Assembly: GCA_947650875.1 (NCBI GenBank)
Contig: CANSXE010000007.1
Coordinates: 1-43,613, forward strand
Direction of reading: 5' to 3'
DNA: 43,613 bases
Origin: an uncultured Bacillota bacterium
GTDB taxonomy: Bacteria > Bacillota > Clostridia > Oscillospirales > Oscillospiraceae
The position numbers and the translations under genes were made by a program. Every line of letters starts with the position of its first letter. Positions within the stretch are counted from its first letter, which is position 1. The notes beneath the pieces are model-generated. The model saw only the letters and a program-made list of their open reading frames with translations, was not told the origin of the DNA and did not search any database. Shown piece after piece: positions 1-43,613 of the stretch.

Positions 1-235
1 CCTTGCGGTTGGCCTTGTAGCCCTCGTAGGCCAGGTGCCGGAAGGTGGGGGCGGACCGGTCGAAGGTGACGCACAGGGCGTCCGGGTCCGTCTCGTCCAG
101 CAGCTTGTTTAAAATGTTCAGAAAGCCGAATATGGCGTTGGTGGGCTGGCCCTCCCGGGTGGTCAGGCTCTGACTTACCCCGTAAAAGGCCCGGTTGACA
201 ATGGAATTGCCGTCGATCACCATCAGTTTTTTCAT
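1..235 (-). CDS. polA: DNA polymerase I, N-terminal fragment (runs off the window)
   Basis: Read on the minus strand from the ATG at 233-235, the protein begins MKKLMVIDGNSIVNRAFYG and continues through TFDRSAPTFRH and YKANRK. This is the start of the 5'-3' exonuclease (FEN-like) domain of bacterial DNA polymerase I. The MVIDGNS segment carries the first metal-binding Asp, and the FDR and YKANR segments are family signatures. The enzyme acts in the cytoplasm in Okazaki fragment maturation and repair synthesis. About 78 codons are visible; the rest lies left of the window. A GAGGGAGA sequence just upstream is a good ribosome binding site, which supports this start. A stand-alone 5'-3' exonuclease is possible, but the context gives no way to tell. 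Confidence 0.9.
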   Translation of the reverse strand, partial: MKKLMVIDGNSIVNRAFYGVSQSLTTREGQPTNAIFGFLNILNKLLDETDPDALCVTFDRSAPTFRHLAYEGYKANRK

Positions 236-276
236 GGCGGATGTCTCCCTCGGATGTTACAGAATTTCAAGGATAT

Positions 277-305
277 AGTATAGCAGATTTTGCCCGGTCG
301 GGCAA
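277..305 (-). promoter_or_regulatory. polA promoter with palindrome over the -35
   Basis: On the minus strand an extended -10 (TGC followed by TATACT at 277-282) lies 17 bases from TTGCCC at 300-305. The -35 is embedded in a near-perfect palindrome at 290-305 (TTGCCCG-GT-CGGGCAA), which could be an operator. Position and direction fit polA. Predicted by eye only. Confidence 0.55.
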
Positions 306-340
306 GAAGACACCCTTATTTTGCCAGAATAAATTAAAAA

Positions 341-370
341 TTGACAAAGTATCCCGCTTGGCGGTATAAT
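341..370 (+). promoter_or_regulatory. Promoter of the small toxin gene
   Basis: A consensus TTGACA at 341-346 and a consensus TATAAT at 365-370 are separated by 18 bases. Transcription would start near 377 and leave a leader of about 100 bases before the small ORF at 480. It is divergent from polA. This is one of the closest matches to the sigma-A consensus in the window. Confidence 0.8.
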
Positions 371-433
371 AATTTTGCCTACCAGCCAGGTGGGACTAGG
401 GTGTTGATTCTGATTGTGTTGTTCGTCCCCGGA

Positions 434-473
434 CAGGGGGCGCTTCTGCCCCCTGATCTTAGGAAAGGGGGGC
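434..473 (+). promoter_or_regulatory. Leader RNA with two mutually exclusive stems around the toxin ribosome binding site
   Basis: Two pairings compete for the same bases. CAGGGGGC (434-441) pairs perfectly with GCCCCCTG (448-455). The same segment, GCCCCCT at 448-454, can instead pair with AGGGGGGC (466-473), which contains the G-rich ribosome binding site of the toxin. The first stem would free the site and the second would hide it. The pairings are seen in the sequence; the switching role is inferred from known type I toxin mRNAs, whose translation is often blocked in the primary transcript. Confidence 0.5.
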
Positions 474-479
474 TGCCCA

Positions 480-560
480 GTGAGTACATCAGAAGTGCTG
501 CAGCTTTGCTTGGTAATCATTGGAATTTGCGGCCTGTTTCTCCAGGGTAAAAAGAAGTAA
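480..560 (+). CDS. Putative type I toxin, 26-residue holin-like membrane peptide
   Basis: A GTG start at 480 follows a G-rich ribosome binding site (AGGAAAGGGG, 461-470). The 26 residues run from MSTSEVLQLCLVIIGICG to LFLQGKKK. There is a short polar N-terminus, one hydrophobic segment (about residues 7-22) and a Lys-Lys-Lys tail. This is the architecture of the small holin-like or TxpA/BsrG-type toxins of Firmicutes, which insert into the cytoplasmic membrane and depolarise it when overproduced. The gene has its own strong promoter and ends in a hairpin shared with a convergent antisense RNA, the standard layout of a type I pair. The peptide is too short for most gene callers. The family name rests on size, topology and context, not on a search. 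It could alternatively be a harmless small membrane peptide. Confidence 0.72.
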   Translation: MSTSEVLQLCLVIIGICGLFLQGKKK

Positions 561-641
561 CCGTCCTGTCCCCACAGCCACGGTTACTTCTTTTCAGTAA
601 CTATAAGGGGAGCGAATACCATTCAGCAACACCCTTTTTAT
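548..641 (-). ncRNA. Putative antisense antitoxin RNA, convergent with the toxin mRNA
   Basis: A strong minus-strand promoter at 648-675 points at the 3' end of the toxin gene. The transcript should start near 641, and after about 90 bases it reaches the 15-bp hairpin at 550-594 and a T-run (minus strand, about 553-548). It would be complementary to the toxin mRNA over the hairpin and the last codons, as RatA is to txpA mRNA in Bacillus subtilis. It contains no ORF with a ribosome binding site that I can see. The RNA is predicted, not observed. Confidence 0.65.
550..594. terminator. Bidirectional terminator shared by toxin mRNA and antisense RNA
   Basis: The stem 550-564 pairs perfectly with 580-594 over 15 bases (AAAAGAAGTAACCGT and its complement), with a 15-base loop. 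T-rich tracts flank it on both strands. The left arm contains the toxin stop codon, so the two RNAs share the hairpin. Confidence 0.8.
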
Positions 642-647
642 AATGCT

Positions 648-675
648 ATTATACCTGTTTTCTGTGGTTTGTCAA
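648..675 (-). promoter_or_regulatory. Promoter of the antisense RNA
   Basis: On the minus strand a consensus TTGACA (670-675) is separated by 16 bases from a consensus TATAAT (648-653). No protein gene lies downstream on this strand before polA at 235, so the promoter has no obvious purpose other than the antisense RNA. Confidence 0.75.
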
Positions 676-690
676 TAAGAAAAGAAGAGG

Positions 691-770
691 GGGCCGCCGT
701 TTTTGGCGGCCCTGCCGTTATAACATTGGCGAAAACTTAGCTTTTCTTTTGGGGGCCGGTGTGCTATACT
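691..770 (+). promoter_or_regulatory. Hairpin and extended -10 promoter ahead of the MBOAT gene
   Basis: GGGCCGCC (691-698) and GGCGGCCC (705-712) form an 8-bp stem. It has no T-run on plus, so its role is unclear. An extended -10 (TGC then TATACT, 765-770) with only a weak -35 lies 33 bases before the MBOAT start at 804 and is the likely promoter of the acyltransferase pair. Confidence 0.45.
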
Positions 771-803
771 TGTCCAGAAAACATTTCCTCCAGGAGGCCC
801 GCT

Positions 804-2252
804 ATGCTGTTTAACTCCCTGCCCTTCCTGATTTTTTTCCCCTGTATCTTTGTTTTATATTACGCCCTGCCCTTCCGGTTCCGGAAGTATATGCTGCTTA
901 TCGCCAGCTACTACTTCTATATGTGCTGGAAGCCGGAGTTTATTGTGCTTATTTTGTTTTCCACCCTGGTGGATTACTTCTGCGGCCTGGGGATGGTGCG
1001 GTATCCCGGACGAAAGAAGTGGCTGCTGGCCGTCAGTCTGGCCATGAACCTGGGGCTGCTGTTCTTCTTCAAGTATCTGAACTTCTTCGGTGAGACCCTT
1101 ACCGCCCTGTGCCGGGCGGTGTCCATCCCCTTCTCCGCCCCGACGCTGAGTATTATCCTGCCGGTGGGCATCTCTTTCTACACCTTCCAGACGCTGAGCT
1201 ATACCCTGGACGTCTACAGGGGTAAGCTGGAGCCGGAGCGGGACTTTGTTACCTTTGCCCTGTTTGTCTCCTTCTTTCCCCAGCTGGTGGCCGGGCCCAT
1301 TGAGAAGGCCGCTGACCTGCTGCCCCAGCTGAAGGAGGAGCACCCGTTTACCTATGAGAACGCCACCTGGGGGGCCAAGCTGATGGCGTGGGGCTTCTTT
1401 AAAAAGATGGTGGTGGCCGACCAGCTGGCTGTGCTCATTGTGGACCCGGTGTATCAAAATCTGGGCAAATATGAGGGCGGAGCGTTGGTCCTTGCCACCT
1501 GCGCCTTCGCGTTTCAAATCTACTGCGACTTCGGCGGTTACTCTGACATCGCTCGGGGGGCGGCCAGGATGATGGGGGTGGACCTGATGGTCAACTTTAA
1601 ATCCCCATACTTCTTCTCCCACTCCATCGGCAACTACTGGCAGCGCAACCATGTCTCCCTGAGCCGGTGGTTCACGGAGTATGTGTATATCCCCCTGGGG
1701 GGCAGCCGGAAGGGGAGGGTCAAGCAGTACTGGTTCACCACGGTTACGTTTTTCCTCAGCGGCCTGTGGCACGGGGCGGAGTGGTCCTTTGTGGTGTGGG
1801 GGCTGCTTCAGGCGGTGTATCTCAATCTGGAGCGGGCGTTCCACCGGGGCAAGGAGCCGCCCAAGTCGCCCCCGCTCCATCTGCTGGCCATTGTGACCAC
1901 CTTTGCGCTGTCCTGCTTCTCCCTGATTTTCTTCCGGGCGGCCAATATCGGAGAGGCGCTGTATGTGGTCCGCCACCTGCTGTGGGGGATCGGCAGCCCG
2001 GTGCTGTATGTGAAAACAGCCCTGTCCGCCCTGAATCCGGGGATGATCGAGACGGCTGTGCTGGCCGGGGCGCTGCTGCTTCTGTTCCTGTTCGACCTGG
2101 CCGACGAGAGGACCGACGCCATCGCCATGGTGTCCCGCTGGCCTGTGGCGATACGGTGGTGCTGTTATCTGGGCCTGGTGATGATTGTGCTGGTCTTTGG
2201 GGTTTACGGCCCGGGTTACGATGTGAAGGCCTTTACCTACTTCCAGTTTTGA
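804..2252 (+). CDS. MBOAT-family membrane O-acyltransferase (AlgI/DltB-like)
   Basis: The 482-residue protein is a polytopic membrane protein of the MBOAT family, which moves acyl groups, usually acetate or D-alanine, from the cytoplasmic side to an extracytoplasmic glycan or teichoic acid. Family landmarks are the opening MLFNSLPFLIFF, the block YCDFGGYSDIARG (about 240-252), NYWQRNHVSLSRWF (about 277-290), the IPLGGSR segment and SGLWHGAEW, whose His323 is the conserved catalytic histidine. ATG 804 is chosen over an in-frame start at 759 because AGGAGG lies 6 bases upstream of it. The next gene, 9 bases downstream, encodes an SGNH-like partner, as in algI-algX/J and dltB-dltD pairs. The acceptor is unknown. 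No dltA, dltC or teichoic acid gene is adjacent, so glycan O-acetylation is more likely than D-alanylation. Confidence 0.9.
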   Translation: MLFNSLPFLIFFPCIFVLYYALPFRFRKYMLLIASYYFYMCWKPEFIVLILFSTLVDYFCGLGMVRYPGRKKWLLAVSLAMNLGLLFFFKYLNFFGETLTALCRAVSIPFSAPTLSIILPVGISFYTFQTLSYTLDVYRGKLEPERDFVTFALFVSFFPQLVAGPIEKAADLLPQLKEEHPFTYENATWGAKLMAWGFFKKMVVADQLAVLIVDPVYQNLGKYEGGALVLATCAFAFQIYCDFGGYSDIARGAARMMGVDLMVNFKSPYFFSHSIGNYWQRNHVSLSRWFTEYVYIPLGGSRKGRVKQYWFTTVTFFLSGLWHGAEWSFVVWGLLQAVYLNLERAFHRGKEPPKSPPLHLLAIVTTFALSCFSLIFFRAANIGEALYVVRHLLWGIGSPVLYVKTALSALNPGMIETAVLAGALLLLFLFDLADERTDAIAMVSRWPVAIRWCCYLGLVMIVLVFGVYGPGYDVKAFTYFQF

Positions 2253-2261
2253 GGTGAAGCC

Positions 2262-3296
2262 ATGAAGGATACGCAGAAATTTTTTGTGAAAACAGTTGCC
2301 TTTCTGGTTCTGCTGGGATTGATTCTGTATCCCGTTCAGAAGGTGATGGCCCGGAAATCGCTGGACAGGCCCTGGGATATGACCAACAAGGTGGGCGGCT
2401 TTTACAATGAGGAGGACCGGTTTGAGGTTATGTACTTCGGTCCCAGCCACGCTTACGCCGCATTCAGTCCGCTGGCCATCTGGGAGGAGACGGGGATTAA
2501 AAGCTATGTCTTTGCCACCCAGCAGCAGCCCATGTGGGCCACCTATACCTATGTGAAGGAGGCGTTGAAGACCCAGTCTCCCGCCCTGGTTGTGGTGGAG
2601 TTCCGTATGGCTTTCAGCGATCAGGAATATTTTGCGGAGAAGGACACCATCCCCGTCAGCTACGCCTATATGGACGACCTGGCGCTGTCCTGGGACAAGG
2701 TGAAGCTGGCAGGGCAGTCCGCCCCCGATTGGGAGAGCCGGTTCGGGCTGCTGTTCAACTTTATGATGTACCACAGCCGGTGGAAGGAGATGCACAGGTC
2801 TGATTTTACCTTCCGCCGGTCTCAGGTTCGGGACCCCTACAAGGGCTTTGTCATGTTGGCGCCCCAGGAGACGCCCCAGCCCCGTCCCCCCATTGAGACA
2901 GTGGGCGGAACGACCCCTCTGCTGGAGAAAAACCAGTACTGGCTGGAGGAGATTATAAAGCTGTGCCAGGAGGAGGGGGTTGAGCTGTGGCTGATTAAGA
3001 CGCCCTGTAATCTGGAGCTGGAGGAGAAGCCCATGCTCAACACGGTAAGGGCCACCGCGGAGAGATACAATGTCCCGTTCCATGACTTCAATGAGGACTA
3101 CTACTCCATGGGATTGACGCAGGACATGTTTTATGACGCCCACCACCTGGATGCCGTCGGCGCGGACCGGTTCAGCCGGTATTTTGCCGGTGTTCTGGCG
3201 GTGGCCCGGCCCAACCTGGAGACTGACCCGGACGACCCGGCCTGGGCGGCGGACCTGGAGGAGTACAAGGCCGCTCTGGCAGAATTTCAGTCATGA
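2262..3296 (+). CDS. SGNH-like extracytoplasmic partner of the MBOAT acyltransferase
   Basis: The 344-residue protein has one N-terminal membrane anchor (about residues 8-28), and the rest is predicted to lie outside the membrane. It carries an SGNH-hydrolase-like core. YFGPSHAY (Ser62, preceded by Gly-Pro) matches the nucleophile block of DltD/AlgX-type proteins, and FYDAHHLDAVGADRF (Asp292, His294/295) matches the C-terminal Asp-x-x-His block. Such proteins take the acyl group from the MBOAT protein and place it on the acceptor outside the cell. The short spacing to the upstream gene and the terminator just after this one make a two-gene operon. The substrate cannot be read from the sequence. 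Confidence 0.8.
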   Translation: MKDTQKFFVKTVAFLVLLGLILYPVQKVMARKSLDRPWDMTNKVGGFYNEEDRFEVMYFGPSHAYAAFSPLAIWEETGIKSYVFATQQQPMWATYTYVKEALKTQSPALVVVEFRMAFSDQEYFAEKDTIPVSYAYMDDLALSWDKVKLAGQSAPDWESRFGLLFNFMMYHSRWKEMHRSDFTFRRSQVRDPYKGFVMLAPQETPQPRPPIETVGGTTPLLEKNQYWLEEIIKLCQEEGVELWLIKTPCNLELEEKPMLNTVRATAERYNVPFHDFNEDYYSMGLTQDMFYDAHHLDAVGADRFSRYFAGVLAVARPNLETDPDDPAWAADLEEYKAALAEFQS

Positions 3297-3335
3297 TGGA
3301 ACAAGAACACCTGGGCTGTCCCTGTATTTCGACTA

Positions 3336-3372
3336 AAAACAGCGGGAAACCGAAAAGGTTTCCCGCTGTTTT
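3336..3372 (+). terminator. Intrinsic terminator after the acyltransferase pair
   Basis: A perfect 16-bp stem (3336-3351 with 3357-3372), a GAAAA loop and a right arm ending in TTTT. The A-rich left flank makes it usable on both strands. Confidence 0.88.
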
Positions 3373-3377
3373 GACCA

Positions 3378-3430
3378 TTGACTTCCTCAATGTGGATGCT
3401 ATAATACAGGAACGCCCGGAAATCCGGGCG
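3378..3430 (+). promoter_or_regulatory. Promoter of the antiporter gene with a hairpin at the RNA 5' end
   Basis: TTGACT (3378-3383) and an extended TGC-TATAAT (-10 at 3400-3405) are 16 bases apart, predicting a start near 3412. Bases 3413-3419 (CGCCCGG) pair with 3424-3430 (CCGGGCG), so the transcript would begin with a 7-bp stem-loop. Its role, either RNA stability or regulation, is unknown. Confidence 0.65.
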
Positions 3431-3452
3431 GTTGTTTTGGAGGGAAACGTGA

Positions 3453-4634
3453 ATGGAATCTTATACATATCTTTTGTTGTTGGCGATTATCCTGCTGTCC
3501 ACCAAGGTGTTCGGCCTGCTCACCGAGCATGTCCACCTGCCCCAGGTGGTTGGGGCGCTGCTGGCGGGCATCGTTATGGGCCCCAGCGGCTTCGGCGTGC
3601 TGGAGAGCACCGACTTTCTGGTGAAGGCGGCGGAGATTGGCGTGATTATGCTGATGTTCACCGCAGGCATCGACACAGATATGAACGAGCTGAAGGAGAC
3701 CGGGCTCCATGCCAGCGTGATTGCGGTGCTGGGCGTGTTTGTGCCGCTGTTTCTGTGCGGCGGGCTGTACCTCTTTTTCTTCTGCGGCGGGGAGTTTACC
3801 CCCTATAACCTGCTAAAATCCGCCTTTATGGGCTCGGTGTTCTCGGCTACCTCGGTGTCCATCACGGTGGAGACCCTGAACGAGATGGGCAAGCTGAAGA
3901 CCAAAACCGGCACCACTCTGCTCAGCGCCGCCCTGATCGACGACATTATTGGCATTGTGGTGCTGTCTGTCCTCAGTGCGTTCAGCTCCGGGGACTCCGA
4001 CCCGGTGCAGGTGCTGATTCACATTGTGCTGTTTTTTGTTTTTGTGCTGGTGGTTGGTCTGGTGGTCCGCCGGATTTTTGCCTACGTTGCGGAGGAGCAC
4101 TGGCACAGCCGCCGGGTGGCGGTGTGGTCGCTGGCCTTCTGTCTGCTTATGGCCTACTGTGCCGAGGAGTGGTTCGGGGTGGCCGACATCACCGGGGCCT
4201 ACTTTGCCGGCCTGATCCTCTGTAATGTGACCAAGGCCCGGAAGTTTGTGGCGAAAAAGTTCACCGTTACCTCCTATATGGTGTTTACTCCGGTGTTTTT
4301 TGCCAGTGTGGGCATGAAGACCAATCTGCGGGATATGAACGCTGATATTCTGGTCTTTGCCCTGCTGCTGGTGCTGGCTGCGGTGCTGTCCAAGATTGTC
4401 GGCTGCGGTCTGGGCGGACTGATGTGCCGCATGAGCCGCCACCAGTCCCTGGTGGTGGGCATCGGCATGGTGGCCCGGAGTGAGGTGGCGCTGATGGTGG
4501 CCCAACGGGGCATCAGCGCCGGGATGATTGACCCCTCTATCCTGCCCACCATTGTTCTGGCTGTGATCGCGTCCGCCCTGCTCACTCCGGTGCTGCTGAA
4601 GGTTACTATCTCCAGGGGGCCGGAATTGGTCTGA
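3453..4634 (+). CDS. CPA2-family cation:proton antiporter (Kef/NapA-like membrane domain)
   Basis: The 393-residue protein has about 12 hydrophobic segments and no C-terminal NAD-binding TrkA domain, so it is the bare exchanger type (GerN/NapA-like) and not a full KefB/KefC. Landmarks are LTEHVHLPQVVGALLAGIVMG near the N-terminus, MFTAGIDTDMNELK (about residues 67-80), the SALIDDIIGIVVLS segment with the paired acidic ion-binding residues (Asp-Asp), and the late GMVARSEVALMVAQRG segment. It should exchange Na+ or K+ for protons across the cytoplasmic membrane. It stands alone between two terminators behind its own promoter. GGAGG lies 10 bases before the ATG. The ion cannot be deduced. Confidence 0.88.
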   Translation: MESYTYLLLLAIILLSTKVFGLLTEHVHLPQVVGALLAGIVMGPSGFGVLESTDFLVKAAEIGVIMLMFTAGIDTDMNELKETGLHASVIAVLGVFVPLFLCGGLYLFFFCGGEFTPYNLLKSAFMGSVFSATSVSITVETLNEMGKLKTKTGTTLLSAALIDDIIGIVVLSVLSAFSSGDSDPVQVLIHIVLFFVFVLVVGLVVRRIFAYVAEEHWHSRRVAVWSLAFCLLMAYCAEEWFGVADITGAYFAGLILCNVTKARKFVAKKFTVTSYMVFTPVFFASVGMKTNLRDMNADILVFALLLVLAAVLSKIVGCGLGGLMCRMSRHQSLVVGIGMVARSEVALMVAQRGISAGMIDPSILPTIVLAVIASALLTPVLLKVTISRGPELV

Positions 4635-4649
4635 CCTGTGTAAAAGCGC

Positions 4650-4681
4650 AATCGGCCTGCCCAAAGTTGGGCAGGCCGATT
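4650..4681. terminator. Terminator between the convergent antiporter and SLH genes
   Basis: Complementary arms (4650-4664 and 4667-4681) form a GC-rich stem followed by TTTT on plus. It sits a few bases from the stop codon of the minus-strand gene at 4687 and could serve both. Confidence 0.85.
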
Positions 4682-4686
4682 TTTGC

Positions 4687-6006
4687 TTATGCCCAGGGCA
4701 GCCAGCTGCCGCCCCCGCGGGCTTCCATAACATCCAGTGCGCCGTCCAGCATGCCGGCGGCGTCAGCCATGGTGAGGGTGTCAGCCAGCTGGACTGCCCC
4801 TGCGGTGTCCGCACGGATGATACCGGAAGCGGACAGGTTGGCGGCCGCCTGGGCGGCCCAGTGGCCGGCGCCGTCGGCGGAGAAGACCACTACCGGCACA
4901 TCGGTGATATCCAGAAGATTGTCCAGCATGACGGTGGCTTCCGCCCGGGAGATGGAGTCCTCAGCTCCGAAGACGGGAGCGCCGTTCGCATCCCGGGAGC
5001 CCTGGACCACCCCCGCCTTCAGGGCGGCGGAGACAGCGCCCTTGGCCCAGGTGGGTATGGCATCGTCATCGGAGAAGCCGGTGAGGGTGGCACCCTCCAG
5101 GTCCTCCAGTCCGGCCACCGACATGGCCATGGTGAGGAACTGGGCCCGGGTGACGGTCTGGTCCGGGTCAAAGAAATAGCGGCCATTCACATACCGGCCG
5201 GTGTAGATCCCCTCCTCGGCCAGACGGATGGCCGACTTTTGGACGGGGTGGCCCTTCAGGTCGGAGTAGGTCACCTTGGTGTCCGGCTTGTCGATGCGCA
5301 GCGACACCTTGGCTTCGGGGGAGGTGTTGCCCGCGGGGTCAATGGCCACATAGGTGAAGGAATCTTTTCCTGTCTTGTTCTCGTAGGGGGTGTAGACAAA
5401 CTGGCTGGACCCGTCCTCCGCCAGGGTGACTGCCCCGCGGGCGGGGGTGGAGGTGAGCTGGAAGGTGAGGGCGTCCCCCTCGCCGTCCACGGCGTCGAAG
5501 TAGCCGGTGATGGCCACGTTTTTATAGGTGGTCAGTTCCATGTTTCGGGCTACCGGCGGATTGTTCTCCTGGGCGAGGAGGTAGATGGTGGCTGTGGTGG
5601 GAGACGCCGCAGTCCCGGAGGGGAAGGAGGCGGTGAACACCAGGGTGGCGGTGGTGACAGTGGGGTTCTTTACGCTCTGGAATCGCAGGCCGGCCAGAGC
5701 GGTGGCGTCCACAAAGGAGCCCGTCTCTACCGGCTGGCCGCCGATACACAGCGTACCGGCCCCGGGGTCGGGCAGGATGTCAATGGTGATGCCGTTGAGG
5801 GCGGTCTTGCTGTCGGGCTTGACGGCGAAGTCCTCCTGGGTAAACGCGATGGCGGAGCCGATCAGACCGTTTTTGGAAAAATCCGCCACATAGGGGGGGT
5901 CCGTCTTTTTGTTCCAGAAAAAGGCGGAGGCGGGCAGCGTCAGGGATACAGCCAGGGCCAGCGCCAGAACAGGCGCTGCCGCCCGGCGGAGGGAAATGCG
6001 ATTCAT
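4687..6006 (-). CDS. Secreted SLH-domain surface protein with cadherin-like Ig domain
   Basis: The 439-residue protein starts with a signal peptide (MNRISLRRAAAPVLALALA, cleavage likely after ASA near residue 28). Residues about 45-147 form a beta-rich repeat-like region (DFAVKPDS, ITIDILPDP). Residues about 148-238 look like a bacterial cadherin-type Ig domain (NNPPVARN, DAVDGEGDAL, FTYVAIDPAGN). Three SLH-like repeats follow (about 247-297, 311-365 and 374-427), with FDPDQTVTRAQF in the first and EDSISRAEATVML in the second; the third is degenerate. SLH repeats bind pyruvylated secondary cell-wall polymer, so this should be a cell-surface protein in a cell with such a polymer. No enzymatic domain is visible. 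The ATG follows AAAGGAGG, which is enclosed in a hairpin listed separately. Confidence 0.85.
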   Translation of the reverse strand: MNRISLRRAAAPVLALALAVSLTLPASAFFWNKKTDPPYVADFSKNGLIGSAIAFTQEDFAVKPDSKTALNGITIDILPDPGAGTLCIGGQPVETGSFVDATALAGLRFQSVKNPTVTTATLVFTASFPSGTAASPTTATIYLLAQENNPPVARNMELTTYKNVAITGYFDAVDGEGDALTFQLTSTPARGAVTLAEDGSSQFVYTPYENKTGKDSFTYVAIDPAGNTSPEAKVSLRIDKPDTKVTYSDLKGHPVQKSAIRLAEEGIYTGRYVNGRYFFDPDQTVTRAQFLTMAMSVAGLEDLEGATLTGFSDDDAIPTWAKGAVSAALKAGVVQGSRDANGAPVFGAEDSISRAEATVMLDNLLDITDVPVVVFSADGAGHWAAQAAANLSASGIIRADTAGAVQLADTLTMADAAGMLDGALDVMEARGGGSWLPWA

Positions 6007-6040
6007 AGGGATACCTCCTTTGAAATGGATGTATCCCTAT
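6005..6040 (-). promoter_or_regulatory. RNA hairpin enclosing the ribosome binding site of the SLH gene
   Basis: ATAGGGATAC (6005-6014) and GTATCCCTAT (6031-6040) are perfectly complementary over 10 bases. In the mRNA the 16-base loop carries AAAGGAG, and the 3' arm reaches the A and U of the start codon. Translation would need this stem to open. This could be a thermosensor-like element or a protein binding site. Confidence 0.6.
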
Positions 6041-6087
6041 TGTTTTTCCCTTTTGAGGAAATTATGCGGGGAGAATTTGATTGATAT

Positions 6088-6696
6088 TTATGTATCTTCG
6101 CCGGTCAGCGACATGATGGACACCTCAAAGGCGGTGCGCTCCTGAATCTGGCCGTCGATCTCCTTGGTATACACCCGGCTTTGCAGCCGGCCCTCCAGTG
6201 CCAGGTGGTCGCCTACCTCCATGGCGCCGCATCGGTAGGCCAGACTGCCCCAGGCGATGCAGGGCAGATAGTCCGCACGGCCGTAGCGGCGGTTGGCGGC
6301 CAAAATCATGTCGCAGATGGTGCGGCCCAGGGGGGTGGCGCGGAGGACGGGCGGCTTGCACAGGGTTCCGGACAGCTCCAGCCGGTTCTCATCCTCCCCC
6401 TCCTCCTGAGAGAGCTCCTTTGCAAAGACGCTGACCACCAGCCGGTTGCCTACGCCGCTGCGGTTGTTGAAGGTGCGTACCTCCCCCCATACGGCAAGGG
6501 GACTGCCCTCGCCCGGCGAGGAAAGGGCGGACAGCTGATCCCGGGCGGCTATCACATGGAGGATGTCCTCCGCTCCGGACAGCCGGCACACCGACAGGGG
6601 GAGCATATAGTATTCCATGCCGTGGTTTACATGGGAGAGGGTGGGAGAGGCGGTCAGCCGCCCCCGGAGGAAAATTTTGTTGTTGTTGGTCTGCAT
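6088..6696 (-). CDS. Double OB-fold single-stranded DNA-binding-like protein
   Basis: The protein has 202 residues from the ATG at 6696, which is chosen because AGGAG lies 10 bases upstream; an in-frame ATG 48 bases earlier has no ribosome binding site. Two consecutive OB-fold-like stretches are visible. Residues about 5-95 begin NNKIFLRGRLTASPTLS and include AVWGEVRTFNNR. Residues about 100-200 begin RLELSGTLCKPPVLR and include ILAANRRYGRADYLPCIAWG and LALEGRLQSRVYTK; this second half matches the SSB family closely. The acidic DDIPF-type tail of housekeeping SSB is missing, so it probably does not recruit repair partners as Ssb does. A paralogous or specialised SSB is the likeliest reading. 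The gene is transcribed toward the SLH gene and lies downstream of the kinase terminator. Confidence 0.72.
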   Translation of the reverse strand: MQTNNNKIFLRGRLTASPTLSHVNHGMEYYMLPLSVCRLSGAEDILHVIAARDQLSALSSPGEGSPLAVWGEVRTFNNRSGVGNRLVVSVFAKELSQEEGEDENRLELSGTLCKPPVLRATPLGRTICDMILAANRRYGRADYLPCIAWGSLAYRCGAMEVGDHLALEGRLQSRVYTKEIDGQIQERTAFEVSIMSLTGEDT

Positions 6697-6774
6697 GAAA
6701 GCAACACTCCTATCGTCAAACGACCAAGGGTCTGTTGCTTTCATTCTATGCGCAGGGCGGGGGAGGTATGTTTC

Positions 6775-6807
6775 AAAAAAACAGGCCCTCCCAAGGGGGA
6801 GGGTCTG
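6775..6807 (-). terminator. Intrinsic terminator of the two-component operon
   Basis: CAGGCCCTCCC (6782-6792) pairs with GGGAGGGTCTG (6797-6807) with one G-U and a 4-base loop. On the minus strand it is followed by a run of seven T (6775-6781), directly after the kinase stop codon. Confidence 0.9.
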
Positions 6808-6834
6808 TGGGGGATTGGGACTGTTTCCGCTTCT

Positions 6835-8307
6835 CTAAAATGCTGTGGCGGGGGAGGGGGTGTCAGTTGTTTCCTGGAGGGCGGGGAGGACGACGGTGAT
6901 TCGGGTGCCTACGCCGAGACGTGAGACCACCTCGAACCAGCCGCCGTGGCGCGCTACAATCCACTTGGCGATAGACAGGCCCAGGCCGGTGCCGCCGGTT
7001 TTCCGGTCCCGGGACTGGTCGGTGCGGTAGAAGCGCTCGAAGATGTGGGGGATGCCCTCGGGGGGGATGCCCATGCCCTCGTCCTGAACGGTGAGCCGGA
7101 CATGGCCCTGGCTGGACAGAACACGCAGGTAGATGCGGCCCTCGGGGGGGCTGTATTTCAGGCTGTTGTCCATCATAATGCGCAGCACCTGCTTCATCAG
7201 GCCGGGGTCAGCATATATGCTGACGGGGTCCTCCCCCCAGCGGGGGAGGAAGGTGCGGTCAGGATGGAGCATCTCCTCCTCCCGGAGGACCTCGCCGGCC
7301 AGATCGGTGAGGTCCAGCGGTTCCATTTTTACCGGCTGGGAGTCGTTGTCCCCCCGGGCCAGGAAGAGAAGCTGCTCCACCAGCCGCTCCATGGAGGCGG
7401 CTTCCCCGCGGATGGCGTCGATGGACTCCTGGAGGGCTTCCGGGTCGCTCTTGCCCCAGCGGTCGAGGAGGGCGGCGTAGCCCTGGATGACGGCAATGGG
7501 GGTGCGCAGCTCGTGGCTGGCGTCGGAGACAAAGCGCATTTGGGCGCTGTAGGCCTGGTTGACCCGGTCCATCAGCTCGTTGATGGATTGGGCCAGGGAG
7601 CGCAGCTCCTTCTGGGTGGGGGGCAGGTCAATGCGGCTGTCCAAGTGGGCGGCGTCAATCTTATCCAGTTCGCCGGCCAGATTTTCGATCTCCCGCCTGG
7701 ACATGTGGGTCATAGAGTTGAGCCGGGCCGCGGTGGCGGCCAGGTCCTGGATGGGGCGGAGCACCTTGCGGATGGAGCGGTTGCTGCGGAAGAGGTTGGT
7801 GAGCAGGGAGAGGGCCTGACAGATCAGAATTACCACGCCCGCCCAGTAAAGGCCGGTGGAAATGCCGGACAGGTCCACGGTGACGGCGTAGGGCTGGCCG
7901 CCGTTGGGCATTTCGATGGTGTAATAAGAGGCGAGGTTCCAGGAGCGCAGGCCCTCCCAGGTCTCCGGCCAGCTGGTGGGCAGCCAGCTGGCGGCGGCGG
8001 AGTAGCCCTCCGGCGGCCGTTGGAGGGGGGCGATGGTGTAGTCGCTGGCCTCCATCCAGGCCAGGGCGTCCTGGGAGGGCACACCCCGCCGGTTGACCAG
8101 CTCCACCACATCGGCACAGCGGTTTTCCGCGTAGAGGGACATACCGAAGACGGCCAGCACCAGCAGCAGCAGGTCCATGACCAGGAAAATGCCCAGCTGG
8201 CGCAGGAAAAAGCCGATGTTCAGCCGCAGAGCCAGGGAGGAGTCCCGGGCGGCGGCGATGGGGTCCGATGGGGGCGGGGTTTGGAAACGGTGCCGGCTGC
8301 GGGGCAT
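6835..8307 (-). CDS. Sensor histidine kinase (HAMP-HisKA-HATPase)
   Basis: The 490-residue membrane kinase has two transmembrane segments (about 36-58 and 150-175) flanking an extracytoplasmic sensor region of about 90 residues. A HAMP linker (VLRPIQDLAATAARLN) follows, then the phospho-acceptor block SHELRTPIAVIQGY, and then the N box (DNSLKYSPPEG), G1 (DEGMGIPPEG), F (IFERFYRTDQS) and G2 (GGTGLGLSIAKW) boxes. ATG 8307 is preferred over GTG 8316 because GGAGG lies 8 bases before it. The kinase is the last gene of the operon with the PhoB-type regulator, separated from it by the flavodoxin gene and a repeat cluster. The signal is unknown; the sensor region shows no named domain. Confidence 0.92.
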   Translation of the reverse strand: MPRSRHRFQTPPPSDPIAAARDSSLALRLNIGFFLRQLGIFLVMDLLLLVLAVFGMSLYAENRCADVVELVNRRGVPSQDALAWMEASDYTIAPLQRPPEGYSAAASWLPTSWPETWEGLRSWNLASYYTIEMPNGGQPYAVTVDLSGISTGLYWAGVVILICQALSLLTNLFRSNRSIRKVLRPIQDLAATAARLNSMTHMSRREIENLAGELDKIDAAHLDSRIDLPPTQKELRSLAQSINELMDRVNQAYSAQMRFVSDASHELRTPIAVIQGYAALLDRWGKSDPEALQESIDAIRGEAASMERLVEQLLFLARGDNDSQPVKMEPLDLTDLAGEVLREEEMLHPDRTFLPRWGEDPVSIYADPGLMKQVLRIMMDNSLKYSPPEGRIYLRVLSSQGHVRLTVQDEGMGIPPEGIPHIFERFYRTDQSRDRKTGGTGLGLSIAKWIVARHGGWFEVVSRLGVGTRITVVLPALQETTDTPSPATAF

Positions 8308-8326
8308 GGGGTTCACCTCCCTGGGA

Positions 8327-8522
8327 TGTAGGGGCGGACACTGTCCGCCCGCTGCATGGAACTCTGTAGGGACGCATCATGATGCGTCCGCAATGCGATA
8401 CGGTACGATAATATGGTGCATCCCTGGTATATCCGTGACATGGTACGTCCTGTGATACGGCGCGTCCCGCGATACGGTGCGGGTGCTGGAGCAGGGCGGA
8501 CGCTTCGTGAAGCGTCCCTACA
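8327..8522. repeat. Cluster of TGTAGGG-bounded palindromes (REP/MITE-like element)
   Basis: The 196-bp segment is bounded by TGTAGGG (8327-8333) and its inverse CCCTACA (8516-8522). It contains three related modules, each TGTAGGG followed by a palindrome. The first is GGGCGGACA/TGTCCGCCC from 8331. The second, from about 8367, has ACGCATCATGATGCGT. The third is inverted at the right end (GGACGCTTC/GAAGCGTCC). Between them are short repeats of the form GATACGGYGCG. The right end supplies the stop codon of the flavodoxin gene (TAG, 8518-8520). No transposase is present. A single short palindrome with the same ends lies at 18894-18913. Confidence 0.65.
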
Positions 8523-9021
8523 GGGTCTTGATCCACGCCCGGATGGTCTCCAAATTCTCAAAGGCCACAAAGCTGCCGCCGTGGAGGAGAAAATCGAGGT
8601 ATTTGTCCTCCTCAGGGGTGCGGCGGCCGCCCTTGTCCCGAAGGGATTCCCGTATGGACTTGGTGGCCATACCCACCATGCGGCGCTTGAGCCAGCCCAC
8701 CTTTTTTGGGGCCCATCCACCCTGGAGATAGAAAATGGGGGCGTCAGGGACGTAGTTGGCTTTGGACAGGGTGTCCAGCACCTGCTGGGAGACGGGGGAC
8801 ATGCCCACGCCGCACACCCCCTTCACGGTGAATTGCTTTACTGCCTGGTCGATGCCGGCGATGTGGCCCGCCATGAGGGGGCCCATGTAGAAGACGGTCT
8901 CCCCGGGGCCCACCTTGCCCTGGGCCTCGGCCAGGGGGCAGACCTTCATTTTTTCCGCCTTGGCCAGCATTTCGGCGTACTCTTTGGTAAAGCCGGTGTT
9001 GGAACGGTATACAATAGTCAC
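8518..9021 (-). CDS. Flavodoxin-like protein in a two-component operon
   Basis: The 167-residue protein begins TIVYRSNTGFTKEYAEMLAK after a GTG start. This is the beta1-loop-alpha1 phosphate-binding motif of flavodoxins (T/S-x-T-G-x-T), here SNTGFT. A second segment, VFYMGPLMAGHIAGID, fits the following FMN-contact strand (normally G-S/T-P). The C-terminal part (APKKVGWLKRRMVGMATKSI) is basic. The family includes HemG-like and domain-only flavodoxins that carry FMN and shuttle electrons in the cytoplasm. GTG 9021 is chosen because AAGGAGG lies just upstream and the start lies directly behind the regulator's stop codon, so the two are translationally coupled. Its place between regulator and kinase genes suggests a link to redox sensing, which is only inference. 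Confidence 0.7.
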   Translation of the reverse strand: MTIVYRSNTGFTKEYAEMLAKAEKMKVCPLAEAQGKVGPGETVFYMGPLMAGHIAGIDQAVKQFTVKGVCGVGMSPVSQQVLDTLSKANYVPDAPIFYLQGGWAPKKVGWLKRRMVGMATKSIRESLRDKGGRRTPEEDKYLDFLLHGGSFVAFENLETIRAWIKTL

Positions 9022-9023
9022 GG

Positions 9024-9704
9024 TTACTCCTCCTTGATGACATAGCCCACGCCCCGGACGGTGTGGATGAGCTTGAGACCAAAGGCGTCGTCCAGCTTGC
9101 TGCGCAGAAAACGGATGTAGACGTCTACCGAGTTGGTCTCGCCCACAAAGTCGAAGCCCCATACCGCATCCAGAAGGGCCTCCCGGGTGAGCACCCGGCT
9201 CTTGTTTTCCAGCAGGTGGCGGAGCAGGTCAAACTCCTTTTTGGTAAGCTCCACCGTTTGGCCCCGGACCATGACCTGGTGTTTTTCTACGTCCATCACC
9301 AGCGGGCCCGCCGACAGAGGGATGTTCTGGGCGGCCTGACCGCCCTTGCCCCGCAGGGCGGCACGGATGCGGGCCAGCAGCTCCTCGATGGCGAAGGGCT
9401 TGGTGATGTAGTCGTCGGCCCCGGAGTCCAGGCCGGCCACCTTGTCCACCACGCTGTCCCTGGCAGTTAACATAATTACTGGGACCTGGCTCTCCCGGCG
9501 CAGGCGGCGCAGCACTTCCATCCCGGACAGCTGGGGGAGCATGATGTCCAGCAGCACCAGGTCGAAGGAGCCGCCCAGGGCCAGCTCCAGGCCCCGGCGG
9601 CCGTCCAGGGCCTTTTCCACCTGGTAGCCCTCGTATTTTAACTCCATCTCTACCATGCGGGCCAGCTTTTCCTCGTCTTCCACCAGGAGGATGCGTTCTG
9701 CCAT
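9024..9704 (-). CDS. OmpR/PhoB-family response regulator
   Basis: The 226-residue protein has a receiver domain (MAERILLVEDEEK with the acidic pair, LVLLDIMLP with the phosphorylated Asp, VIMLTARD, DYITKPFAIEELLAR with the conserved Lys). A winged-helix DNA-binding domain of the OmpR type follows (ELTKKEFDLLRHLLENKSRV, DVYIRFLRSKLDD, LIHTVRGVGYVI). It should be phosphorylated by the kinase encoded at 6835-8307 and bind direct repeats in target promoters. ATG 9704 is preferred over GTG 9713 because GAGG lies 8 bases upstream. It follows the DUF4342 gene by 18 bases. An inverted repeat near 10395-10422 upstream of the operon could be a target. Confidence 0.95.
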   Translation of the reverse strand: MAERILLVEDEEKLARMVEMELKYEGYQVEKALDGRRGLELALGGSFDLVLLDIMLPQLSGMEVLRRLRRESQVPVIMLTARDSVVDKVAGLDSGADDYITKPFAIEELLARIRAALRGKGGQAAQNIPLSAGPLVMDVEKHQVMVRGQTVELTKKEFDLLRHLLENKSRVLTREALLDAVWGFDFVGETNSVDVYIRFLRSKLDDAFGLKLIHTVRGVGYVIKEE

Positions 9705-9722
9705 TTCTCTCACCTCACGGGA

Positions 9723-10313
9723 TTATTTTTTGTCCTGCTCGTCGGAGTGCCAGTCGTGTTTCAGTTCGTCCATGACCTTGTGGCCCAGGTCGGAGGCGGT
9801 GTCGGCCACAGAGCCCATCATGTTGTTCAGGCTCTCCCGCTCCAGGTCAGGGCCGGAGAAGCGGTAGCGGAAGCCCAGAAAGAGCCCCAGAATCAGAATC
9901 GGAATGGTCACCCAGGGGGCACAGCACAGCAGCAGCAGGAGAATCAGCACCGGCAGGGCGGTGATGGGCTGGTCCCGGCGCCAGATTTCCAGCTCGTTGT
10001 CGATGAGCCAGCGGCGCAGAGTGTTGAAAAAACGCCGGCCGCCGTCCCCTTTGGGGCGGGGCGGAGGTGCGTTTTTCTTTTTCCGCTCCTTTACGAGCAG
10101 CTGGGCGGGGAGGTGGTCCGCAGGTGGAGGGGGGACCTCACTCTTGGTGGAGTAGTAGGCGGCTTCCTTCCGGGGAATGGCGCCCTTTTCTTCCAGATAA
10201 ATCAGGGCGTCCAGAAGATTGCCGCCGCTGTACTCCAGGGCCTCCTTGGCCTGGGTGTAGCTGACATTGGCTTTTTCCTTCAGACGTTCTACCATTTCCA
10301 GTGTGATTTCCAT
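9723..10313 (-). CDS. DUF4342-type protein: UBA-like N-terminus and one membrane region
   Basis: The 196-residue protein has a UBA-like helical N-terminus (MEITLEMVERLKEKANVSYTQAKEALEYS, GGNLLDALIYLEEKG), the arrangement of the DUF4342 family. A proline- and lysine-rich linker (KERKKKNAPPPRPKGDGG) leads to a hydrophobic region near residues 122-152 (LPVLILLLLLCCAPW, then a second stretch), and a charged tail ends HDWHSDEQDKK. It is the first gene of the regulator-flavodoxin-kinase operon, so it is probably an accessory membrane protein of that system. Its molecular function is unknown. GGAGC before the ATG at 10313 is a weak ribosome binding site. Confidence 0.75.
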   Translation of the reverse strand: MEITLEMVERLKEKANVSYTQAKEALEYSGGNLLDALIYLEEKGAIPRKEAAYYSTKSEVPPPPADHLPAQLLVKERKKKNAPPPRPKGDGGRRFFNTLRRWLIDNELEIWRRDQPITALPVLILLLLLCCAPWVTIPILILGLFLGFRYRFSGPDLERESLNNMMGSVADTASDLGHKVMDELKHDWHSDEQDKK

Positions 10314-10394
10314 AAAGACGGCTCCTTTCCGCAGACCCTGTTCCTGTTTGTGCTGTTCAGTGTATCACGGCCGGGTTGAAGGACCGTTTAGCTT

Positions 10395-10452
10395 ACATTA
10401 AGATTTCCTTAAAAATTAATGTGGATATGGGTGTAATGCTCCTATTCTAGCA
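10395..10452 (-). promoter_or_regulatory. Probable promoter and inverted repeat of the two-component operon
   Basis: On the minus strand an extended -10 (TGC-TAGAAT, 10444-10452) with a weak -35 (TGTCCA) lies about 130 bases before the DUF4342 start. Downstream, ACATTAA (10395-10401) and TTAATGT (10416-10422) form an inverted repeat 21 bases apart, which could bind the operon's own regulator. The rest of the 318-base gap (10314-10631) is AT-rich with no ORF I trust. Confidence 0.4.
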
Positions 10453-10562
10453 CATTTTTTCTGATGTGGACAGTCCCTAATGTGCTGCAAAGAAAAAAGA
10501 ATCCGAAATATACAATAAAATATCACCAAATAACAGATAAAATAAAATAATATCAAAATAAC

Positions 10563-10591
10563 TTGGACTTTGAATAGGAGTGTGCTATAAT
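10563..10591 (+). promoter_or_regulatory. Promoter of the restriction-modification operon
   Basis: TTGGAC (10563-10568) and an extended TGC-TATAAT (-10 at 10586-10591) are 17 bases apart, placing transcription start near 10598, 34 bases before the first gene. The flanking DNA is clearly AT-richer than the genes on either side. Confidence 0.75.
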
Positions 10592-10631
10592 TTATAATCG
10601 ACTTTTGTATCAGTAACATTGAGGTGATCAA

Positions 10632-10838
10632 ATGAGTGAAAAGACTGCAACGGATGAGAGCTATATCAGCATTGACGAAGCAGCGGGGTATTTGGACATA
10701 AAAACGGTTACTTTGCGGAATTGGATAAAAAAGAAGCCCGACATCCCGGCACACCGAGTGGGAAAACTTTGGAAATTCAAACGTTCTGAGTTGGATGAGT
10801 GGATTAAGAGCGGTAAAAGTGCAATGGATCAGGCATGA
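10632..10838 (+). CDS. Small excisionase-type HTH protein, probable controller of the R-M operon
   Basis: The 68-residue protein is a helix-turn-helix of the excisionase/MerR-like (HTH_17) type: YISIDEAAGYLDIKTVTLRN, then AHRVGKLWKFKRSELDEWI with the typical wing and closing helix. It binds DNA. As the first gene of the operon it is best read as a controller that times expression of methylases against nuclease, in the manner of C proteins, although C proteins usually belong to the Cro/HTH_3 fold and not this one. GAGGTGAT precedes the ATG. The methyltransferase gene starts 27 bases downstream. Integrase-linked excisionases share this fold, but no integrase is nearby. Confidence 0.8.
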   Translation: MSEKTATDESYISIDEAAGYLDIKTVTLRNWIKKKPDIPAHRVGKLWKFKRSELDEWIKSGKSAMDQA

Positions 10839-10865
10839 ACATAAAACACGGAAGGAAGTTCAGCG

Positions 10866-11585
10866 ATGACAGAAATTAAGCTGTATAATGAAGATTGCAT
10901 AGCCGCGATGAAGAAGCTTGACGAGAAGTCGATTGACCTGATTGTGACGGACCCACCTTATAATTTGGGGAATTTTATGAAGAGCCGCGACACCAACTTG
11001 AGCAAAATGCGCGACAATTTTTTCGGCTCGGCGGGCTGGGACGACATGGAATATGGCGAGTGGGAGAAGTCGATGGATGACTTTTTCAAGGCTGCCGCGC
11101 GTGTGGTGAAAAACGGCGGGACGATGATAGTCTTTATGGCGATTATCAAGGTCGAGACGCTCATAAGGCTTGCGGAAAAGCATGGGTTTTATTACAAGAC
11201 TACGGGGATTTGGCACAAGACCAATCCTATGCCCCGGAACATGAATCTGCACTTTGTAAATTCAACGGAGGCCTGGATTTATTTTACTTACAAGAAAAAA
11301 ACGGGCACCTTCAACAACGGCGGCGCCATGTTCCATGACTTTATCGAGACATCTGTAACGCCGAACGGGGAGCGCAGGTTTGGCAGACATCCCACCCAGA
11401 AGCCGGAAAGCCTGATCCAACACTTTGTAGAGATACTGTCCAACCCCGGAGGTTGGGTGCTGGACCCTTTTATGGGCAGCGGGACAACGGGGGTTATCTC
11501 AAAGAGGACGGAACGGAACTTTGTAGGCATTGAGCTGGATAAAAAATACTATGACATGGCAGAGGCGAGGATTAAGGGGGCATGA
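10866..11585 (+). CDS. Beta-class DNA amino-methyltransferase (N6-adenine or N4-cytosine)
   Basis: The 239-residue protein has the catalytic motif IV near the N-terminus (IVTDPPYNLG, about residues 31-40) and the AdoMet-binding motif I near the C-terminus (LDPFMGSGTTG), an order that defines the beta class. The C-terminal segment VGIELDKKYYDMAEARI closes the fold. DPPY favours N6-adenine methylation, but N4-cytosine cannot be excluded. The region between (RNMNLHFVNSTEAWIYF, RRFGRHPTQKPESLI) carries the conserved HPTQKP block. It should protect one strand of the recognition site of the co-encoded nuclease. GGAAGG precedes the ATG. The next methylase gene begins 1 base after its stop codon. Confidence 0.93.
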   Translation: MTEIKLYNEDCIAAMKKLDEKSIDLIVTDPPYNLGNFMKSRDTNLSKMRDNFFGSAGWDDMEYGEWEKSMDDFFKAAARVVKNGGTMIVFMAIIKVETLIRLAEKHGFYYKTTGIWHKTNPMPRNMNLHFVNSTEAWIYFTYKKKTGTFNNGGAMFHDFIETSVTPNGERRFGRHPTQKPESLIQHFVEILSNPGGWVLDPFMGSGTTGVISKRTERNFVGIELDKKYYDMAEARIKGA

Positions 11586-11586
11586 C

Positions 11587-12660
11587 ATGAAACCGAGGGT
11601 AATTGATTTGTTTGCGGGAGTAGGTGGATTGTCCCTGGGGTTTGAGATGCGTGGCTTTGAAGTTGTGCTCGCCAATGAATATGACACTTCGATTGCAGCC
11701 GCCTACCAAGAAAACCACAGAACCACCAAGATGATTGTCGGTGATATTACCTCGCTTGATTTGCAGCGGACTTTTGGCGGATATAACGGGCAGACCGATG
11801 TCATAATCGGGGGACCTCCCTGCCAGGGATTTTCCCAGAAGGGGCAGCGGAAGACAATTCATGATGCGCGGAACTTTCTGTTTAAATATTACGTTGAGGT
11901 TGTCAAGCTGGTTGAGCCAAAGTATTTCGTTATGGAAAACGTGCCCAACCTTTTGACCGCCGAAAACGGGTATTTTTACAGGGAAATTGAGGAGCTCTTT
12001 CAATCTATGGGGTATTGCCTTGAGAGGGGCGTATTGAATGCGTCGGATTATGGTGTTCCGCAAAACCGCAGGCGGGCGGTGATTATCGGGAAAAAAGGCG
12101 GGAAGGCTCCTGGTCTGCCAAAGGCTAAGAACGTATCGGTAACAATCTGGGATGCCATCAGTGATTTGGCCTATCTGGAGTCGGGCGAAGGTTCTGAGGT
12201 GCAGCAATACAAAAATGAGCCGCAGAACGAATACCAGAAGCTTCTGCGCAGGGATTCGGAGACGCTGTATAACCATGTGGCGACGAGACACTCCCCGCTT
12301 GCACTGGAAAGGCTTGCGATGATTCCGCCAAATTCCGGCAAGGAGGTGCTGCCGAAGGAGCATTTGACGAAATCAATTTACAGCGGCACATGGACCCGGA
12401 TGCGGAAGGACGAAATTTCCGTTACCATCACAACACGTTTTGATACGCCGTCATCGGGGAAATTTACCCATCCCTATTTGGACAGGGCAATTACGGTTAG
12501 AGAAGCGGCACGGATACAGTCTTTCCCGGATCGTTTTCGCTTCATTGGGAATAAGGGCTCCCAGATGAAACAGGTGGGCAACGCGGTGCCGCCGCTTTTG
12601 GCTGCGGCGATAGCGGAAGTGATTTTGGACGATATGAAGGAGGACGAGCAGCATGAATAG
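11587..12660 (+). CDS. DNA (cytosine-5) methyltransferase
   Basis: The 357-residue protein carries the ordered motifs of C5-cytosine methyltransferases: motif I (VIDLFAGVGGLSLGFEMRGF), motif IV with the catalytic Cys (GGPPCQGFSQKG), motif VI (FVMENVPNLL), motif VIII (YGVPQNRRRAVIIG), a target-recognition region (about 170-280) and motifs IX/X (TVREAARIQSFPDRF, QVGNAVPPLLA). The start at 11587 is chosen over longer in-frame starts because the first motif then begins at residue 4 and AAGGGGG lies upstream. It overlaps the downstream McrB-type gene by 8 bases. Together with the amino methylase it suggests an asymmetric site with a different mark on each strand. Confidence 0.95.
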   Translation: MKPRVIDLFAGVGGLSLGFEMRGFEVVLANEYDTSIAAAYQENHRTTKMIVGDITSLDLQRTFGGYNGQTDVIIGGPPCQGFSQKGQRKTIHDARNFLFKYYVEVVKLVEPKYFVMENVPNLLTAENGYFYREIEELFQSMGYCLERGVLNASDYGVPQNRRRAVIIGKKGGKAPGLPKAKNVSVTIWDAISDLAYLESGEGSEVQQYKNEPQNEYQKLLRRDSETLYNHVATRHSPLALERLAMIPPNSGKEVLPKEHLTKSIYSGTWTRMRKDEISVTITTRFDTPSSGKFTHPYLDRAITVREAARIQSFPDRFRFIGNKGSQMKQVGNAVPPLLAAAIAEVILDDMKEDEQHE

Positions 12661-14554
12661 GCCGGACAATATGTTTGTATATGATGAGATGGATTTGAAG
12701 CTGGGTATAAAGTCCTCCCTTCCCCATGTGAAGAGCACCCTTGCCCTTGCAATTCTCCTGTGGGAGTGCGCCGACCGTCCGGCAGAGCTTGTATATGCTG
12801 TACAGCATGGCGATAAGGTTATACTGACGGATGAACTGAGACAGTGGGTGTTTGATTATCTTTCTGAAATCTGTGGGGACGAGCAGATTGATTACAACAG
12901 CCTGATAGCGAAAATCAACGAGAACCAGCTGTTCAAGTCGCAGATGGAGGCCCTGATTGTTGCTTTTGAGCTTGTCTGGAAATTGGCAAAGGTCAGCTTT
13001 GTCGAGGGGGACAAGGCGGCCAGTGCCGAAAGGACGGGCGGTATCCGCTACCCCAAGAAATTGCTGTATTCTGTGAACGCAGACATTATCCACAGCGTAA
13101 TTGAGAGCCACCATGACGCGTATATCCGTGTGTTGATGTCGTGGATAGGGTTCCGTGTGGATATAGACCCTGAGTGTGATGCTATACTGACACACCTCTT
13201 TACGGCTTTGTCTGAAGGGGCCGTTTTTAAGATGACAGACGGCAGCCGTGGGGTGGTGTTTAACCAGAACAGCCTGTACTGTAAGGCGCTGGAGACAGAT
13301 CAGCCTGTGGATATCAACGGGGACGATGAGGCGAAAGGCTCCCTCCGCATCTTGAAGTCTCTGCTTTCGGACGGCTTGAATCCCTACCTTCAGTATTCCG
13401 GCGGAAGGGTTGCCACAGCGGAAAGAAGGGACAGGGAGCTGGAAGCCTATCAGATGCGCGTGGACACATTCCTCCGCCTGTCGGCTACAAAGGTTGTGGG
13501 GGTGGAGGATCCAAAAGGGGATGACGGCGGTCTGGAGCAGGATAATCTGGAAGATGTCCGCGTCTCTGGCGGGACGAACGTGCTTCTGTACGGCGTTCCG
13601 GGGGCGGGGAAAAGCTGGACCATTGCGCATGAATACTGCAATGACGAAAGGAGGATGGAGCGGCTTGTGTTCCATCCGGATTACACCTATTCCGATTTTA
13701 TTGGACAGATTTTGCCGAGCGTGTCAGAGGGCATGGTAAGCTATTCCTTTATACCGGGACCGTTTACATCGCTGCTTAAAAAAGCATATTTGAATCCGGA
13801 TACAGAGTATTTCCTTCTGATTGAGGAGATCAACAGGGGCAACGCTCCCGCTATTTTCGGCGAAGTGTTTCAGCTGCTTGACAGAAAGACGGAGATCAGG
13901 GAAACGGGTGACGACGGCTATCCGATTGGCACCAGCGAATACGGGATCACAAATGCCAACATCGCCGGGGTAGTTTACGGCAATCCAAGACATAAGGTGC
14001 GCATACCGTCCAATATGTCCATAATCGGAACCATGAACACTTCCGACCAGAATGTATTTACCCTTGATACGGCTTTCCAGCGCAGATGGGATATGCGCAT
14101 GATTGAAAACAGCTTCAACGGCGTGAGCCCCGCGTTTGCCGACCATGCGATCCTGGATACCCAGGTCACATGGCGGGTTTTCTGTACAGCCATCAATAAT
14201 ATCATCCTGGAGAAAAACGTCAGGCTGACTTCCGCCGAGGATAAGCGCCTTGGGACGTATTTTGTACATCTGCGTGACCTTGTCTATGATGGGAACGCCG
14301 ATAATGAGCAGCTTGGGGAATTGGAAAGGGCAAAAGCGAGAAGGAATAACAGCCGCTTCCCGGAGAAAGTTTTGAAGTACCTGTGGGACGATGCGTTCAA
14401 GTTCTCGCGGGAGGATGTGTTTGACGTCGGCCAGTACAACAGCCTGGAAGCTGTTATAAGGAAGTTTGTGCAGGAGAGAGGAAACGCCCGCTTCTCGGTG
14501 TTTAAGGATACGGTGTATGATGGGCTAACGAGTCCCGGCTTACAGAAAGGTTAA
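12653..14554 (+). CDS. McrB-type AAA+ NTPase, restriction motor subunit
   Basis: The 633-residue protein has an N-terminal region of about 300 residues without a domain I can name, then a McrB-type AAA+ module. Walker A is LLYGVPGAGKSW (about residues 312-323). VFHPDYTYSDFIGQI follows, then Walker B with the adjacent McrB signature (LLIEEINRGNAPAIFGEVFQ) and the sensor segment IIGTMNTSDQNVF, with an arginine-rich AFQRRWD after it. McrB-family enzymes usually hydrolyse GTP and translocate DNA as a ring, activating a separate nuclease subunit. That nuclease is encoded 14 bases downstream. The start overlaps the cytosine methylase stop, so translation is coupled. The N-terminal part probably recognises DNA, which is inference. 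Confidence 0.9.
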   Translation: MNRPDNMFVYDEMDLKLGIKSSLPHVKSTLALAILLWECADRPAELVYAVQHGDKVILTDELRQWVFDYLSEICGDEQIDYNSLIAKINENQLFKSQMEALIVAFELVWKLAKVSFVEGDKAASAERTGGIRYPKKLLYSVNADIIHSVIESHHDAYIRVLMSWIGFRVDIDPECDAILTHLFTALSEGAVFKMTDGSRGVVFNQNSLYCKALETDQPVDINGDDEAKGSLRILKSLLSDGLNPYLQYSGGRVATAERRDRELEAYQMRVDTFLRLSATKVVGVEDPKGDDGGLEQDNLEDVRVSGGTNVLLYGVPGAGKSWTIAHEYCNDERRMERLVFHPDYTYSDFIGQILPSVSEGMVSYSFIPGPFTSLLKKAYLNPDTEYFLLIEEINRGNAPAIFGEVFQLLDRKTEIRETGDDGYPIGTSEYGITNANIAGVVYGNPRHKVRIPSNMSIIGTMNTSDQNVFTLDTAFQRRWDMRMIENSFNGVSPAFADHAILDTQVTWRVFCTAINNIILEKNVRLTSAEDKRLGTYFVHLRDLVYDGNADNEQLGELERAKARRNNSRFPEKVLKYLWDDAFKFSREDVFDVGQYNSLEAVIRKFVQERGNARFSVFKDTVYDGLTSPGLQKG

Positions 14555-14568
14555 GGCGGTGGTGGGGC

Positions 14569-15834
14569 ATGGAGAAGGAATCTGACCTGCGAAAACGCTG
14601 CCATATCAACACGAACGAGGAAGGAGACCGCTTTGTGGGAGTCAAGGCCGATACGGAAGGTGCGGCCGTGTATTTCCCCATTGGATACCAACTGCCTGAT
14701 GACGAGATGGAGCTGAAGCGGGATGTTCTGCATCTGTTCCAGGTGCTTGCGGAATTTACGGATGTTTCCGACAAGGTGCTTGCAAGGAAGGAGTTTGAAG
14801 CCCCGCAGTTGGTGGAGTTCCCCATCAACGCCTACCTTGAAATCATAAACTATTACATGGAAAGCGGCTACTATATGGAATGTGATCGGGTATTCAAGAC
14901 CAGCGACCGCGGAAATATAGATTGGGCGCGCACCATACAAAGACAGACCGCGCTGATTCAGGCGAATCTTACGCCTGTTTATACGCGGTACACGGTCCGG
15001 GAATCCGCCCCAAACAAGGATAAGGAAATCACGCGTATCCATATGCACTGCGTCTATGAGAGTTTTGAAAAGCTGGGCTGGCTGTTTACCCCATATATGC
15101 CGCCAAAACCTGCGGGTGCGCTGGACGAGAAGCGGTTTATTTCCATACTGACTGACAAGCTGGGGAACACCAACAGCGACAAGGGGAAGCGGCTCTTTCA
15201 ATCCATGCTCGATATGCTGAGGCATATGGACGAGAGAACATCGGAAAAGCAGTTTTATTTTGGGACAGACTATTTTGAGGGAGTGTGGGAGCGGCTTATT
15301 GACCGGGTGTTCGGCATCAGGAACAAGCAGGACTATTTTCCAAGGACAAGGTGGCTTCTTTCACACGGGAAATATAAGGAGAAGTACCCGCTTGAGCCGG
15401 ACAGCATCATGATATACGATGGGAAAATGTATGTCCTCGACGCTAAATATTACCGCTATGGAATTACCGGAAATCCAAACCACCTGCCGAATTCATCGTC
15501 TATAAACAAGCAGATTACTTACGGCGAGTACATATATAACCAGGGACGGGCAACGGACGAAAGACTGTTTAACGCTTTCCTGATGCCCTACAATGCCGCG
15601 GAGAATGTTTTCGGCATCCACGATGCGTTCTGCAACGTCGGGATGGCTGTTGGAAATTGGAAAAACAATACCCATAATTACGAGAAAATCCAGGGAATTC
15701 TGATTGATACCCGCTATCTGATGTACCATTATACGGGAAACCAAAAGAACAGCGTGATTGCCCTGGCACAGTCCATTGAGGGCGCATTGGCGGCGAATAA
15801 CGGGCTTTTGCCAAAGATGGATGAGACAACATGA
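14569..15834 (+). CDS. LlaJI-type restriction endonuclease subunit (PD-(D/E)XK)
   Basis: The 421-residue protein follows the McrB-type NTPase. Near its C-terminus, EPDSIMIYDGKMYVLDAKYY (about residues 279-298) has the spacing of a PD-(D/E)XK nuclease site: Asp in PDS, then Asp-Ala-Lys. The DAKYYRYG ending is typical of McrC/LlaJI-like nucleases. The N-terminal half shows no recognisable domain and may bind the motor. LlaJI-type systems pair a McrB homologue with a nuclease like this and with two methylases, and they cut unmethylated DNA, unlike McrBC itself, which cuts methylated DNA. The presence of two methylases in the operon supports that reading. The operon ends in a terminator that starts at this gene's stop codon. 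Confidence 0.82.
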   Translation: MEKESDLRKRCHINTNEEGDRFVGVKADTEGAAVYFPIGYQLPDDEMELKRDVLHLFQVLAEFTDVSDKVLARKEFEAPQLVEFPINAYLEIINYYMESGYYMECDRVFKTSDRGNIDWARTIQRQTALIQANLTPVYTRYTVRESAPNKDKEITRIHMHCVYESFEKLGWLFTPYMPPKPAGALDEKRFISILTDKLGNTNSDKGKRLFQSMLDMLRHMDERTSEKQFYFGTDYFEGVWERLIDRVFGIRNKQDYFPRTRWLLSHGKYKEKYPLEPDSIMIYDGKMYVLDAKYYRYGITGNPNHLPNSSSINKQITYGEYIYNQGRATDERLFNAFLMPYNAAENVFGIHDAFCNVGMAVGNWKNNTHNYEKIQGILIDTRYLMYHYTGNQKNSVIALAQSIEGALAANNGLLPKMDETT

Positions 15835-15882
15835 ACAGCTTCTGCTCCGCAGTGAAAACCTGTGGGGCAGAAGCTGTTTTTT
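15834..15882 (+). terminator. Terminator of the restriction-modification operon
   Basis: AACAGCTTCTGC (15834-15845) pairs with GCAGAAGCTGTT (15867-15878), followed by six T in all. It begins at the nuclease stop codon. Confidence 0.88.
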
Positions 15883-15896
15883 GCGCACAATAATGG

Positions 15897-15973
15897 GAGA
15901 GCCGGCGCGGCTTAACGCTGCACCGGCTCTCGCTTAAAATGTTTTCTTGCGGTCACCGCCCCGTTACGGGCGG
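15897..15973 (-). terminator. Two hairpins downstream of eno
   Basis: CCGCCC/GGGCGG (15956-15961 with 15968-15973) lies closest to the enolase stop. A second stem, GAGAGCCGG/CCGGCTCTC (15897-15905 with 15923-15931), lies further on. Neither has a long T-run on minus, so which one terminates the glycolytic operon is uncertain. Confidence 0.45.
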
Positions 15974-15983
15974 CCGGTTATCC

Positions 15984-17309
<1,326 letters not shown>

Positions 17310-17359
17310 TCAGCGGATATCACTTGGTAAAGCGGGACCATCCCGCCGGGAACACATAA

Positions 17360-18874
17360 TTACTGGGCAATCAGGGTCTGGCCGTCCATCTCGGCGGGCT
17401 TCTCCAGGCCCATCAGGTCCAGCATGGTGGGGGCGATGTCGCACAGGCGGCCGTCCCGCAGGGTGACGTTGGCCCCCACGATGCAGAAGGGCACCAGATT
17501 GGTGGTGTGGGCGGTGAAGGGGGAGCCGTCGGTGTCCACCATCCGCTCGGCGTTGCCGTGATCGGCGGTGATGAGGGACACGCCGCCCATCTTGGAGGTG
17601 GCCTCCACCACCTTGCCCACGCACTCGTCCACGGTGGACACCGCCTTGCAGGCGGCTTCGTACACGCCGGTGTGGCCCACCATGTCGCAGTTGGCAAAGT
17701 TGAGGATAATCACGTCGTAATTGCCGCTGAGGATGCGGTTGACCGCCTCCTCGGTGACCTCATAGGCGGACATCTCGGGCTGGAGGTCGTAGGTGGCCAC
17801 CTTGGGGGAGTTGATGAGACACCGGTCCTCCCCAGGGAACACCTGCTCCACGCCGCCGTTGAAGAAGAAGGTCACATGGGCGTACTTCTCGGTCTCGGCA
17901 ATGCGCAGCTGGGTCAGCCCCAGGTTGGAGATGTACTCCCCAAAGATGTTGGTCAGCTTCTGCCGGGGGTAGGCCACCGTCACGTTGGGCATGGTGGCGT
18001 CGTACTCGGTGGTGCATACAAAGTCCACGGGAATGAAGCCCGTCTTGCGCTCCACATCGGTGAAGTCCTCGTCCACCAGGGTGCGGGTAATCTCCCGGGC
18101 CCGGTCAGGGCGGAAGTTGAAGAAAATCACCGAGTCGTTGTCACGGAACCGGGCGTCCTTGGCGCAGACCACGGGGACCATAAACTCGTCGGTGACCCCC
18201 GCGTCGTAGGAGGTCTGGACGGCGTCGGCGGCGTCGGCTACAAAGGGGGCCTGGCCGCAGACCATGGCGTCGTAGGCCTTCTGGAGCCGGTCCCACCGTT
18301 TGTCCCGGTCCATGGCGTAGTACCGGCCCATGACGGTGGCGATCTGCCCGATGCCCAGCTGCTGCATCTTGGCCTGGAGCTTCTCCACAAAGCCCTTGCC
18401 CGAGGAGGGGGGCACGTCCCGGCCGTCCAGGAAGCAGTGGACGTAGACCTTTTTCAGCCCCTGGTCCTGGGCCATTTTCAGAAGGGCGTACAGGTGGGTG
18501 ATGTGGCTGTGGACACCGCCGTCGGAGAGGAGACCCATCAGGTGGAGGGCGGAGCCCCACTCCCGGCAGTTCTCCATGGCTTCCAGGTAGGCAGGGTTCT
18601 CGAAGAAGGCCCCGGTCTCGATATCCCGGCTGATGTGGGGCAGGTCCTGGAAGACCACCCGGCCCGCGCCGATGTTGGTGTGGCCCACCTCGCTGTTGCC
18701 CATCTGGCCGTCGGGCAGGCCCACGTCCAGCCCGGAGGCAGACAGCCTGCTGTGGGGGCACTGGGAGAAGAATTTGTCCAGATTGGGGGTGGGGGCGTTG
18801 ACCACCGCGTTGCCGGCGGAGGGGCCCTCCACGCCAAAACCGTCCATAATAATCAAAGTGGTAGGTGTTTTCAT
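17360..18874 (-). CDS. gpmI: 2,3-bisphosphoglycerate-independent phosphoglycerate mutase
   Basis: The 504-residue length is typical of the Mn-dependent iPGM of the alkaline phosphatase superfamily. The first metal site is TLIIMDGFG, the catalytic Ser lies in MGNSEVGHTNIGAGR, and the second metal cluster includes NFANCDMVGHTG and SLITADHGNAERM. It converts 3-phosphoglycerate to 2-phosphoglycerate, the step between pgk and eno products, consistent with its position between those genes. The A-rich stretch and AAAGG before the ATG serve as the ribosome binding site. Nothing unusual in length or motifs. Confidence 0.97.
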   Translation of the reverse strand: MKTPTTLIIMDGFGVEGPSAGNAVVNAPTPNLDKFFSQCPHSRLSASGLDVGLPDGQMGNSEVGHTNIGAGRVVFQDLPHISRDIETGAFFENPAYLEAMENCREWGSALHLMGLLSDGGVHSHITHLYALLKMAQDQGLKKVYVHCFLDGRDVPPSSGKGFVEKLQAKMQQLGIGQIATVMGRYYAMDRDKRWDRLQKAYDAMVCGQAPFVADAADAVQTSYDAGVTDEFMVPVVCAKDARFRDNDSVIFFNFRPDRAREITRTLVDEDFTDVERKTGFIPVDFVCTTEYDATMPNVTVAYPRQKLTNIFGEYISNLGLTQLRIAETEKYAHVTFFFNGGVEQVFPGEDRCLINSPKVATYDLQPEMSAYEVTEEAVNRILSGNYDVIILNFANCDMVGHTGVYEAACKAVSTVDECVGKVVEATSKMGGVSLITADHGNAERMVDTDGSPFTAHTTNLVPFCIVGANVTLRDGRLCDIAPTMLDLMGLEKPAEMDGQTLIAQ

Positions 18875-18893
18875 AAAAAAACCTTTCCTTTAT

Positions 18894-18913
18894 TGTAGGG
18901 GCCGCCCCCTACA
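18894..18913. repeat. Solo TGTAGGGG palindrome
   Basis: TGTAGGGG (18894-18901) and CCCCTACA (18906-18913) with a 4-base centre, in the gpmI-tpiA gap. Its ends match those of the longer repeat at 8327-8522, so it is probably a minimal copy of the same family. It could fold as an attenuator between the two genes. Confidence 0.6.
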
Positions 18914-18918
18914 CAAAA

Positions 18919-19692
18919 TTACTCCTGATTGGCAGCCTCGATAATCTTCACAAAGTCGGCGGGCTTCAGGGCGGCGCCGCCGATCAGACCGCCGTCCACG
19001 TCGGGCTGGGCCAGCAGCTCTTCAGCGTTTTTGGCGTTCATGGAGCCGCCGTACTGGATGGTGACGGAGCGGGCCACATGGGCGCCGTACTGCTTGCGGA
19101 TGACGGTGCGGATGGCCTGGCAGACCTCGCCGGCCTGCTCGGCGGTGGCGGTCTTGCCGGTGCCGATGGCCCACAGGGGCTCATAGGCGATGACAACATG
19201 GCGCACCTTCTCGGGGGCCACGTTGGCCAGGGCGCACTTCACCTGATAGGCGATGAGCTCCATGGTCACACCTAGCTCCCGCTGCTCCAGGCTCTCGCCC
19301 ACGCAGATGATGGGAATCAGGCCGGCCTCGATGGCGGCGTGGACCTTCTTGTTCACGGTGAAATCGGTCTCGTTGTAATAGCTGCGGCGCTCGGAGTGGC
19401 CGATGATGACGTACTTGGCCCCCGCCTCCTTGATCATGGCGGCGGTGATTTCGCCGGTGTAGGCGCCGTGGTCCAGCTCGTGGCAGGTCTCAGCGCCGAT
19501 GGCGATGTGGCAGTCCTTGAACAGACGGACGGCGGCCTGGATGTTGGTGGCGGGGACACACAGCACCACATTGCACCACTTGCCCTTGGGCATGATGGGC
19601 TTAATCTCCTCAGCGAAGGCCTTGGTCTGGGACAGGGTGTTGTTCATCTTCCAGTTGCCGGCGATGATGGTCTTGCGGTAGCGGCGATTCAT
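18919..19692 (-). CDS. tpiA: Triosephosphate isomerase
   Basis: The 257-residue TIM barrel has IAGNWKMN with the catalytic Lys, IIGHSERR with the electrophilic His, AYEPLWAIGTGKTAT with the catalytic Glu, and the phosphate-binding IQYGGSMNAKNAEEL and VDGGLIGGAAL. It interconverts dihydroxyacetone phosphate and glyceraldehyde 3-phosphate. It lies between pgk and gpmI in the same direction. AGGAGAG precedes the ATG. Confidence 0.98.
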   Translation of the reverse strand: MNRRYRKTIIAGNWKMNNTLSQTKAFAEEIKPIMPKGKWCNVVLCVPATNIQAAVRLFKDCHIAIGAETCHELDHGAYTGEITAAMIKEAGAKYVIIGHSERRSYYNETDFTVNKKVHAAIEAGLIPIICVGESLEQRELGVTMELIAYQVKCALANVAPEKVRHVVIAYEPLWAIGTGKTATAEQAGEVCQAIRTVIRKQYGAHVARSVTIQYGGSMNAKNAEELLAQPDVDGGLIGGAALKPADFVKIIEAANQE

Positions 19693-19725
19693 AATTAAAT
19701 CTCTCCTATCGTATATTTTGATTTT

Positions 19726-20997
19726 TTATTTGTCCAAGAGACAGGCAACGCCCGGTAATTCTTTCCCTTCCATAAACTCCAGGGAGGCGCCGCCGCCGGT
19801 GGAGATATGGGTCATCTTATCCGCGTAGCCCAGCTGCTGCACCGCGGCCGCGGAGTCGCCGCCGCCGATGATGGTGATGGCGCTGGTCTTGCTCAGAGCC
19901 TCGGCCACCGCCTTGGTGCCGGCGGCGAACTTCTCAAACTCAAACACGCCCATGGGGCCGTTCCAGATAACGGTGCCCGCGTCGGCCACGGCGTCGCAGT
20001 AGAGCTTCACCGTCTCGGGACCGATGTCCAGCCCCTCCCAGCCGTCGGGAATCTCGCCGGCCTTGACCACCTGGCTGTTGGCGTCGGGGGCGAAGGCGTC
20101 GGCAATGACGGTGTCCACAGGCAGGAGCAGCTTCACGCCCTTGTCCTTGGCCTTCTGGATCATCTCCAAGGAGTAGTCCTTCCAGTCCTCCTCCAGCAGG
20201 GAGTTGCCCACCTTGCCGCCCTGGGCGGCGGAGAAGGTGTAGGCCATGCCGCCGCCGATGATGATGGTGTCGGCAATTTCCAGGAGGTTGTTGATGACGC
20301 CGATCTTGGAGGACACCTTGGACCCGCCCAGGATGGCCACCAGGGGCCGCTTGGGGTTGGCCAGGGCGCCGCCGATGAAGTCCAGCTCCTTCTGGATCAG
20401 GAAGCCGGACACGGCGGGCAGGTGGGCCGCCACGCCGGCGGTGGAGGCGTGGGCGCGGTGGACCGCGCCGAAGGCGTCGGATACATATACCTCAGCCATG
20501 TCGGCCATGGCCTTGGCCAGGGCGGGGTCGTTCTTGGTCTCGCCCTTCTCAAAACGGGTATTCTGGAGCAGGAGAATCTCACCGGGCTTCAGGGCGGCGG
20601 CCTTGGCCTGGGCGTCGGGGCCCACCACGTCGTCGGCCAGGATTACCGGCTTGCCCAGCAGCTCGCCCAGGCGGGCGGCCACCGGCTCCATGCGCAGCTC
20701 GGCCAGGGACTTCTTCCACTTCTCCTCGGTGATGGAGGCCTCGTCCTTGCCCTTCTCCAGCTGCTTCTTCTTGTAGGACTCGAAGGTGGCCACCGGCTTG
20801 CCCATGTGGGAGCAGGCGATCACCGCCGCGCCCTGGTCCAGCAGGTACTGGATGGTGGGCAGGGCGGCGCGGATGCGCTTGTCGTCGGTGATGACGCCGC
20901 TGCCGTCCTTGGCCATGGGCACGTTGAAGTCGCAGCGCAGCAGGACCTTCTTGCCCTTGACGTCCACATCCTTGACTGTCTTCTTGCTATAGTTCAT
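19726..20997 (-). CDS. pgk: Phosphoglycerate kinase
   Basis: The 423-residue protein, starting [20 protein letters not shown], has the PGK signature RCDFNVPM, the substrate-binding SHMGKPV, the ADP-binding region [12 protein letters not shown], and the C-terminal [13 protein letters not shown] with [12 protein letters not shown]. It makes ATP and 3-phosphoglycerate from 1,3-bisphosphoglycerate. ATG 20997 is preferred over an upstream in-frame start because AAAGGAG lies just before it and homology begins there. It lies 43 bases downstream of trmL. The usual partner gap is not in the window. Confidence 0.98.
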
Positions 20998-21040
20998 TTT
21001 CTTGACTCCTTTCTCATGGTAAAGGTGACAAAATAGGGGG

Positions 21041-21529
21041 TCATGACTGTTTCGCCATCTCTCCCGCTCCGGACAGACCGGGAAAGCCGAGCTGCCGCAG
21101 AGCCTCGTAGGTGAGGACGGCAACCGAGTTGGCCAGGTTCAGACTTCGGGCGTCGGGCCGCATGGGAATGCGGACGCACCGGTCCTGCCAGCGCGTCCTC
21201 AGGTCCTTGGGCAATCCGGCGGTCTCCTTGCCGAACATGAGCCAGCAGCCCTCCCGAAACGATGCCTGGGTGTAGTCCCGGGGGGCCTTGGTGGTGGCCA
21301 GCCACAGGTCTGGCCTGGGGTTGACCGCAAAGAAATGGTCCAGACTGTCGTAGACGTGCAGGTCTACCATGTGCCAGTAGTCCAGCCCCGCCCGGCGCAC
21401 AGCCCGCTCGCTGATGTCGAAGCCCAGGGGCTTCACCAGATGCAGGCGGCTGCGCGTGGCGGCACAGGTGCGGGCGATATTGCCGGTATTCTGAGGTATC
21501 TCCGGCTCAACCAGTACAATGTTCAGCAC
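21041..21529 (-). CDS. trmL: tRNA (cytidine/uridine-2'-O-)-methyltransferase, SPOUT family
   Basis: The 162-residue protein is the compact SPOUT methylase that modifies position 34 of leucine tRNAs. Features are [20 protein letters not shown] (N-terminal substrate-binding signature), [23 protein letters not shown] with the knot's AdoMet-binding Gly/Glu, and the C-terminal [20 protein letters not shown]. It is the first gene downstream of the promoter at 21559-21587 and is probably co-transcribed with the glycolytic genes. Confidence 0.92.
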
Positions 21530-21558
21530 TTGGGCCCCTCCTCGCTCTTGCGGGTCTT

Positions 21559-21587
21559 ATTGTAGTCCAAAGCGGAAAAAATTTCAA
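21559..21587 (-). promoter_or_regulatory. Promoter of the trmL-glycolysis operon
   Basis: On the minus strand TTGAAA (21582-21587) is 17 bases from TACAAT (21559-21564). It lies 30 bases before trmL. The rest of the 368-base intergenic region (to 21897) is AT-rich and, apart from the cinA promoter, shows nothing I can name. Confidence 0.65.
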
Positions 21588-21847
21588 CTGTAAAATGGTC
21601 GAAATATTGCAGAAAGTTCACAAAAATATTGAAATATCTACGATTCGCCCTGAAATTTGTTCGTTTTTTAAATTTACCGCTTTTTTCCGCCGCTTTTTTA
21701 GGCAAAGTGCCGAAGCAAAACAGGCCGAATTGGCGGAGAAACTGCGCCCCAACCCTTTTCGCCCCCCTGATATCCTTTGCGCAATAGAAAAATTATACAA
21801 AAATCATTCCTCTTTCTGGAAAACGGCTACCCATTCCCCTTTTCCCA

Positions 21848-21856
21848 TGCTATAAT
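21848..21856 (+). promoter_or_regulatory. Extended -10 promoter of cinA
   Basis: TGC followed directly by a consensus TATAAT (21851-21856), with no good -35. AGGAGGT lies at 21884-21890, and the ATG is at 21898. Confidence 0.6.
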
Positions 21857-21897
21857 AGCCACACCAACTTATTTACAACGATCAGGAGGTCTTTTCT

Positions 21898-23157
21898 ATG
21901 TCTCATACTGTTGAAATTCTGTCTGTGGGCACCGAGCTGCTGCTGGGCAACATCGCCAACACCGACGCCCAGATGCTCTCCCAGGGGCTGAGCGAGCTGG
22001 GCTTGAACGTCTTTTGGCACACCGTGGTGGGGGACAACCTCCAGCGGGCCGAGGAGGCGGTGGCCCTGGCCAAACAGCGGGCCGACATTATCATCACCAC
22101 CGGCGGCCTGGGTCCCACCTGCGACGATCTCACCAAAAACGTGCTGGCCGAGGCCTTCGGCAAGAAGCTGGTCTTTGACGAGGGGTCAGCCCAGCGCATC
22201 CGCTCCTATTTTCAGCGCACCGGCCGGCCCATGACGGACAACAACCTCCAGCAGGCCATGCTCCCCGAGGGGTGCACCATTCTGGAGAACGACTGGGGCA
22301 CCGCCCCCGGCTGCGCCTTTGAGGCGGAGGGGTGCCATGTGATTATGCTCCCCGGTCCCCCCAGCGAGTGCCGGCCCATGTTCCAGTACCGGGCAAAGCC
22401 CTATCTGCTCTCCCTGTCCGAGGGGGTAATCGCCTCCCACACCGTCAAGCTCTTTGGCATCGGGGAGTCCTCCATGGAGGCCCAGCTCCGGGACCAGATG
22501 AACGCCATGTCCAACCCCACCCTGGCCCCCTACGCCAAGGAGGGGGAGTGCGAGCTGCGGGTTACCGCCAAGGCGGCCACGGACGCGGAGGCCCAGGCTC
22601 TCCTCCAACCTACGGTGGAGCAGGTGAGGGCCCTGTTTGGCGACAAGGTATACGGGGTGGACGTCCCCTCCCTGGAGTATGTGGTCATCCAGGCCCTGAA
22701 AACCAAGGACCTGACCCTGGGCGTGGCCGAGAGCTGCACCGGTGGACTGATTGCCAAGCGGCTCACTGACGTCCCCGGGGCTTCCGCCGCCTTCAAGGGG
22801 GGGATTGTGTCCTACACCAACGAGGTGAAGGAAAACCTTCTGGGGGTTCCCCCCCATATGCTGGAGCGGTACGGTGCGGTGTCGAAAGAGGTGGCCGCCG
22901 CCATGGCCGAGGGGGCACGGCAGGCGCTGGGCTGTGACATCGCCCTGTCCTCTACCGGTGTGGCCGGGCCCGACAAGGACGACTGGGGCAACGAGGTGGG
23001 CACCATGTTTGTGGCTATCTCCACCTTTAAGGGCACCCATGTCCGCGTCCTCCACCTGGGCAACCGCCCCATGCGGGAGCGGCTGCGCACCCAGACCGCC
23101 AGCCACGCCTTCGACCTGGCCCGGCGGTATCTGTCCGGGCTGGACTACGGAAATTGA
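21898..23157 (+). CDS. cinA: CinA: competence/damage-inducible protein with NMN deamidase domain
   Basis: The 419-residue protein has an N-terminal MoCF-type domain (ILSVGTELLLGNIANTDAQM, IIITTGGLGPTCDDLTKN, residues about 1-170), linked to ADP-ribose pyrophosphatase activity in the family. A C-terminal PncC-type domain (about 255-415) contains VAESCTGGLIAKRLTDVPG, with the catalytic Ser/Cys region, and SSTGVAGPDKDDWGNEVGT. CinA salvages NMN formed by NAD-dependent DNA ligase and is linked to competence in some Firmicutes. AGGAGGT is ideally spaced from the ATG. The next gene starts 14 bases downstream, so this is the first gene of a plus-strand operon. Confidence 0.95.
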   Translation: MSHTVEILSVGTELLLGNIANTDAQMLSQGLSELGLNVFWHTVVGDNLQRAEEAVALAKQRADIIITTGGLGPTCDDLTKNVLAEAFGKKLVFDEGSAQRIRSYFQRTGRPMTDNNLQQAMLPEGCTILENDWGTAPGCAFEAEGCHVIMLPGPPSECRPMFQYRAKPYLLSLSEGVIASHTVKLFGIGESSMEAQLRDQMNAMSNPTLAPYAKEGECELRVTAKAATDAEAQALLQPTVEQVRALFGDKVYGVDVPSLEYVVIQALKTKDLTLGVAESCTGGLIAKRLTDVPGASAAFKGGIVSYTNEVKENLLGVPPHMLERYGAVSKEVAAAMAEGARQALGCDIALSSTGVAGPDKDDWGNEVGTMFVAISTFKGTHVRVLHLGNRPMRERLRTQTASHAFDLARRYLSGLDYGN

Positions 23158-23171
23158 TAGTGAGGGAGATT

Positions 23172-24842
23172 ATGGAGATCAAAACAGTGAATTCTCGTGC
23201 GATTAAGGTAATCGGCCACCGCAATCCGGACACCGATTCCATCTGTTCTGCCATCACCTACAGCAACCTGAAGAATATTCTGAATCCGGACCGACCCTGT
23301 AAGCCCTGCCGGGCAGGGCTGCTCAACCGGGAGACGGAGTTTGTTCTGGACTACTTCAAGGTCCCCCTGCCCCAGCTGTATACCGACGTGAGCCCCCACA
23401 TCCGGGATGTGGACATCCGTCCCGCCCAGGGGGTGGACGGGGAGACCAGCCTGCGCAGGGCCTGGATGGCCATGCGGGACCAGGAGCTGGATACCCTGTG
23501 TATTGTGGACGAGGATCAGTACCTGAAGGGGGTCATCACCGTTAAGGACGTGGCCACCGCCAATATGGACGGCATGGACCCGCGCTCTCTGGAGATCGCC
23601 AAAACCAGCTACCAGAACCTCATCGACATTCTGGACGGCACCGTTCTGGTGGGCGATGTTACCAACAAGACGGTGGAGGGAAGGATTATCATCGGTTCAG
23701 GCAGCGCCGAACAGATCGAGGCCTCCATCTCCCCCGGCGACATTGTGGTGGTGAGCAACCGGGCGGAGAGCCAATTGGCCGCCCTGGAGATGGACGCGGG
23801 CTGCATCATCGTCTGCGCCAGCAGCAAGGTGTCCCGCACCATGCAGATGCTGGCCGAGGAAAAGGGCTGCATCGTCATCACCACCCAGAACAGCACCTAT
23901 GTCACCGGCCAGATGCTCAGCCAGGCCGCCCCCATCCGCCACTACATGACCACCGGAAAGCTGCTCACCTTTACCCTCCACACCCCTGTGGAGGAGGCCA
24001 CCCGGGTGATGGCCACCGTGCGCTTCCGCTACTTCCCGGTGCTGGATGACGAGGGCCGGTACATCGGGGTGGTCTCCCGCCGGAACCTGCTCAATCTGCA
24101 CAAAAAGCAGCTGATTCTGGTGGACCACAACGAAAAAAGTCAGGCCGCTGAGGGTATCGAGTCGGCGGAGGTGCTGGAGATCATCGACCACCACCGCATC
24201 GGCGCGGTGGAGACCGACGGCCCGGTGTATTTCCGCAACGTGCCGGTGGGCTGCACCTGCACCATCGTCTACCAGATGTATCGGGAAAACGACGTGGAGA
24301 TCAGTCCCACCATGGCGGGGCTGATGCTGTCCGCCATTTTGTCCGACACCCTCATGTTCCGCAGCCCCACCTGTACCCCCGACGACGAGCGGGCCGCCCG
24401 GAAGCTGGCCGCGCTGGCCGGGGTGGACCTGGAGGAGTACGCGGACAATATGTTTGCCCACGGCGGCGATGTGTCGGGCAAAACGGCGGCGGAGGTTTTT
24501 AACGGCGACTATAAGATCTTCACCAGCGGCGACGTCCGCTTTGGCGTCGGCCAGGGCAGCTATATGACCGAGAAGAACCGCAAGGCGGCCCAGGCTCTTG
24601 TAGGGCCCTATCTGCCCCAGGCCCTGGGTAAGCAGGGACTGGACTATATCTTCTATATGTTCACTGATGTGCGTAATTCCAGCACCGAGCTGCTGATGGC
24701 AGGGACCGGGGCGGAGGAGCTGATCGCAAAGACCTTTGATACCCCCATCGAGGGCGGCATGGCCACCCTTCCCGGCGTAGTCAGCCGGAAAAAACAGCTG
24801 ATTCCCCGGCTGATTAACGCCCTGAAACAGGAACAGGAGTAA
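23172..24842 (+). CDS. CBS/DRTGG-containing family II (Mn/Co-dependent) inorganic pyrophosphatase
   Basis: The 556-residue protein is a DHH-type family II pyrophosphatase. The catalytic half contains KVIGHRNPDTDSICSAITY (metal ligands), VDHNEKSQAAEG, EIIDHHRIGAVE (the DHH motif) and the C-terminal SRKKQLIPRL substrate-binding motif. Between the first and second metal motifs (about residues 70-310) lies a regulatory insertion: CBS (around RDQELDTLCIVDEDQYLKGV), a DRTGG-like domain (GRIIIGSGSAEQIEASISPG), and a second CBS (around VEEATRVMATVRFRYFPVL). In this subfamily such insertions bind AMP, ADP or diadenosine polyphosphates and control activity. It hydrolyses pyrophosphate in the cytoplasm. 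ATG 23172 follows GAGGGA; an in-frame TTG 18 bases earlier is rejected. Confidence 0.93.
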   Translation: MEIKTVNSRAIKVIGHRNPDTDSICSAITYSNLKNILNPDRPCKPCRAGLLNRETEFVLDYFKVPLPQLYTDVSPHIRDVDIRPAQGVDGETSLRRAWMAMRDQELDTLCIVDEDQYLKGVITVKDVATANMDGMDPRSLEIAKTSYQNLIDILDGTVLVGDVTNKTVEGRIIIGSGSAEQIEASISPGDIVVVSNRAESQLAALEMDAGCIIVCASSKVSRTMQMLAEEKGCIVITTQNSTYVTGQMLSQAAPIRHYMTTGKLLTFTLHTPVEEATRVMATVRFRYFPVLDDEGRYIGVVSRRNLLNLHKKQLILVDHNEKSQAAEGIESAEVLEIIDHHRIGAVETDGPVYFRNVPVGCTCTIVYQMYRENDVEISPTMAGLMLSAILSDTLMFRSPTCTPDDERAARKLAALAGVDLEEYADNMFAHGGDVSGKTAAEVFNGDYKIFTSGDVRFGVGQGSYMTEKNRKAAQALVGPYLPQALGKQGLDYIFYMFTDVRNSSTELLMAGTGAEELIAKTFDTPIEGGMATLPGVVSRKKQLIPRLINALKQEQE

Positions 24843-24859
24843 CGGAGGAGGCAAGCGCA

Positions 24860-25549
24860 ATGAGACGGCTGATATCTTATCCCATTTCCCCCGATATGCC
24901 GGGCTGGCCGGGAAATCCCACCTACAGCGCGGCCCCCTTCGAGTCCATGGAGCAGGGGATGGCAGACAACACCTATACAGTGACGCTGTTCAACCACTTC
25001 GGTACCCACTTCGATGCCCCCCGGCACTTTACAGCCGACGGACCGACTATCTCGGACCTGCCCTTTGACACATTTTTCTATTCCGCTCCGCTGCTGCTGG
25101 ACATTCCAAAGGGGTCCCGGGAGAAGGTGGAGCCGGAGGACCTGATTCCCTTTGAGGAGCAGATTGGCCGGTGTGACCTGCTGATGATCCGCACCGGCTA
25201 TGCCCGGGTGCGCCGGGAGGACCCGGAGGAATACAGCCACAACAGTCCCGCCGTAAGCAGCCGGGCGGCCCGGTATCTGCGGGACCGCTTTACGGGGACG
25301 CTGAAAGCCGTCGCCCTGGACTTCCTGTCTCTGGCCACCCCCCATGATGACAGTGGCGACGGCGTGCTCGCCCATCAGATTATGCTGGGTAAGTTTCAGC
25401 CCGGATATATCTGCATCATTGAGGATGTGGACATGACCCGGCTGCCCTCGAAAATCAGCGCGGCGGCCGCCGTTCCGCTCTTTCTGGAGGGAATCGACAG
25501 CGGACCCGTTACCATGTGGGCAGAGACTGAGGAGCAGCATGGAAATTAA
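24860..25549 (+). CDS. Cyclase/kynurenine-formamidase-like metal hydrolase
   Basis: The 229-residue protein carries the cyclase-family signature VTLFNHFGTHFDAPRHF (about residues 41-57), in which the His and Asp residues bind zinc or manganese. It also has LLMIRTGYARV and the C-terminal EDVDMTRLPSKISAAAAVPL. The family hydrolyses amides such as N-formylkynurenine or isatin. No tryptophan pathway gene is adjacent, so the substrate is unknown. GGAGGAGGC precedes the ATG. The gene lies 17 bases after the pyrophosphatase gene and ends the operon at a strong terminator. Confidence 0.85.
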   Translation: MRRLISYPISPDMPGWPGNPTYSAAPFESMEQGMADNTYTVTLFNHFGTHFDAPRHFTADGPTISDLPFDTFFYSAPLLLDIPKGSREKVEPEDLIPFEEQIGRCDLLMIRTGYARVRREDPEEYSHNSPAVSSRAARYLRDRFTGTLKAVALDFLSLATPHDDSGDGVLAHQIMLGKFQPGYICIIEDVDMTRLPSKISAAAAVPLFLEGIDSGPVTMWAETEEQHGN

Positions 25550-25567
25550 ATCCGGAGAAAAAGCTGC

Positions 25568-25603
25568 AAAAACCGCAGGAATCTTAAAATTCCTGCGGTT
25601 TTT
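25568..25603. terminator. Bidirectional terminator between convergent operons
   Basis: A perfect 15-bp stem (25568-25582 with 25589-25603), a 6-base loop, A-run at the left and T-run at the right. It ends both the cyclase operon (plus) and the glycosyltransferase operon (minus, stop at 25626). Confidence 0.93.
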
Positions 25604-25625
25604 ATAAAACAGCAGCTTGACGGAT

Positions 25626-27047
25626 TTACCGGTCCTTGCGGCTGACCCGCTTGATCTGGCCCCAGGTCCCCTTGTTTTTCCGATAGCTTAACAGGGCGTT
25701 GAGCCGGATGAAGTCAAAGACGAACCGGAAGAAGACATTTTCAATCAGGCACATGATGCAGGCCCGCAGGACATCCTGAAAGCTGATGCGGAGGTTTTGG
25801 GTGTAGATGCGCTGGAAAAAGGCGGTGATGGTGAGGATGGAGCTGTAGAGGGCGAAGAGCAGATAGAACCGGAGGACAAACTGCCAGTCCAGCGGCCCCA
25901 CGATGGCGGTGGCGAAGGTGGCGGCCAGGCCCACCACCTCGATAATCGGGGAGTACAGCTCGTAGAGCAGATAGTAGAGGTAGGAGACGGTGCCCACCAT
26001 GCCGAAGCGGGATTTCAGGAACATGAAGCGGTACCGGGTGATGCACTGAAACAGACCGATGTGCCACCGGCGGCGCTGCTTGAAGAGGTCCCGCAGGGAG
26101 GAGGGGGCCTGGCTCCAGCAGACGGCGTTGGGCTCATAGCGGATGGAGTAGCGGGTCATGTTGTTCCGGCAGTAGACGTGGAGCTTGGCCACCAGTTCCA
26201 TGTCCTCCCCCAGCACGTCGGTGGCGTAGCCGCCGGCGGCGATGACCACGCTCTTTCTGAACAGGCCGAAGGCCCCGGAGATGATGAGGTTGCCGTTGAA
26301 GCCGTCCAGCAGGATGCGGGAAGCAAGAAAGGAGCGGTCGTACTCCATGACCTGCATACTGATCAGGAAGTTCCAGGGCAGGTGGTAGGGGATGGGCTGG
26401 CCGGGGTCCCGCTGGACGTGGGGGTCGAAGTCGATGCACTGGGCCACCCGGACCAGGCCGCCCACGGCCACCACGTTGTCGTCCTCCATAACGGGCTGGA
26501 CGATGCGCTCCAGGGAGTCCCGCTGGAGGACGGAGTCGGCGTCGATGCACAGGAAGTAGGGGTATTGGGAGATGTTGATGCCTGCGTTCAGGGCGTCTCC
26601 CTTGCCGCCGTTCTCCTTTTGCAGCAAAGTCAGCTGAATTTGGGTGCCGGGGGCCTCGTAGATGGCACGGATATCTTTACAGGGGATACTACGGCGGATG
26701 GGGCGGCTGACCTTCTGCATATGAAAGTAGTCGATGAGCACCTGGATGGTGTTGTCGGTGGAGCCGTCGTCCACCACAACGATCTCGTAGAGCTGATAGT
26801 CCAGTTCCAGCAGGGATTTTACGCTGTCCAGGATGGTGACCTCCTCGTTGTGGGCGGGCACCAGGACGGAGACGGGGAAGTAAAAGTTGTGCTTCAGCTC
26901 GTTTTTGATGGTGCGCATCCGGTCCGCCTGGTAGAGATGCCAGGCCCCGATGGCCACCGACAGGAGGAGGTAGGAGGCGTAGAGCAGCAAATAGAGGAGG
27001 AAAAATGTCTCTACTACGATCAGGGCATTTTGGACAAACTCGCTCAT
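25626..27047 (-). CDS. Membrane family-2 glycosyltransferase, processive polysaccharide synthase type
   Basis: The 473-residue protein has an N-terminal transmembrane segment (about 8-32), a cytoplasmic GT2 domain and about three C-terminal transmembrane segments (about 345-440). Synthase motifs are present in order: PVSVLVPAHNEE and VVVDDGSTDNT (first Asp), FLCIDADSVLQ (DxD), VLGEDMELV (catalytic Glu-Asp) and KQRRRWHIG (QxxRW). This is the arrangement of PgaC, hyaluronan and cellulose synthases, which polymerise a sugar and push the chain across the membrane. It overlaps the upstream anchored glycosidase-like gene by 4 bases (ATGA). It is the only polymerase-like enzyme in the operon, so it probably makes the glycan the others act on. 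Sugar identity is unknown. Confidence 0.88.
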   Translation of the reverse strand: MSEFVQNALIVVETFFLLYLLLYASYLLLSVAIGAWHLYQADRMRTIKNELKHNFYFPVSVLVPAHNEEVTILDSVKSLLELDYQLYEIVVVDDGSTDNTIQVLIDYFHMQKVSRPIRRSIPCKDIRAIYEAPGTQIQLTLLQKENGGKGDALNAGINISQYPYFLCIDADSVLQRDSLERIVQPVMEDDNVVAVGGLVRVAQCIDFDPHVQRDPGQPIPYHLPWNFLISMQVMEYDRSFLASRILLDGFNGNLIISGAFGLFRKSVVIAAGGYATDVLGEDMELVAKLHVYCRNNMTRYSIRYEPNAVCWSQAPSSLRDLFKQRRRWHIGLFQCITRYRFMFLKSRFGMVGTVSYLYYLLYELYSPIIEVVGLAATFATAIVGPLDWQFVLRFYLLFALYSSILTITAFFQRIYTQNLRISFQDVLRACIMCLIENVFFRFVFDFIRLNALLSYRKNKGTWGQIKRVSRKDR

Positions 27048-29476
27048 ACCGCCATTGGTACCTCGCTTTCCTCCTTCTCCGCCTGGCCCCCCAGGATGTA
27101 TCTCAGCATTTCGGCGGCGTAGGGGTCGCCGGAGAAGCCGTCCCTAGACTCCTCCCAGGTGCCGCCCAGGGTTTTCAGGGAGCGGGCGGCGTTCTGCCGG
27201 ACATGCCAGTTGGGGCTGCGCAGGGCGTCCTGAAGGGCCTGCTGGGTCTCGCCCCCGGGGTAGGAGGCCAGGGAGGAGGCCGCCGCGATGGACAGCTCGC
27301 CCCGCCCTTCCGTCTCCCCCTTCAGCAGCAGGAGAAGCATGGGCTGGGCCCCGGGAATGGCGTGGCGGCGGAAGTAGCGCACCAGGGTGAACCGGGTCTC
27401 GACGGGCAGCTCCTCCAGCTCCAGCTCCCGGAGAAAGTCCTCGGCAAAGCCGTCGCCGGTCAGGGAGTCGGCAAAGCGGACGACGCCCACCCAGAGGGCT
27501 TTGATCTGTTTCAATTCCACGCCGTAATACTGATAGTAGTCCCGGTGGACCCCCATGGCGGCGGGGTCGCCCACGTTCAGAAGGAGCCAGGGCAGGCGGA
27601 TCTCCACGCAGTTTGCGCCGAAGCAGAAGTCCGCCAGGGAGTTGTATTGGTCTGAGGTGCTGTCTCCGTTGCCGTGGACCAGCCTTCCGGTCTCCCAGAC
27701 CCCCAGGCGCTGGAGGGCCCGGGTCTCCGGGGTCAGATTGTCCACCAGCAGGGGGTTCCGCACCGCCATGCCCAGGGGCACAAAGCGGCCGCTGTTCTGG
27801 GTCGGAGGATCGTAGAAGGGGTCCTCCCCCTCCGTCTCAAACAGGAAGCGCTCCCGCAGGGGGTCACAGCGCTCCTGTACCAGCAGGCGGGTGTTGTCCG
27901 TCCCGTCCAGGCAGAGGAGGAGGTCGGCCTCCCGCTGAAAGGTCAGGGCGGGGCTGAGACAGACGGCGCTGCCCACCTCGGGGGAGAGGTCCAGGGGGAG
28001 ATATACCCGCTCCTCCCGGCTGACGCCCTCCAGCAGCAGATACAGCCCCTCCGCGTCATACCGGGCGGACAGACGCAGGCCGTCCCGCTCCAGAAGCAGG
28101 TCTCCCTCGGACCACTCGCCGGGACTGCCATCCAACACGCAGGCGTCCTCCGTCCCCGGCTCAAAGGCCATCAGGCCATAGTTCTGGCCCTCCGACTGGA
28201 GATCATGCCAGAGGTAGTGCCCGGTGGAGACGGCGGCAAAGGCGGTGTTCCAGCTCGTCCGCTCCCACTCGTCCTGCCAGGTGGACAGGAAGCCCCCGGC
28301 CCAGCCGCTGGACTCCAGGGCCTGACTGACCTCCACAAGCCGCTGGCCCTGGGTCCTCTCGTCGTTGGGGGATGTGTTCAGGAGGGTGGCCCCCCGGCTG
28401 GAGGAGAAGCCGTAGCCCGCCGCGATTACCGGCATGGTGTGGTACCGGCTGAGCAGCTCCAGGTAGCCGCCGTAGAGTTCCTGGGTGGGCAGTCCCTTCA
28501 GAAGGGGGCCAAGGGCCTGTTCCTGTCCGGCGGAGAGCCGGACGGAGAAGCTGTCGCAGAAGTCATAGAGCTGGTAGGCGGCGAAATAGCCCGCCACCAT
28601 GGAGGGGAGGGGGACCACGTGCTCCGGGTCGGTCCGGGCGTGTTTGGACAGCTGACGGGCGTAGACCTCCTCATACTCCAAAAAGTCATGGGAGGGGTCG
28701 CAGAGGAAGCCGATGGGCCGCTGCACGCCGTATTTGTCGGTCTCATAGCGGGTGATCCCGTCCATGACCCGGGTCATCACCGCTTCGAAGGGGGTGGCAT
28801 CCGCCGTGGTCTGGAAATAGGTCCCCTGGTAGACGCCGGAGTGGAGGGGGCTGTGGTCGGTGTAGGAGATGGTGTCCGGGGACCACTCAGTCCCCACCAG
28901 AAAGCCCACTGTCCAGGGGGAGACGTCCTTCCGGTAGGAGCTGCCGTCCCGGGTCATTCCGCCGGCCTGGTTTTTCCGCCCGTGCACCACGTCCACCATA
29001 CCCCTGCCGTTTCGCAGCAGGGCGTCCAGGAAGCCCTTGTCATAGGCGTCTTTGGAGCCGAAGCCCGCGCTGTCGCTCACGCCGAAGCCCTGAAGGAGGT
29101 ACAGGGGCTGGGTATGGCCGGTGTTGTAGGCGTAGAGGGCGTTGTAGAAGTCGTCGTCCAGGACGGTGGCCGTCCGGACGGCGTTGGCCCCCATCTCCCC
29201 GATGGCCTCCAGCCAGCGGAGATAGTCCTCCTTTGTGGGGGCGTAGGCGGTGGCGTAGTGCCCCGGGAGGGAGGAGGATATGTCCACCCCCCGCAGGAGC
29301 ATCGGGTCATAGCTCTGCCCGTTCCAGCGCTGGAACGATGGGCCTTCCGTCTGGAAGGGGACGGAAGGCCCATACCGCCCTCCGAGCCGCAGATAAAAGC
29401 CGCCATAGAATACGGACAGATAGAGCCCGACTCCCATAACCAGCAGCAGCACCGCCGCCGCTATGAATTTTTTCAT
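27044..29476 (-). CDS. Membrane-anchored glycosidase-like protein with HEAT-like C-terminus
   Basis: The 810-residue protein has an N-terminal membrane anchor (about 4-27) and an extracytoplasmic TIM-barrel-like domain (about 60-430): LLRGVDISSSLPGHYA, WLEAIGEMGANAVRTATVLD, GFLVGTEWSPDTISYTD, RPIGFLCDPSHDF, and GFLSTWQDEWERTSW, which has the look of glycoside hydrolase barrels with acidic residues at strand ends. A beta-rich region follows (about 450-660). The C-terminus (about 700-780) has HEAT-like helices (GRGELSIAAASSLASYPG, NWHVRQNAARSLKTLGG). No exact glycosidase family is recognised. It probably trims or shapes the exported polymer. GGAGG lies 5 bases before the ATG, and the stop overlaps the GT2 start. 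Confidence 0.68.
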   Translation of the reverse strand: MKKFIAAAVLLLVMGVGLYLSVFYGGFYLRLGGRYGPSVPFQTEGPSFQRWNGQSYDPMLLRGVDISSSLPGHYATAYAPTKEDYLRWLEAIGEMGANAVRTATVLDDDFYNALYAYNTGHTQPLYLLQGFGVSDSAGFGSKDAYDKGFLDALLRNGRGMVDVVHGRKNQAGGMTRDGSSYRKDVSPWTVGFLVGTEWSPDTISYTDHSPLHSGVYQGTYFQTTADATPFEAVMTRVMDGITRYETDKYGVQRPIGFLCDPSHDFLEYEEVYARQLSKHARTDPEHVVPLPSMVAGYFAAYQLYDFCDSFSVRLSAGQEQALGPLLKGLPTQELYGGYLELLSRYHTMPVIAAGYGFSSSRGATLLNTSPNDERTQGQRLVEVSQALESSGWAGGFLSTWQDEWERTSWNTAFAAVSTGHYLWHDLQSEGQNYGLMAFEPGTEDACVLDGSPGEWSEGDLLLERDGLRLSARYDAEGLYLLLEGVSREERVYLPLDLSPEVGSAVCLSPALTFQREADLLLCLDGTDNTRLLVQERCDPLRERFLFETEGEDPFYDPPTQNSGRFVPLGMAVRNPLLVDNLTPETRALQRLGVWETGRLVHGNGDSTSDQYNSLADFCFGANCVEIRLPWLLLNVGDPAAMGVHRDYYQYYGVELKQIKALWVGVVRFADSLTGDGFAEDFLRELELEELPVETRFTLVRYFRRHAIPGAQPMLLLLLKGETEGRGELSIAAASSLASYPGGETQQALQDALRSPNWHVRQNAARSLKTLGGTWEESRDGFSGDPYAAEMLRYILGGQAEKEESEVPMAV

Positions 29477-29489
29477 TCAAGCCTCCTGT

Positions 29490-31031
29490 CTAATGCACGC
29501 GCTGATTGGCAGAGTAGGAGGGGTGGCAGTACTGCCGCAGGGAGTCGATATGCGCATCCATCCACTGGCCCCGGTCTACGATGTAGTCCATCATCCATTC
29601 CACCGCCTCCTCATAGCTGGAGGGGTTCACGTCCCGCGAAGTGTCGTCACTGCCGATGGAGGGGAAACGGCGTTCCTGGTCGCCCACCTGATTTGGATCG
29701 AAGGTATAGCCCCAGACGGAGAAGTTCCGGTCCACAGCGCTGCCCAGCCAGGTTTCGATGTCCTTTTGATAGGCCAGAAGGTATTCCTCAGAGAGGACGC
29801 CCTGCCGCAGCTGACGGTAGCAGGAGATCACCCGCTCCACAAAGTCCTCGTCCTGCATCAGCTTGGCATACCAGCCCCGCTGGGAGAGAAGAAATCCCCG
29901 GCTGGAAATGGGCCGAAAAAAGTTGTCAAAGGCGTTGTTAAAGTCCCACACCGGCCCGATGGACAGCTTTCCCCGGGCGTCCCGATAGAAATAGGTGGAA
30001 TTTAGAAAGGTGTCATTGATCCCGAAGAACTCCATCAGAATGTAGTAGTTGACAAGGGAGTCCATGTCCAGCTCCTGTCTCCAGAGGTCGGAGCCGTTCA
30101 GCATCTCGGAAGAGTAGAGTATGCGCTCTGCTTCATTGTAATCCGCCTGCACATAGTCCTGCACCTGTTTGGTTTGCTTTGCCAACCCTGGATATAGCAG
30201 CTCCAGGCGCCGCCCCGGCTCCATCCGGTAGGAGTAGAAGCTGAAATTGTTCAGTACCTTCTCCGGATTGGTAAAGGGCTCAATTCGGACCAAATAGCTC
30301 AGTACCGGGTCCCCCGGCTCGTATTTCCGCAGAGCAAGCCGGTTTTCGTCTACGTCGATGGTCTCCATCAGGAGGTAGACCCCTTGGTACTCTCCGTCTA
30401 AAATCAGTTCGCAGAAGCGGGTATCCGGCACCCAGGTCCCCATCACCTCCGCTGAGAGATTCATGCACATGTAGTTGCGCATCAGGGTCTTGTCCAGAAA
30501 GGGGCCGTGGAGGGCCCACTCTTTACCGCTATTCATGCCCAGCAGCTCCATCCGCCGGTTGTCCAGGGGGTCGTCGTCCTTTACCGTTTTCAGGAGGAAA
30601 TTGCCCTTGGTGAACCACCGGGAGCTGTTGCCGCGGTAGCGGAACAGGGCGGTCCCGCCGGCGTCGGCGGGGTCGTCCTGGTGGTGCCAGACACCCTCTG
30701 TGGAGACTGTGGAAAACCGGACCAGAATCTCCTCTTCGCCGTTGTCCCCGGTGAGGTAGTCTGCGGTGTTCTCGGCCGCCCTTGCAGAGGGCCGGCCTGG
30801 AATGGTCTGGCCCCCGGTTTCAATGCGAATGATGGGCAGATGGGTACACAGCTCCGCTCCGCCTGAGCAGGAGGGACAGGGGCCCAGGTCCGCCTCGGAG
30901 GGCTGGGACAGGTGCTGTTGATACCGGTGGACGCCGGTCCGGCCCTCCATGTCCTGAAACAGGACGGAAAGCAGCAGCACGCATACCGCCATGCCCGCCA
31001 TGACTGCAACGCTTCGACGCATGGCCGTCAC
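29490..31031 (-). CDS. CotH-family secreted kinase-like protein
   Basis: The 513-residue protein has an N-terminal membrane anchor (about 8-26). The rest should be extracytoplasmic and matches the CotH family, atypical protein kinases first known from spore coats. Visible blocks are FRYRGNSSRWFTKGNF, the NSGKEWALHGPFLDKTLMRNY block, GEYQGVYLLMETIDVDENRL, and GPVWDFNNAFDNFF, which aligns with the family's metal-binding WDxDxxF. The second acidic residue is Asn here, so activity should be tested. A CPSCSGGAELC motif at about 52-62 could form a disulfide or bind metal. The GTG at 31031 overlaps the upstream stop by 4 bases; ATG 31022 is an alternative. It could phosphorylate a protein or the exported glycan. 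Confidence 0.85.
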   Translation of the reverse strand: MTAMRRSVAVMAGMAVCVLLLSVLFQDMEGRTGVHRYQQHLSQPSEADLGPCPSCSGGAELCTHLPIIRIETGGQTIPGRPSARAAENTADYLTGDNGEEEILVRFSTVSTEGVWHHQDDPADAGGTALFRYRGNSSRWFTKGNFLLKTVKDDDPLDNRRMELLGMNSGKEWALHGPFLDKTLMRNYMCMNLSAEVMGTWVPDTRFCELILDGEYQGVYLLMETIDVDENRLALRKYEPGDPVLSYLVRIEPFTNPEKVLNNFSFYSYRMEPGRRLELLYPGLAKQTKQVQDYVQADYNEAERILYSSEMLNGSDLWRQELDMDSLVNYYILMEFFGINDTFLNSTYFYRDARGKLSIGPVWDFNNAFDNFFRPISSRGFLLSQRGWYAKLMQDEDFVERVISCYRQLRQGVLSEEYLLAYQKDIETWLGSAVDRNFSVWGYTFDPNQVGDQERRFPSIGSDDTSRDVNPSSYEEAVEWMMDYIVDRGQWMDAHIDSLRQYCHPSYSANQRVH

Positions 31032-31705
31032 CCGCTGATCTCGTCGCTCTGGGTCACGGTGTTCACATACTCGGTACCGCCCAGGGCGTACAGGGCGTCG
31101 GAGATGTCCACGTCCTTCTGATAGTTCATCTGCCAGACCTTCCGGGGCATCTCATAGATCAGCTCCACATGCTCCGGCGTGGTGTTGCGTACCCGGAGGA
31201 GAGCCCGCTGCTTGAAGTAGGAAAAGACGATCCGCTCCATGTCCCCGCTGCGGTCCTTGGACCCCCGGATGATCAGCAGGATGCGGTTCTCGTTCCGCAC
31301 CCGGCCCAGGGCGAGGAGCACTACAAAGACCATCGCCGTGCCCACGCCGGCTACCAGATAGTCCCCCACGCCGCAGCAGATGCCCACGATAATGGTCCAG
31401 AATATGTAGGCGGTGTCCCGGGAGTCCTTGATAGCTGTTCGGAAGCGGACGATGGACAGCGCGCCCACCATGCCCAGGGACAGGGCGATGTTGTTGCCGA
31501 TGACGGTCATCACCGTGGCGGTCAGTATGGTGAGGGACACCAGGGACACGTTGAATTTTTTGCTGTAGGCCGTGCCCGCGTGGGTGTACCAGTAGGAGAT
31601 GTAGATGGCGGCGCTGAGCACCGCCGAGGCTGTGATGTGCAGCACAATCTCCTGTGTAGTCAGGGTTCCGCTCTCGGCCAGAAGCTGCGCGAGATACTCT
31701 CTCAT
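31028..31705 (-). CDS. DUF4956 polytopic membrane protein
   Basis: The 225-residue protein has about four transmembrane segments in its first half and the DUF4956 hallmark IALSLGMVGALSIVRFRTAIKD (about 75-96), followed by SRDTAYIFWTIIVGICCGVG. The C-terminal part (about 145-225) is soluble and predicted cytoplasmic. The molecular function of the family is not established, but it is frequently linked to genes for VTC domains and CotH proteins, as here. AAGGAG precedes the ATG; its stop overlaps the CotH start. It may form the membrane part of a polymerase or channel with the VTC-domain protein, which is inference. Confidence 0.88.
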   Translation of the reverse strand: MREYLAQLLAESGTLTTQEIVLHITASAVLSAAIYISYWYTHAGTAYSKKFNVSLVSLTILTATVMTVIGNNIALSLGMVGALSIVRFRTAIKDSRDTAYIFWTIIVGICCGVGDYLVAGVGTAMVFVVLLALGRVRNENRILLIIRGSKDRSGDMERIVFSYFKQRALLRVRNTTPEHVELIYEMPRKVWQMNYQKDVDISDALYALGGTEYVNTVTQSDEISG

Positions 31706-31718
31706 AGTCTGGGTCTCC

Positions 31719-32414
31719 TTAGAAGTAGAAATGTTTGCTGACCGTCCGGCTCAGGCAATATTTGCTGACTGAGAGCTCCCCGTTGGCCGCGCCGCTGAGC
31801 ATATCCTTGATGTAGCTCAGCAGGAAGCCGTTGTATTTGACCTCCAGCACCACTAGGGACTGGTCCTGAACAGGGTATTGGCAGAGATTGCTGTCGAAGA
31901 TGTTGAAATTGCTCTCGGTGGCAATGATGTGGTGGTCAAAGGTCACTCGGATTTTGTTCTCCCTGGCGATGAAGGCCCTCCGGCGGTACTCCACCACCGC
32001 CCGGGGGCGGTAGCAGTGGATGTTCATCACGGCGTAGCACTCCTGAGCCAGGGGCTCGGGACAGGCCAGCAGGCCGCTGTAATCCCCCCGGGTCAGGCGG
32101 ACGGCCTCCTCCCGGGGCAGGCGGAGGGACCGCTTCTTCTGCATCGCCCCCTCCTTCTGCTTTACCTCCAGCAGGGCGAAGGGGCTGTCCGGGCCGTAGC
32201 ACCGGAGCCGGATTTTTCGCCGGGTGGACAGGCCGTCCAGCTTCTCCTGAAAATCCCGGTCGTCCAGGGAGTCGAAGTAGAGGGAGCGGATGGGATAGCC
32301 GTCCCCCCAGTTGTGGGAGTCCTCCAGCATGAATTTGGCCAGATTGCCGCTGTGATAGTAGTAATCGGGCAGGCCGATGAGAAATTTTTTCTCCTGCCGC
32401 AGGACCACGTTCAC
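31719..32414 (-). CDS. VTC-domain (polyphosphate-polymerase-like) protein
   Basis: The 231-residue protein is a stand-alone VTC domain of the CYTH/triphosphate tunnel superfamily. The basic tunnel residues are visible in QEKKFLIGL, YPIRSLYFDSL, STRRKIRLRCYG, FALLEVKQK, MQKKRSLRL, ARENKIRVTFDHHI and VVLEVKYNGFLL. In yeast this domain of Vtc4 makes polyphosphate from ATP. The bacterial versions next to DUF4956 and CotH genes are uncharacterised as far as I know. No membrane segment is present, so it should act in the cytoplasm. GTG 32414 overlaps the upstream stop by 4 bases (GTGA). Confidence 0.9.
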   Translation of the reverse strand: MNVVLRQEKKFLIGLPDYYYHSGNLAKFMLEDSHNWGDGYPIRSLYFDSLDDRDFQEKLDGLSTRRKIRLRCYGPDSPFALLEVKQKEGAMQKKRSLRLPREEAVRLTRGDYSGLLACPEPLAQECYAVMNIHCYRPRAVVEYRRRAFIARENKIRVTFDHHIIATESNFNIFDSNLCQYPVQDQSLVVLEVKYNGFLLSYIKDMLSGAANGELSVSKYCLSRTVSKHFYF

Positions 32415-33112
32415 CGGTTCAGCACCTCCCGCAGAGTTTTATAGTCGTGATAGGCGATGGAGACCACCTGATCCGGGTAGGCCCGCTTCATGCCGGAGAC
32501 GTAGCTGTCCATGATCCCGTCAGGGTTTTCGTCCCACTGGTCCAGGGTGTAGGGCTCCACGTCCAGCACGATGCCCGCCAGCCGGGGGACGGTCTCCCAG
32601 GAAGTGCCGTCCGCCTCCCGCCGCTCCAGAAATTTCCGGGCTATCCGGCGGTTGAAGGCCGCCGCTTCCTCCACCGCTTCGCACAGCCTGACCCCCTCCG
32701 GGTCCAGTCCCCAGGAGGGGTCCCCGGTGAGGTGGTAGACGGTGACGCCCTCCTCCATGGCCCGCTCCGCGAAGAGGGACATCTGCTCCTGCCGGCTGTT
32801 CTTGGTGGAGAAATGCTGATACAGCACCGTAGCCCCCCGGGCCTTCATCACGGAGAAAATTTCTCCGTCGGTCTGGTTGACCGTCTCGGCGCTCCAGGAG
32901 AACACTCCGGCGGTTCCGCCGGGGGGCGGGAGGAGTCCGGCGAGCTGGGATGCGTAGACCGACGAACCCAGAGACAACGCCGCGCACAAGCAGGTGAGTA
33001 TACAGCAGCCAAGCCCCAGAAGGGCCTTATAACAGCCCTGTCCCCGGAGGAAAAGCCGGCGGGGCAAGCTGAAAAAATGATCTATTTCATGTGCGTAAAT
33101 TATTTGCTGCAC
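32411..33112 (-). CDS. Membrane-anchored TIM-barrel-like protein, first gene of the glycan operon
   Basis: The 233-residue protein has a basic N-terminus (SLPRRLFLRG), one transmembrane segment (about 30-55) and an extracytoplasmic domain. The stretch VPRLAGIVLDVEPYTLDQWD has the Asp-x-Glu at a strand end that is typical of glycosidase-like TIM barrels. ARGATVLYQHF and VSIAYHDYK fit other strands. The domain is short for a complete barrel, and no family is recognised. The start is a GTG at 33112 with AAGGAAGG about 12 bases upstream, a slightly long spacing, so the start is uncertain. It overlaps the VTC gene by 4 bases. Confidence 0.6.
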   Translation of the reverse strand: MQQIIYAHEIDHFFSLPRRLFLRGQGCYKALLGLGCCILTCLCAALSLGSSVYASQLAGLLPPPGGTAGVFSWSAETVNQTDGEIFSVMKARGATVLYQHFSTKNSRQEQMSLFAERAMEEGVTVYHLTGDPSWGLDPEGVRLCEAVEEAAAFNRRIARKFLERREADGTSWETVPRLAGIVLDVEPYTLDQWDENPDGIMDSYVSGMKRAYPDQVVSIAYHDYKTLREVLNR

Positions 33113-33185
33113 ACAAAATACACATCCTTCCTTCTAAATCTTTGCGGAAGATTAACGAGAAAAATATTAATAATCCCCATGCTAT

Positions 33186-33214
33186 ATAATATACTATTTT
33201 GCTTTCAAAATCAA
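33186..33214 (-). promoter_or_regulatory. Probable promoter of the six-gene glycan operon
   Basis: On the minus strand TTGATT (33209-33214) and TATTAT (33186-33191) are 17 bases apart in a markedly AT-rich patch. The start would lie about 67 bases before the first gene. The remaining part of the 33113-33435 gap holds the kduI 3' hairpins and otherwise nothing I can name. Confidence 0.6.
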
Positions 33215-33340
33215 GATATAATTACAGAATTACACATATTTCGGCCTTCAGAGAAAATGCGCCGAGCCTGCTCCGGCGAGATTTTATGCCGAGAAGCCGG
33301 ACCGGAAGGGGGGTATTTCATTCCTTAAGGAAACAGAGAA

Positions 33341-33424
33341 AAAGCCTGACATCGCAAGGCTTTGCTCAATAAAATGAAGGTAGAAATATTGGACAGTTCG
33401 ACTTAACTGCTCAATACTCCTACC
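33341..33424 (-). terminator. Terminator of the sugar operon preceded by a symmetric long hairpin
   Basis: Directly after the kduI stop, three short helices nest around a 6-base loop: GGTAG/CTACC (33379-33383, 33420-33424), TATTG/CAATA (33387-33391, 33412-33416) and CAGTT/AACTG (33394-33398, 33405-33409). The internal loops are symmetric, 3x3 and 2x2. After this comes an intrinsic terminator, AAAGCCT/AGGCTTT (33341-33347, 33357-33363), with T-rich sequence on minus. Confidence 0.7.
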
Positions 33425-33435
33425 CTCATTCGGGT

Positions 33436-34278
33436 TTATTTTAGCTGGGTGGTGGGGATGGTGTCCATGTCGTCAAAGGCCTGATTCTCGCCGCCCATGG
33501 CCCAGATAAAGGTGTAGCTGGCGGTGCCTGCCCCGGCGTGGATGGACCAGGAGGGGGAGATCACGGCCTGCTCGTTTTTCATCACGATGTGCCTTGTCTC
33601 CTGGCCCTGGCCCATCATGTGGAAGACCACCTGGTCCTCCGGGACCTCGAAGTACATATACACCTCCATCCGCCGCTCGTGGGTGTGGGCGGGCATGGTG
33701 TTCCATACGCTGCCGCTCTCCAGTACGGTCATGCCCATGGACAGCTGGCAGGTTTTCAGCACGTCGGGGTGGATGAACTGGTTAATCACTCGCTTGTTGG
33801 AGGTGGCGGCGTCCCCCAGGGGCTTCTTGGCGGCGTCGGCCAGCTTGAGCAGCCGGGTCTCATAGCTGCGGTGGGCGGGGGCGGACACCATGTAGAACTT
33901 GGCGGGTTTGGTCCCGTCGGCACTGGCGAAGAGCACCTCCTTGGCCCCCATGGTGATGTAGAGACAGTCCTTGTAGCCCAGCTCGTAGACCGTGCCGTCT
34001 ACTGTGACGGTGCCGGCCCCGCCGATGTTGAACATGCCCACCTCCCGGCGCTCCAGAAAGTAGTGGGTACCGAAGTTGGCCCACACGTCGATGCCCTTGT
34101 CGATGGAGACGGTCTCCTTCACAGGCATGCAGCCCAGGGTGACCATCCGGTCCACGTGGCTGTAGACGGCCACCACATGGTCGGGCTGGTACAGGTTTTC
34201 AATGAGGAACTCGCGGCGCAGCTCCTCGGTGGTGTAACGCTTCACGTCGTTGGGGTGAGCGGAATAGCGGATATCCAT
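33436..34278 (-). CDS. kduI: 5-dehydro-4-deoxy-D-glucuronate isomerase
   Basis: The 280-residue cupin has the KduI family length and signatures: MDIRYSAHPNDVKRYTTEEL, IDKGIDVWANFGTHYFLERR, GYKDCLYITMGAKEV, the zinc-binding block NTMPAHTHERRMEVYMYFEV (two His and one Glu) and SPSWSIHAGAGTASYTFIWA. It isomerises 4-deoxy-L-threo-5-hexosulose uronate, the product of unsaturated uronic acids released by polysaccharide lyases from pectin or glycosaminoglycans, in the cytoplasm. It is the last gene of the operon with the GH112 phosphorylase and ABC transporter. The next enzyme (KduD) is not in the window. Confidence 0.95.
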   Translation of the reverse strand: MDIRYSAHPNDVKRYTTEELRREFLIENLYQPDHVVAVYSHVDRMVTLGCMPVKETVSIDKGIDVWANFGTHYFLERREVGMFNIGGAGTVTVDGTVYELGYKDCLYITMGAKEVLFASADGTKPAKFYMVSAPAHRSYETRLLKLADAAKKPLGDAATSNKRVINQFIHPDVLKTCQLSMGMTVLESGSVWNTMPAHTHERRMEVYMYFEVPEDQVVFHMMGQGQETRHIVMKNEQAVISPSWSIHAGAGTASYTFIWAMGGENQAFDDMDTIPTTQLK

Positions 34279-34327
34279 GAAAAACCTCCTGATGGTAAAG
34301 ATTGCAGAGGTGGCAGCGCCCTGTCAT

Positions 34328-36490
34328 TCAGATCTCGTACCAGCGGATCTCGTTGGCGGCCAGGTCCAGCTGGAAGCTGGAGCCGTCCCCCCGGAAGACG
34401 GTGGTGGACTGGGGCTCATAGGTGTTGTTGACCACACAGAACTTACCGTTTTTCACATAGGCGTGGACGTCCACGTTATAGTTGGAGGACAGCCACAGGT
34501 TCATCTGATCCTCACTGTGGGCGGACCAGAGGACGGCCCGGTGGAGCAGACGGCTGTTCTCAAAGGAGTAGGGCAGGCCGGAAAGATACACCGCCCGGCC
34601 CTTGCCGAACTCGTTCACCGCCAGCTGGACCTCCTTGTCCCGCTGGACCAGCACTTGGGCTCCCTCCAGGGCGTAGATGCTCTTTTTGCCCTCTCCGAAG
34701 TCCACTGCCCCCTGGCAGTCCGCCAGGATGAAGTGGCCGGGGTGCTCCTCCCAGTTGTATTTGTCATAACCCAGGGTAAATCCAGTCTCTTTTTCTACGC
34801 CTAGTATACCGGACAGCTGGAGATAGCGGCCCTGGTACTGGTGGCCCGAGGGCTCGCCTACGCCGATGAAGCCGCCGCCGTTGTAGACGAACTTCTTCAC
34901 CGCGGCGGAGACCGCCGGGTCCTCCCAGACGGCCCCGCCGGTGTGGGCGGTGTCGCCATCGCCCACGTTGATGAGCACATCGACGCCGTCCAAAACAGAG
35001 GGGGCGGCCTTCACCTCGTCGAAGCTAATGAATTTCACGTCGTAGGGGGCCCCGGACAGGGCCTCGATGACCCCGGCGTAGGAGTAGTTCTGCTTCTGAT
35101 ACAGGGCGTGGTGGACCATGTGGCAGCCCCAGGACCGGGCTCTGCCCCAGCTGTTGAGGACGGCCACCCTCTTGACGCAGTAGGGGGTGGTCCCCTTGAT
35201 GTTGTCATAGAGCTCCCGGAACTCGCCGCAGACGCTGTCCACATAGTCGATGAACTCGGGGAACTGGCAGGCCAGCTTCAGGTAGCCGCCGTAGCCGATG
35301 CGGTCGATGGGCTTGCGCAGAATGGCCCGGCGGGCGGTGACCCAGTTCTCCTTGGCCTCCCGGACGGGGTCGCCCCCCTCATGGAAGGTGTCGGGGAAGA
35401 AGTAGGGCAGAAAACGGCCTTCAGTGTACTTCACCCCGGGGATGTCAGAGATCAGCCGCAGAGTGGCGCCGTTGCCCACGCTGCCCACCACCGCGTCCAG
35501 GCCGATGGACTTGAACTCGTCCATGTAGGGCTCGGTGCCGATGAAGTGGTCCCCCAGGAACATCATGGCCTCCTTGCCCAGCTCGTGGGTGATGTCCACC
35601 ATCTCCTTGGCCAGCTTCGCCACCTCCCGGCGCTGGAAGGCCATGAAGTCCTTGAACTCCTTGCTGGGCACCCGGTACTGGTTGTTGTAGTAGCCCTGGT
35701 CGATGATGAACTCGGGGCGGAACCGGTAGCCAGCCTCTTTTTCGAACTGCTCCAGGATATAGGGGGACACGCTGGCGGAGTAGCCGTACCAGTCCACGTA
35801 CTTCTCCCGCTTCAGCTCGTCGAAGACCAAGGTGAACTGGTGGAAGAAGGTGGTGTACCGAATGACGTTCACATAGGGGTGGTCTTCGATAAATTTCCGC
35901 AGGCGCTCCATGGTAAATTTCTTGGTCTTGGGCTGGCGGACGTCGAAGGTGATCTGGTGCTCGAAGTCCTTCCAGTCGTTGGTGACGGCGTTATACATGT
36001 GGACCGGGTCCCAGATCAGGTAGGCCAGAAAGCTGACGGTGTAGTCGTGAAAGGCCTCCGGGGCGTCGATGACGACGCGGCCGTCCTCGTACCGCCATGC
36101 GTCGGGGGAGATAGGCGCTCCCGTGGTGCGGTCCACCACCTCCCACCAGCGCTTGATGTCGTCCCGGGTGTTCACCTCCATCAGCTCGGCGCTGATCCCC
36201 TGCATCAGGGGGATGGACAGGGGACCATCTCCGGCGGTGCGGAAGCCGGTCATAATATAGCACTGCTGCACCTCGTCGGGGTTGGCCTTGGCCCAGGCGT
36301 TGTCCTTCCGGGTGGTGTAGTAGGTGGAATAGACCTTGGCGTCTACACTTTTCAGCTCCTCGGGGTAGTCGGTGCCGTCGCAGTCCCGGATGGCGTCTGC
36401 CCCCCAGCGCTTCAGCAGCTCCAGGGTCTCAGGCACCACGTCCACATCGGTGGGGATGGTCACCCGGCCCGTCTTATGTATGTCGGTCAT
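34328..36490 (-). CDS. GH112 beta-galactoside phosphorylase (galacto-/lacto-N-biose or galactosyl-rhamnose type)
   Basis: The 720-residue protein matches family GH112, which uses phosphate to split beta-galactosides into galactose 1-phosphate and GlcNAc, GalNAc or L-rhamnose. Visible features are VTIPTDVDVVPETLELLKRW, RWGADAIRDCDGTDYP, MFLGDHFIGTEPYMDEF (with the Asp that acts as general acid in the family), DAVVGSVGNGATLR, and a C-terminal glutamine-amidotransferase-like domain (VLINVGDGDTAHTGG, GGGFIGVGEPSGHQY). ATG 36490 is chosen because GAGGAG lies just upstream. There is no signal peptide, so the substrate must be imported by the adjacent ABC system. With kduI as neighbour, galactosyl-rhamnose from rhamnogalacturonan is as plausible as mucin disaccharides. 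Confidence 0.92.
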   Translation of the reverse strand: MTDIHKTGRVTIPTDVDVVPETLELLKRWGADAIRDCDGTDYPEELKSVDAKVYSTYYTTRKDNAWAKANPDEVQQCYIMTGFRTAGDGPLSIPLMQGISAELMEVNTRDDIKRWWEVVDRTTGAPISPDAWRYEDGRVVIDAPEAFHDYTVSFLAYLIWDPVHMYNAVTNDWKDFEHQITFDVRQPKTKKFTMERLRKFIEDHPYVNVIRYTTFFHQFTLVFDELKREKYVDWYGYSASVSPYILEQFEKEAGYRFRPEFIIDQGYYNNQYRVPSKEFKDFMAFQRREVAKLAKEMVDITHELGKEAMMFLGDHFIGTEPYMDEFKSIGLDAVVGSVGNGATLRLISDIPGVKYTEGRFLPYFFPDTFHEGGDPVREAKENWVTARRAILRKPIDRIGYGGYLKLACQFPEFIDYVDSVCGEFRELYDNIKGTTPYCVKRVAVLNSWGRARSWGCHMVHHALYQKQNYSYAGVIEALSGAPYDVKFISFDEVKAAPSVLDGVDVLINVGDGDTAHTGGAVWEDPAVSAAVKKFVYNGGGFIGVGEPSGHQYQGRYLQLSGILGVEKETGFTLGYDKYNWEEHPGHFILADCQGAVDFGEGKKSIYALEGAQVLVQRDKEVQLAVNEFGKGRAVYLSGLPYSFENSRLLHRAVLWSAHSEDQMNLWLSSNYNVDVHAYVKNGKFCVVNNTYEPQSTTVFRGDGSSFQLDLAANEIRWYEI

Positions 36491-36501
36491 AGCTTCTCCT
36501 C

Positions 36502-36702
36502 TCACTGCTTTTTCCGGTCCGCAAAGCGGGCGTTATAGAGATACAGGGTGACCAGCAGCAGGACAACCCCCACAAGCATCAGGCCCAGCCCTGACATCTG
36601 GCCGGTCATCAGCCAGCCCCGGATTATCAGGACCAGCCCCAGCACAAAGGTGACCAGCATCAAAATGATGCGTAGCTGTTTATGTTCTTTCCAATAGTTC
36701 AT
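36502..36702 (-). CDS. Small membrane protein with two transmembrane segments
   Basis: The 66-residue protein begins MNYWKEHKQLRIILMLVTFV and has two hydrophobic segments (about 10-30 and 36-56) and a basic tail (RFADRKKQ). It lies 9 bases after the permease gene and just before the GH112 gene. Such small proteins are often found beside sugar permeases of this class. I recognise no function; it may assist transporter assembly. Confidence 0.7.
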   Translation of the reverse strand: MNYWKEHKQLRIILMLVTFVLGLVLIIRGWLMTGQMSGLGLMLVGVVLLLVTLYLYNARFADRKKQ

Positions 36703-36711
36703 GTCCTCACC

Positions 36712-37596
36712 TTACCCTTTCAGTCCGCCCACGGTCATGCCCTGGGTCAGCTTCTTCTGCACGCACATATAGAGGATCAGGGTGGGCAGCATCACCAGCA
36801 CCAGGCCGGCATACAGCCGCCCGAACTGGGCCGCCGACTGGGAAGCCTGCATCAGGTTGAGCAGACCCACCGGAAGAGTTTTCTGGCCGGTGGCGCTGTT
36901 CATTAAGGTCATGGAAATAATGTACTCGTTCCAGAAGGACAGGAAATTGAACAGGATAATGGTAAGAATAGAGGGCTGGGCCATCGGGAAAATCACCCGA
37001 ATCATGGCCTGACCATAGCCCGCGCCGTCGATGTAGGCGGCTTCCTCAAAGTCGTGGGGCAGAGTGGCGAAGTAGCCCGACAGCAGGTAGACGGTGAAGG
37101 GCAGGGCAGTGGCGGCGTAGATTACAGCCAGGGTCACCAGATTGTTCATAAAGATATTGTTCAGCTTGAACAGGTAGTTCATCCAGCTGTCCCAATCCCG
37201 CATCATCAGGAAGATAGGCACCACAATGTAGTTGACATTGATAAACAATCCGGCCATAAAGGCAGTGTTCAGAAGCTTGCCGCCCCGGAAGTGGAAGCGG
37301 GACAGGCAGTAGGCCGCAGGGAGGGCCACCACCAGCAGGATAGCCAGGGCCAGGGCGGTGACAATCACCGAGTTGAGCATGTAGCTGCCCATGCTGGCGG
37401 CGTTCCAGGCGTCTACGAAATTCTGCCAGTAGAAAGTGGCGGGCAGGACCCAGGGGTTGCCGTAAAACTCGCTGTTCTGCTTGATGGAGGCCAGGAAGAC
37501 CCAGGCTACCGGCACGATGATGACAACTGCCAGAGTAATGAGTACCACATAGATAAATACCTTGTACAGGGTGTCGGCGGAGTTTGTTTTTTTCAT
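36712..37596 (-). CDS. Sugar ABC transporter permease, MalG type
   Basis: The 294-residue protein has six transmembrane segments and the cytoplasmic EAA loop DFEEAAYIDGAGYGQAMIRVIFP (about 194-216), which docks to the ATPase. The C-terminal KLTQGMTVGGLKG is the usual ending of this class (CUT1). It pairs with the MalF-type permease 16 bases upstream. ATG 37596 is preferred because GGAGG lies in front and homology starts there. It imports an oligosaccharide, probably the GH112 substrate. No ATPase gene is in the operon. Confidence 0.93.
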   Translation of the reverse strand: MKKTNSADTLYKVFIYVVLITLAVVIIVPVAWVFLASIKQNSEFYGNPWVLPATFYWQNFVDAWNAASMGSYMLNSVIVTALALAILLVVALPAAYCLSRFHFRGGKLLNTAFMAGLFINVNYIVVPIFLMMRDWDSWMNYLFKLNNIFMNNLVTLAVIYAATALPFTVYLLSGYFATLPHDFEEAAYIDGAGYGQAMIRVIFPMAQPSILTIILFNFLSFWNEYIISMTLMNSATGQKTLPVGLLNLMQASQSAAQFGRLYAGLVLVMLPTLILYMCVQKKLTQGMTVGGLKG

Positions 37597-37612
37597 CTTC
37601 TCGTCCCTCCTC

Positions 37613-38485
37613 TCACATCTGAAGCACATCCCGCTTGGTGACGTGGTTGACCACAGCGGACAGGGTGAAGGAGAACAGGAAGATAATCACGCCGGCGGCC
37701 ATGGCATAGCCGTACAGGCCCTCGTCCTTCTGGGCATACATAAAGCTCAGGCCCACGTCGGCCATCCCCTTGGCCACCATGGCCTTGACGAACAGGAACG
37801 CCATGTTGATGGTGGAGATGATGAAGAAGGTAAGGGTGGTTCTAATGTTGGTCCAGATCAGGGGCAGGGTGATCTCAAAGAACTGGTTCAGCCGCCCTGC
37901 GCCGTCCAGGCTGGCCGACTCATACAGGTCCACGGGAACGGCGGACATGGAGGCCATGTACATGACCATATAGTAGCCGATGGCCTGCCACACCATAGCG
38001 ATGATAACGCTGACAATTACCATGGGCTGGTCCTTCCAGAGCACCATGACATCCCGGCCGGCAAACAGGGAAAAAATACTGTTGAGCATTCCGTTGTCCG
38101 GCTTGTAGATGGCGGAGAAGATGCCGGCGATGACCACCACAGAGAGAATATTGGGGATGTAGAAGATGATACGGAAAAAATTCTGCCCCCTGATCTTCTC
38201 CCGGGTGAGGATGGCGGCAAAGACGATGGCAAAGAAAAATGTGATGATAGTCACAGTAACGATAAGCAGGATGGTGTTCTGCATAGAGACGATGAACTTG
38301 GTATCCTTGAACAGAACCTTGAAGTTGTTCAGCCCCACGAAGGTCTCGGTGGGGGAGTAGGCCCCCCGCTCGAAAAGAGACATGCGGAACACGTTGAAGG
38401 TGGGCATGACCATGAAGATGAAGAACAGGATGGCTGCCGGGGCGACACACAGGGCGATAAACCGGCTGCGGCCTTTACTGCGCAT
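37613..38485 (-). CDS. Sugar ABC transporter permease, MalF type
   Basis: The 290-residue protein opens with a basic stretch (MRSKGRSRFIALC) and has six transmembrane segments and an EAA-like loop (LYESASLDGAGRLNQFFEITLPL, about 187-209). It forms the membrane channel with the MalG-type partner encoded next. AAAGGAGC precedes the ATG. It is separated from the binding-protein gene by a 99-base gap that contains a strong hairpin. Confidence 0.93.
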   Translation of the reverse strand: MRSKGRSRFIALCVAPAAILFFIFMVMPTFNVFRMSLFERGAYSPTETFVGLNNFKVLFKDTKFIVSMQNTILLIVTVTIITFFFAIVFAAILTREKIRGQNFFRIIFYIPNILSVVVIAGIFSAIYKPDNGMLNSIFSLFAGRDVMVLWKDQPMVIVSVIIAMVWQAIGYYMVMYMASMSAVPVDLYESASLDGAGRLNQFFEITLPLIWTNIRTTLTFFIISTINMAFLFVKAMVAKGMADVGLSFMYAQKDEGLYGYAMAAGVIIFLFSFTLSAVVNHVTKRDVLQM

Positions 38486-38515
38486 GGGATCGCTCCTTTC
38501 TCTCAGAAATTAAAA

Positions 38516-38548
38516 GGCGGCGGTGAGCGGTTTTCGCTCACCGCCGCC
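38516..38548 (-). terminator. Partial terminator between binding-protein and permease genes
   Basis: A perfect 14-bp GC-rich stem (38516-38529 with 38535-38548), a 5-base loop, then TTTTAATTT on minus. It lies 36 bases after the binding-protein stop. Such hairpins allow more binding protein than permease to be made, by partial termination or by protecting the upstream mRNA. Confidence 0.85.
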
Positions 38549-38584
38549 TGCTCTACGGACAATTGGATGGTTCGGCGGATATGA

Positions 38585-39985
38585 TTACTCGGACAGCAGG
38601 TTGGCACGCATCTGGTCGCTGGCGGCCTTGATGTCAGCCACCCACTGGTCTGCGGTCAGAGAGCCGTTCACCAGGCTGTTGAAGGGGTCGAAGAAGACTT
38701 CGCGCACACTGCCCAGACCGGGGACGGAGGCGTAGGCGGCGAAGCCGCCCATAACGGCGGAAGCGCCGTTGTCATAGATGGAGTAGAAGATCTTATTGTC
38801 GCCCTCCATACCGTCGGTGATGCCGGTGATGGGCTGGGCAGCGCCGCCCTTGGCGAAGATCTCAGCGGCCTTATCGCTGTACAGGAAGGCCACAAACATC
38901 TTGGCAGCGTCCAGATTGGGTGCCTGAGCGGGGACCCAGGCCTGCTCCAGCCAGCAATAGCTGGCGCTGGTGCCGGCGCCGCCGCCGGGCAGGGCGCACA
39001 TGCCCCACTGGAAGCCGTCAGCCCGGGGAGCTTCAGCCATCTCACCCACGATCCAGGTGCCGTTGGGCATGAACAGGGCCTTGTTGTCCAGAATCAGCTG
39101 CTGGTTCTGGGTGAAGTCGGAATCGTTGGCCTGGGCGGGGGTCACCTTGGCGGTGTAGCTGGCCAGCTTGCTCATCACGTCGAAGCACTGCTTGGCCTCG
39201 GGGGTATCCCATACGCCCTCAGCGTAGTTCATGGCCTGGTTGAAGAACTCAGGGCCGCCCGCAGAGTAGAGCAGGGTGGGGAAGAAGGTGTCGAAGTAGC
39301 CGGTGGTGGGGTAGGTAAACAGGGCGATGTCCTCAGCGGCGGCCTTGTCGCCCAGGGCCCACATCTCGTCCCAGGTGGTGGGAACGGTCCAGCCCTTTTC
39401 CTCAAAGAGACCGGCATTATAGAACAGGCCGCAGGGGGAGTAGAACATGGGGGCCAGATAGGTCTTGCCATCGCCGTAGGGGTTGGTGATGGAGGTGTCG
39501 GTAAAGCCGGGGACGATCTTGTCAGAGACCTTGGCGCTCTCGCCGGGCACGGTCATGGACAGCACGTCGGTGATGTCAGCGATGTTCTTGTCCTTGATGA
39601 ACTGCTCGGTGAGCTTCTTGTCGCGGCCGGTGGCCAGGTGAATCACGTCAGGGAAGTCGCCGCCCTGCATGGAGGGGCCAATCACGTCCTCCAGGGCCTT
39701 GTCCACAATCAGCTCCACCTCGATGCCGGTCTCGGTGGTGAAGGCGTCGCAGACCTCTTGCCACATACCGGGGTAGGTCTCCTCATAGGCGGAAGCCAGA
39801 GCAGCTACCTTGATGGGACCCTTGGGAGTCTCAGGGGTGCTGGTATTGCCCTGGCTGGTGCTGGAACCGCCGGCGGGCGGGTTGGACTGGGCGGGGGGCG
39901 TCTGGGGCGCGCCGCCGCAGCCGGCCAGCAGGGACAGAGACAGAGCTGAAGCCAGCAGCAGGCTGAGAGTCTTCTTCATTTTCAT
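38585..39985 (-). CDS. Extracellular sugar-binding lipoprotein of the ABC transporter
   Basis: The 466-residue protein has a lipoprotein signal with the lipobox LLAGCGG (Cys near residue 23), a Ser/Pro/Gly-rich linker (about 27-55) and a family 1 solute-binding domain beginning PIKVAALASAYEETYPGMWQ. It would be anchored on the outer face of the membrane and deliver an oligosaccharide to the permeases encoded downstream. AGGAGG lies 7 bases before the ATG. It is the first gene of the operon and is followed by a hairpin that likely raises its relative expression. Confidence 0.93.
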   Translation of the reverse strand: MKMKKTLSLLLASALSLSLLAGCGGAPQTPPAQSNPPAGGSSTSQGNTSTPETPKGPIKVAALASAYEETYPGMWQEVCDAFTTETGIEVELIVDKALEDVIGPSMQGGDFPDVIHLATGRDKKLTEQFIKDKNIADITDVLSMTVPGESAKVSDKIVPGFTDTSITNPYGDGKTYLAPMFYSPCGLFYNAGLFEEKGWTVPTTWDEMWALGDKAAAEDIALFTYPTTGYFDTFFPTLLYSAGGPEFFNQAMNYAEGVWDTPEAKQCFDVMSKLASYTAKVTPAQANDSDFTQNQQLILDNKALFMPNGTWIVGEMAEAPRADGFQWGMCALPGGGAGTSASYCWLEQAWVPAQAPNLDAAKMFVAFLYSDKAAEIFAKGGAAQPITGITDGMEGDNKIFYSIYDNGASAVMGGFAAYASVPGLGSVREVFFDPFNSLVNGSLTADQWVADIKAASDQMRANLLSE

Positions 39986-40044
39986 ATTCTAACCTCCTAA
40001 AATTTTGGGGACTTGCCTTTAGGCCGTCTTTCCGACCTTTCTGC

Positions 40045-40078
40045 TTATCATTATATGATAACTTCGTATAGGAAAGCT
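40045..40078 (-). promoter_or_regulatory. Promoter of the sugar operon with operator-like palindrome on the -10
   Basis: On the minus strand TATAAT (40050-40055) lies 65 bases before the lipoprotein gene. It is covered by the palindrome TTATCA-TTATA-TGATAA (40045-40061). The -35 (AGCTTT, 40073-40078) is poor, as expected if an activator is needed. Confidence 0.55.
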
Positions 40079-40141
40079 ACCTGTTTTTTGCTTTCTTGTT
40101 TATATATCGTGCTTTTTCTCCTTGAGTGATTTGTCTAAAAT

Positions 40142-40177
40142 AACGGACTTTTTTCCAGAGACAATGGACAATTTTTT
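40142..40177. promoter_or_regulatory. Two direct repeats 21 bp apart, candidate AraC-type activator site
   Basis: AACGGACTTTTTT (from 40142) and AATGGACAATTTTTT (from 40163) share the core AAYGGAC followed by a T-tract and are spaced exactly 21 bases, two helical turns, like araI half-sites. They lie between the AraC-type gene and the sugar operon it probably controls, about 90-130 bases upstream of the operon's predicted start. Confidence 0.45.
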
Positions 40178-40246
40178 TATTCCTCCCTCCGGAGTTTGGG
40201 CGCTATGCCTATAATATGAAATGATATACCGGAGTGATTTGGGGTA

Positions 40247-40275
40247 TTGCATAATCAGCCGGAGCAATGTATAAT
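40247..40275 (+). promoter_or_regulatory. Promoter of the AraC-family regulator
   Basis: TTGCAT (40247-40252) and a consensus TATAAT (40270-40275) are 17 bases apart. The predicted transcript start, near 40282, rules out a protein start at 40247. Confidence 0.6.
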
Positions 40276-40336
40276 ACAGGGGAACAGGATACAGCACCCT
40301 TCTTTTATAAAATTACAAAAGGAAACTGGTGAGATT

Positions 40337-41173
40337 TTGGTTCGATATCAATTCAGCAGCTCCGGCACACCGGAGCAGCCGGGGCCCGGTGTGCCCCGGC
40401 TGAGCTACATTGCCAAGGATCAGTTTTCCACCGACTGGAACTCAGAGCTGCATACCCACAGCTGCGCGGAGCTGTTTTTTATTCTGGACGGCCACGGACA
40501 TTTCCGCACGCTGTATGAGGAGTTTCCCATCTCGGTTCAGGACCTGCTTATCGTCAACGCCAACATCCCTCACACTGAGGTCAGCTCTCTGAAGAGTCCC
40601 CTTCGGTACATTGTCCTGGGGATCGAGGGGCTGAAGGCCACCTCCCCCGAGACGGGGTACATTATGCTCCACCTCCACGACGGCTGGACCGAGTTGAACA
40701 GCTGTGTGGACCTGATGCTCCAGGAGTCCGCCAAAACCCTCCCCGGCCACGAGGACGTCTGCCGGCATCTGCTGGAGGTGGTACTCATTCAGCTGGGGCG
40801 GCATCAGGACCTGTCCTTCTCCGGCGAAACACCGGGCCCCAGGGCCAGCAAGGAGTGCGAATTGATTCGCCGTTACATCGACAACCATTTTAAAGAGGAC
40901 CTCACCCTGGATCATTTGGCAAAGCTGGCCCATCTGAATAAATATTACCTGTCCCACTCCTTCCGCCGGGAATTCGGCACCTCCCCCATCAACTACCTGA
41001 TCTCCCGGCGGGTGGAGGAGAGCCGATTCCTGCTGCGTAAGACCGACCACTCCCTCTCCCTCATTGCCGAGATTTTGGGCTTTTCCTCCCTGAGTTATTT
41101 TTCACAATGCTTCCGCCGGGTAGAAGGAATCAGCCCTACGGAATACCGCAATAAAAACCGGAAAAAGTCATAG
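40337..41173 (+). CDS. AraC-family transcriptional regulator of the adjacent sugar operon
   Basis: The protein has an N-terminal cupin-type sensing domain (SELHTHSCAELFFILDGHGHF) and a C-terminal double helix-turn-helix (ECELIRRYIDNHFKEDLTLD, LAKLAHLNKYYLSHSFRREF, then the second at IAEILGFSSLSYFSQCFRRV and GISPTEYR). The start is uncertain. The frame is open from TTG 40247, but that overlaps a promoter; TTG 40337 follows GGTGA by 4 bases and gives 278 residues. It is divergent from the sugar-binding lipoprotein gene and most probably activates that operon when the sugar binds. A terminator follows. Confidence 0.9.
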   Translation: MVRYQFSSSGTPEQPGPGVPRLSYIAKDQFSTDWNSELHTHSCAELFFILDGHGHFRTLYEEFPISVQDLLIVNANIPHTEVSSLKSPLRYIVLGIEGLKATSPETGYIMLHLHDGWTELNSCVDLMLQESAKTLPGHEDVCRHLLEVVLIQLGRHQDLSFSGETPGPRASKECELIRRYIDNHFKEDLTLDHLAKLAHLNKYYLSHSFRREFGTSPINYLISRRVEESRFLLRKTDHSLSLIAEILGFSSLSYFSQCFRRVEGISPTEYRNKNRKKS

Positions 41174-41184
41174 GGGAAAGAGTG

Positions 41185-41215
41185 AAACCGGCGTGGTATT
41201 GTACCGCGCCGGTTT
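41185..41215 (+). terminator. Terminator of the AraC-family gene
   Basis: A 14-bp stem with one G-U pair (41185-41198 with 41202-41215), a 3-base loop and a TTTTG tail. Confidence 0.85.
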
Positions 41216-41239
41216 TGTCATGCCATAAAGGAGACCGCT

Positions 41240-41329
41240 ATGAATGATAAGGAAACCACGGACCGATTTGATCCAATAGGCCATAGTATCTCCTTTCAAG
41301 CTGTATTCAGGACATTTGATCCTCCGTAA
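41240..41329 (+). CDS. Possible 29-residue ORF with a good ribosome binding site
   Basis: AAAGGAG (41227-41233) precedes an ATG at 41240. The peptide starts MNDKETTDRFDPIGHSISF and ends FDPP. It overlaps the 3' end of the convergent TRIC-type gene by 23 bases. No family is recognised. It may be the stump of a lost gene, because this end of the window carries other remnants. Confidence 0.3.
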   Translation: MNDKETTDRFDPIGHSISFQAVFRTFDPP

Positions 41330-41957
41330 TTCTAGGCAGATTCCAGTGGTAGTGCCAGGCCAAAAGTCTCAAAGCAGTGGTGCAGAAAATTGCAAGTAAG
41401 GAAGACAGTATACGGTCGCAGTTGAGATAAGACATCAGATAAAAGATACCACTCCCAAAAATAGCGGCCACCGCATAGATGTTTCGGCACAGGACGGTTG
41501 GAATGTCCGAACACATGATGTCTCGCAAAATGCCTCCGCCCACCCCGGTGATCGTCCCCAAAAAGATACACAGGACCAGATTTCCCATATAACCGGAAGC
41601 AATACCCATGTCCGTACCGGTCACAGAAAAGATACCTAACCCGAGAGCGTCGCAGAACACATAGAGGGGCTGGATGTGTGCGACGAGGTTCGGGTGCTTT
41701 TGATGGGAGTATTTGAAAAAGAAGAACAGGATGACGGCGACGCCCGCGGCGCTTACTATGTACTGATAGCTAAAAAACATTCGGGGCGGCGTGTAACCGA
41801 GAAATACATCGCGGATCGCACCGCCTCCCATCGCGGTGACCACACTTAAAATCAGAACCCCGAACAGGTCCAGCTGCTTCTGAATTGCAGTCAGAGTACC
41901 GGAGATGGCAAATGCAATGGTGCCAGCCAATTCGATCACGGAGAGAATCACGGACAT
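41307..41957 (-). CDS. TRIC-type (UPF0126) cation channel family membrane protein
   Basis: The 216-residue protein has about seven hydrophobic segments and two repeats of the family signature: TAMGGGAIRDVFLG in the first half and GVGGGILRDIMCSD in the second. Prokaryotic TRIC proteins form trimeric channels for K+ or Na+ in the cytoplasmic membrane. ATG 41957 begins at the family's first segment (MSVILSVIELAGTIAFAISG); a longer in-frame start at 42080 would add unrelated residues and run through an inverted repeat. The ribosome binding site is weak (GGGGA). It lies downstream of a truncated dehydrogenase gene. Confidence 0.88.
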   Translation of the reverse strand: MSVILSVIELAGTIAFAISGTLTAIQKQLDLFGVLILSVVTAMGGGAIRDVFLGYTPPRMFFSYQYIVSAAGVAVILFFFFKYSHQKHPNLVAHIQPLYVFCDALGLGIFSVTGTDMGIASGYMGNLVLCIFLGTITGVGGGILRDIMCSDIPTVLCRNIYAVAAIFGSGIFYLMSYLNCDRILSSLLAIFCTTALRLLAWHYHWNLPRITEDQMS

Positions 41958-41994
41958 AACAATATCCCCACTATATGCAGAAATGGATTTCGTG

Positions 41995-42032
41995 TTGACT
42001 GGGCAGAAATTACTTTGTTCCTGCCCAGTCAA
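41995..42032. repeat. Perfect 12-bp inverted repeat upstream of the TRIC-type gene
   Basis: TTGACTGGGCAG (41995-42006) and its exact complement (42021-42032) enclose 14 bases. There is no T-run on either side, so it is unlikely to be a terminator. It would fold in the leader of the TRIC mRNA. Confidence 0.6.
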
Positions 42033-42067
42033 TCCTATGTTGGCATCTTTCAGGAGGGAACTGCCGA

Positions 42068-42907
42068 TTACCCCCTGCACATGCGGATTACTTCATCTAC
42101 AGTCATGTCTTGGGAAAGACCCAGATTGTTTAGTGTGCGTCCCTCGTCCAACTGCTTGTCCAGCAAAATGTAGGCGAGATTCACCACTGTATCAATGGCC
42201 GGCGTCTCCACGTGCGCAATTTTGGCCAGCGATTGGATGGCCCGGAGGGAGTAGGGGATATCCTCGGTTAAGAAGCGGTTATTTATGGTGTCCGGCCCCA
42301 TAATGCCGTTGTAGCAGTCCGCATGTTTGATCATCTGATATAGATCGCCCTCATACCCGTATTCATCTTGGAAGGTAGTGGTGACATCCCGCGCTTCGAC
42401 ACCGTATATCCTGCACAGTTCCAGTCGCTCTTTGTCAATGGCCATGATGAGCTTGATCTGACAGGGGACAAAATCGTGGTAGTACTCAAAATGAATGGCT
42501 TCATTTTCGATCATGGCAGTATAGAGCAGAGTGGGGCCGGGATGGAATTCAAAGTTCAGGTTGTCAAAGGTGACCTGAAGCAGGTCGGGGACCATGCGGT
42601 ACTCCGGAAGAACATGGCAGACAGCCCGTTCAACGACAGCGTTTTTGGTTGCAGGGTAAGCGGCCATGGTAATGTCATGTTTTTGGCCGCTGACCAGAAC
42701 ACGGCCGGGCTCCTGCAGGCGGCAGGCAAACAGGAGGGTGTCTGTTCCCGCTAGTACAATATCCGTTTTGCAGCCGGCGGCCTTCAGCGCATTGTGAAAC
42801 TCCATGCTGCCCATGGCAGTACAGTTTATGTGAGCAATCAGTATCTTTCTACAACAAAGTCCGTAGTTCAGCAACAGCAGCGGTGGTAATACTACCACCC
42901 AAGGCAA
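42068..42907 (-). pseudogene. NAD/NADP octopine/nopaline dehydrogenase family protein, N-terminal half of the Rossmann domain missing
   Basis: The frame is open for 279 codons. Family similarity begins around RKILIAHINCTAMGSMEFHN, the segment that in intact members follows the nucleotide-binding domain (the LNPGRTGGALEF region). It continues through AGTDTLLFACRLQEPG, the catalytic domain (NLNFEFHPGPTLLYTAMIEN) and the tail FLTEDIPYSLRAIQSLAKIA. The usual N-terminal GxGxxG region, about 100 residues, is absent. The first 19 residues (MPWVVVLPPLLLLNYGLCC) are antisense to another gene remnant. Without NAD(P) binding it should be inactive as an oxidoreductase. Members normally form opine-like N-carboxyalkyl amino acids. 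Confidence 0.75.
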
Positions 42908-43056
42908 AACTCAGCAACCACAGCAACCATCTGGTTACATTTGGTTACATTCCTCCAGAGCAAATAGGAGATCGTACAGACCCAGACTTCCTTGAAAGTG
43001 TTGGAGATGCAGCTTTTGGTGGAGATTTCAGTGACTGGCATGTAGAACCCTGGTAA
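42868..43056 (+). pseudogene. 3' remnant of a secreted-protein gene with a frameshifting 10-bp duplication
   Basis: After a stop codon at 42865-42867 the plus strand reads FSNSSGGNTTTQGKTQQPQQ, a Ser/Thr/Gln/Pro linker typical of secreted Firmicutes proteins, up to SGYI. Then TGGTTACATT is present twice in tandem (42932-42941 and 42942-42951), shifting the frame. Removing one copy joins the linker to PPEQIGDRTDPDFLE and a C-terminus ending DFSDWHVEPW. There is no start. The left end abuts the truncation point of the dehydrogenase gene. Confidence 0.55.
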
Positions 43057-43111
43057 TATCAGATATCTATATAGTGAATGGTAGATACAAACTAACCCCA
43101 GCATAACAACA

Positions 43112-43147
43112 AAGCTAGGCATTCAGAAAATATTTGATGCCTAGCTT
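43112..43147. terminator. Terminator after the secreted-protein remnant
   Basis: AAGCTAGGCAT (43112-43122) pairs with ATGCCTAGCTT (43137-43147) around a 14-base loop, followed by TCTTGTTATT. The flanks extend the pairing partly. Confidence 0.8.
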
Positions 43148-43268
43148 TCTTGTTATTCCAAATCCGTCAACATCCCCATATACTTTATGCACTTCGACGA
43201 ACTGGCACTTTTTAGAATCGGTTTTCAAGCATTATCAACACGGTGGGTAAAAGGGACACAAAATGTGA

Positions 43269-43511
43269 TCAGGTATAATTACGACCACAACAAAAAACGG
43301 TATAGATGTTGCCGTAAGAGAGGAGTATGATTCTGGCAAAGTATACGGCTGTTACTTTCAATATAGATATGGACCGTATAAGCAGTTTAAAAAACTACTA
43401 TTGAGGTCACACATTCCCGTATGTAGCCGCAAAGAGCTGATAAAATACATTGACGATCAGACAAAACTTTCTTCTGAAATATGGCACTTGAATCCACCAA
43501 GGAAGAAGTAA
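43269..43511 (+). pseudogene. Small ORF without a normal start codon, followed by a terminator
   Basis: An 80-codon open frame lies between stops. Its product includes GIDVAVREEYDSGKVYGCY and, further on, KELIKYIDDQTKLSS and a basic end (PPRKK). No ATG, GTG or TTG begins it, while TATAAT (43275-43280) lies within its first codons. It ends 22 bases before a strong terminator, so it is probably the remains of a real small gene. No family is recognised. The gap between 43148 and 43268 shows nothing else. Confidence 0.35.
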
Positions 43512-43533
43512 AAATAAACTGTTGAAGCAGATG

Positions 43534-43565
43534 GGCCAGATGTGAAAACATCTGGCCTATTTTTG
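43534..43565 (+). terminator. Intrinsic terminator
   Basis: A perfect 10-bp stem GGCCAGATGT/ACATCTGGCC (43534-43543, 43548-43557) with a GAAA loop, followed by TATTTTTG. Confidence 0.9.
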
Positions 43566-43575
43566 TAAATATGAA

Positions 43576-43598
43576 AACCACGGGCTATGCCCGTGGTT
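43576..43598. mobile_element. Hairpin resembling an IS200/IS605-type end
   Basis: AACCACGGG (43576-43584) and CCCGTGGTT (43590-43598) form a 9-bp stem with a 5-base loop (CTATG). Sub-terminal hairpins of the ACCACGGGC...GCCCGTGGT kind are common at the ends of IS200/IS605 elements in Firmicutes. The window ends 15 bases later, so the element itself cannot be confirmed. Confidence 0.35.
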
Positions 43599-43613
43599 CT
43601 AAAAAGGCTATGC

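Follow-up and report, generated by a model that had tools for sequence, protein, structure and literature searches.

The closest described counterpart of the operon studied here is the NELoc-2 locus of Clostridium perfringens (CP4_0459-0468), for which the same gene order was tabulated in 2010 (PMC2879425). The locus is revisited in PMC11677781, and the available text of neither article gives its function. Both the printed order and the protein lengths are similar to ours (348 aa; VTC, 232 aa; a membrane-located protein, 226 aa; CotH, 497 aa; 685 aa; HEAT, 377 aa; GT2, 466 aa), as compared by table; in NELoc-2, however, a resolvase gene is flanked by duplicate genes for VTC and the membrane protein. 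In the open-access literature the gene set was found only as this uncharacterised C. perfringens locus.

The Pel loci of gram-positive bacteria carry cotH, polyphosphate polymerase and DUF4956 genes, and regulation by phosphorylation is suggested in the available part of that study (PMC7112168). The VTC, DUF4956 and CotH genes (further referred to as the triad) thus lie beside a polysaccharide synthase in both cases, and in S. intermedius (SIR_1591-1594; PMC12345266) a TIM-barrel hydrolase is present as well. The Pel loci contain PelF and PelG, whereas our operon contains a PgaC-like GT2, a barrel protein and a HEAT protein. According to the available text of PMC12345266, the mutant in the polyphosphate-polymerase gene SIR_1593 retained aggregation and Pel production, the SIR_1592 mutant produced more Pel and aggregated less, and the CotH-like mutant produced less Pel. 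The first of these phenotypes speaks against the original prediction that phosphate is drawn through the VTC/DUF4956 pair onto the polymer. The combination of genes was already in print: the order appears in the NELoc-2 table, and the triad was reported beside Pel loci.

The clostridial cellulose synthase locus ccsZABHI (PMC7710045) resembles the operon in having a GT2 synthase and a cognate glycoside hydrolase, the triad not being named in the available text. One locus from our own survey (L038) combines a GT2 synthase with the triad. Both differ from the window in that its GT2 has no PilZ match and its operon lacks MBOAT and AlgX genes. In the yeast VTC complex polyphosphate synthesis is coupled to membrane transit, as described in the accessible part of PMC9911596. 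Its catalytic domain (Vtc4, 3g3q) is homologous to the VTC protein considered here and has the same mapped residues, but the membrane partner here would be a separate DUF4956 protein. Judged by our searches of the open-access literature, the operon's breadth and order, its split into two modules, the further synthase partners, and the links to a riboswitch and EAL proteins are new.

The window is the whole analysed stretch of 43,613 nucleotides from contig CANSXE010000007.1. Its positions 33112..25626 on the minus strand are filled by six ORFs; three neighbouring pairs overlap by 4 bases, and two are separated by 13. The six ORFs and their tight spacing, as described originally, were thus confirmed, and a terminator-like hairpin lies downstream. 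The features are as follows.

33179..33214, minus strand: promoter-like hexamers 5' of ORF1, two overlapping 9-of-12 matches (consensus match only)
32411..33112, minus strand: ORF1, 233 aa, N-terminal membrane helix, a shortened relative of an accessory protein of ~290-390 aa with a conserved D-x-E motif (no Pfam match)
31719..32414, minus strand: VTC-domain protein (polyphosphate polymerase family), 231 aa, no predicted membrane helix (PF09359, 127 bits; Vtc4 alignment)
31028..31705, minus strand: DUF4956 membrane protein, 225 aa, MgtC-like membrane region (PF16316, 56 bits)
29490..31031, minus strand: CotH-family kinase, 513 aa, one N-terminal membrane helix, predicted outside (PF08757, 180 bits; alignment to 5jd9)
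27044..29476, minus strand: 810-aa fusion of an anchored clan GH-A-like barrel (about residues 1-664) and the C-terminal ~140 aa of a HEAT-repeat protein (Pfam: C-terminal HEAT match only)
25626..27047, minus strand: GT2 membrane glycosyltransferase, probable polymer synthase, 473 aa (PF00535, Glycos_transf_2, 103 bits)
25567..25604, minus strand: terminator-like hairpin, 17 pairs, T-rich tail, directly 3' of the GT2 stop (consensus match only)

The source genome is a draft, 77% complete and in 154 contigs, with one VTC match and one CotH match.

The window copy was compared with the nearest copy found, L037 from a genome of the same genus (G007); L037, L152 and L153 together span ~59 kb. Likeness is limited to positions 25624-33158, where three blocks have 86-92% DNA identity. 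Between blocks the window lacks about 0.8 kb of L037, so that the barrel gene is fused to the end of the HEAT gene; the L037 counterparts of the 810-aa ORF are a barrel protein of 714 aa and a separate HEAT protein of 367 aa. All 79 relative loci in which both proteins were identified encode barrel and HEAT as separate ORFs. ORF1 of the window is shorter than that of L037 by 315 bp (105 residues). Both deletion junctions sit at short direct repeats and leave the reading frame open, and the catalytic residues of VTC, CotH and GT2 are intact. Judged by this comparison, the window holds an altered version of a conserved operon, with ORF1 shortened and barrel and HEAT fused. The deletions are either biological or errors of assembly in this draft. 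ORF1 would be impaired or altered, and probably barrel and HEAT likewise. Of the two anchored TIM-barrel-like proteins predicted originally, one is supported as an anchored TIM barrel, and the other (ORF1) is a fragment in the window; the HEAT protein, the deletions and the c-di-GMP link described below had been overlooked.

The flanks of the window are not syntenic with G007. One gene from each flank could be placed in that genome, at 3.65 Mb and 3.04 Mb (~0.6 Mb apart), the G007 operon being at 2.76 Mb; the KduI-like gene of the flank, however, likewise shows 95% identity to its G007 counterpart. Likeness confined to the operon may reflect transfer, rearrangement or a chimeric contig.

A collection of species genomes was scanned with the barrel family. 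The scan matched 173 stretches, 127 of which were confirmed, and the best 80 were kept. Only loci with room for six genes (more than 3 kb upstream and more than 2.6 kb downstream of the barrel gene) were counted, which excluded 13 of the 80. The order VTC, DUF4956, CotH, barrel, HEAT, GT2 is held in 64 of the remaining 67 loci from the best 80 of 127; the three misses are L072 and L084, with extended ORF calls, and L081, where the triad is absent. Adjacency exceeds chance, since the order is kept in so many relatives. Among the same best 80 of 127 loci, adjacent pairs were retained in 72/73 (VTC-DUF4956), 74/74 (DUF4956-CotH), 77/77 (CotH-barrel), 79/79 (barrel-HEAT) and 76/78 cases (HEAT-GT2), and the six-gene order persists even at 33-35% barrel identity. 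Relatives of ORF1 occur in 23 of these 80 loci (best 80 of 127), in 11 of them immediately 5' of VTC. We therefore take the six genes from VTC to GT2 to be the usual core and ORF1 to be an accessory gene. By record titles, most carriers are Clostridia; the others comprise some Bacilli or Tenericutes and a single bin labelled Gordonibacter. Among the named strains are Flavonifractor sp. An10, which has a riboswitch as well as the complete core of six genes, Neglectibacter timonensis SN17 and Oscillibacter sp. MSJ-31; going by their titles, these strains can presumably be cultivated.

The prediction of GT2 as a synthase is supported by its motifs (D, D, GED and QxxRW), kept in 68-69 of 69 rows. 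These counts were limited to rows of 300-520 aa, since the iterated GT2 profile drifted onto other proteins. Several identities were considered and rejected. The best NCBIfam match of the window GT2 is the PNAG synthase equivalog PgaC/IcaA, at 152.9 bits against the cut-off of 422.3. A cellulose synthase (BcsA/CcsA) does not fit, as PilZ is absent by Pfam and the CelA equivalog TIGR03030 gives 34.9 bits versus 699.1. Likewise, PelF (DUF3492) and PelG have no Pfam match among the six operon proteins, while both were detected in L130 as a positive case. The barrel protein has the TIM-barrel fold of clan GH-A (GH157-like). In the window it has E197, with G354 at the presumed nucleophile position, and its GH-A catalytic Glu pair is thus incomplete; in the family, Glu occupies the two positions in 75 and 61 of 82 rows, respectively. 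The catalytic roles of positions 197 and 354 are presumed from motifs. PDB sequence searches with the DUF4956, barrel and ORF1 families gave no credible match.

In an even sample of the order, 21 of 247 genomes contained barrel matches, counting the genome of the window. From 18 of the 20 other genomes 19 regions were fetched; G255 and G330, with short barrel matches only, were dropped. Ten regions contained barrels scoring above 1,000 bits, and in nine of these VTC, DUF4956 and CotH were present. In the tenth, L158, VTC and CotH are present as fragments only, and neither DUF4956 nor HEAT was matched beside its long barrel and GT2 ORFs, a pattern in which the triad may have been lost first. 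In the other nine regions the barrels score lower and are accompanied by GT2 and a HEAT protein (22-62 bits to the HEAT profile). No VTC, DUF4956 or CotH was found in the DNA fetched for these nine (L171, a 7.9-kb contig, is a weak case), nor was the triad found within 10 kb upstream of barrel-HEAT-GT2 in L081. Hence barrel-HEAT-GT2 is separable from the phosphate genes, and it may be regarded as a synthase core that can exist without them alongside. The expectation of a co-inherited unit, for which a neighbourhood survey had been proposed, thus holds for close relatives and is partly contradicted further away, by these ten loci.

In the phosphate module, the VTC domain scores 127 bits against the curated PF09359 cut-off of 23. 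The protein has no membrane helices, as expected of the predicted cytoplasmic enzyme, and aligns to yeast Vtc4 structures (3g3q) with shared mapped catalytic residues; R69, R71, K85, K94, R145, R156, E191, K193 and K218 are kept in all 74 operon VTCs, window included. The roles of residues other than R69/R71 are presumed. In fission yeast Vtc4 an active-site Arg pair, two apart, is required for polyphosphate (PMC8749416, available part), and R69/R71 would be its counterpart. For the DUF4956 protein, 3-4 helices are predicted in 70 of 74 relatives, and the window protein has a weak MgtC match (25.7 bits, under the cut-off of 31.4). CotH, predicted to lie outside, has one N-terminal helix, and its Asp pair is kept (D340 in 77/78 and D363 in 78/78), both residues aligning with Asp of the CotH structure 5jd9. 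Going by numbering and spacing, D340 presumably equals D228 of Bacillus subtilis CotH. The B. subtilis enzyme phosphorylates serine-rich coat proteins, and its D228Q variant is described as inactive (available text of PMC7821199).

The triad was further examined outside the operon. In a phylum sample DUF4956 was present in 21 of 149 genomes, own included, and 25 other loci were examined: VTC lies within 300 bp in 23 of them and CotH within 1.3 kb in 16. A second sample consisted of 25 VTC loci from relatives; 24 of them have DUF4956 next to VTC, and 14 have CotH nearby. The partner genes are apart in L034 (DUF4956 1.6 kb off), L140 (contig end) and L151 (order DUF4956-CotH-VTC). Partners were recognised for four CotH-bearing phylum loci, namely the same operon (L133), Pel (L130), GT2 with DHHW (L132) and a GT4-GT2 fusion (L141). 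The remaining 12 of the 16 gave no operon-profile matches within 8 kb, the Pfam scan covering few of their neighbours; lacking a visible polymer-synthase gene, they indicate that the triad is not necessarily tied to polysaccharide. In L038 the triad is joined to PilZ-GT2, MBOAT and AlgX genes, with a GGDEF-HD gene upstream. In five of the 25 phylum loci (L127, L129, L131, L134 and L136) the gene after VTC-DUF4956 encodes a Cthe_2159 carbohydrate-binding protein and not CotH.

On the tree of 59 VTC-DUF4956 pairs, 15 sampled operon triads form one clade (97/99) beside L038 and L132. The Pel (L130) and GT4-GT2 triads are placed elsewhere, with a long-branch warning for other parts of the tree. 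This placement suggests that the link of the triad to polymer synthases arose more than once. Genomic neighbourhoods thus point to VTC-DUF4956-CotH as a portable module, found also beside Pel, PilZ-GT2/MBOAT and other glycosyltransferase genes. Its presence at non-Pel loci contradicts the statement, in the part of PMC12345266 available, that the arrangement is not found outside Pel.

For 75 of the 80 loci the genome was searched for a c-di-GMP-II riboswitch (L050, L071, L087, L113 and L118 were left out). It was found in at least seven of the 75 operon genomes (5/40 + 2/35), one per genome; the counts are lower bounds, as 84 or 92 first-look candidates were scored in most genomes. Among the candidates scored in 14 control genomes there were none. 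Six of the seven riboswitches lie 84-251 bp 5' of the VTC start (L053, L063, L070, L075, L084 and L092). The seventh belongs to the genome of L081, the operon without the triad, and no core operon genes were found on its contig. A model built from five riboswitches recovered L092 as the sole further clear member across the 80 sources, window included. In the window no riboswitch was found by the Rfam search at gathering score or by our own model, and the other Rfam matches were weak and implausible.

A same-strand EAL protein follows within 2.5 kb downstream in 44 of the 61 loci with room. None of 45 downstream EAL proteins has the GG[DE][EQ]F motif, and a crude EAL-motif pattern, which misses variants such as EALSRW, matched 15 of the 45. 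Examples (L075:15385-17235 and L097:14721-16583) contain SBP_bac_3-like, degenerate GGDEF and EAL parts. Such a protein could be a c-di-GMP receptor instead of an enzyme. The downstream proteins of ~616 aa were also considered as second GT2s, a reading dismissed by Pfam, which gives EAL and weak GGDEF in both checked. No EAL gene was found in the ten testable loci with ORF1 directly 5' of VTC, which is the window's own layout, or after the operon in the window; the window genome has four GGDEF matches, away from the operon. These neighbouring elements suggest that c-di-GMP controls the operon in a good part of the relatives.

Taken together, we consider it reasonably probable that the locus is a c-di-GMP-linked, synthase-dependent exopolysaccharide operon of two modules (barrel-HEAT-GT2 and VTC-DUF4956-CotH), altered in the window. 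Gene order, conservation, catalytic residues and the c-di-GMP elements beside relatives were read directly from the sequences; the identity of the polymer, its export, phosphate flow, the CotH target and c-di-GMP control in this strain we infer. GT2 would polymerise a sugar nucleotide and move the chain across the membrane. Outside, the chain may be bound, trimmed or guided by the anchored barrel protein, which is GH-A-like and has a strand-rich tail; the one-helix HEAT protein is a probable cytoplasmic scaffold. VTC would convert ATP to polyphosphate with DUF4956 as its membrane partner, and CotH, outside, might modify the polymer or a surface protein, or tune the amount of polymer. Against this reading stand the 12 CotH-bearing phylum loci in which no polymer-synthase gene was seen among the neighbours scanned, the window's lack of a riboswitch, the layout with ORF1 before VTC, which goes without an EAL gene with no exceptions in ten loci, and the barrel without a nucleophile-type Glu; its phosphorylation part also has to contend with the SIR_1593 mutant, which still aggregated and made Pel (PMC12345266, available text). 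A more specific scheme, in which VTC-DUF4956 would be a polyphosphate synthase-exporter feeding a donor to secreted CotH where ATP is scarce, an exopolysaccharide or anchor protein would be (poly)phosphorylated outside under c-di-GMP control, and the same module would be fitted to at least four polymer-synthase loci, seems to us quite unlikely.

The triad might instead be a regulator, with CotH phosphorylating a secreted or membrane protein (e.g. the barrel) and DUF4956/VTC sensing or buffering phosphate, so that the amount or attachment of a phosphate-free polymer is tuned. The shifts in Pel of the S. intermedius SIR_1592 and CotH-like mutants, reported without such changes for the polyphosphate-polymerase mutant, favour it, as do the suggestion of phosphorylation-based regulation in PMC7112168 (both from the available text) and the weak MgtC match of DUF4956. 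However, a polymerase domain whose mapped catalytic set is conserved in all 74 proteins would be an odd sensor, and the triad is also present where a polymer gene was unseen; we regard this possibility as doubtful. Action of the triad on surface proteins (S-layer, spore or other), with its presence due only to anchoring of the polymer to them, would agree with the Cthe_2159 protein replacing CotH in 5/25 phylum loci and with the coat-protein substrates of B. subtilis CotH (PMC7821199, in part), but the conserved operon has no gene for a surface-protein substrate, and this reading appears improbable. Finally, the window copy might be decaying or misassembled and product-less, the function being retained in relatives only. 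The two direct-repeat deletions, the short ORF1, the fusion without most of HEAT, flanks unlike the closest copy and the incomplete draft are in line with that; the frames open at both junctions, the intact catalytic residues and the 86-92% identity to L037 along the operon's length argue against it, and we hold it to be possible but somewhat unlikely. Under the exopolysaccharide reading, the operon would represent an uncharacterised, widespread synthase-dependent system, mostly of gut Clostridia by record titles and tied to c-di-GMP. VTC-DUF4956-CotH extends beyond Pel loci, and the phosphate source of a secreted bacterial kinase becomes a testable question.

Some triad-free loci have further genes near the synthase core. 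Six of the nine (L164 and L166-L170) contain two further barrel relatives each, three in all, one of about 1,000 aa, and an HD_5 protein is encoded upstream in both loci checked (L164 and L166). In L172 (11362-13787) LuxC-like and LuxE-like genes lie 5' of barrel-HEAT-GT2.
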